Assembly (NCBI RefSeq): GCF_026914185.1
Contig: NC_070558.1
Location: forward strand, 6,147,501-6,211,500
Origin: Puccinia triticina
Taxonomy: Eukaryota > Basidiomycota > Pucciniomycetes > Pucciniales > Pucciniaceae
Direction: 5' to 3'
DNA length: 64,000 bases
Each line of letters opens with the position of its first letter. Within the stretch, counting starts at the first letter, position 1. The position numbers and the translations under genes were made by a program. This document shows, one piece after another, positions 1 through 64,000 of this stretch. The notes beneath the pieces were generated by a model. That model was not told the origin of the DNA and made no database searches. It was given only the letters and a program-made list of their open reading frames with translations.

Positions 1-3000
1 GTTGATTTAAGTGGGCCATTGTTCTGAATCATACTTTTGTCTTTGACCCACGCTCTATAGAACTTGCGTCTTGCGTATTGTTGATAATACCCCGATATAT
101 GGTGGAATAACTGAGCTTAGATGCGGCAATGATTCCAGAAATAGGGGGGGTCCAATCGACATTTAACAAACCCGCAAGCTGTGGCATCAGGCGCTGTCCG
201 TTGAAAGCGCCTATGCCCAAGAAAGCTGGGGTGGCCTTTCTGAGCAAGGAAGGCCTGGCTCCAAGAAATGACCTCCCCTTGTGTCAATTGGAAGCGCTTG
301 CCACCTGCATGGTATCCTGAGAGGGGACCTTCTGGAAGAGCCTACCTCCAATGGGTGCTGTTTGAGTGCGGCAACCAGGCAAAGGACACCAAGCAGTGCT
401 GTAAGCCGGTCCCCTGATCCTCTTTGAGTATGTAAGCTGTGAGCCCCCTACAAAGTGTCTTGAAGATGATCTTCAAGAGCCTTGAGGGAAGTCGACAAAA
501 AAAAAACATAAACTCTAGGTCTTGGATATGTCCAGATTGATTATCTAGGCTGAGGGGAGTCAACAAGAAAAACATAAGTCTTGGATATGTTGTGATTGAT
601 TTCACAGGTTTCCCAGAAGCCCGGTTGCTTGCCAGAGGTTTCCAAAATAAAAGACCCCTCAACTTCCCAAGCTCTCCTCATCTGCCTGCACCACCCATCA
701 ATAAACATTGAAAGTTGCCATGACTTCTAAGGACCAAAAGCTCATCAACCCACCAAATCCATTGGAGGCCTGGAACTTACTAGCCCCTAAAGGCAACCTT
801 TCATACTTCAAAGGTGTCACCAGACCAGACCACAAAATTTTGCAGTCAATTTCCTCCAGCAAATCCAGAAGTTTTGTCAAAACAACATCCCTCAGAATCC
901 TCAAGAGCAATTGAACTGTTGTCAAATGTACATTTTAATCTGCTATGCATTTGCCTTTGTGAGTAGTGCCCACCTTGGCCAACAAAAACTATCTTCAACA
1001 GAAACTAATCTTATATCCTTCTATTATTTTGAAGACCATTAACCGTGGTTTTGACCCAGCCAACTTTGGGTTTGGCAGAAATGAGGAGCAAGGGAGGGAA
1101 CACCACACCCAATTTGGTCAACACCATTTCTTCTTCCTATTTTTTTTACTTACGCTTGTATTTTCTAGCCCAAGGAGTTCAGCCATCCAGCTGGTCTGGC
1201 GGTCCAGAGGATTCAAAGGTTCCAGAGTCCAGCAATCCGGAATGAGGAGCAAGGGGGGGAACACCGCAGCCAAGTTTGTCAACCCTATTTCATCTTAGAT
1301 ATTTTATTGTAAGTAACATAGCTGAATGTTACTTATGCTTGTATTTTATAGCCCAAGGAGTTGAGCTGTCCTGAGGAGAGCCTTCTGGCAGAGTTGAGCA
1401 GGCCAAATAATTTTGGCCAACCAATAGTTTTTAATGTTTGCCTGCAATCACACCATCTCCTGCTATGATGTTTTACTTTGTTATCTGCAGCCCAGCTGCA
1501 ATGGATGCTTTGCATGATGCCCAGACAGTGTTCTCATGTTTGGCTCTGTCTTTTCCCCCTTGATAAAGCTTGGTTGACCAGCACAGCCTGATTCCCAGGC
1601 AGGGTGAAATCGCAGGATCATTGAAAATCTCAGTATCATATTGGAACTGATGGCCAGAGTTGGTTGCTGACCGCCCCGGATTTGAAGGTGATCAAAATCC
1701 ACCCCAATGGGGCCTGGATGGTCCGCAACAAACTGCGCTACAGTGTGAAAATGTGATTGGGGTGGTGTTATCCAAGCAACGCCCACATGTATTTTGCGGC
1801 TGCATGTCCAGAGTCCAGTTCCCACTGCGGCCATAACACCGCCACAAGAGCCCACAAGAGCGGGCAACCTTGGCCTTGACAGGCATGGATCATCGTCCCT
1901 CAAAGCCGGCCCTGCACTTTCCAGCTGTTGGTTGCAAGATAAGAGCAACACTTAGATAGACTGTGACATTGAAGCCCCTTTGGTCACCATTGATTGCCGT
2001 TCTCAAGTCAACTTTTGAAATCTGTCAAATCTGATCAGGTTTTTGTCATACAGGCGGGTGCAGGCTCAGCAGATCACTTTCACCCAAAAATCCCAAAGAC
2101 ACCCCATCGGTTGCTGAGAGCATTCCTGGTGACCATAGATGGGCCCCAAAAAGTTGGGTTGTCATCTGCCAGTCTCCCCTGGGATTTCAACAAAACCCCT
2201 GGAAATCAGGGCAGACATGTGCCTGAATCTGATAGGTGCTGGTTACACATTCTCCTTTTTTGTGTTTATCAGACTACTCTCTGCCAGTGAAGTTCACCAA
2301 TCTAATACGTTGTGCTTTTCTGCTGCTGGAAGCGCTTTCAAGCACCATGTAACTCGACTTTTAGAGGGGTGGTTGAGCTTGTGGACAAACTAGATGAATT
2401 AAATCATTCTTTGAATGCAGCTGTGATATCTGGATCATCCCATCCTAGTGCTGCAGGGCTGTTCTCCAGTCCCAATACTTGGTATCATCTCTCTAAACAT
2501 TACTCAGTCATAATCCCACATACTTCCCGGTTAAGGAAAGGGCCAACCATCTGTACCTTGTGGTCTCTTGAATGGTGTTAGGTGTCCAGGGATGAGGAGG
2601 AAAACATCTGTTCAATCTGCCAAGAGCCGCTGCGCAGTTTGAAAGGTTAGTACCAAGTGAAATGACAAAGCCTGTTGGGGAATTATTGGCTCACCTGCCC
2701 AAACCACCCCTTGGAAGACTTTTCCGTCCTTTTCTTTAAGGAACACACCGGCCTACGTGCTCTGGTTGGATACACCTTTGTCTCCAGGTCGGTAAGCCAT
2801 GGCCGGATCAATCATCATCACTACAACCAAAGCACCAAACACCAAAAGAAATTGATCAGAAATGATAACCTTGTTGTTCATTCTTAAAAAGAACACACTG
2901 TAACGTTGGTTATTGTTGTGTAGTGTTTTGAAAATCTCCTGCATCTGATCCAGTGGGAAATGATCTGACGGAGGGTAAAAGTGTGGCGTTTGTACATATG

Positions 3001-3414
3001 GTCAATGTTGGAGGCAAAACAAAGAAAATCAGGTAGAGGAAGAAGGGAATGGGTGGAGAGTTGATGAGGAAGTTGAAAGGATCAGGGCGGATGGTAGGCT
3101 GTAATCCGTACTGTTTTTATTGTTTGATGAAGAGTTTTAATAAGATTTTTATTTTTATTTTTATGTCTTTGATTTTTGTTTTTAGATAAGGAGAAAGAGG
3201 GAGAGGAAAGAGAAATGGGAGAAGGAGATGTAGTGATAAAAGAAGAAGAGGTGAGACTGATTTTATTTTAACTATTTATAGGAAGTATTTGAAAGCTGAT
3301 TTATATTGGTTTGTTTCTTATTTATTTTGTAGATTTGATTTTATTTTGTTTTTATTATTTTTGTAAGAAGAAGAGAGAGAAGAGAAATGAATTAATTCAT
3401 TCTTTTTATATATT
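1..3414. other. Region without a recognisable gene
   Basis: No reading frame here resembles a family I know, and none has convincing coding character. Visible structure is limited to a direct duplication at 1,079-1,377 (separate entry) and an AT-rich stretch around 3,110-3,410 made mostly of T-runs and GAGAAG-type purine runs. The region lies downstream of the minus-strand Gypsy-1 pol. It may hold that element's lost 3' end, but I found no LTR pair here matching the other side. Confidence 0.6.
1079..1377. repeat. Direct duplication with purine-rich core
   Basis: Two diverged copies of one segment lie side by side, at about 1,079-1,190 and 1,240-1,375. Both start with AATGAGGAGCAAGG followed by a G-rich run and AACACC, and both end near GCCCAAGGAGTT. 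The G-rich run resembles the polypurine tract found just before a 3' LTR, so this may be a duplicated end of a decayed LTR element. That reading is inference. Confidence 0.55.
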
Positions 3415-4596
3415 TTACCTGGAGTGGTATTCCTTGACATGAGTTGCAGCAAAACTTCTGGCCAATTCTGTGCCATCTAGCTCTTCCAAGATGTAAGATC
3501 CTCCTGGGTTTTGAGCTTTAATTCTGTAAGGACCATTCCATTTGTTTTCAAAGAGCTTTCCAAATTGAGAGTCCAAGGATTTATTATACACAACTACTAA
3601 TTGGCCTTTCTTCAGTGGTTGTCTTGCTGTCTTCTTTCTGTTCCAGTAGTCCACAGAGTTCTTCCTAGAGTCCATAAGCTGCTGGTGTGCTTGCTCCAAA
3701 ATGGTGTGCCTGATTTCAAGCTGCTGAGTCCTCACCAACAAAAGATCCTGAGTTGTTTCTACTTCTGACCAATCCACTCCAAAGAAGGTTTCCAGTTCCA
3801 GGTCAATGGGTAAGATGGGAGGCTGTCCAAGAACTAGTTCATAAGGTTAATAACCAGTTGATCTTTTGGTGGAAATTCTATCTGCAAATAAAACCAAAGG
3901 TAAATAATTCCTCCACTTCTTGCCTTCTTTCCCACAGAGTTTGACCAAAGTATCCTTAATTGACTGATGTCCTCTTTTTACCATTCCATTTGCTTCAGGA
4001 TAATAAGGAGTGGTGACCTTGACTTTGATTCCAGATTCCAGAAGGGATTTTTGAAACTGTTGTCCAAATTCAGAGCCTCCATCCACTGTGACTGACCAAG
4101 GAGCTCCATATCTGTGGATCCAAACTGCCTCTACCCATCCAGAAAGGTCATCTCTTGCAAGTACCAGGTATTTCCATTTGCCAGCTTTGATGTGAACTGT
4201 ATCCAAACTGACTCTTCCAAAGATGGTTGCTGCTCCTGTAGGTTTCTTGGATTTGATTGGCAATTTTGAACTCCTTTTCTGGCAAGCTTCACAATACTGG
4301 ACCCACTTGGTAACACCTCTCTTGAGACCTGGCCACCAAAACCTGAGTTTAATCCTTCTGTAAGTTTCAGCAATACCTCTGTGGCCTAAGGATTCATCAA
4401 GGGAATTAAGGATGGAATTCTGAGCTGAAGGAGAGGAGAGGTGACTTCTATCTGATAAAATGGTTTGTTGATCCTGTGCAAGACCCCATTGGAAAGGAAA
4501 AAGTTGGCTGATTTGTGCAAAATTTCCTTGAATTCCAGGCTGTTGCATCCTGGAGGTTTGTTCATGGTTGAAAGGTATTCCTGGAGATGCTTCCAA
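3415..4596 (-). pseudogene. Gypsy-1 integrase, DDE core and C-terminal extension
   Basis: The frame at 3,847-4,596 has a zinc-binding N-terminal region ending in the pair CEACQK, then the catalytic core with SLDTVHI (first Asp) and VTVDGGSEF (second Asp). At the third site the sequence is NGMVKRGHQ: the catalytic Glu is Lys (codon 3,976-3,978), a single G-to-A change on the coding strand. A stop near 3,847 separates this from the frame at 3,415-3,777, which reads as the C-terminal extension (GPYRIKAQNPGGSYIL). The integrase is predicted to be dead. Confidence 0.85.
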
Positions 4597-4611
4597 ATTC
4601 CTTGCTGCGAG

Positions 4612-6463
4612 TTACTTACCCCCCAACTCAGCTGATGTCCCCAGAAGCAGGCCAACAGAAGAGTGTTTAGTTCCAAATCCAGGGTGAGGTTTAATCCAGG
4701 TTTCATCTTCATCAAAGGTAGGGCAATCATCTTCATCAGAATCAGGAGGTCTTCTTGAAAGTCCATCAGGTAAGGTGAAAGTTTTTCCAGGAATGTGAAC
4801 CAGATCACAGGAGAATAACTGAATAAATCCAATCAATCTGCTCATAGGGGCATTGGGGAGTGAAGGGCTGTTGATCATTCCAATAAGGCACTGGGCATCC
4901 ACTCTGAGCTGAAAATGTTGGCTCCAAATTTTGGTTTGAAGTTTCTTGAGGATCTTGGCAACACCACAAAGCTCTAATTTGGATTGTAAGTATTTTGATT
5001 CCCTATGTGAAAAGACTACTGACTCATATAAAACAGGCCTATCCAATCCACTGTTGAGTAAGTACAGCACCTGCAGCAATAACACTGGAGTTCACTGAGA
5101 GTTTGATTAAGTCAGCATCAGGTCCATAGTCCAATTTCTTCAGGGTGATGTCAGTTCCGAAAATCCTCTTGAGGTCTTCAAAGGCATTCTGGCAGTCTTC
5201 AGTCCAATCCCAAGAGGAGTCCTTCCTGGTGAGCTTTCTGAGAGGAGCGGTGATGGCTGAGTAATTTTTAATAAACATTCTGACATATACACAGATACCT
5301 AGGAATCCTCTGACATCTGAAGGAGTGGTGGGAGTTGGCCAGGTTTCAATCTTATTGAGCTTCTTGGTGGATATTCTTCTTCCTTCTTTACAAACCACAT
5401 GGCCAACCAGATCCAAAGCAGGTACACAGCAAGCAAATTTCTTTTTAGCTTCTTCAATCCTGAAAAGAATCTTCTCCAGAGTAATGGCATATTCATAAAT
5501 AAATCTTCTGATCTGGGGGTTGTCCTTTAGAGTTTCTTCATTGTAGTCAGAGGTTGGGCCTTTGATACCTCCATTATCCACAAAGATTCCCATGTGTTGA
5601 GGTAATTCATCCTGGAGTATCCACATCATTTGGGCCTGGTAAACTGCAACTGAATTGGTGGCTCCTTGGGGTAATCTGGTGAGTTGAAATCTTCCAAGAG
5701 GTGTTTCAAAGGTGGTCAAGGGTCCGGATTCTGGATCTAATTCTCTTTCATCATATCCTCCCATAATATCACCCAGTCCATAGCAAGCCCTTCCAGTAAA
5801 TGATTCAATGAGTTCCTCTGTCTTTGGTGGTAATACTGCGTCCTTGATGGTGACTTTGTTGACTTTCTGAAGGTTATGTACAATTCTGAGCTTACCATCC
5901 TGCTTCTTTACACAAAATATAGGGCTGGAATCACTGGAAAAGGATTGTTCATAGAGGCCAGTGCTGAGTCTTTCCCTTACCAACTCTATAACCTGGTCTT
6001 TGATGGGTGCAGGGATTGGAATGGCTTTCTGTTGCCAAGGTTCATGGGGAATGACTGGAATGATATAAGGTTGTCCATAGGTGTGTTTAAGAAGGCCTCT
6101 TTCTGTTTCTACAAAAGCCAAAGCTCCTTGTCTAATCACAATTACCCATACCAGCAGGAGATATTCTCGAGTAGAAAGCCATCCAGGAGGTCCAAAGTTG
6201 ATAGGGTCCAGCCTTTCTTGGGTAATCTTGGAGGTAGGAATGAATGGTGGAGGAAAATGGGTTAAAGGAGTGAGGTAAGGATCCCTGGAGAGTGGTGGCC
6301 TTGATAATGGAGGATTGAGAGCTAGTGGCATTGGTTGGTTTACTGGTTTTATATTTTTTAGAGTTGATTTATATTTTCCTGACTGAATGACTACAGTTTG
6401 TTGCTTTTGGCTATTTTCCAGGGTTGCAGTTGTAAGAGAGGGGAACTGAAAACCTGGTCTCAA
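4612..6463 (-). pseudogene. Gypsy-1 reverse transcriptase and RNase H
   Basis: The 474-residue frame at 5,039-6,463 contains RT motifs in order: the VKKQDGKLRIVHNLQ region, TRLPQGATNSV, then the catalytic box as IFVDNGGIKG, and the RNase H connection LGICVYVRMFIKNYS. The overlapping frame at 4,612-5,085 continues as RNase H and ends in the LPDGLSRRP motif typical of gypsy elements. The second Asp of the YXDD box is Asn (codon at 5,573-5,575), which should impair or abolish cDNA synthesis. A frame change separates the two parts near 5,040-5,085. Confidence 0.85.
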
Positions 6464-6591
6464 TCTAAAAAATTTACCAGACCAGAATTAGAAGGTATGC
6501 TGGTTTCCCACCTCTGATTACTAGGGAGAATAATTGGAACCAAGAATGTCTGACCAGCTGAATCCATGATTGAGAGTGCTTCCCCTCTGGC

Positions 6592-7401
6592 TCAATTGTA
6601 GTTGATTTTGGCTGAGAGATCCATTAGGAAAGGCTTTCCAATAATCATCTGAACTGGTCCTTTGGCTACCCAGAAATGAACAGTCCTAACCACTTTCCCA
6701 ATGGTTACTTCAACATCTTCAGCAATTCCAGGAATATCAGTAAGGTGGCCTCCAATCCCCTTGAGCTTCATAGATATAGCAGTGAGTCCCAATAAAATTT
6801 TATGTGCAAGAGTTTCAGGAATGATGTTGACCATAGAGCCAGTATCCAAGAGTGCTTGATGCTGTTCTCCTCCAATAGTGATTTTGATGTATCCCAGGGG
6901 GCAAGAGTAGTGAGTGGTTGGTTCCTGTGCCTGTTCTTCTTCTTCCTCCATGTCTTTAAAGTTTGTTGATTTAACACCATCCAATGGGATCCTTGTTGGT
7001 GATTTTCCTTCTGACACAATCAGTATCTCCAGGAGAGATAGCAAAGATTTGCCCAAAAGCCAACTCCATTTTCCCTTCAGGCAACATCCTTCTGGCCACT
7101 TCCTCTTCAATCCCTGGGTATTATTCCTTGGCCAGAGTCTTCTCCAAATATGTCTTCTTAACTGGTTTGTCCTTAGGTGCAGTGGTTGAATCCTTCTTAT
7201 CCTTGTCCTGAAATCTGACCTGGGGGGAGCCTTTGGAAGCAGCTGGCTTTTGAGTAGAAGAAGTAGGGGGCTGGGCCATGTGACGTAAGTCATCTGTATC
7301 CATGTCCATAAGATCCTCCTTTCCCTCTCTGATCCTTTTGTCTGACTGAGCTGGTTCCTCTTCATCCTGATCCTTAGAGCTACTTCTGGTCCTCTTCCCA
7401 A
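6592..7401 (-). pseudogene. Gypsy-1 retropepsin-like protease region
   Basis: The C-terminal half of this frame holds an aspartic protease core with the active-site motif ALLDTGSMVNII. Downstream is a hydrophobic flap-like segment and the IIGKPFLMD motif typical of the retropepsin C-terminal part. The family cleaves the element polyprotein as a homodimer. The DTG triad is intact here, unlike the RT and integrase sites of the same element. The upstream part of the frame is basic and overlaps the end of the Gag frame in another phase, which points to a frameshift lesion rather than two genes. Confidence 0.75.
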
Positions 7402-8104
7402 GGTCTGCCTTATAGCTGTGGGATTGGTAATATGATGGGTCCTCCTCTAGTTTGCCAAAAGAAGATGTAAGCTTGGTGGTATTCTTAGAATATTCCTCCC
7501 CTGGGGTTCTGATTGGCCTGGCTGGGTTCCATGGGATAACTGATTTGTCTGGAAGTTTGTAGTCCCTACCATCCTTTGTAACAGCACCACTAGAAATGTC
7601 CTGGGCAAGTTGAGAGCAGCTGTTGGTTCCATGGGTTTCCCGATGGCAATAATAACATTTGGAAGGCCATGTTCTTTCAGCAGGTTTGTCCAAGTGAGGA
7701 GGTAGTCCTTTCCCAGCAGAGAGAGATGCCATTTGTCTGGTGAGGAGTTCCACTCGTTTGTCCAAAGAAGTTGAAGGAGTAGGAGCAGTCCCCTGAGTAG
7801 CAAGTGTGGGTTGGGAATTCCTAGGTGAGTTGTCCAAGGTGAAGTTCCCTTCTGCTCTCTATTCAGTCCTCCTGTTGACCACTGATCTTGAGTAAACCTC
7901 CTGGTGGATGTAGGTAAGCAGGGTTTCAGTGTCTGGCAGAATATCACCTCCATCCCTTGAAGCTAGCATCTTGTTGTCCTTCATCAGGCTCCTAGTAACC
8001 CGTTGGTCCAAGTCACTGTGAAGAGTTTCCAAGAGAAGATGCCTGAATTCCTCCAAGCTGGTACTATACCCGCCGGAGGCACTATTAACAGTGCTGGAGG
8101 GCAA
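7121..8104 (-). pseudogene. Gypsy-1 Gag region with CCHC zinc knuckle
   Basis: Two overlapping minus-strand frames (7,859-8,104 and 7,121-7,837) make up the capsid/nucleocapsid part. The second contains a retroviral-type zinc knuckle, CYYCHRETHGTNSC (CX2CX4HX4C), about 60 residues from its start. This motif binds element RNA during packaging. A basic, Lys- and Arg-rich stretch follows. Gag is split from the protease by a frame change near 7,121-7,400. The first open frame does not start with a clear ATG, so the true N-terminus is unknown. Confidence 0.75.
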
Positions 8105-11058
8105 AACAAATCAATGTTAATGGTGTCAAATCAGCAATTCCGGAATCAAAATGCAATTTTTTGAATGGGTTGACTTGACGTAAAATTTTACAATTGACAC
8201 TGAGAAATTTTGAAATTTGGGCTAGGTTGGGAATTATCTGATGGGCAGGGATTGATTGAATTTAGATAGAGGAGTCTGGGTTTTCACCAGACAGTAGAGA
8301 ATACTATCAGGTATAAAATGAATACATGTATCTTTGTTAAACTATACACCAATGAAAGGTGAAAAGACTTGAAGATGTTAAGAACAATGGTAAAAGATTT
8401 CTCTAGTATAGATGTGCATATTTAGTTCCAGGAGCGCATCAGATATTTGATTTGTTTGTGTACTTGTATGAAATTCAAGAGGAGGGAGATGCCTGAGATG
8501 TAGGTTTTGTAAAGACATTTCACAAAAACCTTCTTTCAATCAACTCTCATTGTTGGCCAGGCGGATTTCACGTCTGTGAACGGCCAAACAATATGCTATG
8601 TTTTGCTCCTTTATGATGGGGATTCCTGCTTGTAAAAAAGATTAAGAAGTGTGGCCAGGGTTTGTGCAGGAGAATGAAGAACCTCTGCTCAGCTTGGCCC
8701 GGCAAGCTACCCAAAGGGAGGAAAGGTTGGGGATCTGATCCAATCAGCCCCATGGATAGGGCTTCCTGTCTTGCACCATTGTAGTAAGTGGCAATGTGCC
8801 TCAGGACATGATTGTCAGCCAGGGCCTTTTGGAGGGGGGTCCTGCTGTTGTTGGCTGGTTCAAACTTGTCAGCCGGGCCACCATTCTAGAATAGAGCCCC
8901 GCCTGCAGATCCGGAAGCGCAGCTAAGAGATAAAATGTTAAACAAACAAAGATACCCGCAACAGGCCTGCGGATAGTAGATAATATACATGTAAAAATAG
9001 ATAGAAAATACAAAAAACATCAAAAAGAGCACTCCATGAAAACAGAGGCTCTAAAGGTTGAAAATAAAGAGTACACTTTCAGCCAAGGAAAGTGTACCAA
9101 CTATGAGAAGAACTCTCTTCTTGCTACCTGCAACCTGTTGCAACGGCAACAGCCGCGGTAGAATAATGATGCCGCCTCTGTAACTATAATAGCACAGATA
9201 GTAGACAACCAAAGGGCTATACTCCGGAAGTTCTTACTAAGATTATAAGTATGAAACTATAATACCTTGCAACTCTTATCAAAAAGTATAGGAACGTGAG
9301 GGAAAAGCTTTGGTATATTGGTATTGCCGCCTACAGGCCGTCACCCAAGCGCCAAAATCACCAAGTTTCTAAGCTCTAGAGCCTTCCTAAGAGCAGTTAA
9401 TTTGCAACCCTACACTTGAGAGCAGAGGAATGCAAAAGTGCTGTTTCCTGTAGGAAGGCTGGACTGCCTCCTACAGGTGTTTGGTGTCCACACAACTTGT
9501 AGCCAAAAAGCTAGGGGTCAGAAGAGTATCACTATATTTACAGAGCTGTGCTTTACAACAAGAAATATTGTATGGCCATCCCAGAGAATAAAGAGCCAAA
9601 GCTCCAGTCTCCGAACAGCATAAAAAGCTGGCCTCTGTGCAACTGCTTTGTAGATTCATTTCTTGTTGCTGGACTCCTGTTCAATAGTAAGTCCAGCTTA
9701 TTTCTCTTTATCACCTTGGGTATCATCCCCATCAACTCTATAATTGGGAACCTGTCAAAATATTCCCCATGGGGCCCCAGACAACACAGGACACATTACC
9801 CCTGCTCGTCAGGCGCTGTAAGAACTGCCCCAGAGGGCACCTGAACCATTCCGCAGCTGTTGCGACCCCTCCGTTACCCACCCTAAAGGATTCAACTCCT
9901 TATCTCATATCTTCTACCACATCAAAAAGACACGCAGAATCATATATATCTCCCTTACAGCGCCTTGAGACGTGCTTGAATATACCTCAGTCACTTGTGT
10001 AGCTAGAGGACTCCGTGTCTTGGCACCACTGAGCCTGACAAAACTTGGTATTGATCTTGGTTTTCATGGATTCAATTGTGCTGTACAGCCATTGTTTCTG
10101 GGATTGGGTTGGGTGCTTGATGAAAGCACTGACCATGTGACTTTATGTGGAACATCCAGGGTGGGAACACATGGTGAATTTGTGTTTGATATGAGGTTGG
10201 AAATCTGGCTGGAGGCCTGATGAAGGTGGGCACAATACACTGGATGCGGGAGCTCTTATTTATTTCAGAGATTCTGCTAGCTGGCAGGTGGCATTCAAGA
10301 TGATGAAGGCTTGATGGGGCACCATATCAACTGAAACAATTGGAGAAGTGTTTCAGACACAGGAGGTGCTTGTCAAAACTTGCTTGGGGATTGCCCAAAG
10401 GTCAATTATGTATCAAAAATTAGGGGATGATTGGAGGGGGTGGTAGATTTTGCAAATCATCAAACGGTTTTGGTTTGAGAACCATACATTGAAAGATGTG
10501 AATGTCAAACAATAGAGGCTAGGAAGACACAGGTTACATGTTCTGATAAAGATGAATTCTGGTGGTGTGGTTCACACAGGGAAGTTGAGAAAACACCAAC
10601 TTCAAAGAAATCATCATGGTGATAGCTAGAAAATGTGTTGCATCTTTCTTGGGGCATCAGAGCAGGCCAGAAGCATATCCAGCTTAAAGTGTCTTCAACA
10701 CTTCCAGAAAATGTTCACCAACTTGAAGAATCAGATCTCCACCAATGGTATCAGCCGCCACAATTTGTTTGACAAGGTTAGCAAAGCTTTGGAAGGCAAC
10801 AAATACTGGACAGCTGGCTTTGAGATGTTTGCACTTTAAAAAGATCCATGTGCGCCTGAACAAAACCGAAATGCAGTGGTTAGTTACCTATCAAGACAAA
10901 ACTCACCAAACCCCATTGACGTGGGACAGTTTGTAGGGCTTCTGCAAGTTTTTTGCCACTAGATCAAGAGCTTCTTCAATAAGTGGCCTCAAAAAGAGGT
11001 GCACAATCCAATAATGAAGATCTTGAGTGGCATATTGACAAACCGGTGTACGGAGTCC
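8105..11058. other. Region without a recognisable gene
   Basis: I see no coding region I can support. Several short open frames occur but none shows domains or family resemblance. At about 9,447-9,477 an imperfect hairpin is formed by CTGTAGGAAGGC and GCCTCCTACAG. The interval probably consists of decayed repeats, including the lost 5' side of Gypsy-1, but I could not pair it with another part of the window. Confidence 0.5.
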
Positions 11059-11170
11059 GGCCATGTTGTTGCCTCAGAGGCCAACCACATTGTTGCCTCA
11101 GAGGCCAACCACATTGTTGCCTCAGAGGCCAACCACATTGTTGCCTCAGAGGCCAACCACATTGTTGCCT
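11059..11170. repeat. 24-bp minisatellite, about 4.5 units
   Basis: The unit GGCCAACCACATTGTTGCCT plus CAGA is repeated head to tail three times exactly at 11,079-11,150, with a diverged 20-bp copy before it and a partial copy after it. The period is a multiple of three, so the array is open in several frames on both strands and creates repeated peptides such as ATMWLASE. I regard those as by-products, not genes. Near-identity between units suggests recent expansion. Confidence 0.9.
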
Positions 11171-11926
11171 GGATTCCTGCAGATTTTGAGACTAGAGCGT
11201 TATCTATTGTTAGTGGGTTGAACAAGGGCATGATTGCATAGGTTGGGTGCTTTCTCTCTGCTGGGATATAAGCATACATGCATGCAGATGGCAGGGTGAG
11301 AATACGCAATTTTAACTTGATAAAAGCTGCCTGTATCAAATGGGAGTGTTAGGATTAGCCAGTGAGGAATGAAGTGACAAGGAACAAGCTACAATGAGGT
11401 GCATACTACAGTAATATCTATCAGGTGAGAGGGAATTTTTGGATATGCCTTCAACTGTATTGTCCCTTTTTTTGGGGGAGTCTGGTTGGTTGGATATCAG
11501 CTTGACTTTTTGGGAATGGAGCAAAATGCAAACTAACCATTGTTGGCGCCTTCATTGTCCTGAGATTCCTTGTTTACTGTGAGCATGTGTCTCATATGTG
11601 ACAGCAGGACACAAGAAAAAGGAGGTGGGAATGTCTGGATTTCTTGGGTTAAAGAAATATAAACAAGAAGAGAGAGAGAAAGAGAAGATCAGGCCTAGAC
11701 TTTAGACCTCTTCTCACTTCTGAACTTCCTGACAAAGATAGCAGAATTTGGAATGCCCTTTTCAAGGAGCCATTCATCATGATCAGTGCTCATACTTTTG
11801 TATCTAGCTAAGCATATCATGACATCTCTGTTCTCCACTCTCAATCTTTTGTCTCTGAGAATCTTCTGTATGACTTTACTCTGGGGGTCTTATCCATAGG
11901 GGGAATGACAACTTGAACCATCTGTC
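11171..11926. other. Region without a recognisable gene
   Basis: No supported coding sequence between the minisatellite and Gypsy-2. The segment may contain the lost 3' side of Gypsy-2 (minus strand), but no LTR could be paired. Confidence 0.5.
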
Positions 11927-13962
11927 TCAAGGAAACTTATCTGGATTGGGGTCTCTGTATGGTTTCACTAAGCTGGCAGGGAATGTAGGATGTTTCCTGC
12001 TGAACTCTTCAGTCAGTATTACTTCTACAGCATTCTTTCCATGTAAAGCTTTCACAAGGAATGGTCCAGTAAAGGAGTCTCTCATCTTCTTAGGGCCAGA
12101 CAAGTTGTTGAAGTTTGCTGTGGATATCAGGACTTTATCCAACTTTAAAGGATGGTTCTTTGTGAATCTTGTCCCATCTTTCCTTGTTGTAAGAGGTAGC
12201 TTCTGTTATGCATTGTTCAGTATGTTTCCTTGCTTTCTCATAGATTTTTCCATAAGCAAAAGCAGTAGGATGTGCTTTCTCATAGATTTTTCCATAAGCA
12301 AGAGCAGTAGGATGAATGTCTACAGATTCTTGTTTCAAGAAGTTTCTGGGAAGGTTTGGGATCCAGCCTTTTTCAGGATAGCAGGAGGTTTTCCGGTGGT
12401 TGAATGTATACTTGTGCAGTATGCTAGCTCAAGAATTGGTAGAAGAGAAACCTAGTAATGAGTATATCCATCATTGTCTTTGAATTCCAGTCCATAGGCA
12501 CAAAACCTCCTGATCATATCTTCAAGTGTTTGGATCATCCTTTCAGCTAGACCATCAGTCTGGGGGTGGTAAGCAGTAGAAAAGGAGAGTTTTGTTCCTA
12601 GCATACTATGCAAACCAGTTCAGAATTAAGATTTGAATTTGGGATCTCTCTCAGAGATGGGATGCCAGTTCTAGGCATTACTCTGTTCCAAAACAGTATG
12701 GCAGTGTCCATGGCAGAATAATCCTTGAAGCAGGGCACAAATATTGGGGTATTAGAGTATCTTTCTACTATTACCAGTCAAGCATTGAAGCTAGCAGCTG
12801 CTCCAGGAGACAAAGAAGTCACCCAATTCATTTTAATCACATCCCGTGGCTTGGAAGGTTCTTCTAGTTTCATGAGCAGCCCAAATCTCTTTCCTGCAGC
12901 TTTATTGGCTTTCTGAAATCCATCAGAAGAAGAGCGATATTCACCAGCATCTTGTCTCCAGTGAGCCCACCAAGCAGTATCAGCTACTTTCTCTGAAGTC
13001 CTGTCTTAAGAAAGATGACCAGAGTAGACACTATCATGGCATTCATGCAAGATGGTGTTGATGCTTTCTTTATCAGCCAAAACTAAGACAGAGTTATTCT
13101 TTTCTCTGAAGTAGATGAGGCCATCAAGGAGAGAGAATCTTCCTTCATCATATTGCTTCCCCCATGGTTCCTGCAGAGAGTTCTTTAATTGGAAATCCTT
13201 AGCATCTTTCACCAAGAGCTCAGACAAGCTGACAGTGTTTTTATCCTGTTGATATCCCTCTCTAACCGTGTCAAAAAATTCATTTTTGAAGGTAGAGACA
13301 TGGATGCCTATGATTGGAAATCTATCATCATCTTTGTCCTCAGGGTCATAAGCTGGGTTACTTGGATCATTTGGCAAAACCCATCTGCTGAGTCCATCTG
13401 CATTTTTGTGAATATTCCCATCTTTGTGGATTATAGTCATATTGCCTCTATATTCTTGGATAGCTATCTGCTACCTGAGCATGTGTCTGTTGGGATTCTT
13501 CATGTTCAGCAAGGATCTCAAAGCTGTGCAGTCAGTTACAACATGCAAAACACTGTGATCCAAGTAGTAATGGAGTTTCTCAAAGGCCCAAACTAGGCAC
13601 AAACATTCAAGCTGGCTAGCACCATATCTTGTCTCACAATAATCCTTTAGTTGCCTGGCTATGAAAACAATAGGTCCTTTTTTTCTTACTCCATCAATGA
13701 CTTGGACTTAATGTAAAGCAGCACCTAGGCCAGTCATGTTAGCATCTACATACAGTGTGAAAGGATGGGCCCAGTCAGGGAATAATAGCAAGGGAGGAGT
13801 GGTCAGCTTTTCTTTCAACAAGTTGTAGGCTACAGCTACCCTATGATGAGTCATCTCATATATGACATCAATCCTAGTCAACTCAGTCAGCCGCTTTGCT
13901 ATCTCAGCAAACTCCTCAATGTGCTGTCTATAGTAACCAGCAAACCCAAGGAAGGATTGCAT
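11927..13962 (-). pseudogene. Gypsy-2: decayed Ty3/gypsy pol fragment, related to Gypsy-3
   Basis: Minus-strand frames in broken order read as the 3' part of a chromovirus-type pol. 13,708-13,962 is the RT/RNase H junction ([31 protein letters not shown]). 13,006-13,440 is the end of RNase H ([11 protein letters not shown]) and the integrase zinc finger ([11 protein letters not shown]). 11,927-12,338 is the integrase C-terminal region ([17 protein letters not shown]). Each block aligns closely with the Gypsy-3 polyprotein at 39.4-42.4 kb. The integrase core at about 12,440-13,000 is too broken to read continuously. RT catalytic motifs, Gag and LTRs are not present or not recognisable. Confidence 0.85.
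12232..12315. repeat. 42-bp tandem duplication inside Gypsy-2 pol
   Basis: Two adjacent copies begin at 12,232 and 12,274 (GCTTTCTCATAGATTTTTCC...). The length is 14 codons. On the coding (minus) strand it duplicates the peptide HPTALAYGKIYEKA within the integrase C-terminal region without breaking the frame. Confidence 0.9.
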
Positions 13963-14054
13963 TTCTTTCCTACTACTAGGTACGTTACGCGTAGCACAAC
14001 TGCCCTTTGTTGTTCATACTCACCACCTGCAGGTGAGATTTGGTGAAAGAGTGG

Positions 14055-14150
14055 TTTCAGAATCTGTCCGTTGAACTGGGTGAGTGTTTTCAGAATCTGT
14101 CCGTTGAACTGGGTGAGTGGTTTCAGAATCTGTCTGGTGAACACACCAGG
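14055..14150. repeat. 33-bp tandem repeat, three units
   Basis: Units start at 14,055, 14,088 and 14,121 with TTTCAGAATCTGTCCGTTGA; the third is slightly diverged. Each unit is 11 codons and keeps the minus-strand frame open (NGQILKPLTQF-type peptide). It lies just upstream of the readable Gypsy-2 RT segment in element orientation. Confidence 0.85.
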
Positions 14151-15342
14151 GGATTACATATTCTTACATACAAGTGAAACTACATATGAAGCAATATCAG
14201 CATGGAGAAACTTTCCAACTGGCTGGAAAGCCACTGAATGGTGCGCTGACAAGAGAGGCTGGAAAAACAAGGCCGGCAAGGCTCAGCACATGTGACACCA
14301 TTTTTGCTCACGCACTTGCTCTTCAGTGGAGTTTTCAGCTGCAAAAAGATGTGCATTGATTGGGGATTTCAAGTAACCGGCATGGTTGTGGGGCCGCGGG
14401 GTGTCAGCGGGCCATAATCCATCCAAAGAAGGTGCAAAGGGAGTGGGTTGTCTATGATGGGCGATGAATAGTCCAACATGGAGACGGTCCTCTGGGAACT
14501 GCGCAGCTGTCTTGCATGCCAAGCAATCAAAGCACCACGCAATGTGACACTCAATTGGTCCAGCCAGATATGTACTACCGGTAGGGCTACCTCACCTGCC
14601 TCATCAATGGGACAGCAGGGAGTCTCTATGTATTCAAGGTCCAGAGACTGGTAAATATATTGCGGTGGCTTTAGATTCCTTGGCCATTGTCAATTCTGAT
14701 TGCGGTGGCTTTAATTCCTTGGCCATTGTCAATTTGGAGGTACTGCTGTGTACAGGTCTGCTATTGTCTTGCTGTGCCCTGGCACACATTGTGATGGTTA
14801 CAAAAAAGTCAAGGCAGCAGAACAAACTGGGGACACATTTTCCTCTGTGAATTCTTAGAACAAGTCAAAACTCAATAGAACTTGAGTTAAACAAAAAAAT
14901 GAACAGGAGTAGTTAAACAAAAAATGACCAGGAAGATTGTGCAAGGGAGGGAGAGAGTTCAAAGAAGGTGAGGCAAAAATCTAGATCCAGAATTGTACAT
15001 GAAAAGAGTAGAAAGAGCCTATGGACAGAATTTTGAGTAATCACAATAATTTGTATTCAGCACTGTAAGTATAAGGGTAGGACCTAATATAGGTCAGCAG
15101 GGGATCATGAAAACAGTCAATTGGGTTTTGATCATAGGCTTTTGACTACATCAACAATATTGGTTTCTTCTAAGCAAATATTCAGTAGGGTATTTGAAAG
15201 GATTAACTGACAAGCTGCCTCTTAATAGATTTCTGCCGTGGTAATGAGAAGCAGCGCTTCTGGAAGAAGGATATCTGAAATAGAATTGATCAAGTTTACA
15301 TTCCCAAAATATTGCTCCTGCAGGAATTGACCCACATGAAAA
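14151..15342. other. Region without a recognisable gene; short repeats
   Basis: No supported gene. A diverged tandem duplication of about 41 bp lies at 14,658-14,740 (TTGCGGTGGCTTTA...CCTTGGCCATTGTCAATT twice). A short A-rich doublet (GTTAAACAAAAAA...) is at about 14,887-14,930. The segment directly abuts the target duplication of Copia-1. Confidence 0.55.
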
Positions 15343-15535
15343 TAATAGAGCACAAACAACAGACAGATGAATAATATTGGTAACAACAGTTATTATGAAT
15401 GTAAGTACAAGGTATTTATAGGTAGATACAAAAGGTCAGTGCGTACGGAGCACAGTTGAGAAATATGTAATATTATGTAATATTACATAGTAGTACAGGG
15501 TAATCTTGTGTACATAGTTACACCGTGCTACAACA
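15343..15535 (-). repeat. Copia-1 3' LTR
   Basis: About 193 bp, matching 20,272-20,466 over its whole length with scattered changes. Read on the minus strand it begins TGTTGTAGCACGG. It is bounded by the polypurine tract on the internal side (15,536-15,547) and by GAAAA on the outer side. Confidence 0.9.
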
Positions 15536-15547
15536 CTCCCCCACTTG
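15536..15547 (-). other. Copia-1 polypurine tract
   Basis: On the minus strand this reads CAAGTGGGGGAG and directly abuts the TGTTG start of the 3' LTR. A purine tract in this position primes plus-strand DNA synthesis in LTR retroelements. Confidence 0.8.
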
Positions 15548-15685
15548 ACCAACAACGTGAAAGTACCCGGCGGCATCTTGAGCTTCCCCAGTATTTGTCT
15601 CAGGTAGCGTCTCCTTTGGTAGGGGTGATTTAGCGGTTGACACGCCATCCCATCTCTCTGCAAGAATTTTGTTGGTCAGGTTAGG

Positions 15686-16700
15686 TCAAGACAAGATAAA
15701 AACCTTGTCATCCTGTAGTATTGACAGGCCAGCGATGTTGTCTAATCCCGCTGCCCACTTGATTTTGATGGAGTCTTGAAGATGATCCTGAAGTTCCCAA
15801 AGTATCTTCTCATTGGGAGCAGTGATGATCCCATCATCAACATGTATCCATATCGCACCACCATTGGCAGACCCAGATAGGTGTTGGGAGACGGGGTTAC
15901 CAAGATTACAAACTATGGCAATCGGAGTTACATACACATAATCTTATTCATCTCGTAGCTATGCATATCCATATTCACCCTACTTAGCTACTGCGGCTGC
16001 GGCAATGTTGTATGTAGTCTAGCTTGCCACCCGGTACCGGTTCTACTCTTTCCTCAGCAAGAGTTGGACCGATACCGGGTGTGCATAGAGCTGATCAGCA
16101 ACGTGTATCTTATCGTCAGGTTAGTAATTAAACACCAAGAGTTGGACCAATACCAGGTGTGCATAGAGCTGATCAGCGACGTGTATCTTACTGTCAGATT
16201 CACATCCCATCAGTTCTTTATAATAGGCAATAGACACTTGTGTTGTATTAGGACACCTGGTAACCTAGCCCCAAAAGCAATCCGGACAGATGCTGCCACC
16301 AACACCTTGCTGCTTGCCTGGTTCCGTAAAGCGCTTTATTCAACTTGCAGATGTATCCTGACGGTACCTCCAGTCATCTCGGGGCCTCAACCCATATCTC
16401 CTCATCAATTGGGGAGTTGAGGTAAGCTGCAACAAAATCAAATGAATGTACTGGCCAATTCTTAGCAGCCGCTATGGATAGTATCAAACACATAGAAATA
16501 AAGGTTGCGGTTGGTGCAAACGTGCTATTAAAATGTTTGCCTTCAATTTGTGAGTACCCTTTTGCAACATACCAAACTTTGTAACGTATGATTTCCCCAG
16601 AATTATTGAATTTTGTTGTAAAGACCCAAGTTTTGTCTGGGACCAGCAGGACATCCCAGACTCCCAGCTCTTGAAGATTCCCGAGCTATTCTTTTATTGC
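15686..16700 (-). pseudogene. Copia-1 reverse transcriptase remnant, interrupted
   Basis: Read on the minus strand from about 16,700 down, fragments match Copia-2 RT: a WPVHSFDFVAAYLNSPI segment around 16,400-16,450, then KALYGTRQAARCWW around 16,300-16,340. After an interruption, IWIHVDDGIITAP appears at about 15,810-15,860. The YXDD-equivalent box is intact here (VDDG). An unrelated block of roughly 300 bp (about 15,880-16,205), which includes a 78-bp tandem repeat, sits between the two halves of RT. The end of RT and all of RNase H are missing. Confidence 0.8.
16058..16198. repeat. 78-bp tandem duplication within an insertion in Copia-1 RT
   Basis: Copies begin at 16,058 and 16,136 with CAAGAGTTGGACC and run through GTGTGCATAGAGCTGATCAG and a GTGTATCTTA segment. 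They belong to a foreign block that separates two RT motifs of Copia-1. The block itself is unidentified. Confidence 0.85.
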
Positions 16701-16706
16701 CTTGAT

Positions 16707-18473
16707 TCATTCAGCTGCGGCCTTTGATTCCATTGCCTGGTTGTACGTCTTTGGTATGATGTCGTTGGCAGGATTCTTTAGAACTGCCGCAACTAATGCT
16801 TCCTGTTTATCAACCTCCATCTTTTCTGTAAAATCCCCCAACGTGAAACGGTATAACATGCAGTCAAAAGAGCTGTTTGATGGATACACCGGGATTGTGA
16901 TTGCCCCCGCATCGACAGGAACTAGGTTGTGGTCGTTCAGGTCCAGAAAACGAAATAACACCGATTTAACAAAGCAATCCTCACCCGGCAGCCAAAAACA
17001 CCAGCCTTTGCTTTCCTCCAGGCACCCCACAACAGCTCCTTCAACAGATCTGTTATCGAACTTTGACCTCTTCTCCGTCATAATATGGATATACATACGC
17101 CTCGGCCCCAAAAGGTTTCAAAATGTCAAACATTGGTCGCCTATCAAACAACTTTTCATACGGTGTCTGGTCCCCGGAGGCTTTGTTTGGAATCCTGTTA
17201 AGTACCATACCGGCCCACTGAAATGCCAGACCCCAAAATGGCTTAGGTAACCCACTATCCAGTAGTAGAGTGCGCCCCACCTCCTATAATGTCCTATTAA
17301 AACCCTCAATAACCCCGTTCTGGTAATGGTGGTATGCTATTGCCCGCTCCGCCAAGATTCCTTTTGTCTTCAGAAAAGTTGCAAGGTTCCTGCTGTTGAA
17401 TTCCCCTCCGTTATTGGATTGAAGGATCTTAACTTGCCGGTTTGTTGCCCTTTCCAGACGGATGATTGTCTCCATAATCAGTACCGTAGCCTTGTCTTTT
17501 GTGCCTAGCACCTTAACCTTATTGTACCCACTTCCAATATCTCTGATCGTGAGTAAATAGCAACCACCGTTCATGGCTGCCACATCAAACGGTCCACCTA
17601 GATCAACAGTTAATGCTTCAAGCGGCCCAAAAACGTGTCCTTCTTTTTTAAGGGCTGTGACATGTTTGCTCTTGGCAATCCAACATGAGGGGCAATGGAT
17701 TTTCCCCGGCGGGAGTGAAGCAGGCAAACCTTTGCCAACGTTGCAGGCAATCATGCGCCGCAAGACTTGCAGGCTGACATGACAAAATTTCTTGTGCAGG
17801 AACAGAAGATGTTTTTCTGTCTCAGTCAGATGGGGAGCTCTGCAATTCATTTCCCTTGGTTCTGGAACAGATTCGAGAAAAGGTTCCTTGTCAGGGCTAG
17901 AATCCGTCGCGCCAAAGGATGGTTTGCAAGGAACAGTAACAGGTGGAGGTACAACAGTACTAAGGATAGAGACAACAGTATCAGGAGCAAAAGAATGCAC
18001 CACTGCAGGGTTGATAACTGAGAAAGAGGAGTAGGTGTATGGCAAACAGCTGCAGAGAAAAGCAGATTGCGGATGGGAAAGGGAAATACCCACTTGCGGG
18101 TGGAGGGATTCAAGCAACAAGTTGCCCACATAGCGGAATGGTCAAAAAGAAGGAAGCTGTTGCATGACATATCAAAAGAGAAATGGAAACCTTGGAGGCG
18201 TAACAAAGCTGGGGAAATCAGGGTCACATTTGCAAAAGGACAGTAGAGGACCTCCTTAAGGGCCACCCTCTTTCCATTGGGCCCAATAAAATGCATGTCG
18301 CCCTGGGCTGTGATGAATTTAGATTTACCGTCAGTAGCTACTCTTAAGGGAATGGGATGGTCTAAAACAGTAATTTTGAACAGTTCTGACTTGTCACCAG
18401 TCAAGTGATGTGAAGCCTCAGTGTCAAACAGGGTTTCTTGCGGTTTAACTTCTCCAGCACTGTTACCATTCAA
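16707..18473 (-). pseudogene. Copia-1 protease and integrase
   Basis: Overlapping minus-strand frames give a protease region with LFDTEASHHLTGD, where the usual DTG is DTE. A pre-integrase zinc motif (KIHCPSCWIAKSKH) follows, then the DDE core: TVDLGGPFD, then LQSNNGGEF where the second catalytic Asp is Asn (codon 17,413-17,415), then NGVIEGFNRT. Three frames (17,847-18,473; 17,284-18,129; 16,707-17,280) must be combined, so at least two frameshifts separate them. The closest relative in the window is the Copia-2 pol. Confidence 0.88.
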
Positions 18474-18504
18474 GTCTAGGTTGTTGAACGAAGGGCCATG
18501 AGGG

Positions 18505-19582
18505 TCAAAGGCCGGACCAGCTATGCACGCAGAATGACCATGTTGAGCTTAGCTGGGACGGTGATTGGGGGCGTAGCTGGGTCAATAGGAGTCTTGAGGG
18601 CAAGGGAGTGGGATGTGGTTGGGATTTGCCAAGGAATGTTGACGCAGCGGGTAGTAGACAGGTTTTGTGCCGGACGGGGAAAGGATGGGATACAAAGCTT
18701 GGAAAGGGGGTTGAGAAAATCAATGATGGGGGCCATTCGTGGATGGAGGAATCATTCAAAGGACAATTGCTAATGATGTGGCTGGTTTGCTTGCATTTGA
18801 AACATTTGTACTTGCTGTGCTGGGGATTGGTCGCCATGACCTACATGTTATTGTTGTGGCTGACAACAGAAGGCAAACGCTTATGTGGAACGGATGTTGA
18901 ATGGAAGTGAGCTGAAGGACTCAGTGGATCGAACTCAGTGTATTGCAGCAGAGAGTGTCTTCCAAGTTTTCTCAAAGGTGATAGGAGGATGATTGTTGAG
19001 GGAAACCTCCGCATCAACCGATCAATCAAATTCAAAACAAAGGGGGGTGCCAGGTGCAACATTCATATGGATTATGAGAGGAAGGAGATCATCATACAGA
19101 AAGGAAGTCCCCATGCTGTTCAGCTCATCCAACATGCTCTTCATTTCAGTCACCACTCACGCCGGGTTTGTCAAGATGTCAACTGCCACACAACTGAGCT
19201 GTTGAAAGATCCTCATCATCCTTGCCTTGGTAACCCCCGCAAAATGCGCCTTAATTGCCTCCAGGATGTCCCACGCCGTGTTGAGGTCCTGTAATTTGGT
19301 CTTCATGGTTGGGTCAATGACACCCAAGACAATTTGTTGCCCAACACCAACCATCTGCGGGCAAACACAGGTGCCACTGAAAAAATCACTGTTGTCCAGG
19401 AAGCTCTGCCCTATGCCTCCTAAGCTTTGCAACCAAACCATAATATAGTTAGCTCCATCTGCCTGAAGAAAATTGGCTTCCCCAAATTTGTTGATTGCCG
19501 CCTTGACCAGACTATTGACCGCTTGTTGATCCGCAATCAGGGACAAGTCGTCCTCCTCCCTCCTGGCCTGCAAGCCAGCCAC
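18505..19582 (-). pseudogene. Copia-1 Gag
   Basis: The frame at 19,157-19,582 reads as the UBN2/retrotrans_gag-like part of a copia Gag, with the segment MKTKLQDLNTAWDILEAIKA typical of that fold. The frame at 18,505-18,837 carries the zinc knuckle CFKCKQTSHIISNC (CX2CX4HX4C). The two are in different phases. The minus-strand frames above 19,582 toward the 5' LTR are not recognisable and are probably leader. Confidence 0.75.
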
Positions 19583-20260
19583 GTGTTGTCACTGATGGCG
19601 ATGATTGACATGACCATGTGGAATGATTGCTCATTGTTGTCGCGGAGGGAACCAGGAGTGTTGGCATCACAAGGAGAGTGTTGTACTGGCATGTTGAGGT
19701 GGAGAAGGTTGTGCAGAAAGAGGTGGACCGGAAAAAGGGTTGAAAGGAGTGTGATAATGTGGGAAGGTGAGGTGGAATAATAGGAAGTGAAGAAACAGAG
19801 GAAAGAAGGAGGGCGCAAGGTACTTTTATATTGGGAATGTATAGTCTTGATTTGAGAGAAGTAGTAGTAAGAGTGACTACGGATAGAGAGTGCAACCGTC
19901 ACAGAGAGAAAAAATGTGGTCCACGTAATCATTGATGTCACCGAGAGGCTGACTTCCATGGTCACGTTAAAGGCAAGGTTCTTGTGACAAGAAATAAGCG
20001 CAGATGTCGTAATTGATTGAGTCGGAAAAGCAGGGTTTTCAATATAAGGACAACACCTTGAGATATGGATAAACATCCATGGGGATGAGGAAAATAGTTA
20101 TAGATGAAATGAGTTTGGCGGGTATACGGTAAACGGCACCAGAAAATGGGAAGTATCAGACGGCACACAGGCAATGAGAGATGCCACACAGGCTAGTAAA
20201 ATCTTGAAAGTAGAATAAGAGATGAAGTAATCCAAGGTCTTTACACTTGTAAGCAAGAAA

Positions 20261-20271
20261 GGCTCATAACC
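20261..20271 (-). other. Copia-1 primer-binding site
   Basis: On the minus strand the bases right after the 5' LTR read GGTTATGAGCC. This matches the complement of the anticodon stem-loop of initiator tRNA-Met (CTCATAACC, containing the CAU anticodon). Drosophila copia is known to prime from an internal cut in tRNAi-Met. The same word follows the Copia-2 5' LTR and the first TRIM LTR. Confidence 0.8.
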
Positions 20272-20466
20272 TCATAGAGCACGAACAACAAACAGATGAA
20301 TAATATTGGTAACAACAGATATTATGAATGTAAGTACAAGATATTATCTATAGGTCAATACAAAAGGTCAGTGCATACAAAGCACGTTTGAGAAATATGG
20401 AATATTATGTAATATTACATGTAGTATGGGGTAATCTTGTGTGCATAGTTACACCGTACTACAACA
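20272..20466 (-). repeat. Copia-1 5' LTR
   Basis: About 195 bp. It pairs with 15,343-15,535. Shared blocks include ATAATATTGGTAACAACAG and the palindromic AATATTATGTAATATTAC. The differences between the copies, together with the decayed frames, indicate an old insertion. Confidence 0.9.
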
Positions 20467-20512
20467 GAAACAGCAATTTATCCAAGTGTTTTCCATAGAG
20501 GACACCACATTA

Positions 20513-20692
20513 GGGGGGTTCATATTGGCAACTTTGTCACCATTTTTATCACATTTTATCATAACATTTGCACAAATTTTTCAACCATCAGAAAAAGTGG
20601 TTTGCAGAAGAATCTGATGAACTTGTAAAACCTAAAAAGTTTGAATGACAAAATGGATAAAAATGCTGCTAGAAATTCAATGTGATCCCCCC
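20513..20692. mobile_element. 180-bp MITE with TA flanks
   Basis: The ends are inverted repeats: the left end reads GGGGGGTTCATATTG and the right end, reverse-complemented, reads GGGGGGATCACATTG. A weaker match continues inward (CATTTTTATC shared). A TA dinucleotide lies directly outside each end (20,511-20,512 and 20,693-20,694), as in Tc1/mariner-type elements. There is no coding capacity. Confidence 0.7.
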
Positions 20693-20694
20693 TA

Positions 20695-23336
20695 TTGTTG
20701 CAATGGAACTTGAAGAAACTGATTGTGTTTAGCCATCACTGTAGGATCTTGAGCTTTTCCTGGTTGCTTACCAGGAGCGCAGAAGGAGGTGGGCTGAGTC
20801 CAAGGCACGGCAATAGTGCAGACAGCTAGCTGCACAAGAGCGCGGAATCCACCCGCAACAGGACGCCTGTCACGCAGCAGGTGAGGACCAAACCTAGTTA
20901 GTCAAGACTCAACCGGTGTGAAACTCCTGAAAGATCAGGAAAGAGCTGCGAGGGGAAATAGTCAACTACACTACTAATAATGTAGGAGAGGCTACAACAG
21001 GTGCTGGTCTGGCCTCTTGACTAATGCTGATGGAGAAAGAGTTACACTGAGAAAAGGAAAATGGTGTGGCTGATGATTTTTTTTGACTTAGATGACTTTA
21101 ACACTTTATGAGTTTGAGGTGTATCAATCCTACTGAGGGAGAGAGTATAAGTGAGACGGGGGAAAAGCAGAAGCTCTTTGGAGTCACTCTGTAGCAGTGC
21201 TACAAGGATTGAGTGACAGGCATCCAGGATGTGGACGCGCTGTACATGCTAGAGTCTTCCTACTCCGGCCTAGCGCGGCCAGGAGTTAAAGAAACTGACA
21301 CCTCATGCATGTTACATACGAGAGGCGCATCTTATGACACGTTTAGTTTCCTGTTTCATTTATGTTACAACATTTGTACACGTCTCTTACGTCTGTACTC
21401 TTGAGCAGTTCAATGAACCAGATCATTGACAGGGGTACTAACAGTGACAAATAGATAGTGTTGGGGCCAATATTGGCCCAAAACCAAACATCAGACAAAC
21501 AGTGTGGCTCCTGAAACTACCAAACTCACGGTGTTTTAATATACCAATTCATGTGGCCTTCAAGTTTTTTTTTTAGTTTTTTTTTCATTTCAAAGGGGAA
21601 AACAACATGTTTTGATTCTCAGGATATTCAACAGGAAAGAAAAGGGTTTCAGACATGCCCAAGCCTTTTTTTTTTAGAAAGAAACATGTATAATGAGAAA
21701 GAAAAGACACTGTTGGTTTTGTAGAAATACGCACAGAGGCCACTGTTGATTTCACAGAAATAAGCACAGAGGCCAATGGCCAGTACAAGAGATATAGGGA
21801 CAAAAGAGGCAAATATCATTTGGTTGCTAGGTATTTGTCGTGGTTATCAACATTGTCAAACAAGAGGGTCAAGCCAAATCCAAGTATTTCCTTGCAATCA
21901 AGGTCTTTGGGCTTGAAGGCTTGATGAGAAGAGAAGTTGTTCTCAAGCAAAATTTTAACAACCTTGTTCACATCTCAAACGGCAAGGTATTTGACGTAGT
22001 CTCAAATAGTCGCTGGGTTTGGATTGTATATAAATGCAGGATTGGGATTGCTGGAATATTTTGCATTGCTTGCAAGGTATCAGTGTTTGCCTCCAAAGAA
22101 ATCTGCACCTTTTTTGCCGGTGTGAGTAATTGCCACTTGATCAGCAAGCTGGGTGGACCATGAGCTGTCACACCAGGCTTCCCTTCAATCTTCAAAGGAT
22201 AATGTGTCAGATTAAAAAGTTCACCATGTTGCAAAGGAGATCAAATGCAAACTAACCATCAAATTGGCCCATCTTTGAATGACAAACTGAGTCAACAAGG
22301 TGTATTGGTGTAGATTTCTGGGGTTGATATAGACAGGGGAGTATTGATTGTATAGAATGTACTTCAACTTCTTGGCTGGTTTCTTTGGGCTGCTTCTTCT
22401 TTCAACGACTATTGGCCTTTGGGGGAAGAGGGTTTGATTGATCTGGCATGATTTGTTCAATTTCTTCCAACAATGATTCCGACATGGTTCTGATGCTGGA
22501 TGAAGAGAACACGGCCTAGCCTTGAGGGTTTATTGGGGTGGACAGATGGTATGCTTTGACAGGCCGCCTGAGGGGATTTGATGCTGAGCATGATGCATTA
22601 TTTGGCCTAGCAAGCTTGGTGCTCAGCTCTGAGTCCAAGTTTATTTGTGGACTTGGTGCGGGTGAAAGCCTGATTGCTCACAGTTGCTCTCATTTCCGGT
22701 GGAGGAACAGGAAAATATTTTCAAGCTGGTAGCTGTATGGATTTCCAGCTGGCCACCGCTGACGGGGAAACTCTAAAAACAAAAAACAAAACAAAAAACG
22801 GCCCCAATCCAAGCTTTTCTGGAAACACAATATGTAAAAGATGAAATAATGATGAGCAGAAGTAAGAATGTACATAATGAAGATGGGCATTTGGTAATTA
22901 CTACATGAGCTATGAAGGAATGTACTGCTGATTCATATGAAGGGGAAAATGAGTAACAAAGTGATGAAAGATCTGCAGTCCTATGTAGCTATGATACTAA
23001 TGAATGATGTATGTAATAATGCTAAGGATATGTATGAAGAAAATACCTGCCAAAACTATGTATGCCAATAACTTCTGATCCATTTGGAAATCCTAGGTGA
23101 AATGAGTGGGGGTGACTAGGGGTAAAATGGGGTGTAGAATCTGAATATGAAATAATAATGAGGTATTTATGAAGGGTGTATGAGATACAGAAGTGGTGGT
23201 ATGAACAGGAACAGGGTTACCACAAGCTGCCCCAACTTATTGTCTGTCCCCAGACACTTGAGAGGAAAGGGAATGAAGAAGAGAAATTGGGAAGAAAAGA
23301 AATGAGGAAAAGGAGTTAGTCCAATTGAAGGAGGGA
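20695..23336. other. Region without a recognisable gene
   Basis: No frame I can support as a gene. There are runs of T at 21,565-21,590 and 21,668-21,678 and a C/A-rich stretch near 22,770-22,800. Short open frames show no family resemblance. The region is likely old repeat sequence. Confidence 0.5.
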
Positions 23337-23396
23337 AGTCTGTATCCAACCAAAGAGGCCAAGTCCAAGAGGTCCAAATCTAAGGAGGGAAGTCTG
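23337..23396. repeat. Host tandem repeat split by Copia-2, left part
   Basis: The phrase GTCTGTATCCAACCAAAGAG occurs at about 23,338 and again directly after Copia-2 at 29,313, with a further copy near 29,370. The last five bases before the element (GTCTG, 23,392-23,396) are the left target duplication. Copia-2 therefore landed inside a short tandem array. Confidence 0.8.
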
Positions 23397-23529
23397 TGTT
23401 GTAGCCCAAGGGGCTACGCATGTTCAACCTCGCCGCAGTAGCAGTGTATTCAGCATCCGGGATCAGATCCCGGATGCTGAGCTTGGATTCACAACCATTA
23501 GAGTCACTCGAGCCTGCCACGTCACAACA
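23397..23529 (+). repeat. Copia-2 5' LTR
   Basis: 133 bp starting TGTTGTAGCCC and ending CACGTCACAACA. It contains two inverted repeats: GTAGCCC/GGGCTAC at 23,401-23,417 and a perfect 31-bp palindrome at 23,450-23,480. No TATA box is obvious. The LTR is very short for a 5.9-kb element. Confidence 0.95.
23450..23480. promoter_or_regulatory. 31-bp palindrome in the Copia-2 LTR
   Basis: TCAGCATCCGGGATC is followed by one base and then its exact reverse complement GATCCCGGATGCTGA. The right LTR (29,233-29,263) has the same structure with two mismatches. In RNA this would form a strong hairpin inside the LTR transcript. A role in 3'-end formation, packaging or protein binding is possible, but nothing in the sequence decides between these. 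Confidence 0.8.
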
Positions 23530-23541
23530 GGTTATGAGCCC
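23530..23541 (+). other. Copia-2 primer-binding site
   Basis: GGTTATGAGCCC directly follows the LTR. It is complementary to the anticodon stem-loop region of initiator tRNA-Met, implying priming from an internal tRNA fragment as in Drosophila copia. The identical 12 bases follow the TRIM LTR at 59,673. Confidence 0.85.
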
Positions 23542-24183
23542 TTGACGCTCTTTTCTTTCCGACACCCGACCACCATCGATTGCCAAGCTGAATCAGCTTG
23601 CTTATCCGACTGACTAATCATCAGGAAGAAGATTGATAATCCTATCAACTGCTGAGTCAAGTCTAAACTTGATCCGTTTGGTTAATCCGGGCATCCCAAC
23701 AACATCCCGGAATCGACTCCGAAAGCGTAATAGAAGTGATAGTTTGTTTTCAAAAATTTTCATAGGCTAGGGGGACTAGCCATCCTTCTGAAAACAAGAC
23801 TGTGGCACGCTTTTGAATGCTGGTGATCATTGGAGGAAACAGACTTGATCCTATATCTTGCCCAACACGTGGATCGACTCAACTCAATCTTCTACATTTG
23901 TTTATCACTTTCTTTTTCATTACTCTATATATCCGACTATCATCCCATCAACTCACACCCTCTATATCCATAACTCAATATTTAACTCTTTCTCCTTCCG
24001 TTTTTCCATATCCGACAAATCTGAATATCCTTCCTATTTTTTTCGTCTCTTCTCATCAATAACCCCGTTTTTTTTCCTTTTTCTCCACCACTCCCATTAT
24101 ATACATCATCCAATTTTTTTTTTTCCGTTTTCAACCTGCTTACAACAATCACTTGACTCCCAAACACCTACACAGCCAAACTG

Positions 24184-25781
24184 ATGGACCCAGCAAAGGA
24201 TCGACAATCGACGTCGAGATCGGCCACCACGTCAAATTGGAACATCAACGACTTGTCTCACAGAGCTAGACTGGAGGAAGATATCGCCATCCTTCAATCC
24301 AACCTCGAAAGGCTGCCGCCGAGCCCTGGCACAACAGTCGGCCAGGGACGTCAAAAAGGCAAAGCCCCGCAAAACAAGCCGAGAGACCCTGCTCCAGCCA
24401 ATGAACGTGGACCTCCGCCCCACATGGATCCCAGGTTGCCCCCATCTCACAAATACCACCTTTGAATGTGACTGACAATGCTCCGCCCGTGCAACGTAGA
24501 CCAGCCCGCTACGATGAGAGGGATGAGTTGCTGGCCAAGGAGATCAGGGATTTCGAAGAAGCAGAGTTTCACCTTTGACAAAGCAAACTCGTGGGCAATG
24601 CAATCCAGACGGCGAAGGCACAATTTCGATCTGTCAACACTCTGAAGGCGGACGGGTCAAATTTTGGCGACTGGTACCGCAACATGGCGGAGGTGGCAAG
24701 GTTGAATCTGAAGGATGCCCGTTTCTTTTTTGAGGCGTGCAACAACTCGACGTACGAAAAGATTGGCCGTGCTATCCTCATTGCCAGCATTGATCAGTCG
24801 TTGGTGGCGGAGATGCAAGCACTACCGACTTGCTTCGTGATGTACTCAAACCTATTGGCCAAATTCAAGACATCTTTGAGGGCCGCACAAATGAACATCT
24901 TCAACAAATTCAGAAGATTCAAGATCGACCCCAAGAGACATAACGCCGGCATAGCGTCCGATCTGAAAGATCTTTATGTCAAATGGGCCTCGATCAACGT
25001 AGCAATCGGAGTGGACTCGTTTCTTGGTTTTGTGCTGCAAGCGGCGGTGATGGACTCAAACGCGGAATACAAGAAAGCATTTGAGTTAAGAGTCAAGCAA
25101 CTGGTCCAAGATGACAAGAAAGGCCGCTGCCCATCTTTTGAGTCCATCATGTTGGCCCTGGACATCTGCAAGGACCAACACAAACATGCGACTGAGTTGG
25201 ACGGCGATCACAACCCACACTTTTCACCTCTCAACCCTCCAGCAGCTCTGATCATGTTGACGAGCAACCCGGCGGACTTCGACGTCTCGGCTTTCTTAGC
25301 TGAAGTGAGTGAAGACAAGTGGGTCGATGCACTGGACTTCTATGCAGTAACACCCCACAAATGTTGGCAATGCGGCGGCGAAAATCACTACGCGAAGAGC
25401 TGCCTGGATCGCCCTCGAGCAGGGCAACCAAGCCGAGGGAATGGGCAAGCAATCGGCACAATTGTCGGCACGATCTACAGACATCTTCCCAGTGGCACAG
25501 CGATGGACTCCGGCCGCTTCCCGAAGACCAATTTCCGGCAAACGTTTCACCCCCCCCACCCAAAACCAAGAACATGCCCGGCACTTAGCGGACTACTACC
25601 GACCACGGTATCAGCCCAACCAACGGTCAGCCAGCCAGGCTCTTTCGCAACAGGGGTCGGCTACTTCGAATCCGACAAAAGGGGGGGTGACTGCTCACAT
25701 TGTGGAAGTCAACGGTCTTCCAGACGACCTGGACAACCTGGACTTCCATTCGATGGCGCTCGGGGAAGATTTAGTGAGTGA
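24184..25781 (+). pseudogene. Copia-2 Gag
   Basis: The N-terminal frame (24,184-24,465) begins at an ATG about 650 bp after the LTR and is rich in Pro, Lys and Arg. It ends at a stop, and the body of Gag continues in another phase at 24,591-25,781. There the UBN2-like Gag core occurs (residues about 20-190 of the second frame) and a zinc knuckle CWQCGGENHYAKSC near residue 263. The overlap with the pol frame (25,441-25,781) means a +1 frame change is needed to pass from Gag to protease. I cannot tell a programmed shift from a lesion. Confidence 0.85.
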
Positions 25782-27870
25782 GACTGCCATTTTTGACACT
25801 GGGGCGTCCCACGGGTTCACCGGTTCTAAATCATTACTCCATGATTTCCGCCTACTCCCAAAACCTATTGGTGTTTCTGTAGCTACTAGTGGAGCAGGGT
25901 CAGCAATCACTGGCATGGGGGCCCTAAAGTTCCTGGCCCCTGATGGATCTGTCATTGTGATCAGACAAGTACTGTATTGTGAGCAGGCAAAGACCACGCT
26001 CATATCAATGGCAGCCCTGCGAAAAGCTAACGCACTCGTTGCCTATGACAACGCCACAGATACGTTTCACATCTTGCGCTCAACAGGAGAGCATCTCTTT
26101 GACTGTGTTTTTGAATCCGCAAAAAATAGGTGGTGCTTGCCCTATCCAATGATCAGATTGGATAGTCAGCAGGGAACTCATTTAGGCGATTGCCATGTGC
26201 TATTCTCAAACACCTCAACGCCAAGGCCGCAAATGTCCAATTCAAAATCCTCTCCCCCTGCCTCTTCCCTTGCTTCCTCGCCCAAATCCCTTTCTCTCTC
26301 TTCTAAATCCTTGTCTCTTCCTTCCAATCATACTTCTGTTTCGTCTCTTAAGCCTGCCCCTGATGACAATAACATATCAATTCTTGCATCTAAAGCTAAA
26401 GTGCCACTGTCTGATGAAGTGTTCAGGGAACCAGTGGCAAAAGCGACTGACTTTTGCTGGAAGTCAGAAGACCTTACAAAAGATGAGAAGAAACTACTCT
26501 ACTATCACAGAGTGTTTGGTCATGCTAGCCTCCGACACATTAGGAGCATTGTGTATGGACTACCTGATGAGATCCCAAGTGGCAAAATACATTGCCCTGT
26601 GTGTGCAATAAGCAAGAGTACTCAAATTAACCCTTTAGCTTCTTCACTTACGACAGTCAAACGCTTAGATGTTTTGGCGGCGGATTTGATGGGTCCTTTT
26701 CAGGTAGATTCGATTGACGGCGGACGGTATCTACTCACAATGAGAGATGTAGCGACGGGCTATGCGTTCGTGAAGGTGCTGAAACAGAAGTCGGAAGCAA
26801 ATCAACACATCATTGACACCATCAATCGCTTAGAACAAGCGGTAGGGAAGAGAGTCCAAACACTCAGGAGCGACAACGGAGGGGAGTTTGCCAACAAGAA
26901 GCTAGCGGATTTCCTTGCGGAGAAGGGCATTCAAGCGGAAAAGGCACTCCCTTACCATCACTATCAGAACGGGGTGATAGAGAGATTCAACAGGACAGTC
27001 GCGGATACCGGGAGAACAGTTCTTATTGACAGTCCCCTACCAAAAGAATTCTGGAGTTATGCTTTCGTCTGGGCGACATACGTGCTCAATCGGCTGCCCA
27101 ACAAAGCCAGTAAAGAACTGACTCCGTATGAACGAATGTTCGGCAGAAAACCTCAATATGACAACTTTCGAGTGTTCGGCAGCACTGGCTACATTCACAT
27201 TCCCCACGAAAAGCGAAAGAAACTGGACAAATGGGTGGTTAAAGGTCTTGTCATCGCACACTTAGAACAGAGCAAGGGGTGGTTATTCTGGATTCCAGAT
27301 CAAAAGCGCTTTGTGTCTTCGGCAATGGTCCGTTTTCCCGATGAAGAACCAACATGTGTGATCCCAGTTGAGACAAACCCAATATCAGATGGTCAGCAAT
27401 TGACACCGGAGGGCCCTTCGCAAAAGCTCTCAGTTGACTACATCATGAACCTGCTCCAACTGGGTGATTTCTCTCAAGAAATAGAGTTCACGAATCAGGA
27501 GTTAATTGTAGATAAAATTTTGGACTCGTGCCAGTTCTACGCCATCTCAGTACCGAAAACTTTCCGCCAAGCAATGAATTCACCGGAGAAAGAAGCGTGG
27601 TCAAAAGCCATCGCCACCGAATTGTCCAATCTCAAAGAAATGAGGGTTTGGATTCTGAAGCTGAAACCAGAAGACAAAAAAGCTCTAGGAGGGAGATGGG
27701 TCTTTGCTACAAAACCGGACACGGATGGCAATGGTCTACGTTGCAAAAGGGTTCATGCAGGTCGAGGGAGAAGACTTCACCGCGACTTTCGCGCCGACAG
27801 CAACCTTTGTTTCCTTACGTCTTTTACTGGTGGTTGCTGCGGCATACGGTTGGCCGGTTCAGAGTTTTGA
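25441..27870 (+). pseudogene. Copia-2 protease, integrase and start of RT
   Basis: An 809-residue frame. Protease: AIFDTGASHGFTG at about residue 115. Pre-integrase zinc region: HRVFGHASLRH followed by KIHCPVCAISKS. Integrase core: ADLMGPFQVD (Asp), LRSDNGGEF (Asp) and NGVIERFNRT (Glu), all catalytic acids present. A C-terminal region follows, then the start of RT (GGRWVFATKPDTDGNG). The frame is then lost near 27,737 and RT continues in the phase of 27,704-28,165. The integrase looks undamaged, so in this copy the lesions concentrate in RT. Confidence 0.92.
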
Positions 27871-28165
27871 CTTTGTGGCTGCATATCTCAATTCCCCGAT
27901 CAACGAGGAAGTGTGGGTGAAGCCTCCAGAAGGGATGAAAACGCCGCCGGGACATGCGCTACTTCTCAACAAAGCTCTTCATGGCACGCGTCAGGCCGCT
28001 AGATGTTGGTGGCTACACTTGAAAGCGGTTCTGAACAAGTTTGGTTACTCGCCGTCCCAGTACAACAACAGTCTGTACATCCTCCGCCACCCGGAAGAAG
28101 CAAGTGTTGTGTGGCTGCATGTTGACAATGGGGTGGTCACGGCGTCAAGCCCCGCCCTTCTATGA
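27704..28165 (+). pseudogene. Copia-2 reverse transcriptase core
   Basis: The frame carries VAKGFMQVEGEDFTATFAP, then QSFDFVAAYLNSPI and KALHGTRQAARCWW, all hallmark copia RT segments. It then reads VVWLHVDNGVVTAS at the catalytic box. Copia-1 has VDDG at this place; here the second Asp is Asn (codon 28,128-28,130). A TGA stop follows about nine codons later, and the remaining RT (LKDILKIKWSTGLDS region) is readable only past the stop. Confidence 0.9.
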
Positions 28166-28320
28166 CGCCTGGAGCAAGACCTAAAGGATATTCTCAAGAT
28201 TAAGTGGTCTACGGGTCTAGATTCGATAGTTGGACTGAACGTGAAAAGGTCCGATCAAGGTTTTGAACTATTCCAACAAGAGCTCGTAGCTGGGATGGGA
28301 CAACAATAGCGAAGACACCT

Positions 28321-29031
28321 TTGCCGGCTGGTTTCAATGCGACAACAGATGAAGAAGGAGTTGAAGCCAATTCAGGCCGCTATCTATTGGTAATTGGATC
28401 ATTCAGCTATCTAGCGGTAGGGACGCGGCCAGACATCTGTTTTGCAGTCAATTACCTGGCCCGTTTTGCGGCAAAACCTGGAGTAACCCACTGGAAAGGG
28501 GTTAAACACTTGGTAAACTATCTGGCAGGCAGCAAAGATGTTAGGCTATGCCTTTTCCCTTCCACTGACAATAAACCGCTTAAGACATTTGCAGATGCGT
28601 CGTGGGGAGGAGAATTCTCCCAATCTTCATACGGCGTCTTGATCACATTCCTGAACTGTCCGGTCCTCTGGGTATCGCGACGCCAACAATTGGTGGCGTT
28701 GCCGACATGCCACGCAGAGTACATGGCTCTGGGGGTGGCAACGAGGCAAACACTGTGGGTTAGACATCTGCTTTGCGATGTACTTAAGAAAGATTTCGTA
28801 GGTTTTCTATTTTGTGATAATCAATCTGCAATAAAGGTTTCCACTGATGACGCGTCCAATAAACGGACAAGGCACACTGACCGGGATTTTTACATCACTA
28901 ATGAGGCACTGTTTCAAAAGAAGACAGTATTAGAATGGATAAGCACGAAGAATCAGCTGGCCAACATCTTTACCAAGTGTATGGCACAGGACAATTTTGC
29001 AACATTGAGAGAAAGGATCATGGCAGGTTGA
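28321..29031 (+). pseudogene. Copia-2 RNase H and C-terminus
   Basis: The frame shows the RT-RNase H connection TRPDICFAVNYLARF and the RNase H catalytic segments KTFADASWGGE, CHAEYMALG and FCDNQSAIK. The terminal copia motif KRTRHTDRDFYI follows and the frame ends at the natural stop near 29,031. The four acidic residues expected for RNase H appear present. It is separated from RT by the stop and a frame change around 28,165-28,320. Confidence 0.92.
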
Positions 29032-29169
29032 CTTGTTTCTTGTTAATAGTTGTTGTTATTTTTTCTTCTTCTTTTATTGGTTAATCTTTTTCTACTCAGC
29101 TCAAGTTCCTTTTATCTCTATTGTTTTATGTTTTCTTTTCTGGTTGTAGGTAGTACCGCTTCTACGGCG

Positions 29170-29179
29170 AGAGGGGGGG
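29170..29179 (+). other. Copia-2 polypurine tract
   Basis: GAGAGGGGGG lies directly before the TGTTG start of the 3' LTR, the normal place for the plus-strand primer of an LTR element. Confidence 0.85.
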
Positions 29180-29312
29180 TGTTGTAGCCCAAGGGGCTAC
29201 GCATGCTCAACCTCGCCGCAGTAGCGGTATATTCAGCATCCGGGGTCAGATCCCGTATGCTGAGCTTGGATTCACAACCATTAGAGTCACTTGAGCCTGC
29301 CACGTCACAACA
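29180..29312 (+). repeat. Copia-2 3' LTR
   Basis: 133 bp, same length as the 5' LTR, with about six differences by eye. Two of these break the 31-bp palindrome. It is followed by the target duplication GTCTG at 29,313-29,317 and by further units of the host tandem repeat to about 29,400. Confidence 0.95.
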
Positions 29313-29592
29313 GTCTGTATCCAACCAAAGAGGCCAATTCCTGAGAGAGGTCCAACCAAAGAGGGAAATCTGTATCCAACCAAGGAAGTCCAAAATAAGT
29401 GCAAGTCCAGAAGAAGATAATTCTAAACTAATTAACTATATAAACTGAATATCTCAAACACTACGAACAGCTAGAAGATCCACCATATAAGATAATACTG
29501 GAGCTAAACTACTGGAAATCTAAGCTTATGAAGAAGAGAGTTGAGATAGGGGGAGTGGACAATATACTAACTTTGTGTAGTATACTAATTAT

Positions 29593-29706
29593 GAAGACTG
29601 AAATCTAATGGCATATCCATAGACTAGTAAAAATGAAGACTAAAATCTAATGGCATATCCATAGACTAGTAAAAAAGAAGACTAAAATCTAATGGCATAT
29701 CCATAA
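29593..29706. repeat. 42-bp minisatellite, almost three units
   Basis: Units start at 29,593, 29,635 and 29,677 with GAAGACT(A/G)AAATCTAATGG and contain CATATCCATAGACTAGTAA. The third unit is cut by a MITE after CATATCCATA. The rest of the array (GACTAGTAAGACTAAAATTC) resumes on the far side at about 29,895, so the array existed before the MITE. Confidence 0.9.
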
Positions 29707-29891
29707 TAGCCCGGTTCACATTGGGGCATTTTATGCCCCTGACTAAAATTGGTGTTGCTGATTAATAAAATAAGTAAGCTTAAAAAGCTTAAAAATGGCC
29801 GTTGGAGTCTGACTTTCAGCAAGAGCTGACATTAAATGTGCATGATTGTAATTAAAATCTTGCTAGTTGAAGCCCAACGTGAACCGGGCTA
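29707..29891. mobile_element. 185-bp MITE inserted in the minisatellite
   Basis: Terminal inverted repeats TAGCCCGGTTCACATTGGG (left) and, reverse-complemented from the right end, TAGCCCGGTTCACGTTGGG match at 18 of 19 positions. There is no coding capacity. Comparison with intact neighbouring units of the 42-bp array (CCATAGACTAG) shows the empty site, so a 2-3 bp A/T duplication (TA or ATA) is implied; the exact length is ambiguous. The superfamily cannot be fixed from this alone. Confidence 0.82.
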
Positions 29892-29963
29892 ATAGACTAG
29901 TAAGACTAAAATTCAGTGGGCATATCACATCCCTTGCATTGGGATCCCCACCTTGACTACTTC

Positions 29964-30176
29964 TTATAGGTCCAGATTGTTTGCCACCTGATTGGGTATT
30001 ACATTCATCATTGATCTCAAGTCCACCATGAATGGTACTTGGTGACCAGAGATTTGAGTATTGATGAATCCTAATGCGCAACTGTAATAGCAGTTGTATT
30101 CTGATTCCTCTTTGTCCTTACACCATGGGAGTTTACCCAGCACTTGCATGCAAGTGCCATCTCTGAACTCGGTCAT
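29964..30176 (-). pseudogene. Gypsy protease remnant
   Basis: The minus-strand frame contains SCALGFINTQISGHQVPFMV followed by DLRSMMNVIP. This lines up with the Gypsy-1 protease segment SCPLGYIKITI...LLDTGSMVNII. The active-site DTGS has become DLRS, so it is dead. The plus-strand segment around 36,480-36,590 is a second, shorter piece of the same family (shared CACCATGGGAGTTT and GATTGG(A)TCTCA(A/G)TTA words). Confidence 0.6.
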
Positions 30177-30874
30177 AGATTGGGTTGGATCTCAATTACA
30201 TGCTGGTTTGAAGCCAAGTTTTTGTCTGACTCAAATGATTCTGATATTAGGTTGAACAACAGTAGAATATATTGTGTAATGTATCTGTAGAAAGTACCAG
30301 AGATGGTTGCTGAACTAAGTACCAGAGATGGTTGCTGAACTTAGCCCAATGTGGTGATATGTTTTCCTTGATTCAAAGTTTCAACCCAATATTTTGATGT
30401 CTTGTATGTACATGACATGCTGGTTTTCAAGTCATATCCCTGCTGGTTTCTGGGGAAACACCTTTTGTATACCATTAGGGGGAATACGGACGGGTCCCCT
30501 AACCTTGTTTGATGAGCTATGTACAACGGTATCTTCAAGAGTATGATAATCAGGAGCAAAATCTTGTACTTCTTTTCCTGGTTCAAGTCTCTCAAACCAA
30601 AGAGGCAGTTGATTCATCAAATGTCCAAATCAGAGAGATGCTGATGTTCGTTTGCCAAATTTTGTAGGTTACATTGCTATCAGATATGGTGCCCTGCAAG
30701 TTGATATATTTAAGATTAAGCATAGGAGGATGTGTACTACAAGATGCTGTCAGGTGCATTCCATGATTTTGGAAACTAGATAACAGGCACCAAACAGATG
30801 CATACCATACATGTCTCAACTCTCCCTGCTTTTCATAACAATTCAGCTTTAGTCTTTCTAACTCCTTCTTGGTC
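30177..30874. other. Region with only decayed sequence
   Basis: A short direct duplication (AAGTACCAGAGATGGTTGCT twice) lies at about 30,291-30,335. Minus-strand frames at 30,341-30,620 may be more of the gypsy remnant but show no diagnostic motif. From about 30,760 the sequence begins to resemble the upstream region of the SNF2 gene at 53 kb. Confidence 0.5.
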
Positions 30875-33066
30875 ATGTCAAACATACTATGCCCTGGTCA
30901 ATTCATCATACCTATCAGTTCCCACTCTCAGGCTTGTTTTCCTGATCACCCACAACAGGCATTCCTGCGGCAAGGAACACACCGAGTTCATGTGTGATGT
31001 GCACCAAAGCAGCTGGTCAGAGATCTCAGTCAAGTTCAATGCAACTTCCTTGGTCCATTGCTAGGCCCTGTGGATACCTGCTTGACACCAATAACCAAAG
31101 AGGGAATGAACTCTTCAGAAACATCACTCATCAAAGTTAGAGCTTTCTTTCTAACCAAAATCAGGAACAATCCCCAACTGAGAGGGTGCATATTCAGTGT
31201 TGCTTCAAATAATACCCGTGTTTCAGCTGCTTTTTCAAATGCCCACGTCAATCTCTTGCCCATCTGGAACTACAATCCTAGTGTCTTTTTCAGCATTCCC
31301 CAAACCACCTCTTTTCTGAATTATAACAGTAGTCTGGAAGATGTTGGTGGTTCCTCAAATATAATACTCAGGAACTGTGTAACTAGCTTGAAGGACCATC
31401 AACACACGGCCCTACAGTTTCTGAAAAACAACAAGTCAGCTGAACATAATAGAATTTACAAGCTGTAAAAATATCCTATCAACAATTGGATACGTCAAAG
31501 TTGCAACCCATCTGACCTACAGCTTGAGGAAATAGAAAAATACTCTAGCCGAGGATCCCTACTTATTGACAATATGGGATTAGGAAAAACATTAACCACA
31601 CTGGCCCTGATTCTAGCTACCAGTCATTTAGTCAAGAAATCTCAGACTGATGGCATCCGAAATCTCCCTGTTCAATCTGCTGCAACACTTGTTGTTTGTC
31701 CATCGGCCACCTTGTCAAACTGGGAAAACAAGCTTGAGGTCCACTTTGTCAAGGGAGCTTTGCCTTACTGTATTTTTCACAGAAGGGAGCAAAGGCTGAT
31801 TCAACAATAAGAGATCTTGTCCTCACTTGTTGTTCTGACAACCTATGAGATGGTTGAAACATCAGGAAACCCTTCACACCAATCAAATCACAGTTGAATT
31901 GCTGGATGTGTGTTGGTTCAGAATAGTCTTGGATGAGGCTCAGTAAGTTGCACTAAGCTTATATCACTTTTCATCAATTCATGTCATTCTGACTGTATAA
32001 AATATGTAGTATGATATGCAATCCAACTCTTAACCAGACTGTCAACATTCAAAAACTTCAATCAAAATTCATTCTATGTCTCACCGGCACCCCATTTTAG
32101 AACAGACTGGCGGATGTCCAGAGCTTGATCTTGTTGCTGAAGATTTTACCTTGGGACCAGGAATGGGTCTGGAAGAAGCACCTTATTCCCGGAATGAATG
32201 TTGGTTTGCAGGATGAATAGGTTGATGGAAACTATGTGCTTGAGGCAAACAAAGGATGTACTCTTGAACCTTCCTTCCAAGGTAGAAAAACATTGTGATA
32301 CCTTGGGTGAACCGTGGGAGGATTTGTCTAGCAGATTTCACCAAACATTCATTCAGTGCTTTGGAAGACTTCGATTGTCTGGAAAGCCATGGGATTCAAC
32401 ATAATTCTTCCAACAGCTGACCATGATTTGGCAATTTTGTAATCACCCAATCTTTGTACGGCATGAAACAAGACTCTGAAAAACTAGTGCATCCTGTGGA
32501 GAACCTGAATGAATTCTTGCAAAGCAAGCAGGGTATTCAAAGACCCAAGGCTATTATTCTCCAGCTTTGTTGCCTATCTGGAGATGTAAGTTTTGCCCTA
32601 TATTGTCTTGTATCCAAACAGAAGAAACATAACACTCATGACATGTAAGTATGAATCAACCAAGAATTGAAAAAGCACTCCAAGAGAAACAACTTGGTTC
32701 TGCATGGCTTTGGGAAAACAAGATGAAAACCTGGCTTGATTTTGATCTGATCCAAACTGCAACATCCTCGTCTTGGTTCAGTACAAGCAGCCAGGGTACA
32801 AATTGATTTGCAGTGTGCTCAGAATGCGTGTGTGATGGTGAGCATAAGGATTTTCTGATACATAATCACATGATCTGATGATAATTTTGATGTTGAAGGA
32901 ACCAAATTGGAATCCCGCAATGGAGGCTCAAGCTGTCAATTGTCTTTATTGCCTTGGCCAAACCAGCAAGGTTTATATTTCTACCAGCACTATGTACCAG
33001 GACCACTGGAAATGAATATACACCAAGGGAAAAACGGGAAGGGGGAATTGGAATTGTATGAATTTT
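30875..33066 (+). pseudogene. SNF2-family helicase, decayed copy
   Basis: This is a broken copy of the gene at 53,263-55,472. The ATG at 30,875 (MSNILCPGQFIIPI) aligns with the start of the better copy. Readable pieces follow in order: ATPase motif I as DNMGLGKT (31,574 region), SAATLVVCPSATLSNWE, DEA(H) interrupted by an intron starting at about 31,943 (GTAAGT), CLTGTP, MCLRQTKDVLLNLP, then far downstream QIDLQCAQNACVM and AQAVNCLYCLGQ. Stops and frameshifts occur throughout. Known SNF2 proteins remodel or translocate on DNA using ATP; this copy cannot make one. Confidence 0.88.
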
Positions 33067-33132
33067 TCTCTCCTCATATCTAGAGGTGAAGTTGTTGACT
33101 TCCTTTTTTTTGGTAGAATTTTGTTTTGATAT

Positions 33133-34417
33133 TCAAGCTGAGTGTACCACCACATGGAAATGAAGATTACCAGTTTGCACAGTTTCTAATGAGCAACACG
33201 TTAAAGTAGGGTGTGATGAGAAGATCATGTACTTACAGCAACCTTTAGTCAAAGACAATGGCTTTGAAAAATCTAATTCTGGCTTGGGATCAAGCACTTT
33301 TATGTTGACATTGGACAAGGTGGCTAGATATCTGACTACATAACAGTTGTGGGGGAGGTGGCATGGAACACAACAGAAAAGTGCTGTTGAGGCTGTGGGG
33401 GAGGTGGCACGGAACACCACAGAAAAGTGCTGTTGAGGCTAAAGATGTTGGCAAAGCACGCTTTTTTTCAAGATTGTAGGAGGCTATAAAGTGTTGTCCT
33501 TTGGTATTGTCGGTTTTTTGGATGTGAATGAAATAAAGTTGAGGTGCCAGGGTAATGAAATCTTCTGATCGCCAGGGTAGGGAGATTCTTTTGAGTGTCT
33601 TGTCTGGGAAAGCCTTGGTCTCAGAACAGCATTGCATGTTATCAAAGAGTTCCATCTTAATTACCGATGGTGAGAGTTTTGAAAAGATGTCCTGTCTGTG
33701 TTTCTGCAGCTGAAGATTGAAAGGAAAATTATGTTAAACAACAGCGCAGGTCCAGCTGGCCTTCAGTAAATTCCTTACTTCTGATTGTAGCTTGCATTTC
33801 TTTTCAGATTTCTTCTTCTTATTCCTTTGCAGCCCAGAAAAATGACCCAATCAAACACCTTCCTGGTGACCAACAAACCAGGGGTGTAAAATACCAATCC
33901 AGAGGATCTCATCCAAAGAATTGTTAGGATTGATGTGGAATGCTTTAAACGCTCCAGCACAAGAGGCATGCTGCCAATGCTTGAGGATAAACTTTGAGAG
34001 GAGTTGGTTCCATTGGCTCTCCCAGGGTTTTGGTACCAGGCAAAAGTCCAACCAGGAAAGTTGGCATGTTCTAGGTCTCAAAGGAATAATATCCTGTAGA
34101 TTGGAGGAAGCCTCTCTGATACTTTGTTAAGGGCAGTTGGTGGGACAGGGTCAATTGGGTGCAGCAACAAAATAGAGTCGGGGAGTGAATCAGCAATGTT
34201 GAGATGGTGGTCTTGAGAGGGAGTCTGCATCCAATTATTGGATGGTATTTTTGAATTCAGCTCTAAGAGTCTGAGTTGAGGAATATATACTACGGGTGAA
34301 GTGGACTTTGGAAGGATTCTTGAATATAGGCTATTGAGTTTGTAAACTCCAGCGTGGGGTTTGCCATCTTTTTGAAAGCATGAGTGCTATGGTGGAAGAT
34401 TGTGCTGCCATTTTCAA
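33133..34417 (-). pseudogene. ORF-X, decayed copy (partner of SNF2)
   Basis: The minus-strand segments LPDSILLLHPIDP, WNQLLSKFILKHW, HPWFVGHQEGV, LQKHRQDIF, then LPWRSEDFITLAPQL align one after another with the ORF-X gene at 55,636-56,750. The intron is in the same place (GTAAGG...TTCAG around 33,710-33,785). The reading frame is broken by several stops. An ATG at about 34,415-34,417 fits the start. The gene lies tail to tail with the SNF2 copy, as in the 53-57 kb locus. No known domain was recognised. Confidence 0.8.
33348..33439. repeat. 46-bp tandem duplication in decayed ORF-X
   Basis: TGTGGGGGAGGTGGCA plus GGAACAC and AACAGAAAAGTGCTGTTGAGGC occurs at 33,348-33,393 and again at 33,394-33,439 with two changes. 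It lies in the 3' part of the pseudogene and is absent from the better copy. Confidence 0.9.
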
Positions 34418-34728
34418 TGATCTGAGGGGGGGAGATGCTGGTTGGAGTGGTCTTTATCACTCATTTATGCTGAGAGTAGTGGGAACACTGGGTGCTGTGG
34501 ATTCTTGTTGATGAGTGTGCATCTTCTGTGTAGACAAAGGAATCTGAGGATCCAATCATTCACTTCATAAAGATAAAAGGGGGATGTGTGTGCGGTTGGA
34601 ATATGCAAGAGTGTAGCCAAGGGGGGGAGTGTTGTGTCACACAAACATACACGCGTACATTTGTGTGAAACTCTTGCTACAACATGGCGGATGCCTTGAT
34701 TTGAGTCTGGGAAAAGAAAACTTACAGT
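34418..34728. other. Region with a possible LTR-like end
   Basis: At 34,616-34,682 a G-run (AAGGGGGGGAG) is followed at once by TGTTGTGTCACAC... and the segment ends GCTACAACA. This has the form of a polypurine tract plus a very short LTR with TGTTG...ACAACA ends. It contains an inverted repeat TCACACAAA/TTTGTGTGA. No second copy is present in the window, so the reading is tentative. Confidence 0.35.
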
Positions 34729-35441
34729 GTGAAGAAGGCTTTGCAAGTCAAGGGGCCTCTCCATTGTAACTCATTTGAAAAGACATCAATGAGAGGGAAA
34801 GGGAATTTTACAAATGAGGCCCTAATTGAAACAGCCCATTTGGTTTCCATACTAGCATACCAATGGAGAAGAATACTAATTTCAAACAAGGCAATCAGCT
34901 GCAAGGGGGTCACTATTTTACATACTTCTTTTCTCAATCAAGTTTGGTGGCAATGCCTCCAGCACTTTTTTGAACCATTCTACTCAAAGCTTGGCCTCAA
35001 TCAGCAACCATTCAAGTGGAGCAATATTGATGCCAGAATGCATTTGCATGCTACAAATGTGTCTAACACTTGATTCTTGACCACCTTTGCTTATTTTACT
35101 CTCAGGAATCTAACAGACTTCTGCGGAAATTCTGGGATGTTCTTCATCTTGCCTTTAGCGTCTAGTGCCTAGATATAGAACCTACCCCCAAGGAGATTAC
35201 CACCAGAACTTTGAGCTTGCTGTTGAATGCTGTGCCTTATTGCTTTGGCAAACTCAATAAAGAGGAAAGGATTTATTTTACAGGCAACAGGCTCCACATA
35301 AAACCTGTATTTTCCAATACAAAAGAAGCCCGCTCAAGAACACTTATGGTGCCCAGTAACCTCCCGCACACTGCCTATAACCCTGCAATAATTCAACTTC
35401 GCAGACCTTTTTCTTCTTTGTCTATCTTTCACCCATTTTGA
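34729..35441 (+). CDS. Hypothetical protein fragments
   Basis: Two plus-strand frames (34,729-35,073, 114 residues; 35,211-35,441, 76 residues) have reasonably protein-like composition. The first contains EALIETAHLVSILAYQWRR and ends ATNVSNT. They are separated by stops and by a polypyrimidine-AG sequence that could be a splice acceptor near 35,100. I do not recognise either. They lie between the ORF-X pseudogene and the KDZ gene and may be a decayed gene. Confidence 0.3.
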
Positions 35442-37104
35442 GCCTGAATGATGGGGACATCATTCTAATTTGGGTGTGGAATTAAAACTCTTTCATAGCA
35501 TTTTTTTCTGCCTTTCAGCCTCAAAATTTAGTCTCTCTTCTGCCTGAAAAAACAACTTTCATTTCATAATTCATCAAAGTGCATAAATTTCTACTGGAAG
35601 CGCGGGAAACAAAAAAGGAGTAGCACCAAGGTCTGGAACCTCTAGCGCGGATGAGATGAACGGTGCCGGAGACAAAAGGAAGGACAGCTACGCCGCAAGG
35701 ATCACACCAGTTTGGGGACGGTTTCTTCACCTGTTTCTGTCAAAAGTTCCTGTTACAGTTTTCCTTTTCTTCCATCATCTTGATACACCTTTTGATCTCC
35801 ACATTATCCTTCAGAAAACTATACCAAATACAAGCATAAAACAATAGAAAATTCACTAAAGAAAATCAATCAAAACTCTTATTTCTGCCTCCCTTGTGCA
35901 CAGGGTTTTCATTTTCTAACTCAAATCCAATTTTACGCCAGAAGAAAATCAATTAAACACAAAAATTATGCACATAAACCATTCAACTTACCACATCACA
36001 GTTTCTTTTGGTTCTCACTCTTCTTTCCTAGTTCTTTCTCTTCTCTTCATCACACTTCACTCAAGGTTGGATGATGGGAAAATCATCTAATGTGGTGGTG
36101 GATGTGGTGAACCTCATCAAGTACGCAGACAGCTATCATGGAGAAATCTGCACCAGTCAAGTAAATTTCAACTTCCAATCTATCAGTTATACCTCCAAGC
36201 ACCTAAAAACATTGGATCAGACTCTATCATAATCTCTACAAGAAGCCTCAAAATTTTCAGTATTCACTTTCATGGATGGCCCTCCACAATGAGTAATGAA
36301 ATGTGGATCACATCAATGGGAGAAAGTCCACCATCAAACAGAGCCAGACTATTAGGAAGAGCCCTGAGAGTTCACTAGATATTACTCCTTCATATTCCAT
36401 CAAGGCGTAACTCCTTTTCAGATGCATGGCGGCTGATGCGCTGTGTTTATTGTTTCTTCATATGCCATCTCAAGCCATGTACACCATGGGAGTTTCCTTC
36501 TCTGAGCTCAGTAATAGATTTGATTGGATCTCAGTTAGATGCTGGTTGGAAGGCAATTTCATGTCTGCCACAAAGTAAGTTTATAAGAACTGGAATCATA
36601 CCAAATGTGTTGTGCAATGTCTGTGTAAAATGTATGCCATACCTATGCTGAAAACCAGGCCAATTCAATGATAAAGTTTACTTGATCCTCAAGCTTGACC
36701 AAACACCTGTGTCACCCTGTATACCCCATACTATAGACATGCATACAAGGAGCCACAAGCACCCCCATACCGACCCTACCCCGCCAAAAATAAAATTCTT
36801 GGAATTCTCATGATTCCTAGAAACCAATGACTTGATTTGACCGCGAAGCGCCCAAAATTTTCTCAATTCATTCCTCAGGAGTACCCCCCTAGTCCCCCCC
36901 CGACGCCCCTACCTCTGATAAAGTAACATCACGCTCTAACCGGCCTCACATTACACCTGACACCTGTTAGTTTACATATCACACCAACCCACCGGCGGCA
37001 TACCCAACATCACCCTGCCCGGGTGCTTAGCTCTGATTTTCCCGCCGGGCAGTTTTAATACAACCTATCACCGGCGTACACAACTTGCTCATCTCAAGCT
37101 TTTA
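35442..37104. other. Region without a recognisable gene; upstream of the KDZ gene
   Basis: No supported gene. It contains a short gypsy-like remnant near 36,480-36,590 (see the entry at 29,964) and a C-rich stretch at 36,885-36,915 (CCCCCCTAG...CCCCCCCC). The last 250 bp, with CACCGGCG and CCCGCCGGGC words, are the upstream region of the KDZ transposase. A transposon end is expected here but I could not match it to the far side. Confidence 0.5.
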
Positions 37105-37224
37105 CAGTACACCCACAACAAATCAGTGCGTTCACAGTACACCCACCACAAATCAGCGCGTTCACAGTACACCCACAACAAATCAGCGTGTTCACAGTAC
37201 ACCCACAACAAATCAGCTCTTTGT
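37105..37224. repeat. 30-bp tandem repeat before the KDZ start codon
   Basis: Four units with exact 30-bp period start at 37,105, 37,135, 37,165 and 37,195 (CAGTACACCCACAACAAATC...). The array ends about 20 bp before the presumed ATG at 37,246, so it is in the 5' leader or promoter. Repeated elements in this place could be binding sites or just a replication-slippage product. Confidence 0.85.
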
Positions 37225-37245
37225 CTTTCCACCCTGCAGCCCACC

Positions 37246-38939
37246 ATGGCCATCTACCGCCTCAACGTTCTCGGCGCAAACCGCAGGCAAGCAACCCAAC
37301 ACCGTTTACATTCCAACCGTAATGCGGCAACCTTGGCAAGATTGCATCACGCAGAAAATCTTGATCAACACCATGCAAGAAATCCCGCCAATTCAGAATG
37401 TAATGGACAACAACACATTCACATATGCTAGCTGTCATGATGATGAAGAACATGGAGAACAGCACACCGAAGATGGTCTTGGTGGTGATCATGATGAAAA
37501 TCTTCCTGGGTGGGTCGGCTTGTCTGAAGAGGAACCCGATGAGATTGATCTTCTTATTGCCGCAGATAAGGAGAAGCATCGGCAACAAGCGCGTGACTTC
37601 AATTGGGACGTACTTCTCAACAACCTTGTTGCTGAATACCTGAGGTTGAGAATCCTCACCAAGAACTGGGCCTCAACCAACTCTTACGACAACTTCTCTC
37701 AGTGCCCATCAAGTTGTGTCAAGAAATATAATTGAAAGGTGGACTTGGTTGATATCCAGGGCAGGTCATCATATTCAGCAAAATTTACATACATGAACTA
37801 ACTTAATTTTTTGCTCTAGGTCAGCGGCGCGAACAAGTCAACTTTTGTGAATGCACTCTGGATGGTGTTTGCCTTCTTCAGCAAGGATACCTTGCCGGTT
37901 CACCAGTCAAGCCTCAGGCAGTGTTTTCTGTTCCGCTTCTCATTTTCTACAACAGCCTCTGGAACCACTGTCATACAGCTGCACAGCCATTCACACTAGC
38001 CCTCAACAAATAGCTTGAGCCTCGATAACAGCGATTATGTGTCCGCAAAGGTAAACATGTAAGTCTATTTTACCTAGTTTGTCAATTGTGTCTTCAAGAT
38101 TACAATTAAATAATAACATCAATTTTATTTTTATTTTGCTCCAATTTTCAGGCCAGGGATCTTTGAAAACCTTTCTCAGCAGCCGTTGACTTGTTTCGTC
38201 AATTAGAAGAAAGACAAAACAAAATTGTTGTTTCTTCTCTGAAGCTTTCTAGCCAGGAATTTCTAGCCTCACAGTCATGCCCAGCCTGCTTTGGGCCGCA
38301 GCCACCCAACTCCTTGGATTATTCGGTAGACACACGCAATTGCCTCATAGTCTGCCTTGATGGCAACTTCCAGCACCGTCATCAAATTAAGGCTAGCCGA
38401 GATCATGTACCACTGCAAACACCTCCAATATTTATCAAACAAGCCGAGGTTGATGCAGTATCACAAGAAATCCGTGATCACAAAGCGCAAGGAATGGCTC
38501 CTGCACAGGTCTTAGTCCAATCTGATTCTTCTAATTTGTTGTAAGATTTGTGAATTCTACCAAATTTACTGAGAAGAATTCAATTCACAGGCCAACCGTT
38601 GTGCCGAATCCCACAAGGCAGCTGATGACAAACAAAACGAATCAACTTGGAAGGGCTGCGACGACACCAGCCTGATGGGATGCTGCTGTCAACACGATGC
38701 AGCCGTCTACCTTGCAAACATCTACAAATCAGGCGAGCAACGGCACTATCCCATGACAATCATCAAAAAAGTTCTATCAGAAATTGAGCCTGGCCGTCAA
38801 GTTGGTGTTTTGTACAACATTGGATGTACAATGGATAAGTACATTGATTGTGTTTGTTGCTTCTTCCTCTCTGCTATGTTGTGTGAAACTGTTGAATGAC
38901 TTTGAATTCACTTTGTTGTATTCACAGAGACAACTCATA
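37246..38939 (+). pseudogene. KDZ transposase with CxC1 domain, 5' part
   Basis: The start is chosen at 37,246 because of its CCACCATGG context. The CxC1 region reads EQVNFCECTLDGVCLLQQGY and NSLWNHCHTAAQPF. The KDZ core follows: SQSCPACFGPQPPN, IVCLDGNFQHRH (first catalytic Asp), MGCCCQHDAAVYLAN and GVLYNIGCTMDKYI, where the expected second catalytic Asp is Asn (38,816-38,818). Apparent introns are 37,761-37,819 (GC-AG), 38,051-38,151, about 38,507-38,590, and one ending at 38,927. A frameshift near 37,375 and stops (LALNK*LEPR*, DL*KPF) disable it. Gypsy-3 then splits the exon. The family catalyses cut-and-paste transposition. Confidence 0.9.
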
Positions 38940-39493
38940 TGTCAGGGCGCGTCTCTTCAGTGACAGCGCTCTGAATGAGAATCACGGCTAAGGCCGGTAG
39001 ACACGACGGTACAGTCGGAGCTGAGCTCTGGATCTACTCCGCTGAATGAGCCGGAGGATAAATACCACGCCTCTTATCTAGAGGGGCAGGTTGAACACAG
39101 CAACCGAAGTCTAATGACTCCTACGCGAAGTTCGAGCGGATGAGATAAAAGGAGGAAGCTCAAACTTACCGGGTCTAGGCAAGGTCGAGCTTTAAAGGAA
39201 AAAGAAAGTTAGTTAGAGAAAAGAATCCAGAAAAAGCCCCGGTCGTAGTGTTCGAAGGTATTGAAGGCTACAAGGTAGACGGGCTTGGTAAAATCTGAAC
39301 TGAGGAATCCTCCGATACAGAGGGTTTCTCTACATATAGTACTACGGATTTGTCGATCCGTAACATGCTTACTTGAAAACAATCACTCATCTGTTGCGGA
39401 CTATCTGTTGCTGCACAGTTAGAGTCCGCCTGGCCCGCGCTCAAGCGCGGGTTTGTCAGTTGCTGCGCCTGCTGGGTTAGCAGCTAGCTGACA
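38940..39493 (-). repeat. Gypsy-3 3' LTR
   Basis: 554 bp, equal in length to the partner at 46,353-46,906. The pol stop codon falls inside this LTR at about 39,419, so the last 25 or so residues of Pol are encoded by LTR sequence. On the internal side (minus strand) it is preceded by the purine-rich GGGGTGGCGAG. Confidence 0.95.
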
Positions 39494-42376
39494 CTCGCCA
39501 CCCCAAAAAAGGACGGCTCTAATACGAGTCGTACTATTCTGCCTTTTACTAGCTCTAAACTTTCTAAGCAGGACATCAGAGTTACTGATGTTTTCTTTGG
39601 GTAACCATTTGTCATGGTCCGCGGACATACCTTTGAACCGTGTTAGATACAGGTGGCAGTCCTTACCTTGGATTCTAGTTAACTTCTCATCTAGAATCTT
39701 AAGTGGTACTGCTCCGTCAACTACTTTGTCTGAAAAATCAGGTACAGCTGGCGGAGGGATATCTTTATCTCCCCCCGGGGCAATATATTTCTTCAGTAGG
39801 CTTACCGGGAATGTGGGATGCTTCAAGTCGTACCCTTCTGTAAGTATGACTTCCACGGCATTGCGTCCGTGAAGGGCTTTCACAAAGAAAGGACCAACAA
39901 ACATATCTTTGAGTTTCCGGTTGCCTCCAAGATTCTGGAAATTAACCAATGAGACTAGGACTCTGTCTCCCACTTGTATATCATGATCTCTGTGGGTCTT
40001 GTCCCACCTTTCCTTGTTATATTGTACGGATTCTTCTAGACAGTTGTGTGCAAATGTCTCTGCTTTGAGCATCATTTGTTGAAACTGTTCCGCTGAAGGG
40101 TGCAAGGTGATTGACTTGCTTAGTAACGCATCCCTTGGCATATACGGAATCCATCCACATTCCAGTTCAAAAGGGGTCTTACCTGTAGTTGCATGAATGC
40201 TAGAATTGTAGGCGTATTCTAGTGCCGGCAAGAGGGATACCCAATCATGAGTGTATCCTTCGCTGTCCTTGAACTGTAAGCCAAAGGCGCAGTACCGCCT
40301 AATCATGTCTTCTAGGGTCTGAATCATCCTCTCGGCTAGGCCATCAGTTTGTGGATGGTAGGCGGTTGAAAAGGATAATTTCGATCCTAGCAGTTGAAAT
40401 AGACTTTTCCAAAACTCTGAAGTGAACTTTGGGTCGCGGTCTGTTATAATCACCTTAGGGCAGCCTACATCGTTGATGATAGAATTCCAGAATAAGAGTG
40501 CGATATCTAGCCCGGTATTGTCCTTATAGCAGGGTAAGAACCTCGCACGCTTAGAAAATCTGTCAACAATCACTAGAACAGTGTTGTAGTTATCCTTTCC
40601 CGCAGTAGGTAAAGCTGTTACAAAGTCCATATTGATGACTTCCCATCTTTGTTTGGGCTCCTCAATGGTTTGCAACAACCCAAATCTTTTCCCAGTCGCG
40701 CGGTTTGCTTTTTGACATCTGTCACAGCTGCTACAGTAAAGTTCTACCCGGTTAGTCCATCCTGGCCACCAGGCTAGAGCTCGGAGTCTCTCTACTGTTC
40801 TCTCTTTGGAGAAATGGCCCGCCGCTACATTATCGTGGCATTCATGCAGCATTATTCTAATGTGTTCTTCTTCTACTAGCACCAATGCGCATTGGTTACC
40901 TGCTCGATGATAGAGGAGCCCATCTAAAAGGACAAATCTACATGATTCGAAGTGTTTCTTCCATGGCTCATCTAGTTGTGCTATGAGATCTGGCTGGGAG
41001 TGCTTCGATCGAAGAATAGCCACTAAGGCCGCAGTGTTCTTATCTTTCTCATAACTGAGTTCTACCGAATCCCAGAATTCAACTGCTAGACCGCTAATGC
41101 TGATTGCCATGATTGGAATTTCGCGCTCTACTTCCTCTTCATCTGTGGCAGGGTTGTCTTTATCATTAGGTAAAGCCCATCTCGAGAGTCCGTCCGCGTT
41201 TTTGTGGATTAGACCATCTCTATGTACTATGGTCATAGAGCCTCTCCATTCCTGGATGGATATCTGCCACCTCATCATATGTCTACTAGGTGTTTTCATA
41301 TTCAGAAGTGATTTCAGCGCCACACAGTCGGTTATCACTTCAAATACGCACCCGTCCAGGTAGTAATAAAGCTTTTCTAGTGCCCAAACCAGACATAAAC
41401 ACTCAAGTTGTGACGCTCCATATTTCTTTTCTGAGTCCTTCAGTTGGCGCGATATGAAACAGATCGGGCCTTCTATCTCTCTGCCGTTAATCATTTGGAT
41501 TTGATGTAGGGCTGCACCCAATCCTTCCATGCATGCATCCACATACAGTCGGAATGGTCTCGAGGGATCCGGGTGAAATAGAAGTGGGGCTGTAGTCAAG
41601 GCTATTCGCAACGCTTTGTAAGCTTCTACTCTTTCTTTGGTCATCTCAAACCCCACGTTAGGGCTACAGATTTTATAAAGGCATGATGCCATCATGTTAA
41701 AATCTTTGATATGCAGGCGATAGTATCCTGCAAAACCTAGGAAAGATTGCAGTTCTTTTATTGTTGAGGGTATAGGCTTTAACAGCACAGCAGCTACTCG
41801 GTGTTGATCTATACCTAGCGACAACCCGTTTACAATGTGTCCCAGGGCTTTAAGTTCTGAGAATCCAAATGAGCATTTGCTCAGCGAAATTTTCATCTTC
41901 ATATCCTGAATTCTCCCTAAGACTATGGATATCTTGGAAAGATGTTCATCCCAGGTTTCGGTGAATACAATAATATTGTCAATATATATAATCAACCATA
42001 GCTCACTAAGCTCACGCCTAAATTCGTTGTCCATCATCCGTTGGAAATGAGAGGGCGCGTTCTTAATGCCAAACGGCATTCGTTGATACTCATGGATTCC
42101 CATGTGTGATATTATTCTAAGGAATTTTCTACTATCCTTAGCCACCTGGTTCTGATGAAATCCTTTCAGCACATCCATACATGTGATGTATCTTGCTCCG
42201 TGCAGCTTTGTAAGAGATTCAGTAATTTTGGGCATGGGGTACCTATCTGGAGTCGTGTACGAGTTCAGCGCGCGGAAATCGCCTACTAGTCTCGATTTGC
42301 CATTGTGCCAGGCAATAATCACTGGAGTGGTGATATCTACTCCTTCATTGGACCCTACTTTCCTTAAAATGCCCAT
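39419..42376 (-). CDS. Gypsy-3 Pol: RT, RNase H, integrase, chromodomain
   Basis: A 985-residue open frame, the longest in the window. [35 protein letters not shown] and the box [14 protein letters not shown] (Asn at 41,975-41,977). RNase [18 protein letters not shown] to [11 protein letters not shown]. Integrase: HHCC finger ([20 protein letters not shown]) and core acids in [23 protein letters not shown] and [10 protein letters not shown] chromodomain-like end ([18 protein letters not shown]) marks a chromovirus; in this group it guides integration to certain chromatin. The listed start is only where this frame opens: upstream residues continue from the Gag-protease frame across a small duplication (42,474-42,489). 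Confidence 0.95.
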
Positions 42377-42471
42377 TTTGACTAGAAGCGATATATGCTC
42401 TTCAATCGCTGTCTTACTCCAAGGGCTCGCTGGATAAGGTGGTTTCCGAAGTGCTAGCGGGTACGGTTTGT

Positions 42472-44775
42472 CTACCGTGAGACCGTGAGCGTGATCTCTA
42501 CCTCGTGCCCACGAATAGACCCAAAGGGTTCGTCTGGCGTAGCAAAAGCTCTCTTGAACTTGCCTAACATACCAATAAGATCTTCCTTCTGTTTGTTTGT
42601 CAATTCAGTATTGACCTTGGCTTCTCTGCAAACTTCTTCCGGAAAGGATATTTTCTCATCTCCTGGCACAACCGCATTGATGGATTCGTCAAATTCAAAG
42701 ATTTTGCCACCAACAGTGAATCTCCGCTTGTCTTCATTTAACAGTGAAATCTTGTATTTAGCTAAGTAGTCGTTTCCTAAAATGAAATATTGGGCTTTCA
42801 TGTTCTCCATCACTACAAACTTTAACACAAGTTTCAAGTCCTTCAAGACCAGTCTAACATTCACAACACCTAGCGCAATCAAAGCTCCTGATGCGCTGCT
42901 GAACTTGCCTGGATTGAGGGGCAGAACGAACTTATCCCATTCAGGGCAAAATTTTGTCAAGTAGTCCTTACTTACTACTGACTTCACCGCCCCGCTATCC
43001 AACAGAACTAAACAGTCTTTTTCGCAACAAGACATTTTAACTAAGTTGTTCTTCCCCGGCGTGTCATTTGACATATGATTAATAACTCCTATTATTTTTT
43101 CTTTGGGGTCTGCATTACTCTGCTCTTCTGATGATTCATCCTCGTTGTCCACCGCGTTTACATTTTTAGGACAAGTTCTAGAGGTGTGGCCTGTTCCTTT
43201 GCACGTATAGCATTTGATGTCTGTAGGGGTATTCTTAGGTTTATCCCCTTTATTACTACTCTGCTTTGACCCCGTTGAGGTCTGGGATTTTGGCGGAAAT
43301 CTGCGCCTGCCTATCCTTGTTTTATCGCAGATATCTTCTAAGATGTTGATAAATGTGCTAAGGTCTGCGTCTGGTGTACGCATGGCATTCATGGCCGCAA
43401 ATTCGACTTCATCTTCCATCAGATTTAAAAGCTTAAAGTTAATGGATTCTGGACTTAAGTTTGGCTCAAAGCATCTGAGGCGCTGGTGTTGCCTAGTCAC
43501 CCACGTTGCTGGAGCTACTTCTCCCGGTACAAACTTGTCTGCGTCAAAAGCCGACTGCTTCTTGCGCTTCCAGGCTGAGTTACCAAACTTCTTACATATC
43601 TCTCTTTTCCAGAAGGCCCAGGTTTTTTCCTTGTCATGTGTCAGTTTCATGGTCTCATACCATGACAGCGCCGTACCAGTGAGCATGTTCAGGAGTTTTA
43701 GCACGATGATCTTGTCGTCTACCTGGCCATCCTTTTGTGCGGTATCTATCCATTGTGCAAAACGCAGGTGATTGTACTCTCCTTCACCTGAGAAGGTAGG
43801 CCAGTCAGTCTTAGCTATCGCATTATTGAGCCGCTTTTTCAGCTCAAAGTCATGGCTGTTCTCTGGTTGACTTGCGCTTGACTGATTGTGTTCTACTTTC
43901 TTCAGCTCAGGATCCGTGTTGCTATTCAGGATGTTGGTTGGTCTTAGAGATTCCACTGTCCTCGTCAATTCAGCTATCTCTTCTCTAAGTCTAGCCCCTT
44001 CCGAGCGGTACTGGCTCATCATTCTGTCTATCTTCTCATTAAGCTTAAGGGAGTCTAAGCGCTGGTTCTCGCTTTGTTCTTCCAGCTTTTGTTCTACTTC
44101 GCCGCTTATATGAGAATCTCCTGATGAATGAAACACTTTCTTCATCTCGCTGATTATTTTCAGCTCCAAGGCAGCAAAATTGTCGCGCATTTGGCCGGAC
44201 AAGTCGTTATAGGTGTTATCCTTATCAAAACCCTTAACCTCTGTCTTTGGCTGGCTGATACTCTCGGACAATGTTTGTTCAAGCTGAAAGACCCGCGCGC
44301 TGAGGTTTTGTAGCTCACCAATCAGCTTAGGATCCTCACGGTCTACACTCAAGATCTTAGACACTGTTACATTGTTGGATTCTTCGATGAAAACTCTCAA
44401 CTTTGATTCTAACTCCTGCACCGCACTTATATCTAAACTCACGTTGTTGGCAAAAGTGCCTGGTTGTGCTTTTAACTTGGTATCAATTTTCTCAACATTG
44501 TCTTTAATATTGCTAATCAAGAGGGGCAACCCATTACAAACGGAAGCTAGACCATTTAAAGAAAACTTAACTGATTTAAAATTGTCAGTCAGAAGGTCTT
44601 TGATCAGGTGGAAGTTATTCGCCATAGGCGTCGTGAGATCCTTCTGCATATATTTGGATAGCGCGGACCGAAACGCGTCGGTGTTAGTCATGACCTGTCT
44701 ACAGTTACCATCAACGACTTGCTCCAGCTCGGTAAACATCTTGGACAACATACCACTAGCGTCGGCCAGCGTCAA
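42472..44775 (-). CDS. Gypsy-3 Gag and protease
   Basis: A 767-residue frame. The N-terminal 280 residues are rich in Leu, Glu and Lys with heptad-like spacing, suggesting coiled coil. A Gag capsid-like region follows ([35 protein letters not shown]). A zinc knuckle [14 protein letters not shown] comes next. Then a retropepsin motif, [15 protein letters not shown], and the [14 protein letters not shown] segment. The frame ends early at 42,472 because of an 8-bp duplication; without it the residues would run on into RT. The frame opens with TTG, so the real start is upstream or in a neighbouring frame. Confidence 0.9.
42474..42489. repeat. 8-bp tandem duplication that breaks Gypsy-3 Gag-Pol
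   Basis: ACCGTGAG is present twice in a row (42,474-42,481 and 42,482-42,489). On the coding strand this is CTCACGGT twice. The Gag-protease frame enters it as ITLTV and then meets a stop; the Pol frame leaves it as [12 protein letters not shown] single slippage event, or an assembly error, explains the only visible break between the two frames. Confidence 0.9.
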
Positions 44776-45894
44776 TAGTCCCGTCTCCCTTGGTTTCTGG
44801 ACCTGGATTGGTCGATCAATTGATAACCCCCTTGGATGGTTCGCCCCATCCTGAAGAGTTTGTCGTATACCGACCTCTTGTAACCCTGACGCCTCCTCAT
44901 TCTGGTGTTCTGGGTCGGTTGGTCTGGATCCTCCGCTTCGGGAGATGGCTGTCTGTTCCTCGGTGGGTTGGCCGGTGGTCTGACGTACTCCTGATGCCTG
45001 CGTTGGCCTCTCGCTTGGTTGACTGGTTGGCGGCCTGGTGGCGCGGAGGCGGATCGTTTGGCAGGCGCGTGTTGTGAGGATTCCAGCCCTCCGCCAGCGA
45101 AAGAATCCTCTCTCGTCCTAACACCCGTTCCAAGCTGTTGTGCAATGTCACCGCTTGATCCCTCAACAACGTCATTGCCTCTCGGTTGTTCCCCGCTTCT
45201 GCTTCGAGGTACGCTCTCTTGAAGTTCAGGTGGGTTTGGAGGAGCAATGCCGTCGCTGGGCTGAACTCTCTGCGTATTTCCTCCACGCTTAAATTCTCCC
45301 GCTGGAACAAGCGATGGTTTTGCTGACCTGGTAGAAGAAGATTGCGAACCAACTCTTGGTTCTGGCTTCTTAGGTGGGGTCATTGCAAGGAGATGACTAA
45401 CCTGTGCCTGTAATCTCGACGCTAGAACTGCTGTCCGAGGCTGGTCCTCTTTGTGTGTTGTTATCTCCCCTTACAGTATCGGGCCGATCGTCTCCTGTCA
45501 AGATTCTCTCCACTCCGATCGTAGACGCACCGGGTCGAGTCAATTCTCGTTGTATATGCACCGTCGACGCTCCATCGTTATTGGCAGGTTCTCTCAATCT
45601 GATATCGGCAATCAGTCTCCCCACTACTGGATGAGCTCGTCTAGGGGTCAACGCTGGGTCGATAACAGGCTCGCCTCTTGGGTTAGCTAATGCTGGGTCT
45701 AAAGCGGCGGACAAGCTTGTGCAAGGTTGATTAGCGGTGTTTCCGGTGCGACGAAACAGTCGATCGAACAGATCTCCAACTCCGTTATCAGAAGCCGCTT
45801 GGTCTCTAGCGATTTGATTTGGTCTGGGTGTTTCCGGATTGCTCTGGGTGTCGGATCTAAAGAACTGGTGTAGTGACGTCTGTCTGGATGTCAC
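44772..45894 (-). CDS. Gypsy-3 upstream frames, N-terminal Gag or leader protein
   Basis: Two minus-strand frames, 45,397-45,894 (165 residues, ATG start) and 44,772-45,383 (203 residues, ATG start), precede the main Gag frame. Both are rich in Pro, Arg, Gln and Ser and look disordered; the second is strongly basic (RRRQGYKRSVYDKLFRMG). The second overlaps the Gag frame by a few bases in another phase (TTGA at 44,772-44,775). They may be the true N-terminus of Gag, joined by frameshifting or a small intron, or broken pieces of it. I recognise no domain. Confidence 0.55.
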
Positions 45895-46352
45895 TGGGAA
45901 GGTATATGGAGAATGGTGATGAGATCAAGAGAATTAAATTGAAGCGGAATGTATACAAACTAATGGCTGTACGGAACTGCTTACTGTTGATCACTCTGAC
46001 AACTCAATTGTCCGATTGATTGTTCGCAAGGTTTTAGTACGTCAGAGTCACTGCGCTCAAACCTACCGATGTCAAGACACGAGTAATATTCAAGTCAGAT
46101 TCTCAAACGCTGAGTTGAAGATAAGGGTAAGAGATTTGTAAAGAGAGGACTCGAGTGAGCGAGTGAGGAAGTATGTATGCAGGTATGATCGTCCTGAATA
46201 CTGGATGATTTTCACACGTGAAAATCCGGGCGGGGTGAAGGTGAGATAGTATGCAGGTGTTAATCGCCTGAATACTGCAGATAGTCAACTGATAAGGTTG
46301 AATTTACTGAGATAATCAATCTCGGGGAAAGTACGATGAGGCCCCCAAATAA
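45895..46352 (-). other. Gypsy-3 5' leader
   Basis: About 460 bp between the first Gag-like ATG and the 5' LTR. The bases directly next to the LTR read, on the minus strand, TTATTTGGGGGCCTCATCG. This is the position of the primer-binding site, but I could not match it to a tRNA with confidence. The anticodon-type site used by the copia elements is absent. Confidence 0.6.
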
Positions 46353-46906
46353 TGTCAGGGCGCGTCTCTTCAGTGACAGCGCTCTGAATGAGAATCACGG
46401 CTAAGGCCGGTAGACACAACGGTACAGTCGGAGCTGAGCTCTGGATCTACTCCGCTGAATGAGCCGGAGGATAAATACCACGCCTCTTATCTAGAGGGGC
46501 AGGTTGAACACAGCAACCGAAGTCTAATGACTCCTACGCAAAGGTCGAGCGGATGAGATAAAAGGAGGAAGCTCAAACTTACCGGGTCTAGGCGAGGTCG
46601 AGCTGTAAAGGAAAAAGAAAGTTAGTTAGAGAAAAGAATCCAGAAAAAGCCCCGGTTGTAGTGCTCGAAGGTATCGAAGGCTACAAGGTAGATGGGCTTG
46701 GTAAAATCTGAACTGAGGAATCCTCCGATACGGAGGGTTTCTCTACATATAGTACTACGGATTTGTCGATCCGTAACATGCTTACTTGAAAACAATCACT
46801 CATCTGTTGCGGACTATCTGTTGCTGCACAGTTAGAGTCCGCCTGGCCTGCGCTCAAGCGCGGGTTTGTCAGTTGCTACGCCTGCTGGGTTAGCAGTTAG
46901 CTGACA
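46353..46906 (-). repeat. Gypsy-3 5' LTR
   Basis: 554 bp, partner of 38,940-39,493. Most of the roughly 13 differences seen by eye are transitions. The outer end abuts the TCATA duplication and the KDZ exon. Confidence 0.95.
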
Positions 46907-48738
46907 TCATACCTCAGTATCAAAGCCAGCTACGTTTTGGCACCTCAGTCTTTCATGCCTACGCACATAACTGGCTTTGTCAGTTGGAGTTCCATCCTCT
47001 TTTTAACAAAGGATGGGGTTTGTCGGACGGGGAAGGGCTTGAACGGTTATGGTCTGGTCTATCCCCCCTGGTCAGTCCCTTGAGGTATGCCACCTGCAAT
47101 CGCCGTTTTGGTTCTCTCTCACATAAAACAAAACACCACAACACCCGGGGGATCAAACAGCTCCGTAAGTCTCCTAAAGATGTCAAAATATTGAAAAGAT
47201 TAACCAAAAATGACATGATTGAAAATATTATTTTCAATGTAGCATTCTGGCTCCGCAAAAAGTTCCAAAAGGCCACTCAACGCCGTTACAAAACCCAAGG
47301 AATCCTGAGGAAGCTCCTGGGCAAGCCAAATCCTCATGAACCAGGTGGGCAAAATTTTACGGTTGTGTTCTCCAAGAGGCAGTGGAGGGCGCAACGAGAA
47401 TTTCACGCTAGTCATAGTGAAACAGAGACAGATCGCCAAAAAAAGCTAGTTGCACTTTACAAACGCGAGGCAACAGTCGAGCACATGAGGTATGCTTTTA
47501 AGCATTCCAGATGAATTTTAATTCCTTTCAAATAAACTTGATTTGTTTATTTTTTACGACTTGTTAGGCAACGTTTACAGAGCCCTGAGATCTTCTTCTC
47601 CACTGTTGCTGAGGTTCGGGCCCTTATGGACTCAATTGTTACTGAATCAGATTCTTTGAGTAGCCAGATTGCGCAACTTACCGGCCGGAGTGGGGCAGCC
47701 GCAGACCAAGGCAAGTAGCCCATTCTGATAAATCACATGAATGCACACTCAAAATACACATCCAACAGATCACAAAGAGGAGAAACTACGACTCCTTCTC
47801 TGGGATGCAAAATCAGATCTCTTTGCTCAAGCGGTCCAAATACATGCCGAGCGTCGACCACTACTAGATTCACACATCATGGGATCTCATCTTGGAACAC
47901 ATGGAAAAGAAACTATAGTCAAAGCACTTCAGAACCGACACCCAGCTGTCAAAAAAATCATTGATTCATTCAACGAGCTTTATCAAGAATTCCGCGAGAA
48001 ATACCCCGATCTCCAACAACCAGATGTACACAATCATCCTCTGACATACAAGGTCTTCATCCAATGGGAAATGGACCACGCTTTCTGGAATGATGGCCTG
48101 TACTATCATACTAATGCCCCTTGGTCAATTGACACAGATGTTTGTGAAGGGATCAACTGTATTCTAGTACTTGGACGTATTCAAGAGGAGTTTGAAATGC
48201 TCGCGCAAGAGCTTTCTCGGACAATTGGTTGGGCAAGGCGGAAGTAATCACAAATCAAAGAAACCATAGATTACATAACCAGACGTAAGCTCCTTGTTTT
48301 TCAATTCATTGCTCCTTAATATTGGATACTGAATACATTTCAGCTACAGGAATTGAAGTCATGAAAAGCAATCCAAATGTGACTCCCAATCAATTCGATG
48401 AATTATCATTGGGATTGTTAACAAGACTGGGAAAATTGGAATTGATCTGGGAAGAGTTGAAGTTGAACTTAATTGAGCATGGCGAGTTGATCGAATTGTG
48501 GTCCAATGACATTTCATGGCTGTGGCAGCAATGCCAACCTGATTCTAACAATTCTCAATTTCAAGAGTGGACTAGATTAATTGATCAGGTTAAACGAGAC
48601 CGGCACACTTTTTTTCCCAATGTCTTATCAAATGATCTGGCTTCAAATGATGTGGACAATGATCTTGAAGAGGCTGTATTGGATGTTCTTCAAGATGATG
48701 GAGAAGATGTTCAGGAAGAGTTGATGACAGATGTGTAG
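46907..48738 (+). pseudogene. KDZ transposase, 3' part
   Basis: After Gypsy-3 the exon resumes in frame across the TCATA duplication: QYQSQLRFGTSVFHAYAHNW, then GWGLSDGEGLERLWS with the third catalytic acid (Glu) in DGEG. The frames 46,984-47,514, 47,741-48,247 and 48,322-48,738 continue as the family's C-terminal region (MDHAFWNDGLYYHTNAPWS, GINCILVLGRIQEEFEML, and an acidic tail ending at the stop at 48,736-48,738). Short introns probably lie between them. Order and content match the 5' part, so these are two halves of one gene about 3.7 kb long before the insertion. Confidence 0.9.
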
Positions 48739-49188
48739 CAAACTTGCCAAAGAAATTCACTGCTCCTTCAGCATTAGTCCAGAAATTTTTGTTCATTTCT
48801 TCTGCATTTTGGATAATTGATTTATTTTGATTGGCTTCATTGTTTTTCTCAACTACATTTAAAGTGCGCAAATTTTATTACGTTGGTTTGAGAATTTCAC
48901 AAATAGACCATTTGACACCAATTGAGAATTGCTGAAGGCTGAGTGTTGTAGTAACAGTGCAGGTGCGTTGAGAAAACTTGAGTCACCAAGGTATTTGTTC
49001 TTATGGGGCATACTTCTCCTAGTATAAAATTGTGGACAGATTTTCTTATATTACATTTTACAGTTGTAAGGTTTGAGCATCTCAATAGATTTATCAATAT
49101 TTGTTCATCTCAAATAAGGAAAGATAGATCCAACTGACTCAAAAAATTCAGCGTTGGTTGATATTAATTGAGGAAAAATAACTCCAAG
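48739..49188. other. Region downstream of KDZ without a gene
   Basis: AT-rich sequence between the KDZ stop and the CACTG element. It should contain the KDZ 3' untranslated region and perhaps the transposon's right end. I saw no inverted repeat matching the region before 37,246. Confidence 0.5.
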
Positions 49189-50203
49189 CACTGCAAGAAA
49201 AACTCTAGAAACTGCTTGCAGTTGAGATGCAAGAGCTCAAGGCAAGCTGTGCCCCATGCAAGAATCAAGCACTGGTTGATTCCATGCACATTGTCTAATT
49301 TATGCAAGAGTGAGTCTAAGGTACAAAAAACTAAGTGCAGGAGTTGATACCTGTGCAAATTCCCCTTTCATGTGCACATACCCCTTTCATGTACACATAC
49401 CCCTTTCATGTGCATATATCACTTTTGTATGAATTCACCCCTTTCATAATGTGTACATAGCCCTTTATGTGCACATACCCCTTTCATGTGTGTATATCCC
49501 TTTCATGTGCATGTATCCCTGTCACAATGTGTACATACCCCTTTCATCATGTGTTCATGACCCTTTCATGCTTACATGCCCCCTTTGAGTTTTTTAGATC
49601 CCTTTTAATACCCCTTTTATCATTCAGGTTTACATACCCCTTTGATGTTTACATATCCCTTTCATCATTCAGGTTTACATACCCCTTTGATGTTTACATA
49701 TCCCTTTCATGTGCAAATACCCCTTCTGCACAAACCCCTTTCATGCATAAATACCCCTTTCATGCATAAATACCCCTTTCATGCATAAATACCCCTTTCA
49801 TGCATAAATACCCCTTTCATGCATACATACCCCTTTCATCATGTGTAAATATCCCTCTTATGTGTTAATACACCTCCTCACATTCCCCTTTCATGCATAC
49901 ATAGTTCTTTCATCTGTACATATCCCTTTCATGTGTACATACCCTTTTTATGTTATTCTGGCTGGATTCAATGGTGCTGGATTGTTTGATAAAAGAAAAT
50001 GAAAGGGTGCTCAGGGGGATGCTCATTTGCCTCAGCCTACTGCATGAGCACTACAGCATGTTCAACATTGAGATGCTGAACAAGGTACACACTCAAGTTG
50101 CACCAGCACGGAATTTGGGTGCTTGACTCCAGCTTGAGCTGAAGCTTGGTTGAAGCTTGCTGCATCTCAACTGCAAGCAGTTTCTAGAGTTTTTCTTGCA
50201 GTG
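49189..50203. mobile_element. 1,015-bp non-autonomous DNA transposon, CACTG termini
   Basis: The ends are perfect 43-bp inverted repeats: CACTGCAAGAAAAACTCTAG... at 49,189-49,231 and its reverse complement at 50,161-50,203. An imperfect inverted match continues inward. AAG lies directly outside both ends (49,186-49,188 and 50,204-50,206), a perfect 3-bp target duplication. CACTA/CACTG termini with a 3-bp duplication are the signature of the EnSpm/CACTA superfamily. There is no coding capacity; the middle is a minisatellite. A Plavaka-type transposase, which belongs to the same broad superfamily, lies 9 kb away, but its terminal repeats are not seen, so a link is only possible. Confidence 0.85.
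49362..49945. repeat. Degenerate minisatellite, CATACCCCTTTCATG type
   Basis: More than 30 imperfect units of about 14-20 bp, with the core TACCCCTTTCATG and variable spacers (GTGCA, TGCATAAA, TGTTTA). A stretch near 49,745-49,830 has several identical units with 19-bp period (CATAAATACCCCTTTCATG). It is strongly strand-asymmetric (C and T rich). It fills the interior of the CACTG element and is not open as a gene. Confidence 0.9.
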
Positions 50204-53200
50204 AAGGTAAATTTGGTCAAGAGATCAAGTAATGTTAAATTGGATGAGTTGATCCCAGAATTGTGATGCCCTCAACCAAGCCAATTATCCTGGAAGTTTC
50301 AAGAATTAATTTTAGAAAGAAGTACTATTGTTGATGCAAAAAGAAAACCTGAATTCTGATCTCTTGTCAACAAACTTGAATCAACTTCCATAAAAACCCA
50401 CATCAACCTTTGCTATACATATGTGAATGACAAAAATTGATGCTTTCATGTGAAATTAACATTATCCAAGCATTCAATTTCTGGTGTTCATACACTTATT
50501 CAGATCTTTTATCAACTGAAGATGTTGAATTTAATGAACATAAATTTGAGGTCTGACAAGCTGAAATTAAAAATCAAAACACATCATAAGTAAAGTGTAG
50601 TGCAATAGTCTGCCTTTTACTTCAAAATGAATTCTAAGCACCTGCAACTGTGTCTAAATTATGTTTTTCACTCTGCCAAAGGTTTTCCAGTCATAACCTC
50701 AATGAGTCTGCATTGTGCAACCAATCTCATATATATGAAGAGGAGTTGGAAAATGGAAAATAGCAAAGCCCCAACCAAATTTGTAAAAGCAACATATATA
50801 TAAAGAGGTGTTGCAGAATAGCTATTAGAGACCCAAAATTTTCAAAAGCAGCATCATTCCAGTACTACCTTGACTGGGATCATCTATTTATGATATCTTG
50901 ATTGTCTCAACCCAGAAGCATCCATGGAATAAGCATCCCCCACCTAACCTATATTTCCTGACTCAAAATTAGCTGTGGGCATGCTCCACACTTTTCAATG
51001 AATGGCTACCACTGGGGTACATGCTGGCACATTGCCTATTTTGGTTGCAGCTACGTTCCCCAAGCTTCAATAAGGTCACCCATCACCGGTAAACACAAGT
51101 AAACCCTCTGTGCAGGTGCCACAAGCTTACACAAGCAACCAACAACCGGTCAACCGCAGCAGGTAATTCCGCAACCTTCCACCCACATTTAGAGCATCCA
51201 GGGCCACCACCCTCTCAACCTCGTCATTGAAACTTCTATTTATGTAAACTCGTTCTGTCCAATTCACCTTCCCACACTATCTACAAGAACTTACTAGACG
51301 TGAATCGGCCGCTCCACCTTTAATCAACCACCTCATCAAGACCCGCCCGCGCTCACAAACCGGCACCTATGCTAGCTTGAACAATTGCTATCCAACTGCG
51401 TGCACGTCTCTCTTGAAAACAATCCTCATATTCACACTTCAGCTCCTTATTGGATCAGGTCTTCTTGCCACACCTCTCACACCTGCAAGCAGCACTTCCC
51501 TCAACCAAGATACTAAACTGTTGCTCAAGTTTTTTATCTTCTGTAGTTTGATCTGTTCTCTGCCATTGTGCCAGATCAATCAAATTCCAAGTCTGATTTT
51601 TGGCTATATTGCAATTTGGCGCGGTAGTCTGGCACCTTCTGTACCTGTGAGTGTAAAGCTCAGTTAAGCGCGTTAAATCTTCTATTTCTGACTTCCAATC
51701 CTTGTTTTAGTTCTGAGTATGGACTTGTTTGAAAATCAACGCGTTGGCCCTCGAGACAATCCCAACCCAGGAGCACCTCCGAATTATTCTACACCTGGCT
51801 CTGGTTCTGAATTTTTGGCTCGCCAGAGTGCCCCTCCCTCGTCCCTCTCCACTGAGATATATTTGCCTCACACCAGGGGGGAATGTGTGGCACTCTCCAG
51901 AGAGTGCCAGACCGTAACTTAATCATTCAAATGATCTGATGTCAGCCTGATCTCAGTCCTGGGTTCAGCAGCAAGGAATTACTACCCTCATTCCCAACTC
52001 ATTACCAACTGCAGCAAGCAGGTGATGATGAATTAATCAGTCTGCAAGTCTGAACTCATGTTTGAATCCTACTGAGACAATGTTTACCGTCTCCATCTGC
52101 ATTTTACTTGTAATGTCTCTTGCCCTTCACCTGTTAATCCAGCGCATAAATTCATGGTTTGCTGTCACACATGTTTGCACGTGGAAGCTATTTAGCCAGG
52201 ATGATTAAAAAACAGCAACTGAGCTGGATTGCTGCTGAGTAGACAATTGTGATTGAGACACTGGGGATGGTGACCTTTGACGTTCTTTGGGAGTGTTTTT
52301 GGCAGCTTTATCTACCTCCTGGATCCTAGTTTCCTCTGTGTGCGCAGCATCAGCAACATCTGGAGTAGGAAGTGGACCAGAAGTCAGCCCCTGTTGACAA
52401 CTGCCAAGAAAAATTACAAGGCCAGATCTTTGAAGTCATTCAAATTAGTTACCCATACCTGTTGGGTTGTGGGTTGTGCATTCCCACCCAAATCGACAAA
52501 CTGATGTTTTTTGCCCTAGAGATTGCTGACATAGTGCGTGAGTGAGTCTCATCACTGCTGCATGAACCAGCAGGTCAAACACTGCTCTTTTTGTTGCATG
52601 TGGGCCACTGATCTTTTTGCTCTACCGGGTATTTCATCCATAAAGGCCATTGATGCACTGACTGGTGAGTTAATTGGGTCGTGTGGTGTAGTGACAACTG
52701 ATGCCCAAGCAGAAGGTTTCTCTTGCTTGGTTTGAATGTCCCTGATCCTGCATATTGCAACCCAAGTGTGCTGGCCCTACCAATGAAATTGAGCTGGGTG
52801 TGTAGATGCAAAGCTAGAGTGTTAGATCAGCCAGCGGAGCCAGGCTTGTGAAGTGAGGGCAGCCAAGCCTTTTCAATGCTGTAAGCCAGTTGGGGAGAGT
52901 AGACTTCATCTTGACCATATGTGGCAGTTTCAGGGCAGGTCAAACCCTCTGGTGTCCTCGAAATTTTGTTACTCTTGGGGGAAGCGCCACAGACGTGAGC
53001 TTGCAAGTCAAGATTAGCAAATTTTATCGGTACCAAACAACGCGCATCGACATATATGCATGTTTGGCCCGAGAAAGGTTTGTGAGTACACAACCAAAGA
53101 ACATGCGAGGTACAAAGGCTCGTAGCCGTGTAAGCGACCTGGTTGGAGACGAATTCCACCCACGCAAGAGTCTCTCCACGACAGCAAGAACGACGACACC

Positions 53201-53262
53201 CAGTGCTTTCTAACCCACTCGTCCAACCACAGCTGACACACCCAATCCAAACGTGTGCGCTG
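50204..53262. other. Region with little recognisable sequence; possible LTR
   Basis: A frame at 51,719-51,922 (67 residues, ATG start, MDLFENQRVGPRDNP) is followed at 51,871-51,880 by CACCAGGGGG and then TGTGTGGCACTC, and the segment near 52,165-52,171 ends GTCACACA. This could be the 3' end of an LTR element (purine tract plus LTR of about 290 bp, 51,884-52,171, with TGTG...CACA ends), but no partner LTR is visible. A 9-bp-stem hairpin (TGGCACTCT/AGAGTGCCA) lies at its start. The frame at 51,377-51,667 has two hydrophobic stretches but no ATG start. The last 250 bp resemble the upstream region of the SNF2 pseudogene. Confidence 0.4.
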
Positions 53263-55472
53263 ATGAGCTCCTACTGTCTCAGCCAGTTCATTGCGCCGAT
53301 TTTCTCCTCGTGGTTGCCAGCTGCCAACGAGGTACCGCAGGTGGGCTTCCTACAGCGCGGTCACACCCAAGTCCATGTGTATGGCAGCCGACGGATCATG
53401 ATAGGAGATCTCAGCCCCAGAGCTAGTGAGCAGCTTGGTCCGCTCCTTGGCCCAATATCATCCTGTTCGGCTCCAGTCACGTGTAAGAACTTTTCAGCCG
53501 ACGATCAGAGTCTCATGAAGATACGCGCATTCGTCGTGATCCGACGAGGGGTCCAACCCGAGCTATGGGGCTGCGTGTTCAGCCGTTTCGAACACATTCA
53601 GCATATTCAAACAGCTTTTGCGGCTGCTCACTTGGAGTTGACCCCACTGTGGAACTACAACCCAAGCTTATACTTCGACATCCCGCACTTCGTTTCCGAC
53701 ACAGCTGAAGCCGGGATGACAGCTAACAATGCGGGGGTGGCGACAGCTCTTCGGCAATGCCGTACCGAGCTCAAAGCCCATCAACTGACTGCCCTGGTGT
53801 TCCTCCGAAAGAATGAATCATCCGTTGATCAGAGTTTAGGACTGTGGCATCATCCCGCGAATGCGTGGCTTCGCCGCTTTACTGCTCAAGCCGGGATCAA
53901 CACACCGGACCATCCAACCAAAACCCAGTCCCGCGGCTCTATCCTTGCAGACGACATGGGGTTGGGGAAGACATTGACATCCCTCACGTTCATCTTGGCT
54001 TCTGCGGATTCTGCTGTGCAGTTTCAATGGGAGGATTGGATCACACGCTCTGCAGCTACATTAGTCATTTGCCCCCTGGCAACACTATCTAACTGGGAGC
54101 GTGAGATCAAGATCCATTTTCGGAATGACACAATCACTTACCATGTTTTTCATGGGCCAAGTCGGAAACAGCTTAGTAGGCAAGACCTGCAATCGGCGTT
54201 GGTGGTGCTTACGACTTACGAGATGATTGGGGAGAGTGGGAATAGGCTACATCCAAACCAGCTCACCATTGAATCACTGAATCTGTGCTGGTACAGGATT
54301 GTGGTGGACGAAGCTCAGTGAGTTTTGTGGTCGAGATAACATCCTAAGCTAAGAAAGGACACTCATTTTTGTTGATTCAAGCCTGATGAGGAATCCAGCT
54401 TCAAACCGGACCCTAAATATTCAGCAACTCAAGTTGCGCTTTGTACTATGTCTAACGGGAACACCGGTGCAGAATCGCCTAACTGATCTTCAAAGTTTGA
54501 TCACAACGTTGGAGATTGCGCCTTGGGACAACAAGCTCATCTGGAAGAAATGTCTCATTCCACGAATGAAGGTTGGGGCCCCGGAGGCTATCCAGAGTCT
54601 GAACCAGCTGATGATTTCGGTCTGCCTTAGAAGAACAAAAGATGTTCTCTTGAACCTACCAGAGAAGGTCGAACATGCCGTGGTAGTCCGATGTAGCCCG
54701 CAATGGGAAGAACTATCCAGGGAGTTGCACGCAAGATTCATTGGGGCGTTTGGGAGACTTTGTGCAGCGGGGGAACCGTGGGACCCTGCTGAGTTTTTCC
54801 GCCAATTGACCAGGCTTCGCCAATTCTGCAACCATCCGATCTTTGCACGCTCAGAGATGCCGCTCAAAACAACTTGGCAATGGGAGGATTCTGGCAAGAT
54901 CGTGCACTTGATCAGCAGTCTGCAAGCTTTCTTAAGTGGAGTCCGAGGGATCAATCGACCCAAGGCAGTGGTATTTTCGAGTTACGTAGGATTCTTAGAT
55001 ATGTGAGTTTGAAGTTTTGGTTCCAACTCTGCTGGTGGCGCGTGCTGATTGGTGGTAATTGAAGCATTTGGCAGGCTTTGGGGGAGAATCATATTGCATC
55101 AACTTCACTCACGGGGGACTTGACTGTGCGGCAGCGTGATGACAACCTCGCCCAATTCTGAGATGATAGTAGCTGCCAAGTTCTCTTGGCATCACTACAG
55201 GCAGCCGGAGTAGGAATTGATCTGCGATGTGCGCAGAATGTATATCTTATGGCAAGTTCTCACTGAATTTGGGCGGAAGGCTAAGCTAGCTCATGTGACT
55301 CCTGAAACTCTAGGAACCCAGTTGTAACCCAGCAAATGAAAATCAAGCCACTGATCGCCTTTACCGTTTGGGTCAAACCAAGACAGTTTCGGTCTATTGG
55401 TACTATATACAAGGGAGCCTTGAGATGAACATATATCAAGTACAGAGAAGGAAGGGAGAATTGGCATTGTGA
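53263..55472 (+). pseudogene. SNF2-family helicase, nearly intact copy
   Basis: Four exons fit: 53,263-54,317, 54,382-55,002, 55,065-55,251 and 55,314-55,472. They total 2,022 nt in one frame (673 residues). Motifs: I DDMGLGKT, Ia ATLVICPLATLSNW, II DEAH (created by splicing intron 1), III LTGTPVQN, RRTKDVLLNLP, FCNHP, V GVGIDLRCAQNVYLM, VI ATDRLYRLGQ. The set and spacing fit the Rad5/HLTF-like branch, though I see no RING finger. Introns are 64, 62 and 62 bp; the third is GC-AG (55,252-55,313). The start is chosen because the 31-kb copy aligns from this ATG. One in-frame TGA (55,159-55,161) interrupts it before motif V. The convergent neighbour is ORF-X. Confidence 0.9.
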
Positions 55473-55635
55473 GCAAGTTGCTGAGGTTTTGTGATGTTAC
55501 TCTCCCAGTACTCTGACGTTGTTGGCCCCATAGGCTTAGTGTACCAAATGTAGGGAACGAGGAATATGAATGTGCTCAGCTGCTGATGACAAGCTTGCTA
55601 GGTTGACATGATAGTACTTACGGAAATGTAACCAT

Positions 55636-56750
55636 TCAAGCGATTGTGACCAGATTTGGCCATTCTACAGGATCGAGTGTATTGAGAAGTTCCTTTTGTG
55701 AGTTGGAAAGCGTCTTCAGGTATTCTGGAGAGTAGCAGTTGATGGGTAAGTTGCGAGGCACTTCTTTGAAACTGTGCAATGGGGCGGAGTTGGAAGGCTT
55801 TCTGCGGGACTCAAGAAGGAGCTCGAGGGCATATAGCCGCCCATTGGTATTGGCCTTTTTCTGTGCGTAGATTCTGTCTAACTGTGCGGCAAGCAAGGTG
55901 AATGAATCTGATCGCCACGACAACGGCAATTTGACAAGAGATTTTGAAGGTGTGGACTCGGTCTCAGAGGTTGCTTTGATGTTGTCAAAGACTGATCGGA
56001 GTGTAGGACGGACAGGAAGAGAGGAGAGGGTCTCTTGACGATGTTGCCAAATCTGAAAATGAGTATGTCCCTGTGAGATTAGCACGTGGAGGATATGGAG
56101 CTCAACAGGAGAACAATATCTACCTGCATGCGGATTTTGGATTTGCTTTCGGATTGCTTTTTCTTCAATTGCTTTGCCGGGCAGAATTGGCCTAATCTGA
56201 GGCCCTCTTGCCTGCCGACAAACCATCAATGGAGAAGGCCATGCTGGACAGCGGGGTTACTAGCTTCGACAGGATCCATGAAGAACATTTTAAACGCGCC
56301 TGATTGATAGGCATTCCGCCAATGCTTCAGAATAAATCTGGAAAGCAGCTGGTTCCAAGGGGCGTCCCACGCATGATCCCAGCAGAAGGTATGACCTGGG
56401 AAGTGTGATTTTGAAAGGTCATGAAGGAAGATATTTCTGAAGATCGGGTGGACAGTTTGAGATTTGCCGAGCAGGCCTTCCGCAGGAATAGGATCTATTG
56501 GGTGAATCAGGATTGAATCAGGAAGGTTGGAGCCTACGTGAAAGTTGTGAGCGGAGGGACGGATTCGCCAGAGATCAGAAACAGGTTTCGTAGCCGAAGT
56601 GTTCAAGTCAAGCAGAGTTCTGATGAAGGCAGCCATGCTCCGTGAGCATGGTGACTGGGAATTTGGTATGAAAGTTGAGTAGATAGCGTTGATTTTGGCA
56701 ACACCTCGGGGGGGTTGACCTTTGAGAAGATTGGCATTTGTGGATGACAT
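55636..56750 (-). pseudogene. ORF-X, nearly intact copy, unknown protein
   Basis: Exon 1 is 56,750-56,124 (ATG start) and exon 2 is 56,052-55,636. The intron 56,123-56,053 is GTAGAT...TTTCAG, phase 0. About 347 residues. Conserved in both copies: LPDSI(L)HPIDP, PWNQLLSRFILKHW, WFVG(R/H)QEG, a Lys-rich stretch before the intron, LPLSWRSDSFTLLAAQL, and a C-terminal YLKTLSNSQKELL. I recognise no domain and see no signal peptide or membrane segment. One in-frame TGA (56,226-56,228) lies before WFVG. Its stop is about 160 bp from the SNF2 stop. The conserved pairing suggests a joint function or joint mobility. Confidence 0.75.
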
Positions 56751-56989
56751 GGGGCGTGGGCGATGAGGTGGAATGAATGAGCGGATTGAGGTGGGTGGGG
56801 GCCAGAGGTGATGACCTTAAGTGTTGGTGGGATAGGTGGTGATGGGTTGACAAGACAAAGGACAGTCTTTGCACCTTGCAAGCGGGGACGCGATGGGGTC
56901 CAAACACTCATATAAGACAAGGGGAGTGATAGGACGTGGTTTATTTGGGTTCTGCATGCCGGGAAGGAAGGGGAAGAGGGCATTTGAGA

Positions 56990-57031
56990 AATGTCCATCA
57001 TGATGTTTGGCCGAACATCACGGTGGACATT
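56990..57031. repeat. 42-bp nested palindrome, copy 1
   Basis: The outer arms AATGTCCA and TGGACATT enclose an inner near-palindrome GATGTTTGGCCGAACATC. Copy 2 at 57,127-57,168 has the same length and layout. It lies about 240 bp upstream of the ORF-X ATG. Confidence 0.8.
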
Positions 57032-57126
57032 CCCTGTTGGCTAGACAGTGAGTGTCGGGTAAGCAAGATGGCGGTGTGAGCTCAGGCTCTGGCGAAGGAC
57101 CGGTTTATTAGTGGTCTGGCGAAGCA

Positions 57127-57168
57127 AATGTCCACCGTGATGTTCGGCCGAACATCAGGGTGGACATA
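57127..57168. repeat. 42-bp nested palindrome, copy 2
   Basis: The outer arms AATGTCCA and TGGACATA enclose the perfect 18-bp palindrome GATGTTCGGCCGAACATC. With copy 1 it could form the ends of a 179-bp MITE (56,990-57,168), or both could be dimeric protein-binding sites. No target duplication is clear. Confidence 0.8.
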
Positions 57169-57831
57169 GGCTTGCAGCGTGCAAGCAGAGAAGCGTAATA
57201 TCCCAGCGGTGCTGTGGGATTTCACTACACACAGCAGTGTTACTTCTTCAGTAACTTGGTCACCTTGCTCCTTGTCAGCACACACTTATCCATTGTAGAT
57301 TGTGGTTGATGCAATGGGCTCTGTCTTTTAGAGGTCTTATTTGGCAGTACATGGCTGGGACCAGCCCAGACCAGCTGACTTAATCTGCCTGAAGCAACTT
57401 TTTGTTCTGCTGATGGGCCCAGGAGTAAGGCGCGCCCAATCTCAACACTTGAGATACCGCCTCTCAGCATTTCGAATGACTCGGGTGGGGGTGTTCGTGG
57501 GGCGGGAGAATGCTGAATGTGATTATGACCTCCTGGTGGCTGATTTTTAGTGTAGAAGGGCAATCTGCCACCATTTCTATTCACGTGTGACATTTGCTGT
57601 TGCCTGCCGGCGGCGGGAAGGTATATCTCATATTCTGTGGCAGAGGGCCGGTCAAAGGGGACAGGCAGCTTTACAATGGAGCAGTAGCAAGAAGGAGGGA
57701 GATCTTGAGGCGGTGTGTTCACTATCCATGACAGAGGCCATTGCTGCATTGGCGGCCCTACCCAAATGCAATCATTCCGGTCAATGCCAGATGGCAAAGT
57801 ACATTGTTAGAGCCACAAGCTATGATTTACC

Positions 57832-58236
57832 TTAGCGGCTGAGGAAGGTCCCGGAGGTCGAGGTCCCTTGGGCACCAGCGTCATTGTGATGTCCAGCAAA
57901 GTTGGCGCAGACGGGACCTGCAAGCAAGGAGGGACCGGGAGAATGAGTCCGCTGATGCGTGTTAGGGTCTATTAGACACAACTAACCCTTTCCGTGGCGA
58001 TTTCTGATGGCATTCCATGTGGCGGTCACATCAGGCACTGCCCATTGAGGGATCCTCATGTCTGCGGCATCCGCGAACAATTTGGCTTGAAACTGGTATG
58101 CCAACTTGACATTGATCCCATTGTCCGTGATTTCACCTGCCTCTGCAACGACCCGCTCCATCTCTGCGTCCACAAAAATCTGCTTGGCTTGGAGCCACTG
58201 GAGCTGCATCGGAGAGAAATTGAAGGTGCTCTTCAT
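57832..58236 (-). CDS. Small two-exon protein, unknown
   Basis: Exon 1 is 58,236-57,987 (ATG start, MKSTFNFSPMQLQWLQAKQI). The intron 57,986-57,918 (GTTAGT...TTGCAG) is 69 bp, and exon 2 runs 57,917-57,832 to a TAA stop. About 111 residues. The first exon is mostly charged and probably helical (FVDAEMERVVAEAGEI, WNAIRNRH); the second adds a short Gly/Ser/Thr-rich tail. I do not recognise it. It lies divergently upstream of the Plavaka transposase, so it may be an accessory gene of that element (inference). A frame at 58,448-58,693 (minus, ATG) just before it could be an upstream exon or a separate small gene. Confidence 0.55.
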
Positions 58237-59542
58237 GATTCAATTTGGGATGGTAGAATGTTGTTGACCGGGCGACTTATCGAATTGATGGAGGGAAACT
58301 TTCGGAGTTAGGTGGATTTGCTTTATCCCACAGGGTCCTACCCTCTGTTTTCTCTGTTGCTTTCACTCAGCCGGGGAGGTTCCACGGTGAGTGGGAGTTA
58401 AAATGGGCCTCCGTGGGGGCGTTAAAGCGCTACAATATGTAAATTGGTCACCTGGCAATGTCAATCCCGCTTCTTCTTGAGGAAATGTCTTGAATGGCCA
58501 TTACCGACATGTCCCAGCAGCGATCTGCATAGCCTCCGGACTTGCTGGATGGAAGTGTGATTTGGCATTGGCATTTCTGACCGAGGCAGTGGCGAGTTGC
58601 TTGACTGTAGGAACTATTCAGCTCATTGGGCGCCCTTAGAACCACCTCATCTATTTCTGCACCTGGCACGGCTTGATTTGCAGTGGTAATCATCAGTTGT
58701 CCAAGGCCTCAGCTGCATCTCATCTCCAAACCATCCAACTCGACACGCCCGCGCTACTCCAAGTTACACCTGGCGACAAAATCAGCCCACATCACCATAT
58801 CTTGTCCTTCCCATGGCAAATCGGCCGCTTCACGTCTGTCTATGTACACACTTCGGCTGCAGCGACGCACAGCATGAAGAATACGGTCGTGGAATTGTTC
58901 CTGGGAGGGTTTTGTCCCCCCGTGTTTATCGGGATCATCAACAGAAATTGAAAGTTGAGCAATCCAAGCGCAAACCTTCACAATTGGCCAGCTCTGCCGC
59001 TGCGTCAGCCCCTGAAGCCCATGTGAGTGAAACCAACGGGTGAGATGAGTTCTTCCAAGGAGCGTTGCTGATCCACCGTTTTGGCAGCAGAGTGGCACAA
59101 GTGCCTCTGCAGGTACCACAGAAATGACTAGTATCACATCTGGACACTTTGTGCCACAAGAGGCATTTTGCAAGCAGGTTATGGTGCAGATGGCTTTGTC
59201 GGTGATGGCTAACAAGCTGACTAAGAATGGAGCGGTGGATTTCCTGAAAGCCGCCCGGGCGAATGTTTCACTTCGCGCACAGATCTGGAGCATGAAGAAT
59301 CAGACAACGATTGATCCAACCCCAATTCTAGAGCAGATTCCCAGGACTCAGGAAGCTGTCTTCCATCGTCTTCTTAAGCCCAACCTGACCATACATATCT
59401 GCTGCAAGAAATGCTTTGCACTCTACCCGATCAATTCGGCGCCTGGAGATGGTCCGCAAACTTGTACTCAGCCCTTCCTTTCCCCCAGGCAGGGCTTCTG
59501 CAAGTGGGCCAAGGCCGAGAATCTGAATCCGACGTGCGATCA

Positions 59543-59672
59543 TGTAGAGGTAGTATATGTTGGTACACCTCACACCTGTGGATATAGCTCAACGGTAGAG
59601 CAACCCAGCATGCATTGGGGAGATGCGGGTTCAATTCCCCCTGTCCGCACTATTCCTTTTACTCGCTCTACA
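59543..59672 (+). repeat. TRIM 5' LTR
   Basis: 130 bp. Composition in order: a 35-bp leader, a tRNA-like segment (59,578-59,649), TTTT at 59,657-59,660, and the inverted terminal CTCTACA. The primer-binding site follows directly. Confidence 0.93.
59578..59649 (+). tRNA. tRNA-like sequence in the TRIM 5' LTR
   Basis: It folds as a cloverleaf. The acceptor GTGGATA pairs with TGTCCGC (two G-U pairs). The D-arm is GCTC/GAGC, and a T-arm carries loop TTCAATT. The A box TAGCTCAACGG and B box GGTTCAATTCC fit the Pol III consensus. The anticodon arm (CCCAG/TGGGG around CATGCAT) has an A-G mismatch and lacks U33, and the T-stem has one mismatch. The formal anticodon would be TGC (Ala), but it is probably not a translating tRNA. 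Its more likely role is an internal Pol III promoter. Confidence 0.65.
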
Positions 59673-59767
59673 GGTTATGAGCCCAGCGCTATAGGCAGCT
59701 GCGTACCTGGGATGAGCCTCTGGGAGGATTAGTGGGCTCTGTCACCGGTGTAGGTGTACAGGGGGTG

Positions 59768-59897
59768 TGTAGAGGTAGTATATGTTGGTACACCTCACAC
59801 CTGTGGATATAGCTCAACGGTAGAGCAACCCAGCATGCATCGGGGAGATGCGGGTTCAATTCCCCCTGTACGCAATATTCCTTTTACTCGCTCTACA
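59768..59897 (+). repeat. TRIM 3' LTR
   Basis: 130 bp, identical to the 5' LTR except for three bases (T/C in the anticodon arm, and two C/A changes near the 3' end of the tRNA-like part). It is followed by the right target duplication GATCA. Confidence 0.93.
59803..59874 (+). tRNA. tRNA-like sequence in the TRIM 3' LTR
   Basis: Second copy of the 72-nt segment. The A and B boxes are identical to the first. The acceptor stem has one extra mismatch (TGTACGC) and the anticodon stem gains a C (CGGGG), which makes its closing pair G-C. A TTTT run follows at 59,882-59,885. Confidence 0.6.
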
Positions 59898-62538
59898 GAT
59901 CAGCCACTGTACAACGCCGGTCTGCCTGCTCGGACGTTTCCTTTCGTATCACTGAGATCATGGTTGCGGGGCCGGCTATCCCAACCTCCGTTTGAAGCCT
60001 TATTAGATTCAAGTCTGGTCGCCAGTAACTGGCCGGATGACCAGCCATTGGAAGACGTGTGGCACGGCTGGGTGTGGCAAGAATTTCCAAATTTGGACAA
60101 CGGTACGGGATTGTATACAGCACACTCCGGAAACCTGGTCTTCAGTTTATATCTCGACTGGTTTAGCCCCGGTGGATCCTCAAATCTCGGGAAGCACACG
60201 ACAGTTGGGGCAATAACTTTGGTTTGCCTGAATCTGCCCGCAACTCACCGATATAGGTTGGAAAATCTCTTTCTCTTCGGCATCATTCCAGGCCCTAAAG
60301 AGCCAAAGCTTGAACAGATCAACCATATCTTGCGACCATTGGTGGAGGAGCTGAAGGAGTTTTGGGGCGGGGTTTCCTTTGAATCGACTAGTCTCCATCC
60401 CACCGGGAGAACCATCCGTGCGGCAATATTCCCACTCATTGCGACCTCCCGGCCATACGGAAGACCGGCGGATTTGGGAGTCACGCTGCCCAACTGTTTT
60501 GTGCCTTTTGTCTCCTCACTAAGGACAACCTGCACGAGGCAGATACAACCAAATTCCCTCAGCGCACTGACGAAGTACACCGGAACCATGCATCCGCTTG
60601 GCTGAAGATACAGAATTGCACAGAACGCAAGAAATTCACCAAAAAGCATGGCGCCCGATGGAGTGTGCTGAATGAACTCACGTATTGGAAACCGGTTACA
60701 TATTGCTCGATTGAAGTGATGCACGCCTTGGTGCTGGGTGACTTGAAAGATCACAGCTTCCGATTCTTAAATTTGCCCTTGGCTGGTGCGCAACTTCAAG
60801 CATCACAAGAGATAGACGAGGCATGGCAGAACGACAAGTCCTACTCGGAGATGCCCTTTGGTGATCACCCGCATTTGGCAGAGAGTCAAAAGGGGAAGAG
60901 GAAACTGACGAGCGACATCACGGAAGCGCCCGCCGCTGAAAGACCTAGCAAACAAACCCGTCAAGCTCCTGTTGCCGGTGGATGTAGCCGCATGGCGCCG
61001 ACAGAAAGGAAATCTTCACAGATTCGTGCCTCCACAGATCCTAACTCTCAACCATCCCCGCACGCCCACTCAGACACGTCATCCACGCACTCCTACGCAT
61101 TGCGTCAGAGAAAGAAAATGTCTTACACCACGTCCGATGATCACGAATCTAGCGAATCTGAGGAGGAGGGTGGCAGCGATGATACTGTCAGGGGTGTGAG
61201 AAGACAAGCAAGAAACCCACCTTTGCCAGCTGATGATATGAGCTGTCCTCGATTGTTGCCTGAAGAACTTGATGTGGTCCGACAATGTATCCTACACACT
61301 GTCCTGCCGTCTTGGATTGACCGAGTGCCACACAATCTAGGTTCTGCTTCTCACGGTTCATTAAAGGCAGCCGAGTGGTTAATCTTGTATAAGGTGTACT
61401 ACACAATGGCACTCATTCCAATCTGGGTCAGATGTCTGGCAGACACGGGCACCACCCAGAGCAAAAGAAGGACTTCATTGCTATTAGAATCAACTACCAC
61501 GCTTTCTCAAGTGGCACACTTCCTGACTCTCCCTAGGATAAAGTTGCAAGATTTGGCCGAACTTGACAGTTTAATATTGAAATACCGAAGATGTCTGCAA
61601 ACTGGCTGGCCGACAAAATCAAGCAAACCAAACTTGCATCTGACTCAGCATTTCTCTGATGTAATCCGGAGGTTTGGTCCTCCTCGCTCAACGGCAGCAT
61701 GGGCACAGGAGAGAGTGAACGGGATGTTACAGAGGCTCCCTACCAACAACCACCTTGGTGAGTGCTTGTCTCCCTTTGGCTGCAGTCATAATGGCTGATG
61801 TTGAGTGATGCTTATTCGCAGGAGACATCCCCAAGACTCTGCTCAAGAAGTGGCATATGAACTCAACTCTCCGCTCTCTCCAAAATGACGCAACCTATGC
61901 TCAATCCTCTGCCGCCGAGGATTCAGATAAAGGGGCATTGATCAAAATGAACCTTCAGCAGCCTTTGTTTGTGCGGTGGCAAAGGGCTGTGGGCCTGCAA
62001 CAGCGGAGGAGTGATGGAAAACCAATGACGCAATTAGACCTCAATTTGAATCCTACTGTGGACTCTGTCAGCAGCATCCAGATTGACCAGAAGACCTTCA
62101 CAACAAAGGAGAATCACGAGGGAAACTCAATGGTTGAGTTCTACTTAGGCAATGTTCAACGATTTGGAGAAACACACCACATCTTCCAATCAGAACAAAC
62201 ACCGGGGACAACATGGCTCGCGGTGAGGCCATTCAAAGAACTACAAAGGAAGGATGATCCGTACGGAGATTACCCCGATCTCAACTGCAGATTAGTCAAG
62301 GCCGAACTAGAGGTGATGATGGTGGTTAATTGTGCACAAGTGATTGGGCATGTGGCCATCATGCGGCATGTTGCTGGGACGTTTGGTCTGTCCACTGAGA
62401 CAATCAGTGCCGTAGGATCACGCACCGCAGTAAGTCCTTCTGCTTGGCAGGGTTACCCAGTGTCTGTTTGGCACGAGTTGACTTTTTTTTGTGGGCTTTT
62501 ACGTTGTGCAGGGCTGGGAAGGCCTTGTGGATGATTGA

Positions 62539-62857
62539 ACCAAAGTGGCAGCGGGGCTTGGAAGGGAGGATGGTTGTGATTGTGTAGTAGGATCCTCTCT
62601 TGTCAAGATCCCTATGTGTGGTACCATCCTCATCCCGTACAAAGGGGACCCCCGTCTCATGTCAAATCGAGGCCTGCTTGATGTGTGTCCGAATTATTGT
62701 GAACATATACAAATTCGGACTTAGTTGCGACTTGGTTCACCCATCCTTGTGCCCCAATTTTCCCTCTTATTTATCTGCCGCATAAAAGATTTCCGGTCCA
62801 CTGGCCCTCTGCTACGACTCTCCTGCTCTGTTCTCCGAGGTCCACATTAACCTGGTC
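62539..62857. other. Gap between transposase and next gene
   Basis: About 320 bp with the transposase 3' end and probably the promoter and first codons of the next gene. No clear start codon or repeat was found. Confidence 0.5.
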
Positions 62858-63934
62858 TTGCCCTTGCGCCCCACAATCTCGTCTATAATCACTCCCACCA
62901 ATGCTCCTCTGGGTGAGCAGCCAGGTGCTGAGGGAAACGGTGCCCCCCCGTCAAGCTCAGACGAGTCATGGATCGCAGCTCTGGTGGATGGTCTGGTCCC
63001 CAAGTTTCAAGCCGATGGAAGCATGCAATCCGGTGATTCGGCCATGCAGACTGCAAACAAAGGCAAGTCAAGCAATGGTTGGCCTTACACAAGTTGATGA
63101 GACCAACCCCTGACCCAACTTCTGTGCACAGCCGAGGCAGCTCAACGCGCATCGGAGCCCGAGGATCTGTCCCGGTTGGACCCTGCATTTGTTGTTGCCA
63201 AGGCGAGGAAATCTAGAACCGAAGCCGGAGAGGTCGAAGAAGGGCGGAAATCTGGGAGGCGGGCCAAAGGTATCGCGCGTAAGAGTGCGCTTGCGGAGCA
63301 CCACGATGCACTTTCTTGGAGTATCCAGAGTTTCATCAAATTCTTCCTTGGCAATCCTGACAAGCCTCAAGATTACCCGATAACTCCAACTGAACCGGAA
63401 CTTGCAGGCCAATATTGGATGGAGAAGCGAAGTGCTGTTATCCTTCAACAGCTCAACAGAGTTCGCGCCGCTCTTGTCGGCAAGCTGGCTGCTGAGATAG
63501 ATTACTATGTCGGTGTTGCAGAGAAGGAAATTCGGAAAAATCTCACGCTACCACCTTTCACTTCTGCATCCATGCAAGGTCCTGGGAAGGGCTGTAAGCC
63601 GATAAGCCTGCCAGTCAAGGCTGATGTCAAGAGGACCTTAGCATTGGCAGGCATCTGTCGAGTCACCTTTCAGTGGGATGCGACGCAGCCCGGGAGCAGC
63701 TCTGCGTGGAACTCAGCAATTATTGAGATCTTGGCCTTGAAGTCTGTAGATTGGATTTGTCAAACCACATCTGTCACCGATGAGCAGGCGGCTCAGGCAC
63801 CCGCCATTATCCAACGATGGATCCACACCAAGTTGCGCGAACTTCGAGAATTCCAGAACATGGATGTCCCGACTTACAACGGGATCAAGAACCGCAAGGC
63901 TAAAGTGGACCAACACCAACGAATGCGCAAAAAG
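62858..63934 (+). CDS. Unknown multi-exon protein, partial, runs off the window
   Basis: An exon from at or before 62,858 to 63,062 (PTNAPLGEQPGAEGNGAPPS, acidic and Pro-rich) joins across a GC-AG intron (63,063-63,131, AG/GCAAGT...TGCACAG) to a long exon 63,132-63,934. That exon is 267 codons plus two bases, with no stop, ending in AAG/GTGAGA. Features include a basic patch GRRAKGIARKSALAEHH, a segment LAGQYWMEKRSAVILQQLNR, SSAWNSAIIEILALKSVDWI, and TYNGIKNRKAKVDQHQRMRK near the end. I do not recognise the family. It follows the Plavaka transposase on the same strand and may be a cargo gene of the element or its own gene. The start codon is unresolved, since the open frame begins at TTG. Confidence 0.65.
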
Positions 63935-64000
63935 GTGAGATCATCCCATCTCCTGCCCCCCCAACCTTCTGACTTGCCGGATGAAATGGCTCACTCCTCA
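63935..64000 (+). other. Probable intron at the window edge
   Basis: GTGAGA follows the exon end at 63,934 and a short C-rich sequence runs to the end of the window. The frame stays open to 64,000, so read-through without splicing is also possible. Confidence 0.5.

What the first reader, a model, noticed from the sequence alone, without database searches (positions are those of the whole stretch)
59543..59897. Miniature LTR retroelement whose LTRs each carry a whole tRNA-like sequence with a Pol III promoter
Seen directly: 130-bp LTRs with TG...CA ends, a PBS, a purine tract, a perfect 5-bp target duplication (GATCA), and inside each LTR a 72-nt cloverleaf-like segment with A box TAGCTCAACGG and B box GGTTCAATTCC, followed by TTTT. 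Known background: plant Cassandra TRIMs carry a 5S-like Pol III promoter in the LTR. Inference: this element has solved the same problem with a tRNA promoter, merging SINE-like transcription with LTR-type reverse transcription. A TTTT inside the LTR raises the question of how a full genomic RNA from R to R is made. I do not know whether this family has been described.
Basis: partly seen in the sequence, partly recalled or inferred. Interest (0 to 1): 0.92.

Follow-up and report, generated by a model that had tools for sequence, protein, structure and literature searches.

The report
tRNA-bearing mini-retrotransposon with Copia helper
A 355-base mobile element, present with 5-base insertion scars at dozens of sites in a probable rust-fungus genome, carries a tRNA-like sequence in both of its ends and matches the Helenus elements described in 2024; two hybrid insertions that join it to an end of a larger Copia retrotransposon suggest that Copia proteins likely copy it.

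Summary
Window 59543-59897 is LTR (130) - internal (95) - LTR (130) with a GATCA duplication. Rfam's tRNA model fits each LTR (43.0 and 35.7 bits). The genome holds 138 LTR and 58 internal matches (reversed-pattern control 0), and 53 of the 74 repeat chains examined have exact 5-bp duplications, 51 of them different. The kind is already known: Kojima 2024 named tRNA-bearing TRIMs 'Helenus', with 113 families in rusts. Helenus-4_PTrit (tRNA-Ala-TGC, 133 predicted genes) is the likely name of this family, since ARAGORN reads 100 of 124 LTR copies here as Ala-TGC; I could not compare with the deposited consensus. What I did not find in print: 2 of 58 internals have a foreign 5' LTR, joined within 16 nt of the LTR/PBS border and flanked by exact duplications. 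That LTR belongs to a Ty1/copia family in the same genome (about 5.1 kb, one copy with an intact 1,409-aa ORF). This fits plus-strand strong-stop transfer between two co-packaged elements and names a helper candidate. Pol III transcription remains predicted only.

The parts
59538..59542 (.). left copy of target-site duplication GATCA
   Evidence: sequence; (L031, 0 mismatches)
59543..59672 (+). 5' LTR, 130 bp
59578..59649 (+). tRNA-like segment in 5' LTR
   Evidence: RF00005 43.0 bits
59585..59595 (+). A box TAGCTCAACGG (predicted Pol III promoter)
   Evidence: sequence; this exact form in 90 of 119 LTR copies
59628..59638 (+). B box GGTTCAATTCC (predicted Pol III promoter; commonest form in the family GGTTCGATTCC)
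   Evidence: sequence
59657..59660 (+). TTTT, predicted weak Pol III terminator
   Evidence: sequence; TTTT in 117 of 119 LTR copies
59673..59767 (+). internal region, 95 bp, too short to code for any transposition protein
59673..59689 (+). primer-binding site GGTTATGAGCCCAGCGC, predicted to pair with the anticodon arm of initiator tRNA-Met
   Evidence: sequence; primer type as described for fungal Helenus in PMC10886601; the tRNA letters are recalled, the host tRNA gene was not retrieved
59760..59767 (+). short polypurine-like tract AGGGGGTG before the 3' LTR
   Evidence: sequence; Copia X has GTGGGGGGGAA there
59768..59897 (+). 3' LTR, 130 bp, 3 differences from the 5' LTR
59803..59874 (+). 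tRNA-like segment in 3' LTR
   Evidence: RF00005 35.7 bits; ARAGORN Ala-TGC
59882..59885 (+). TTTT in the 3' LTR
   Evidence: sequence
59898..59902 (.). right copy of target-site duplication GATCA
   Evidence: sequence

Best explanation
This is a non-autonomous miniature LTR retrotransposon of the Helenus type, with a tRNA-like segment in each LTR; it is likely transcribed by RNA polymerase III from that segment and likely reverse-transcribed and integrated by proteins of a Ty1/copia family in the same genome. Shown: LTR-internal-LTR units and solo LTRs at many sites, exact and mostly different 5-bp duplications, a common PBS, and two chimeras in which a Copia LTR is joined to the TRIM internal region at the PBS. 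Inferred: transcription starts near the tRNA-like 5' end of the 5' LTR, reads through the first TTTT in a minority of rounds and stops at the TTTT of the 3' LTR. This would give an RNA of about 308 nt with an R repeat of about 83 nt (tRNA-like plus trailer) at both ends, U3 of about 35 nt and U5 of about 12 nt. Stopping at the first TTTT would give only a dead-end RNA of about 83 nt. A 5' half of initiator tRNA-Met is predicted to prime first-strand synthesis. The chimeras are best explained by plus-strand strong-stop DNA of the Copia element that annealed to the PBS complement of a TRIM cDNA in the same particle.
For: RF00005 hits in both LTRs. 138 LTR 24-mers and 58 internal 28-mers at up to 3 mismatches, reversed-pattern control 0. 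Exact 5-bp duplications in 53 of 74 chains, 51 different, against about 0.07 expected by chance (74/1024). 11 of 46 LTR pairs are identical, 20 of 46 identical outside CpG columns. Chimeras L034 and L044: foreign LTR, then TRIM internal, then TRIM LTR, with duplications CACGA and TCCAG. The foreign LTR has 32 matches in the genome, the two chimeras included; five pairs lie about 5.0 kb apart and one 5.7 kb. L100 carries an intact 1,409-aa ORF with RVT_2 (1.1e-41), SH3_retrovirus and Pol_BBD, plus rve and gag_pre-integrs below their cut-offs. The TRIM shares 8-10 of its last 11 LTR bases and the first 11 PBS bases with six of six Copia copies examined. Copia copies L100-L104 also show 5-bp duplications. 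Host tRNA genes: first T-run of at least 5 in 17 of 22, exactly 4 in 3 of 22, so TTTT would be a weak stop here.
Against: No transcript was seen: Pol III use is inferred from boxes. The TTTT columns are not clearly more conserved than other non-CpG columns (2 changes in 476 cells against 100 in 14,042), so selection on the terminator is not shown. In 4 of the 22 host tRNA genes the first T-run lies 23-31 nt away, so those runs may not be the real terminators. The tRNA-like RNA does not fold better than shuffles (z -0.67, -0.24, -1.03). The nearest Copia X LTR outside the chimeras is only 91% identical to the chimera LTR, so the true donor subfamily was not found in this assembly. The Copia PBS matches the TRIM PBS over 11 nt only and then differs. 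Blastn of the TRIM LTR and internal region against the ten Copia X loci gave no match at E up to 1, so the likeness is confined to the LTR ends and PBS.
Confidence: 0.75

Rival explanations
1. The element is transcribed by RNA polymerase II from a TATA-like sequence in U3 (GTATATG, LTR bases 11-17), as ordinary TRIMs are, and the tRNA-like segment serves another role, such as packaging, dimerisation or insulation.
For: TATA-like stretch in U3; no direct evidence for Pol III; the window's B box has lost its CpG.
Against: A and B boxes are near-canonical in most copies, and 10 of the 11 columns with five or more changes are CpG columns. No AATAAA occurs in any of 119 LTR copies. ARAGORN still makes a tRNA call in 111 of 124 LTR copies.
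Confidence: 0.2
2. Copia X is only one occasional partner; another Copia family with the same half-tRNA PBS mobilises most copies.
For: 159 sites in the genome carry TTATGAGCCCAGCRH, about 100 more than this family's 58 internals account for; the chimera LTR is 91% or less like any Copia X LTR outside the chimeras; the TRIM PBS differs from that of Copia X after 11 nt.
Against: Both chimeras found among 58 internals point to the same Copia LTR family, and the LTR ends of that family match the TRIM's without having been chosen for it.
Confidence: 0.3
3. The two chimeras were made after integration, by recombination or gene conversion between a Copia LTR and the TRIM 5' LTR.
For: The two LTRs share most of their last 11 bases and the PBS core, so short homology exists.
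Against: A converted tract would have to begin exactly at the LTR's first base, although the two LTRs differ there and the flanks are unrelated, and both chimeras keep exact 5-bp duplications of their own (CACGA, TCCAG).
Confidence: 0.06
4. The repeats are amplified tRNA genes or a SINE, not an LTR element.
For: tRNA-like segment with Pol III boxes.
Against: Two LTRs around a fixed 95-bp interior with PBS, solo LTRs with 5-bp duplications, and no A-rich 3' tail in the sequence.
Confidence: 0.01

Closest known systems
Helenus (Kojima 2024, PMC10886601), probably Helenus-4_PTrit
   Same: TRIM under 1000 bp, tRNA-like LTR, 5-bp duplications, PBS of the initiator-tRNA anticodon-loop type, rust genome (probable here), Ala-TGC type; 133 predicted tRNA genes in that family against 138 LTR matches here
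   Different: No difference found. Sequence identity to the deposited consensus was not checked. The chimeras, inverted compounds and a same-genome Copia partner are not in the parts of the paper that I read (parts 1-4 of 6, legends, tables, passages).
Cassandra (plant TRIM with 5S rRNA LTR)
   Same: Works alike: small-RNA gene with Pol III promoter inside the LTR; tandem LTR-internal arrays also occur (PMC7215508, passages)
   Different: 5S-derived and in plants; here tRNA-derived, and the predicted R is about 83 nt, against 18 bp quoted for Cassandra in PMC10886601
Ty1/copia elements with half-tRNA primer (Drosophila copia, Ty5; as cited in PMC10886601)
   Same: PBS complementary to the anticodon region of a tRNA; 5-bp duplications in the Copia X copies examined here
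   Different: This element codes for nothing and has a tRNA-like LTR
Template-switch complexes of Triticeae LTR retrotransposons (Sabot and Schulman 2007, PMC1950507; abstract and results section read)
   Same: Complex insertions flanked by one target duplication, ascribed to co-packaged RNAs; L039 and L055 fit that description
   Different: Those are explained by a jump between the R regions of similar elements and have like outer LTRs; L034 and L044 have two unlike LTRs joined at the PBS

Membership tests
Helenus | TRIM structure: short, two LTRs, no coding capacity | tested here: met
   355 bp, 130+95+130
Helenus | tRNA-derived sequence inside each LTR with A and B boxes | tested here: met
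   RF00005 43.0 and 35.7 bits; boxes
Helenus | 5-bp target-site duplications (fungal Helenus) | tested here: met
   53 of 74 chains exact, 51 different
Helenus | PBS shared with Copia elements | tested here: met
   11-nt PBS core identical in six of six Copia X copies, then different
[quoted passage not shown]
   fits initiator tRNA-Met as recalled and as in PMC10886601; host tRNA gene not retrieved
Helenus | polypurine tract before the 3' LTR | tested here: inconclusive
   AGGGGGTG only, interrupted by T
Helenus | identity with the deposited consensus Helenus-4_PTrit | not testable with these tools
   Repbase and the paper's supplement not held; indirect: 100 of 124 LTR copies called Ala-TGC against 133 Ala-TGC genes in Table 2
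Helenus / TRIMp3 | actual RNA polymerase III transcription | not testable with these tools
   no RNA data here
Cassandra | 5S rRNA-derived LTR | tested here: not met
   only tRNA reached an Rfam cut-off
tRNA-derived SINE | no LTRs or PBS; insertion by target-primed reverse transcription, duplications of variable length | tested here: not met
   LTRs, PBS and 5-bp duplications
autonomous Ty1/copia | codes for Gag-Pol | tested here: not met
   95-bp interior; Copia X itself does code

The most novel reading that the evidence does not exclude
The genome preserves fossils of co-packaging between an element with a tRNA-type (Pol III) promoter and its autonomous Copia helper: in two independent insertions the helper's complete plus-strand strong-stop LTR was transferred onto the miniature element's cDNA at the shared half-tRNA primer site, which names the helper family and shows that the two RNAs were reverse-transcribed in one particle.
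Probability: 0.6. Interest if true: 0.65.

Novelty: already known. Interest (0 to 1): 0.45.

Why it matters
The element type is described, so the finding as given is not a discovery. The added evidence matters because who moves the tRNA-bearing TRIMs of fungi was inferred in that paper from PBS likeness, duplication length and one Copia of another species (PMC10886601). Two Copia/TRIM chimeras in one genome give a direct trace of a shared particle and a named helper candidate. They sharpen the R-region question into a testable one: a Pol III RNA with a terminator inside its own LTR must read through one copy and stop at the next. Finally, most LTR copies are read as tRNA genes by standard software (111 of 124 tRNA calls), so tRNA counts in such genomes are inflated, as Kojima already noted.

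Tried and rejected
Systematic difference between 5' and 3' LTRs (which would have spoken against LTR-type copying): the first hit list hinted at it, but one search shows mixed, mostly CpG changes and 11 of 46 pairs are identical. Rejected.

Selection on the TTTT or on the boxes within the family: not separable from the background once CpG columns are set aside.

Palindromic GCATGC in the anticodon loop as an RNA dimer site (the thought comes from Ty1 kissing loops, PMC5454406, abstract only): present in 119 of 119 copies, but the family is too young for that to mean much, and the segment folds no better than shuffles. Left as speculation.

Other families with the same PBS in this genome (159 sites, 100 listed) could not be read, so the U5, terminator and box comparison across families was not done. 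The pattern was meant to leave out this family but was written wrongly and includes it.

The host initiator tRNA-Met gene could not be fetched: the tool was busy five times.

Copia X in the window: blastn with the chimera LTR and two Copia loci found only a 55-bp match of a locus flank.

Full report
What is there. At 59543-59897 the window holds two 130-bp direct repeats around 95 bp, bounded by GATCA on both sides. Each repeat starts TGTAGAG and ends CTCTACA. Infernal finds Rfam's tRNA family in both repeats at 43.0 and 35.7 bits, above the cut-off of 29, and nothing else in the 64-kb window reaches a cut-off. ARAGORN calls the second one tRNA-Ala-TGC. Folding the 72-nt RNA alone gives no better energy than shuffles (z -0.67, -0.24 and -1.03 for three copies), so the tRNA likeness rests on sequence and Rfam's model rather than on a stable fold.

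Copies in the genome. The window lies in a 122.8-Mb assembly of 18 contigs. A 24-base LTR piece has 138 matches and a 28-base internal piece 58 matches at up to 3 mismatches; the controls with the pattern read backwards have none. The first call lists only 100 of its 138 places. I fetched all 58 internal copies and the 16 listed LTRs that lay outside them; together these hold 123 of the 138 LTR matches, so 15 LTR places were not seen. The chains found were: 51 LTR-internal-LTR, 2 LTR-internal-LTR-internal-LTR (L039, L055), 2 internal-LTR (L034, L044), 3 LTR-internal fragments and 16 LTR alone. Some of the 51 have a badly decayed or truncated LTR (for example L051, L079, L081).

Insertion scars. 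Exact 5-bp duplications flank 53 of the 74 chains (39 LTR-internal-LTR, 2 double units, 12 solo LTRs), 51 of them different; 3 more have one mismatch, and 18 have more than one. Of the 18, inspection explains six chains by compound or chimeric insertions, below. About 0.07 exact duplications would be expected by chance among 74 (74/1024). LTR pairs are young: 11 of 46 are identical, and 20 of 46 are identical outside CpG columns. For these counts 10 of 129 LTR pieces were dropped, 5 for length and 5 for divergence.

Chimeras. L034 and L044 carry a different LTR in place of the 5' LTR, followed by the TRIM internal region and 3' LTR. Each is bounded by an exact duplication, CACGA and TCCAG. The foreign LTR is 107-108 bp, starts TGTTGGGG and ends CACTACA. 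A genome search found 32 matches, the two chimeras included (100% and 97%), the best others at 91%; five pairs lie about 5.0 kb apart and one 5.7 kb. Those six pairs were fetched. L100 has an intact 1,409-aa ORF with Pfam RVT_2 (1.1e-41), SH3_retrovirus and Pol_BBD; rve and gag_pre-integrs were found below their cut-offs. This is a Ty1/copia element, here called Copia X. Of the three copies whose ORFs I listed, L100 is intact over this length, L102 is broken, and L103 has an ORF of 1,062 aa. Five of the six pairs, L100-L104, show matching 5-base flanks; L105's LTR start was not resolved.

Where the chimeras are joined. Both chimeras have the foreign base at LTR position 125 (A, where the TRIM has T) and the TRIM base at the twelfth PBS position (C, where all six Copia X copies have T). 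If the donor had the PBS of those six, the join lies within CTACA plus GGTTATGAGCC, 16 nt across the LTR/PBS border. In standard LTR reverse transcription, plus-strand strong-stop DNA holds one LTR plus the PBS and is moved by PBS pairing (established knowledge, not from a call). Its transfer from a Copia X molecule to a TRIM molecule in the same particle would give this structure. This is inference from the anatomy. A normal round makes two identical LTRs, so such a chimera is not expected from one template.

Independent support for the pairing. Copia X was reached through the chimeras, not through likeness to the TRIM. Its LTR end nevertheless matches the TRIM's last 11 LTR bases at 9, 8, 10, 9, 10 and 10 of 11 positions in L100-L105, and the first 11 PBS bases are the same in all six. 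At every offset of two Copia loci, 11 of 11,741 positions reach 8 of 11, the true LTR ends of one locus among them. Against this, the PBS of Copia X departs from the TRIM's after 11 nt, blastn of the TRIM LTR and internal region finds nothing in the Copia loci at E up to 1, and no LTR of the donor subfamily (97% or more alike) was found outside the chimeras.

TTTT is present in 117 of 119 LTR copies, but so is almost everything outside CpG, so conservation proves nothing. In 22 tRNA genes of the same genome, judged nuclear by hand from the 30 loci (11 are related tRNA-Asp genes; 8 loci with mitochondrial-like or uncertain tRNAs were left out), the first T-run of 4 or more within 50 nt is at least 5 in 17, exactly 4 in 3, and absent in 2; in 4 of the 17 it lies 23-31 nt away. 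A run of 4 is thus at the weak end for this host. I infer that a leaky TTTT lets a minority of transcripts cross the 5' LTR; the same site in the 3' LTR then ends them. R would be the tRNA-like segment plus trailer, about 83 nt. For Cassandra, multi-element transcripts were likewise presumed to come from reading through intervening LTRs (PMC7215508, passages).

Decay. 146 of 246 substitutions in 119 LTR copies fall in 12 of 130 columns, all CpG, and 140 of these are C-to-T or G-to-A. The window copy is one of those with a damaged B box CpG. This is what methylated CpG would give; methylation itself was not tested.

Comparison with what is known. Kojima 2024 (PMC10886601; I read parts 1 to 4 of 6, the figure legends and tables, and passages) describes Helenus: TRIMs with tRNA-like LTRs, 113 families in Pucciniales, 5-bp duplications in fungi, mostly anticodon-loop PBS with initiator tRNA-Met dominant, Copia as the likely mover, and a table with 133 tRNA-Ala-TGC genes from Helenus-4_PTrit. 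ARAGORN reads 100 of 124 LTR copies here as Ala-TGC, 11 as unclear and 13 as none. Species identity is not given by any search; 18 contigs fit Puccinia triticina (PMC10627818, one passage), while one P. triticina assembly is reported at about 147 Mb per haplotype (PMC8358450, passages), so P. triticina is likely, not shown. A search for TRIMp3 and Helenus gave that paper, a 2026 meeting report that mentions it (PMC12859917, passages) and one unrelated hit. Searches for TRIMs with Pol III and for co-packaging or strand-transfer chimeras of LTR elements gave partial listings (30 of 80, 1 of 1, 12 of 113 and 12 of 16 papers). They named template-switch work in Triticeae (PMC1950507; abstract and results section read) but, in the listed titles and abstract starts, no Copia/Helenus chimera. 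The library lacks most subscription journals.

Verdict. The observation and the TRIM reading are right; the kind is already published. The new part is the pair of Copia/TRIM chimeras with their duplications, which turns an inferred helper into a named candidate.

Noticed in passing
L054 (G000:C8:7121950-7123310), 328-1037: Two complete elements stand tail to tail with their 3' LTR ends directly abutting and one outer duplication AACCC, so they look integrated as one inverted dimer.
   Followed up: partly
L074 (G000:C17:3400470-3401650), 315-816: A reverse element, 17 bp that repeat the LTR's first 15 bases, and a forward LTR share one outer duplication GGACA: another inverted compound that looks inserted as a unit.
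   Followed up: partly
L039 and L055: Double units LTR-internal-LTR-internal-LTR with exact outer duplications ACTCT and AACCC, as in template-switch complexes or by unequal recombination.
   Followed up: partly
window 59124-60605: The element sits inside an open reading frame whose downstream part matches Transposase_21 (tnp2); insert plus duplication is 360 bp and the two halves are in the same frame, so it seems to interrupt a CACTA-like transposon gene; the upstream part alone has no Pfam match.
   Followed up: partly
window 23530-23540 (+) and 20261-20271 (-): Two further copies of GGTTATGAGCC (0.02 expected for the pattern), possibly primer sites of other Copia-type elements; but no direct repeat of 60 bp or more was found in 19500-28000, so no LTR pair supports this.
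   Followed up: partly
L067 and L073: Two insertions have TA instead of TG as the first bases of both LTRs and still show an exact (L067) or one-mismatch (L073) duplication, so the terminal G seems not essential.
   Followed up: no
LTR columns 51/52, 74/75, 84/85, 90/91, 104/105, 122/123: Substitutions pile up at CpG (146 of 246), including those inside the A and B boxes, as methylation-driven decay would give.
   Followed up: partly
genome, 159 sites: The pattern TTATGAGCCCAGCRH occurs about 100 times beyond this family's 58 internals, some pairs 329 bp apart (C2:4731622, C8:5355323), which may be other TRIM families with the same primer site.
   Followed up: no
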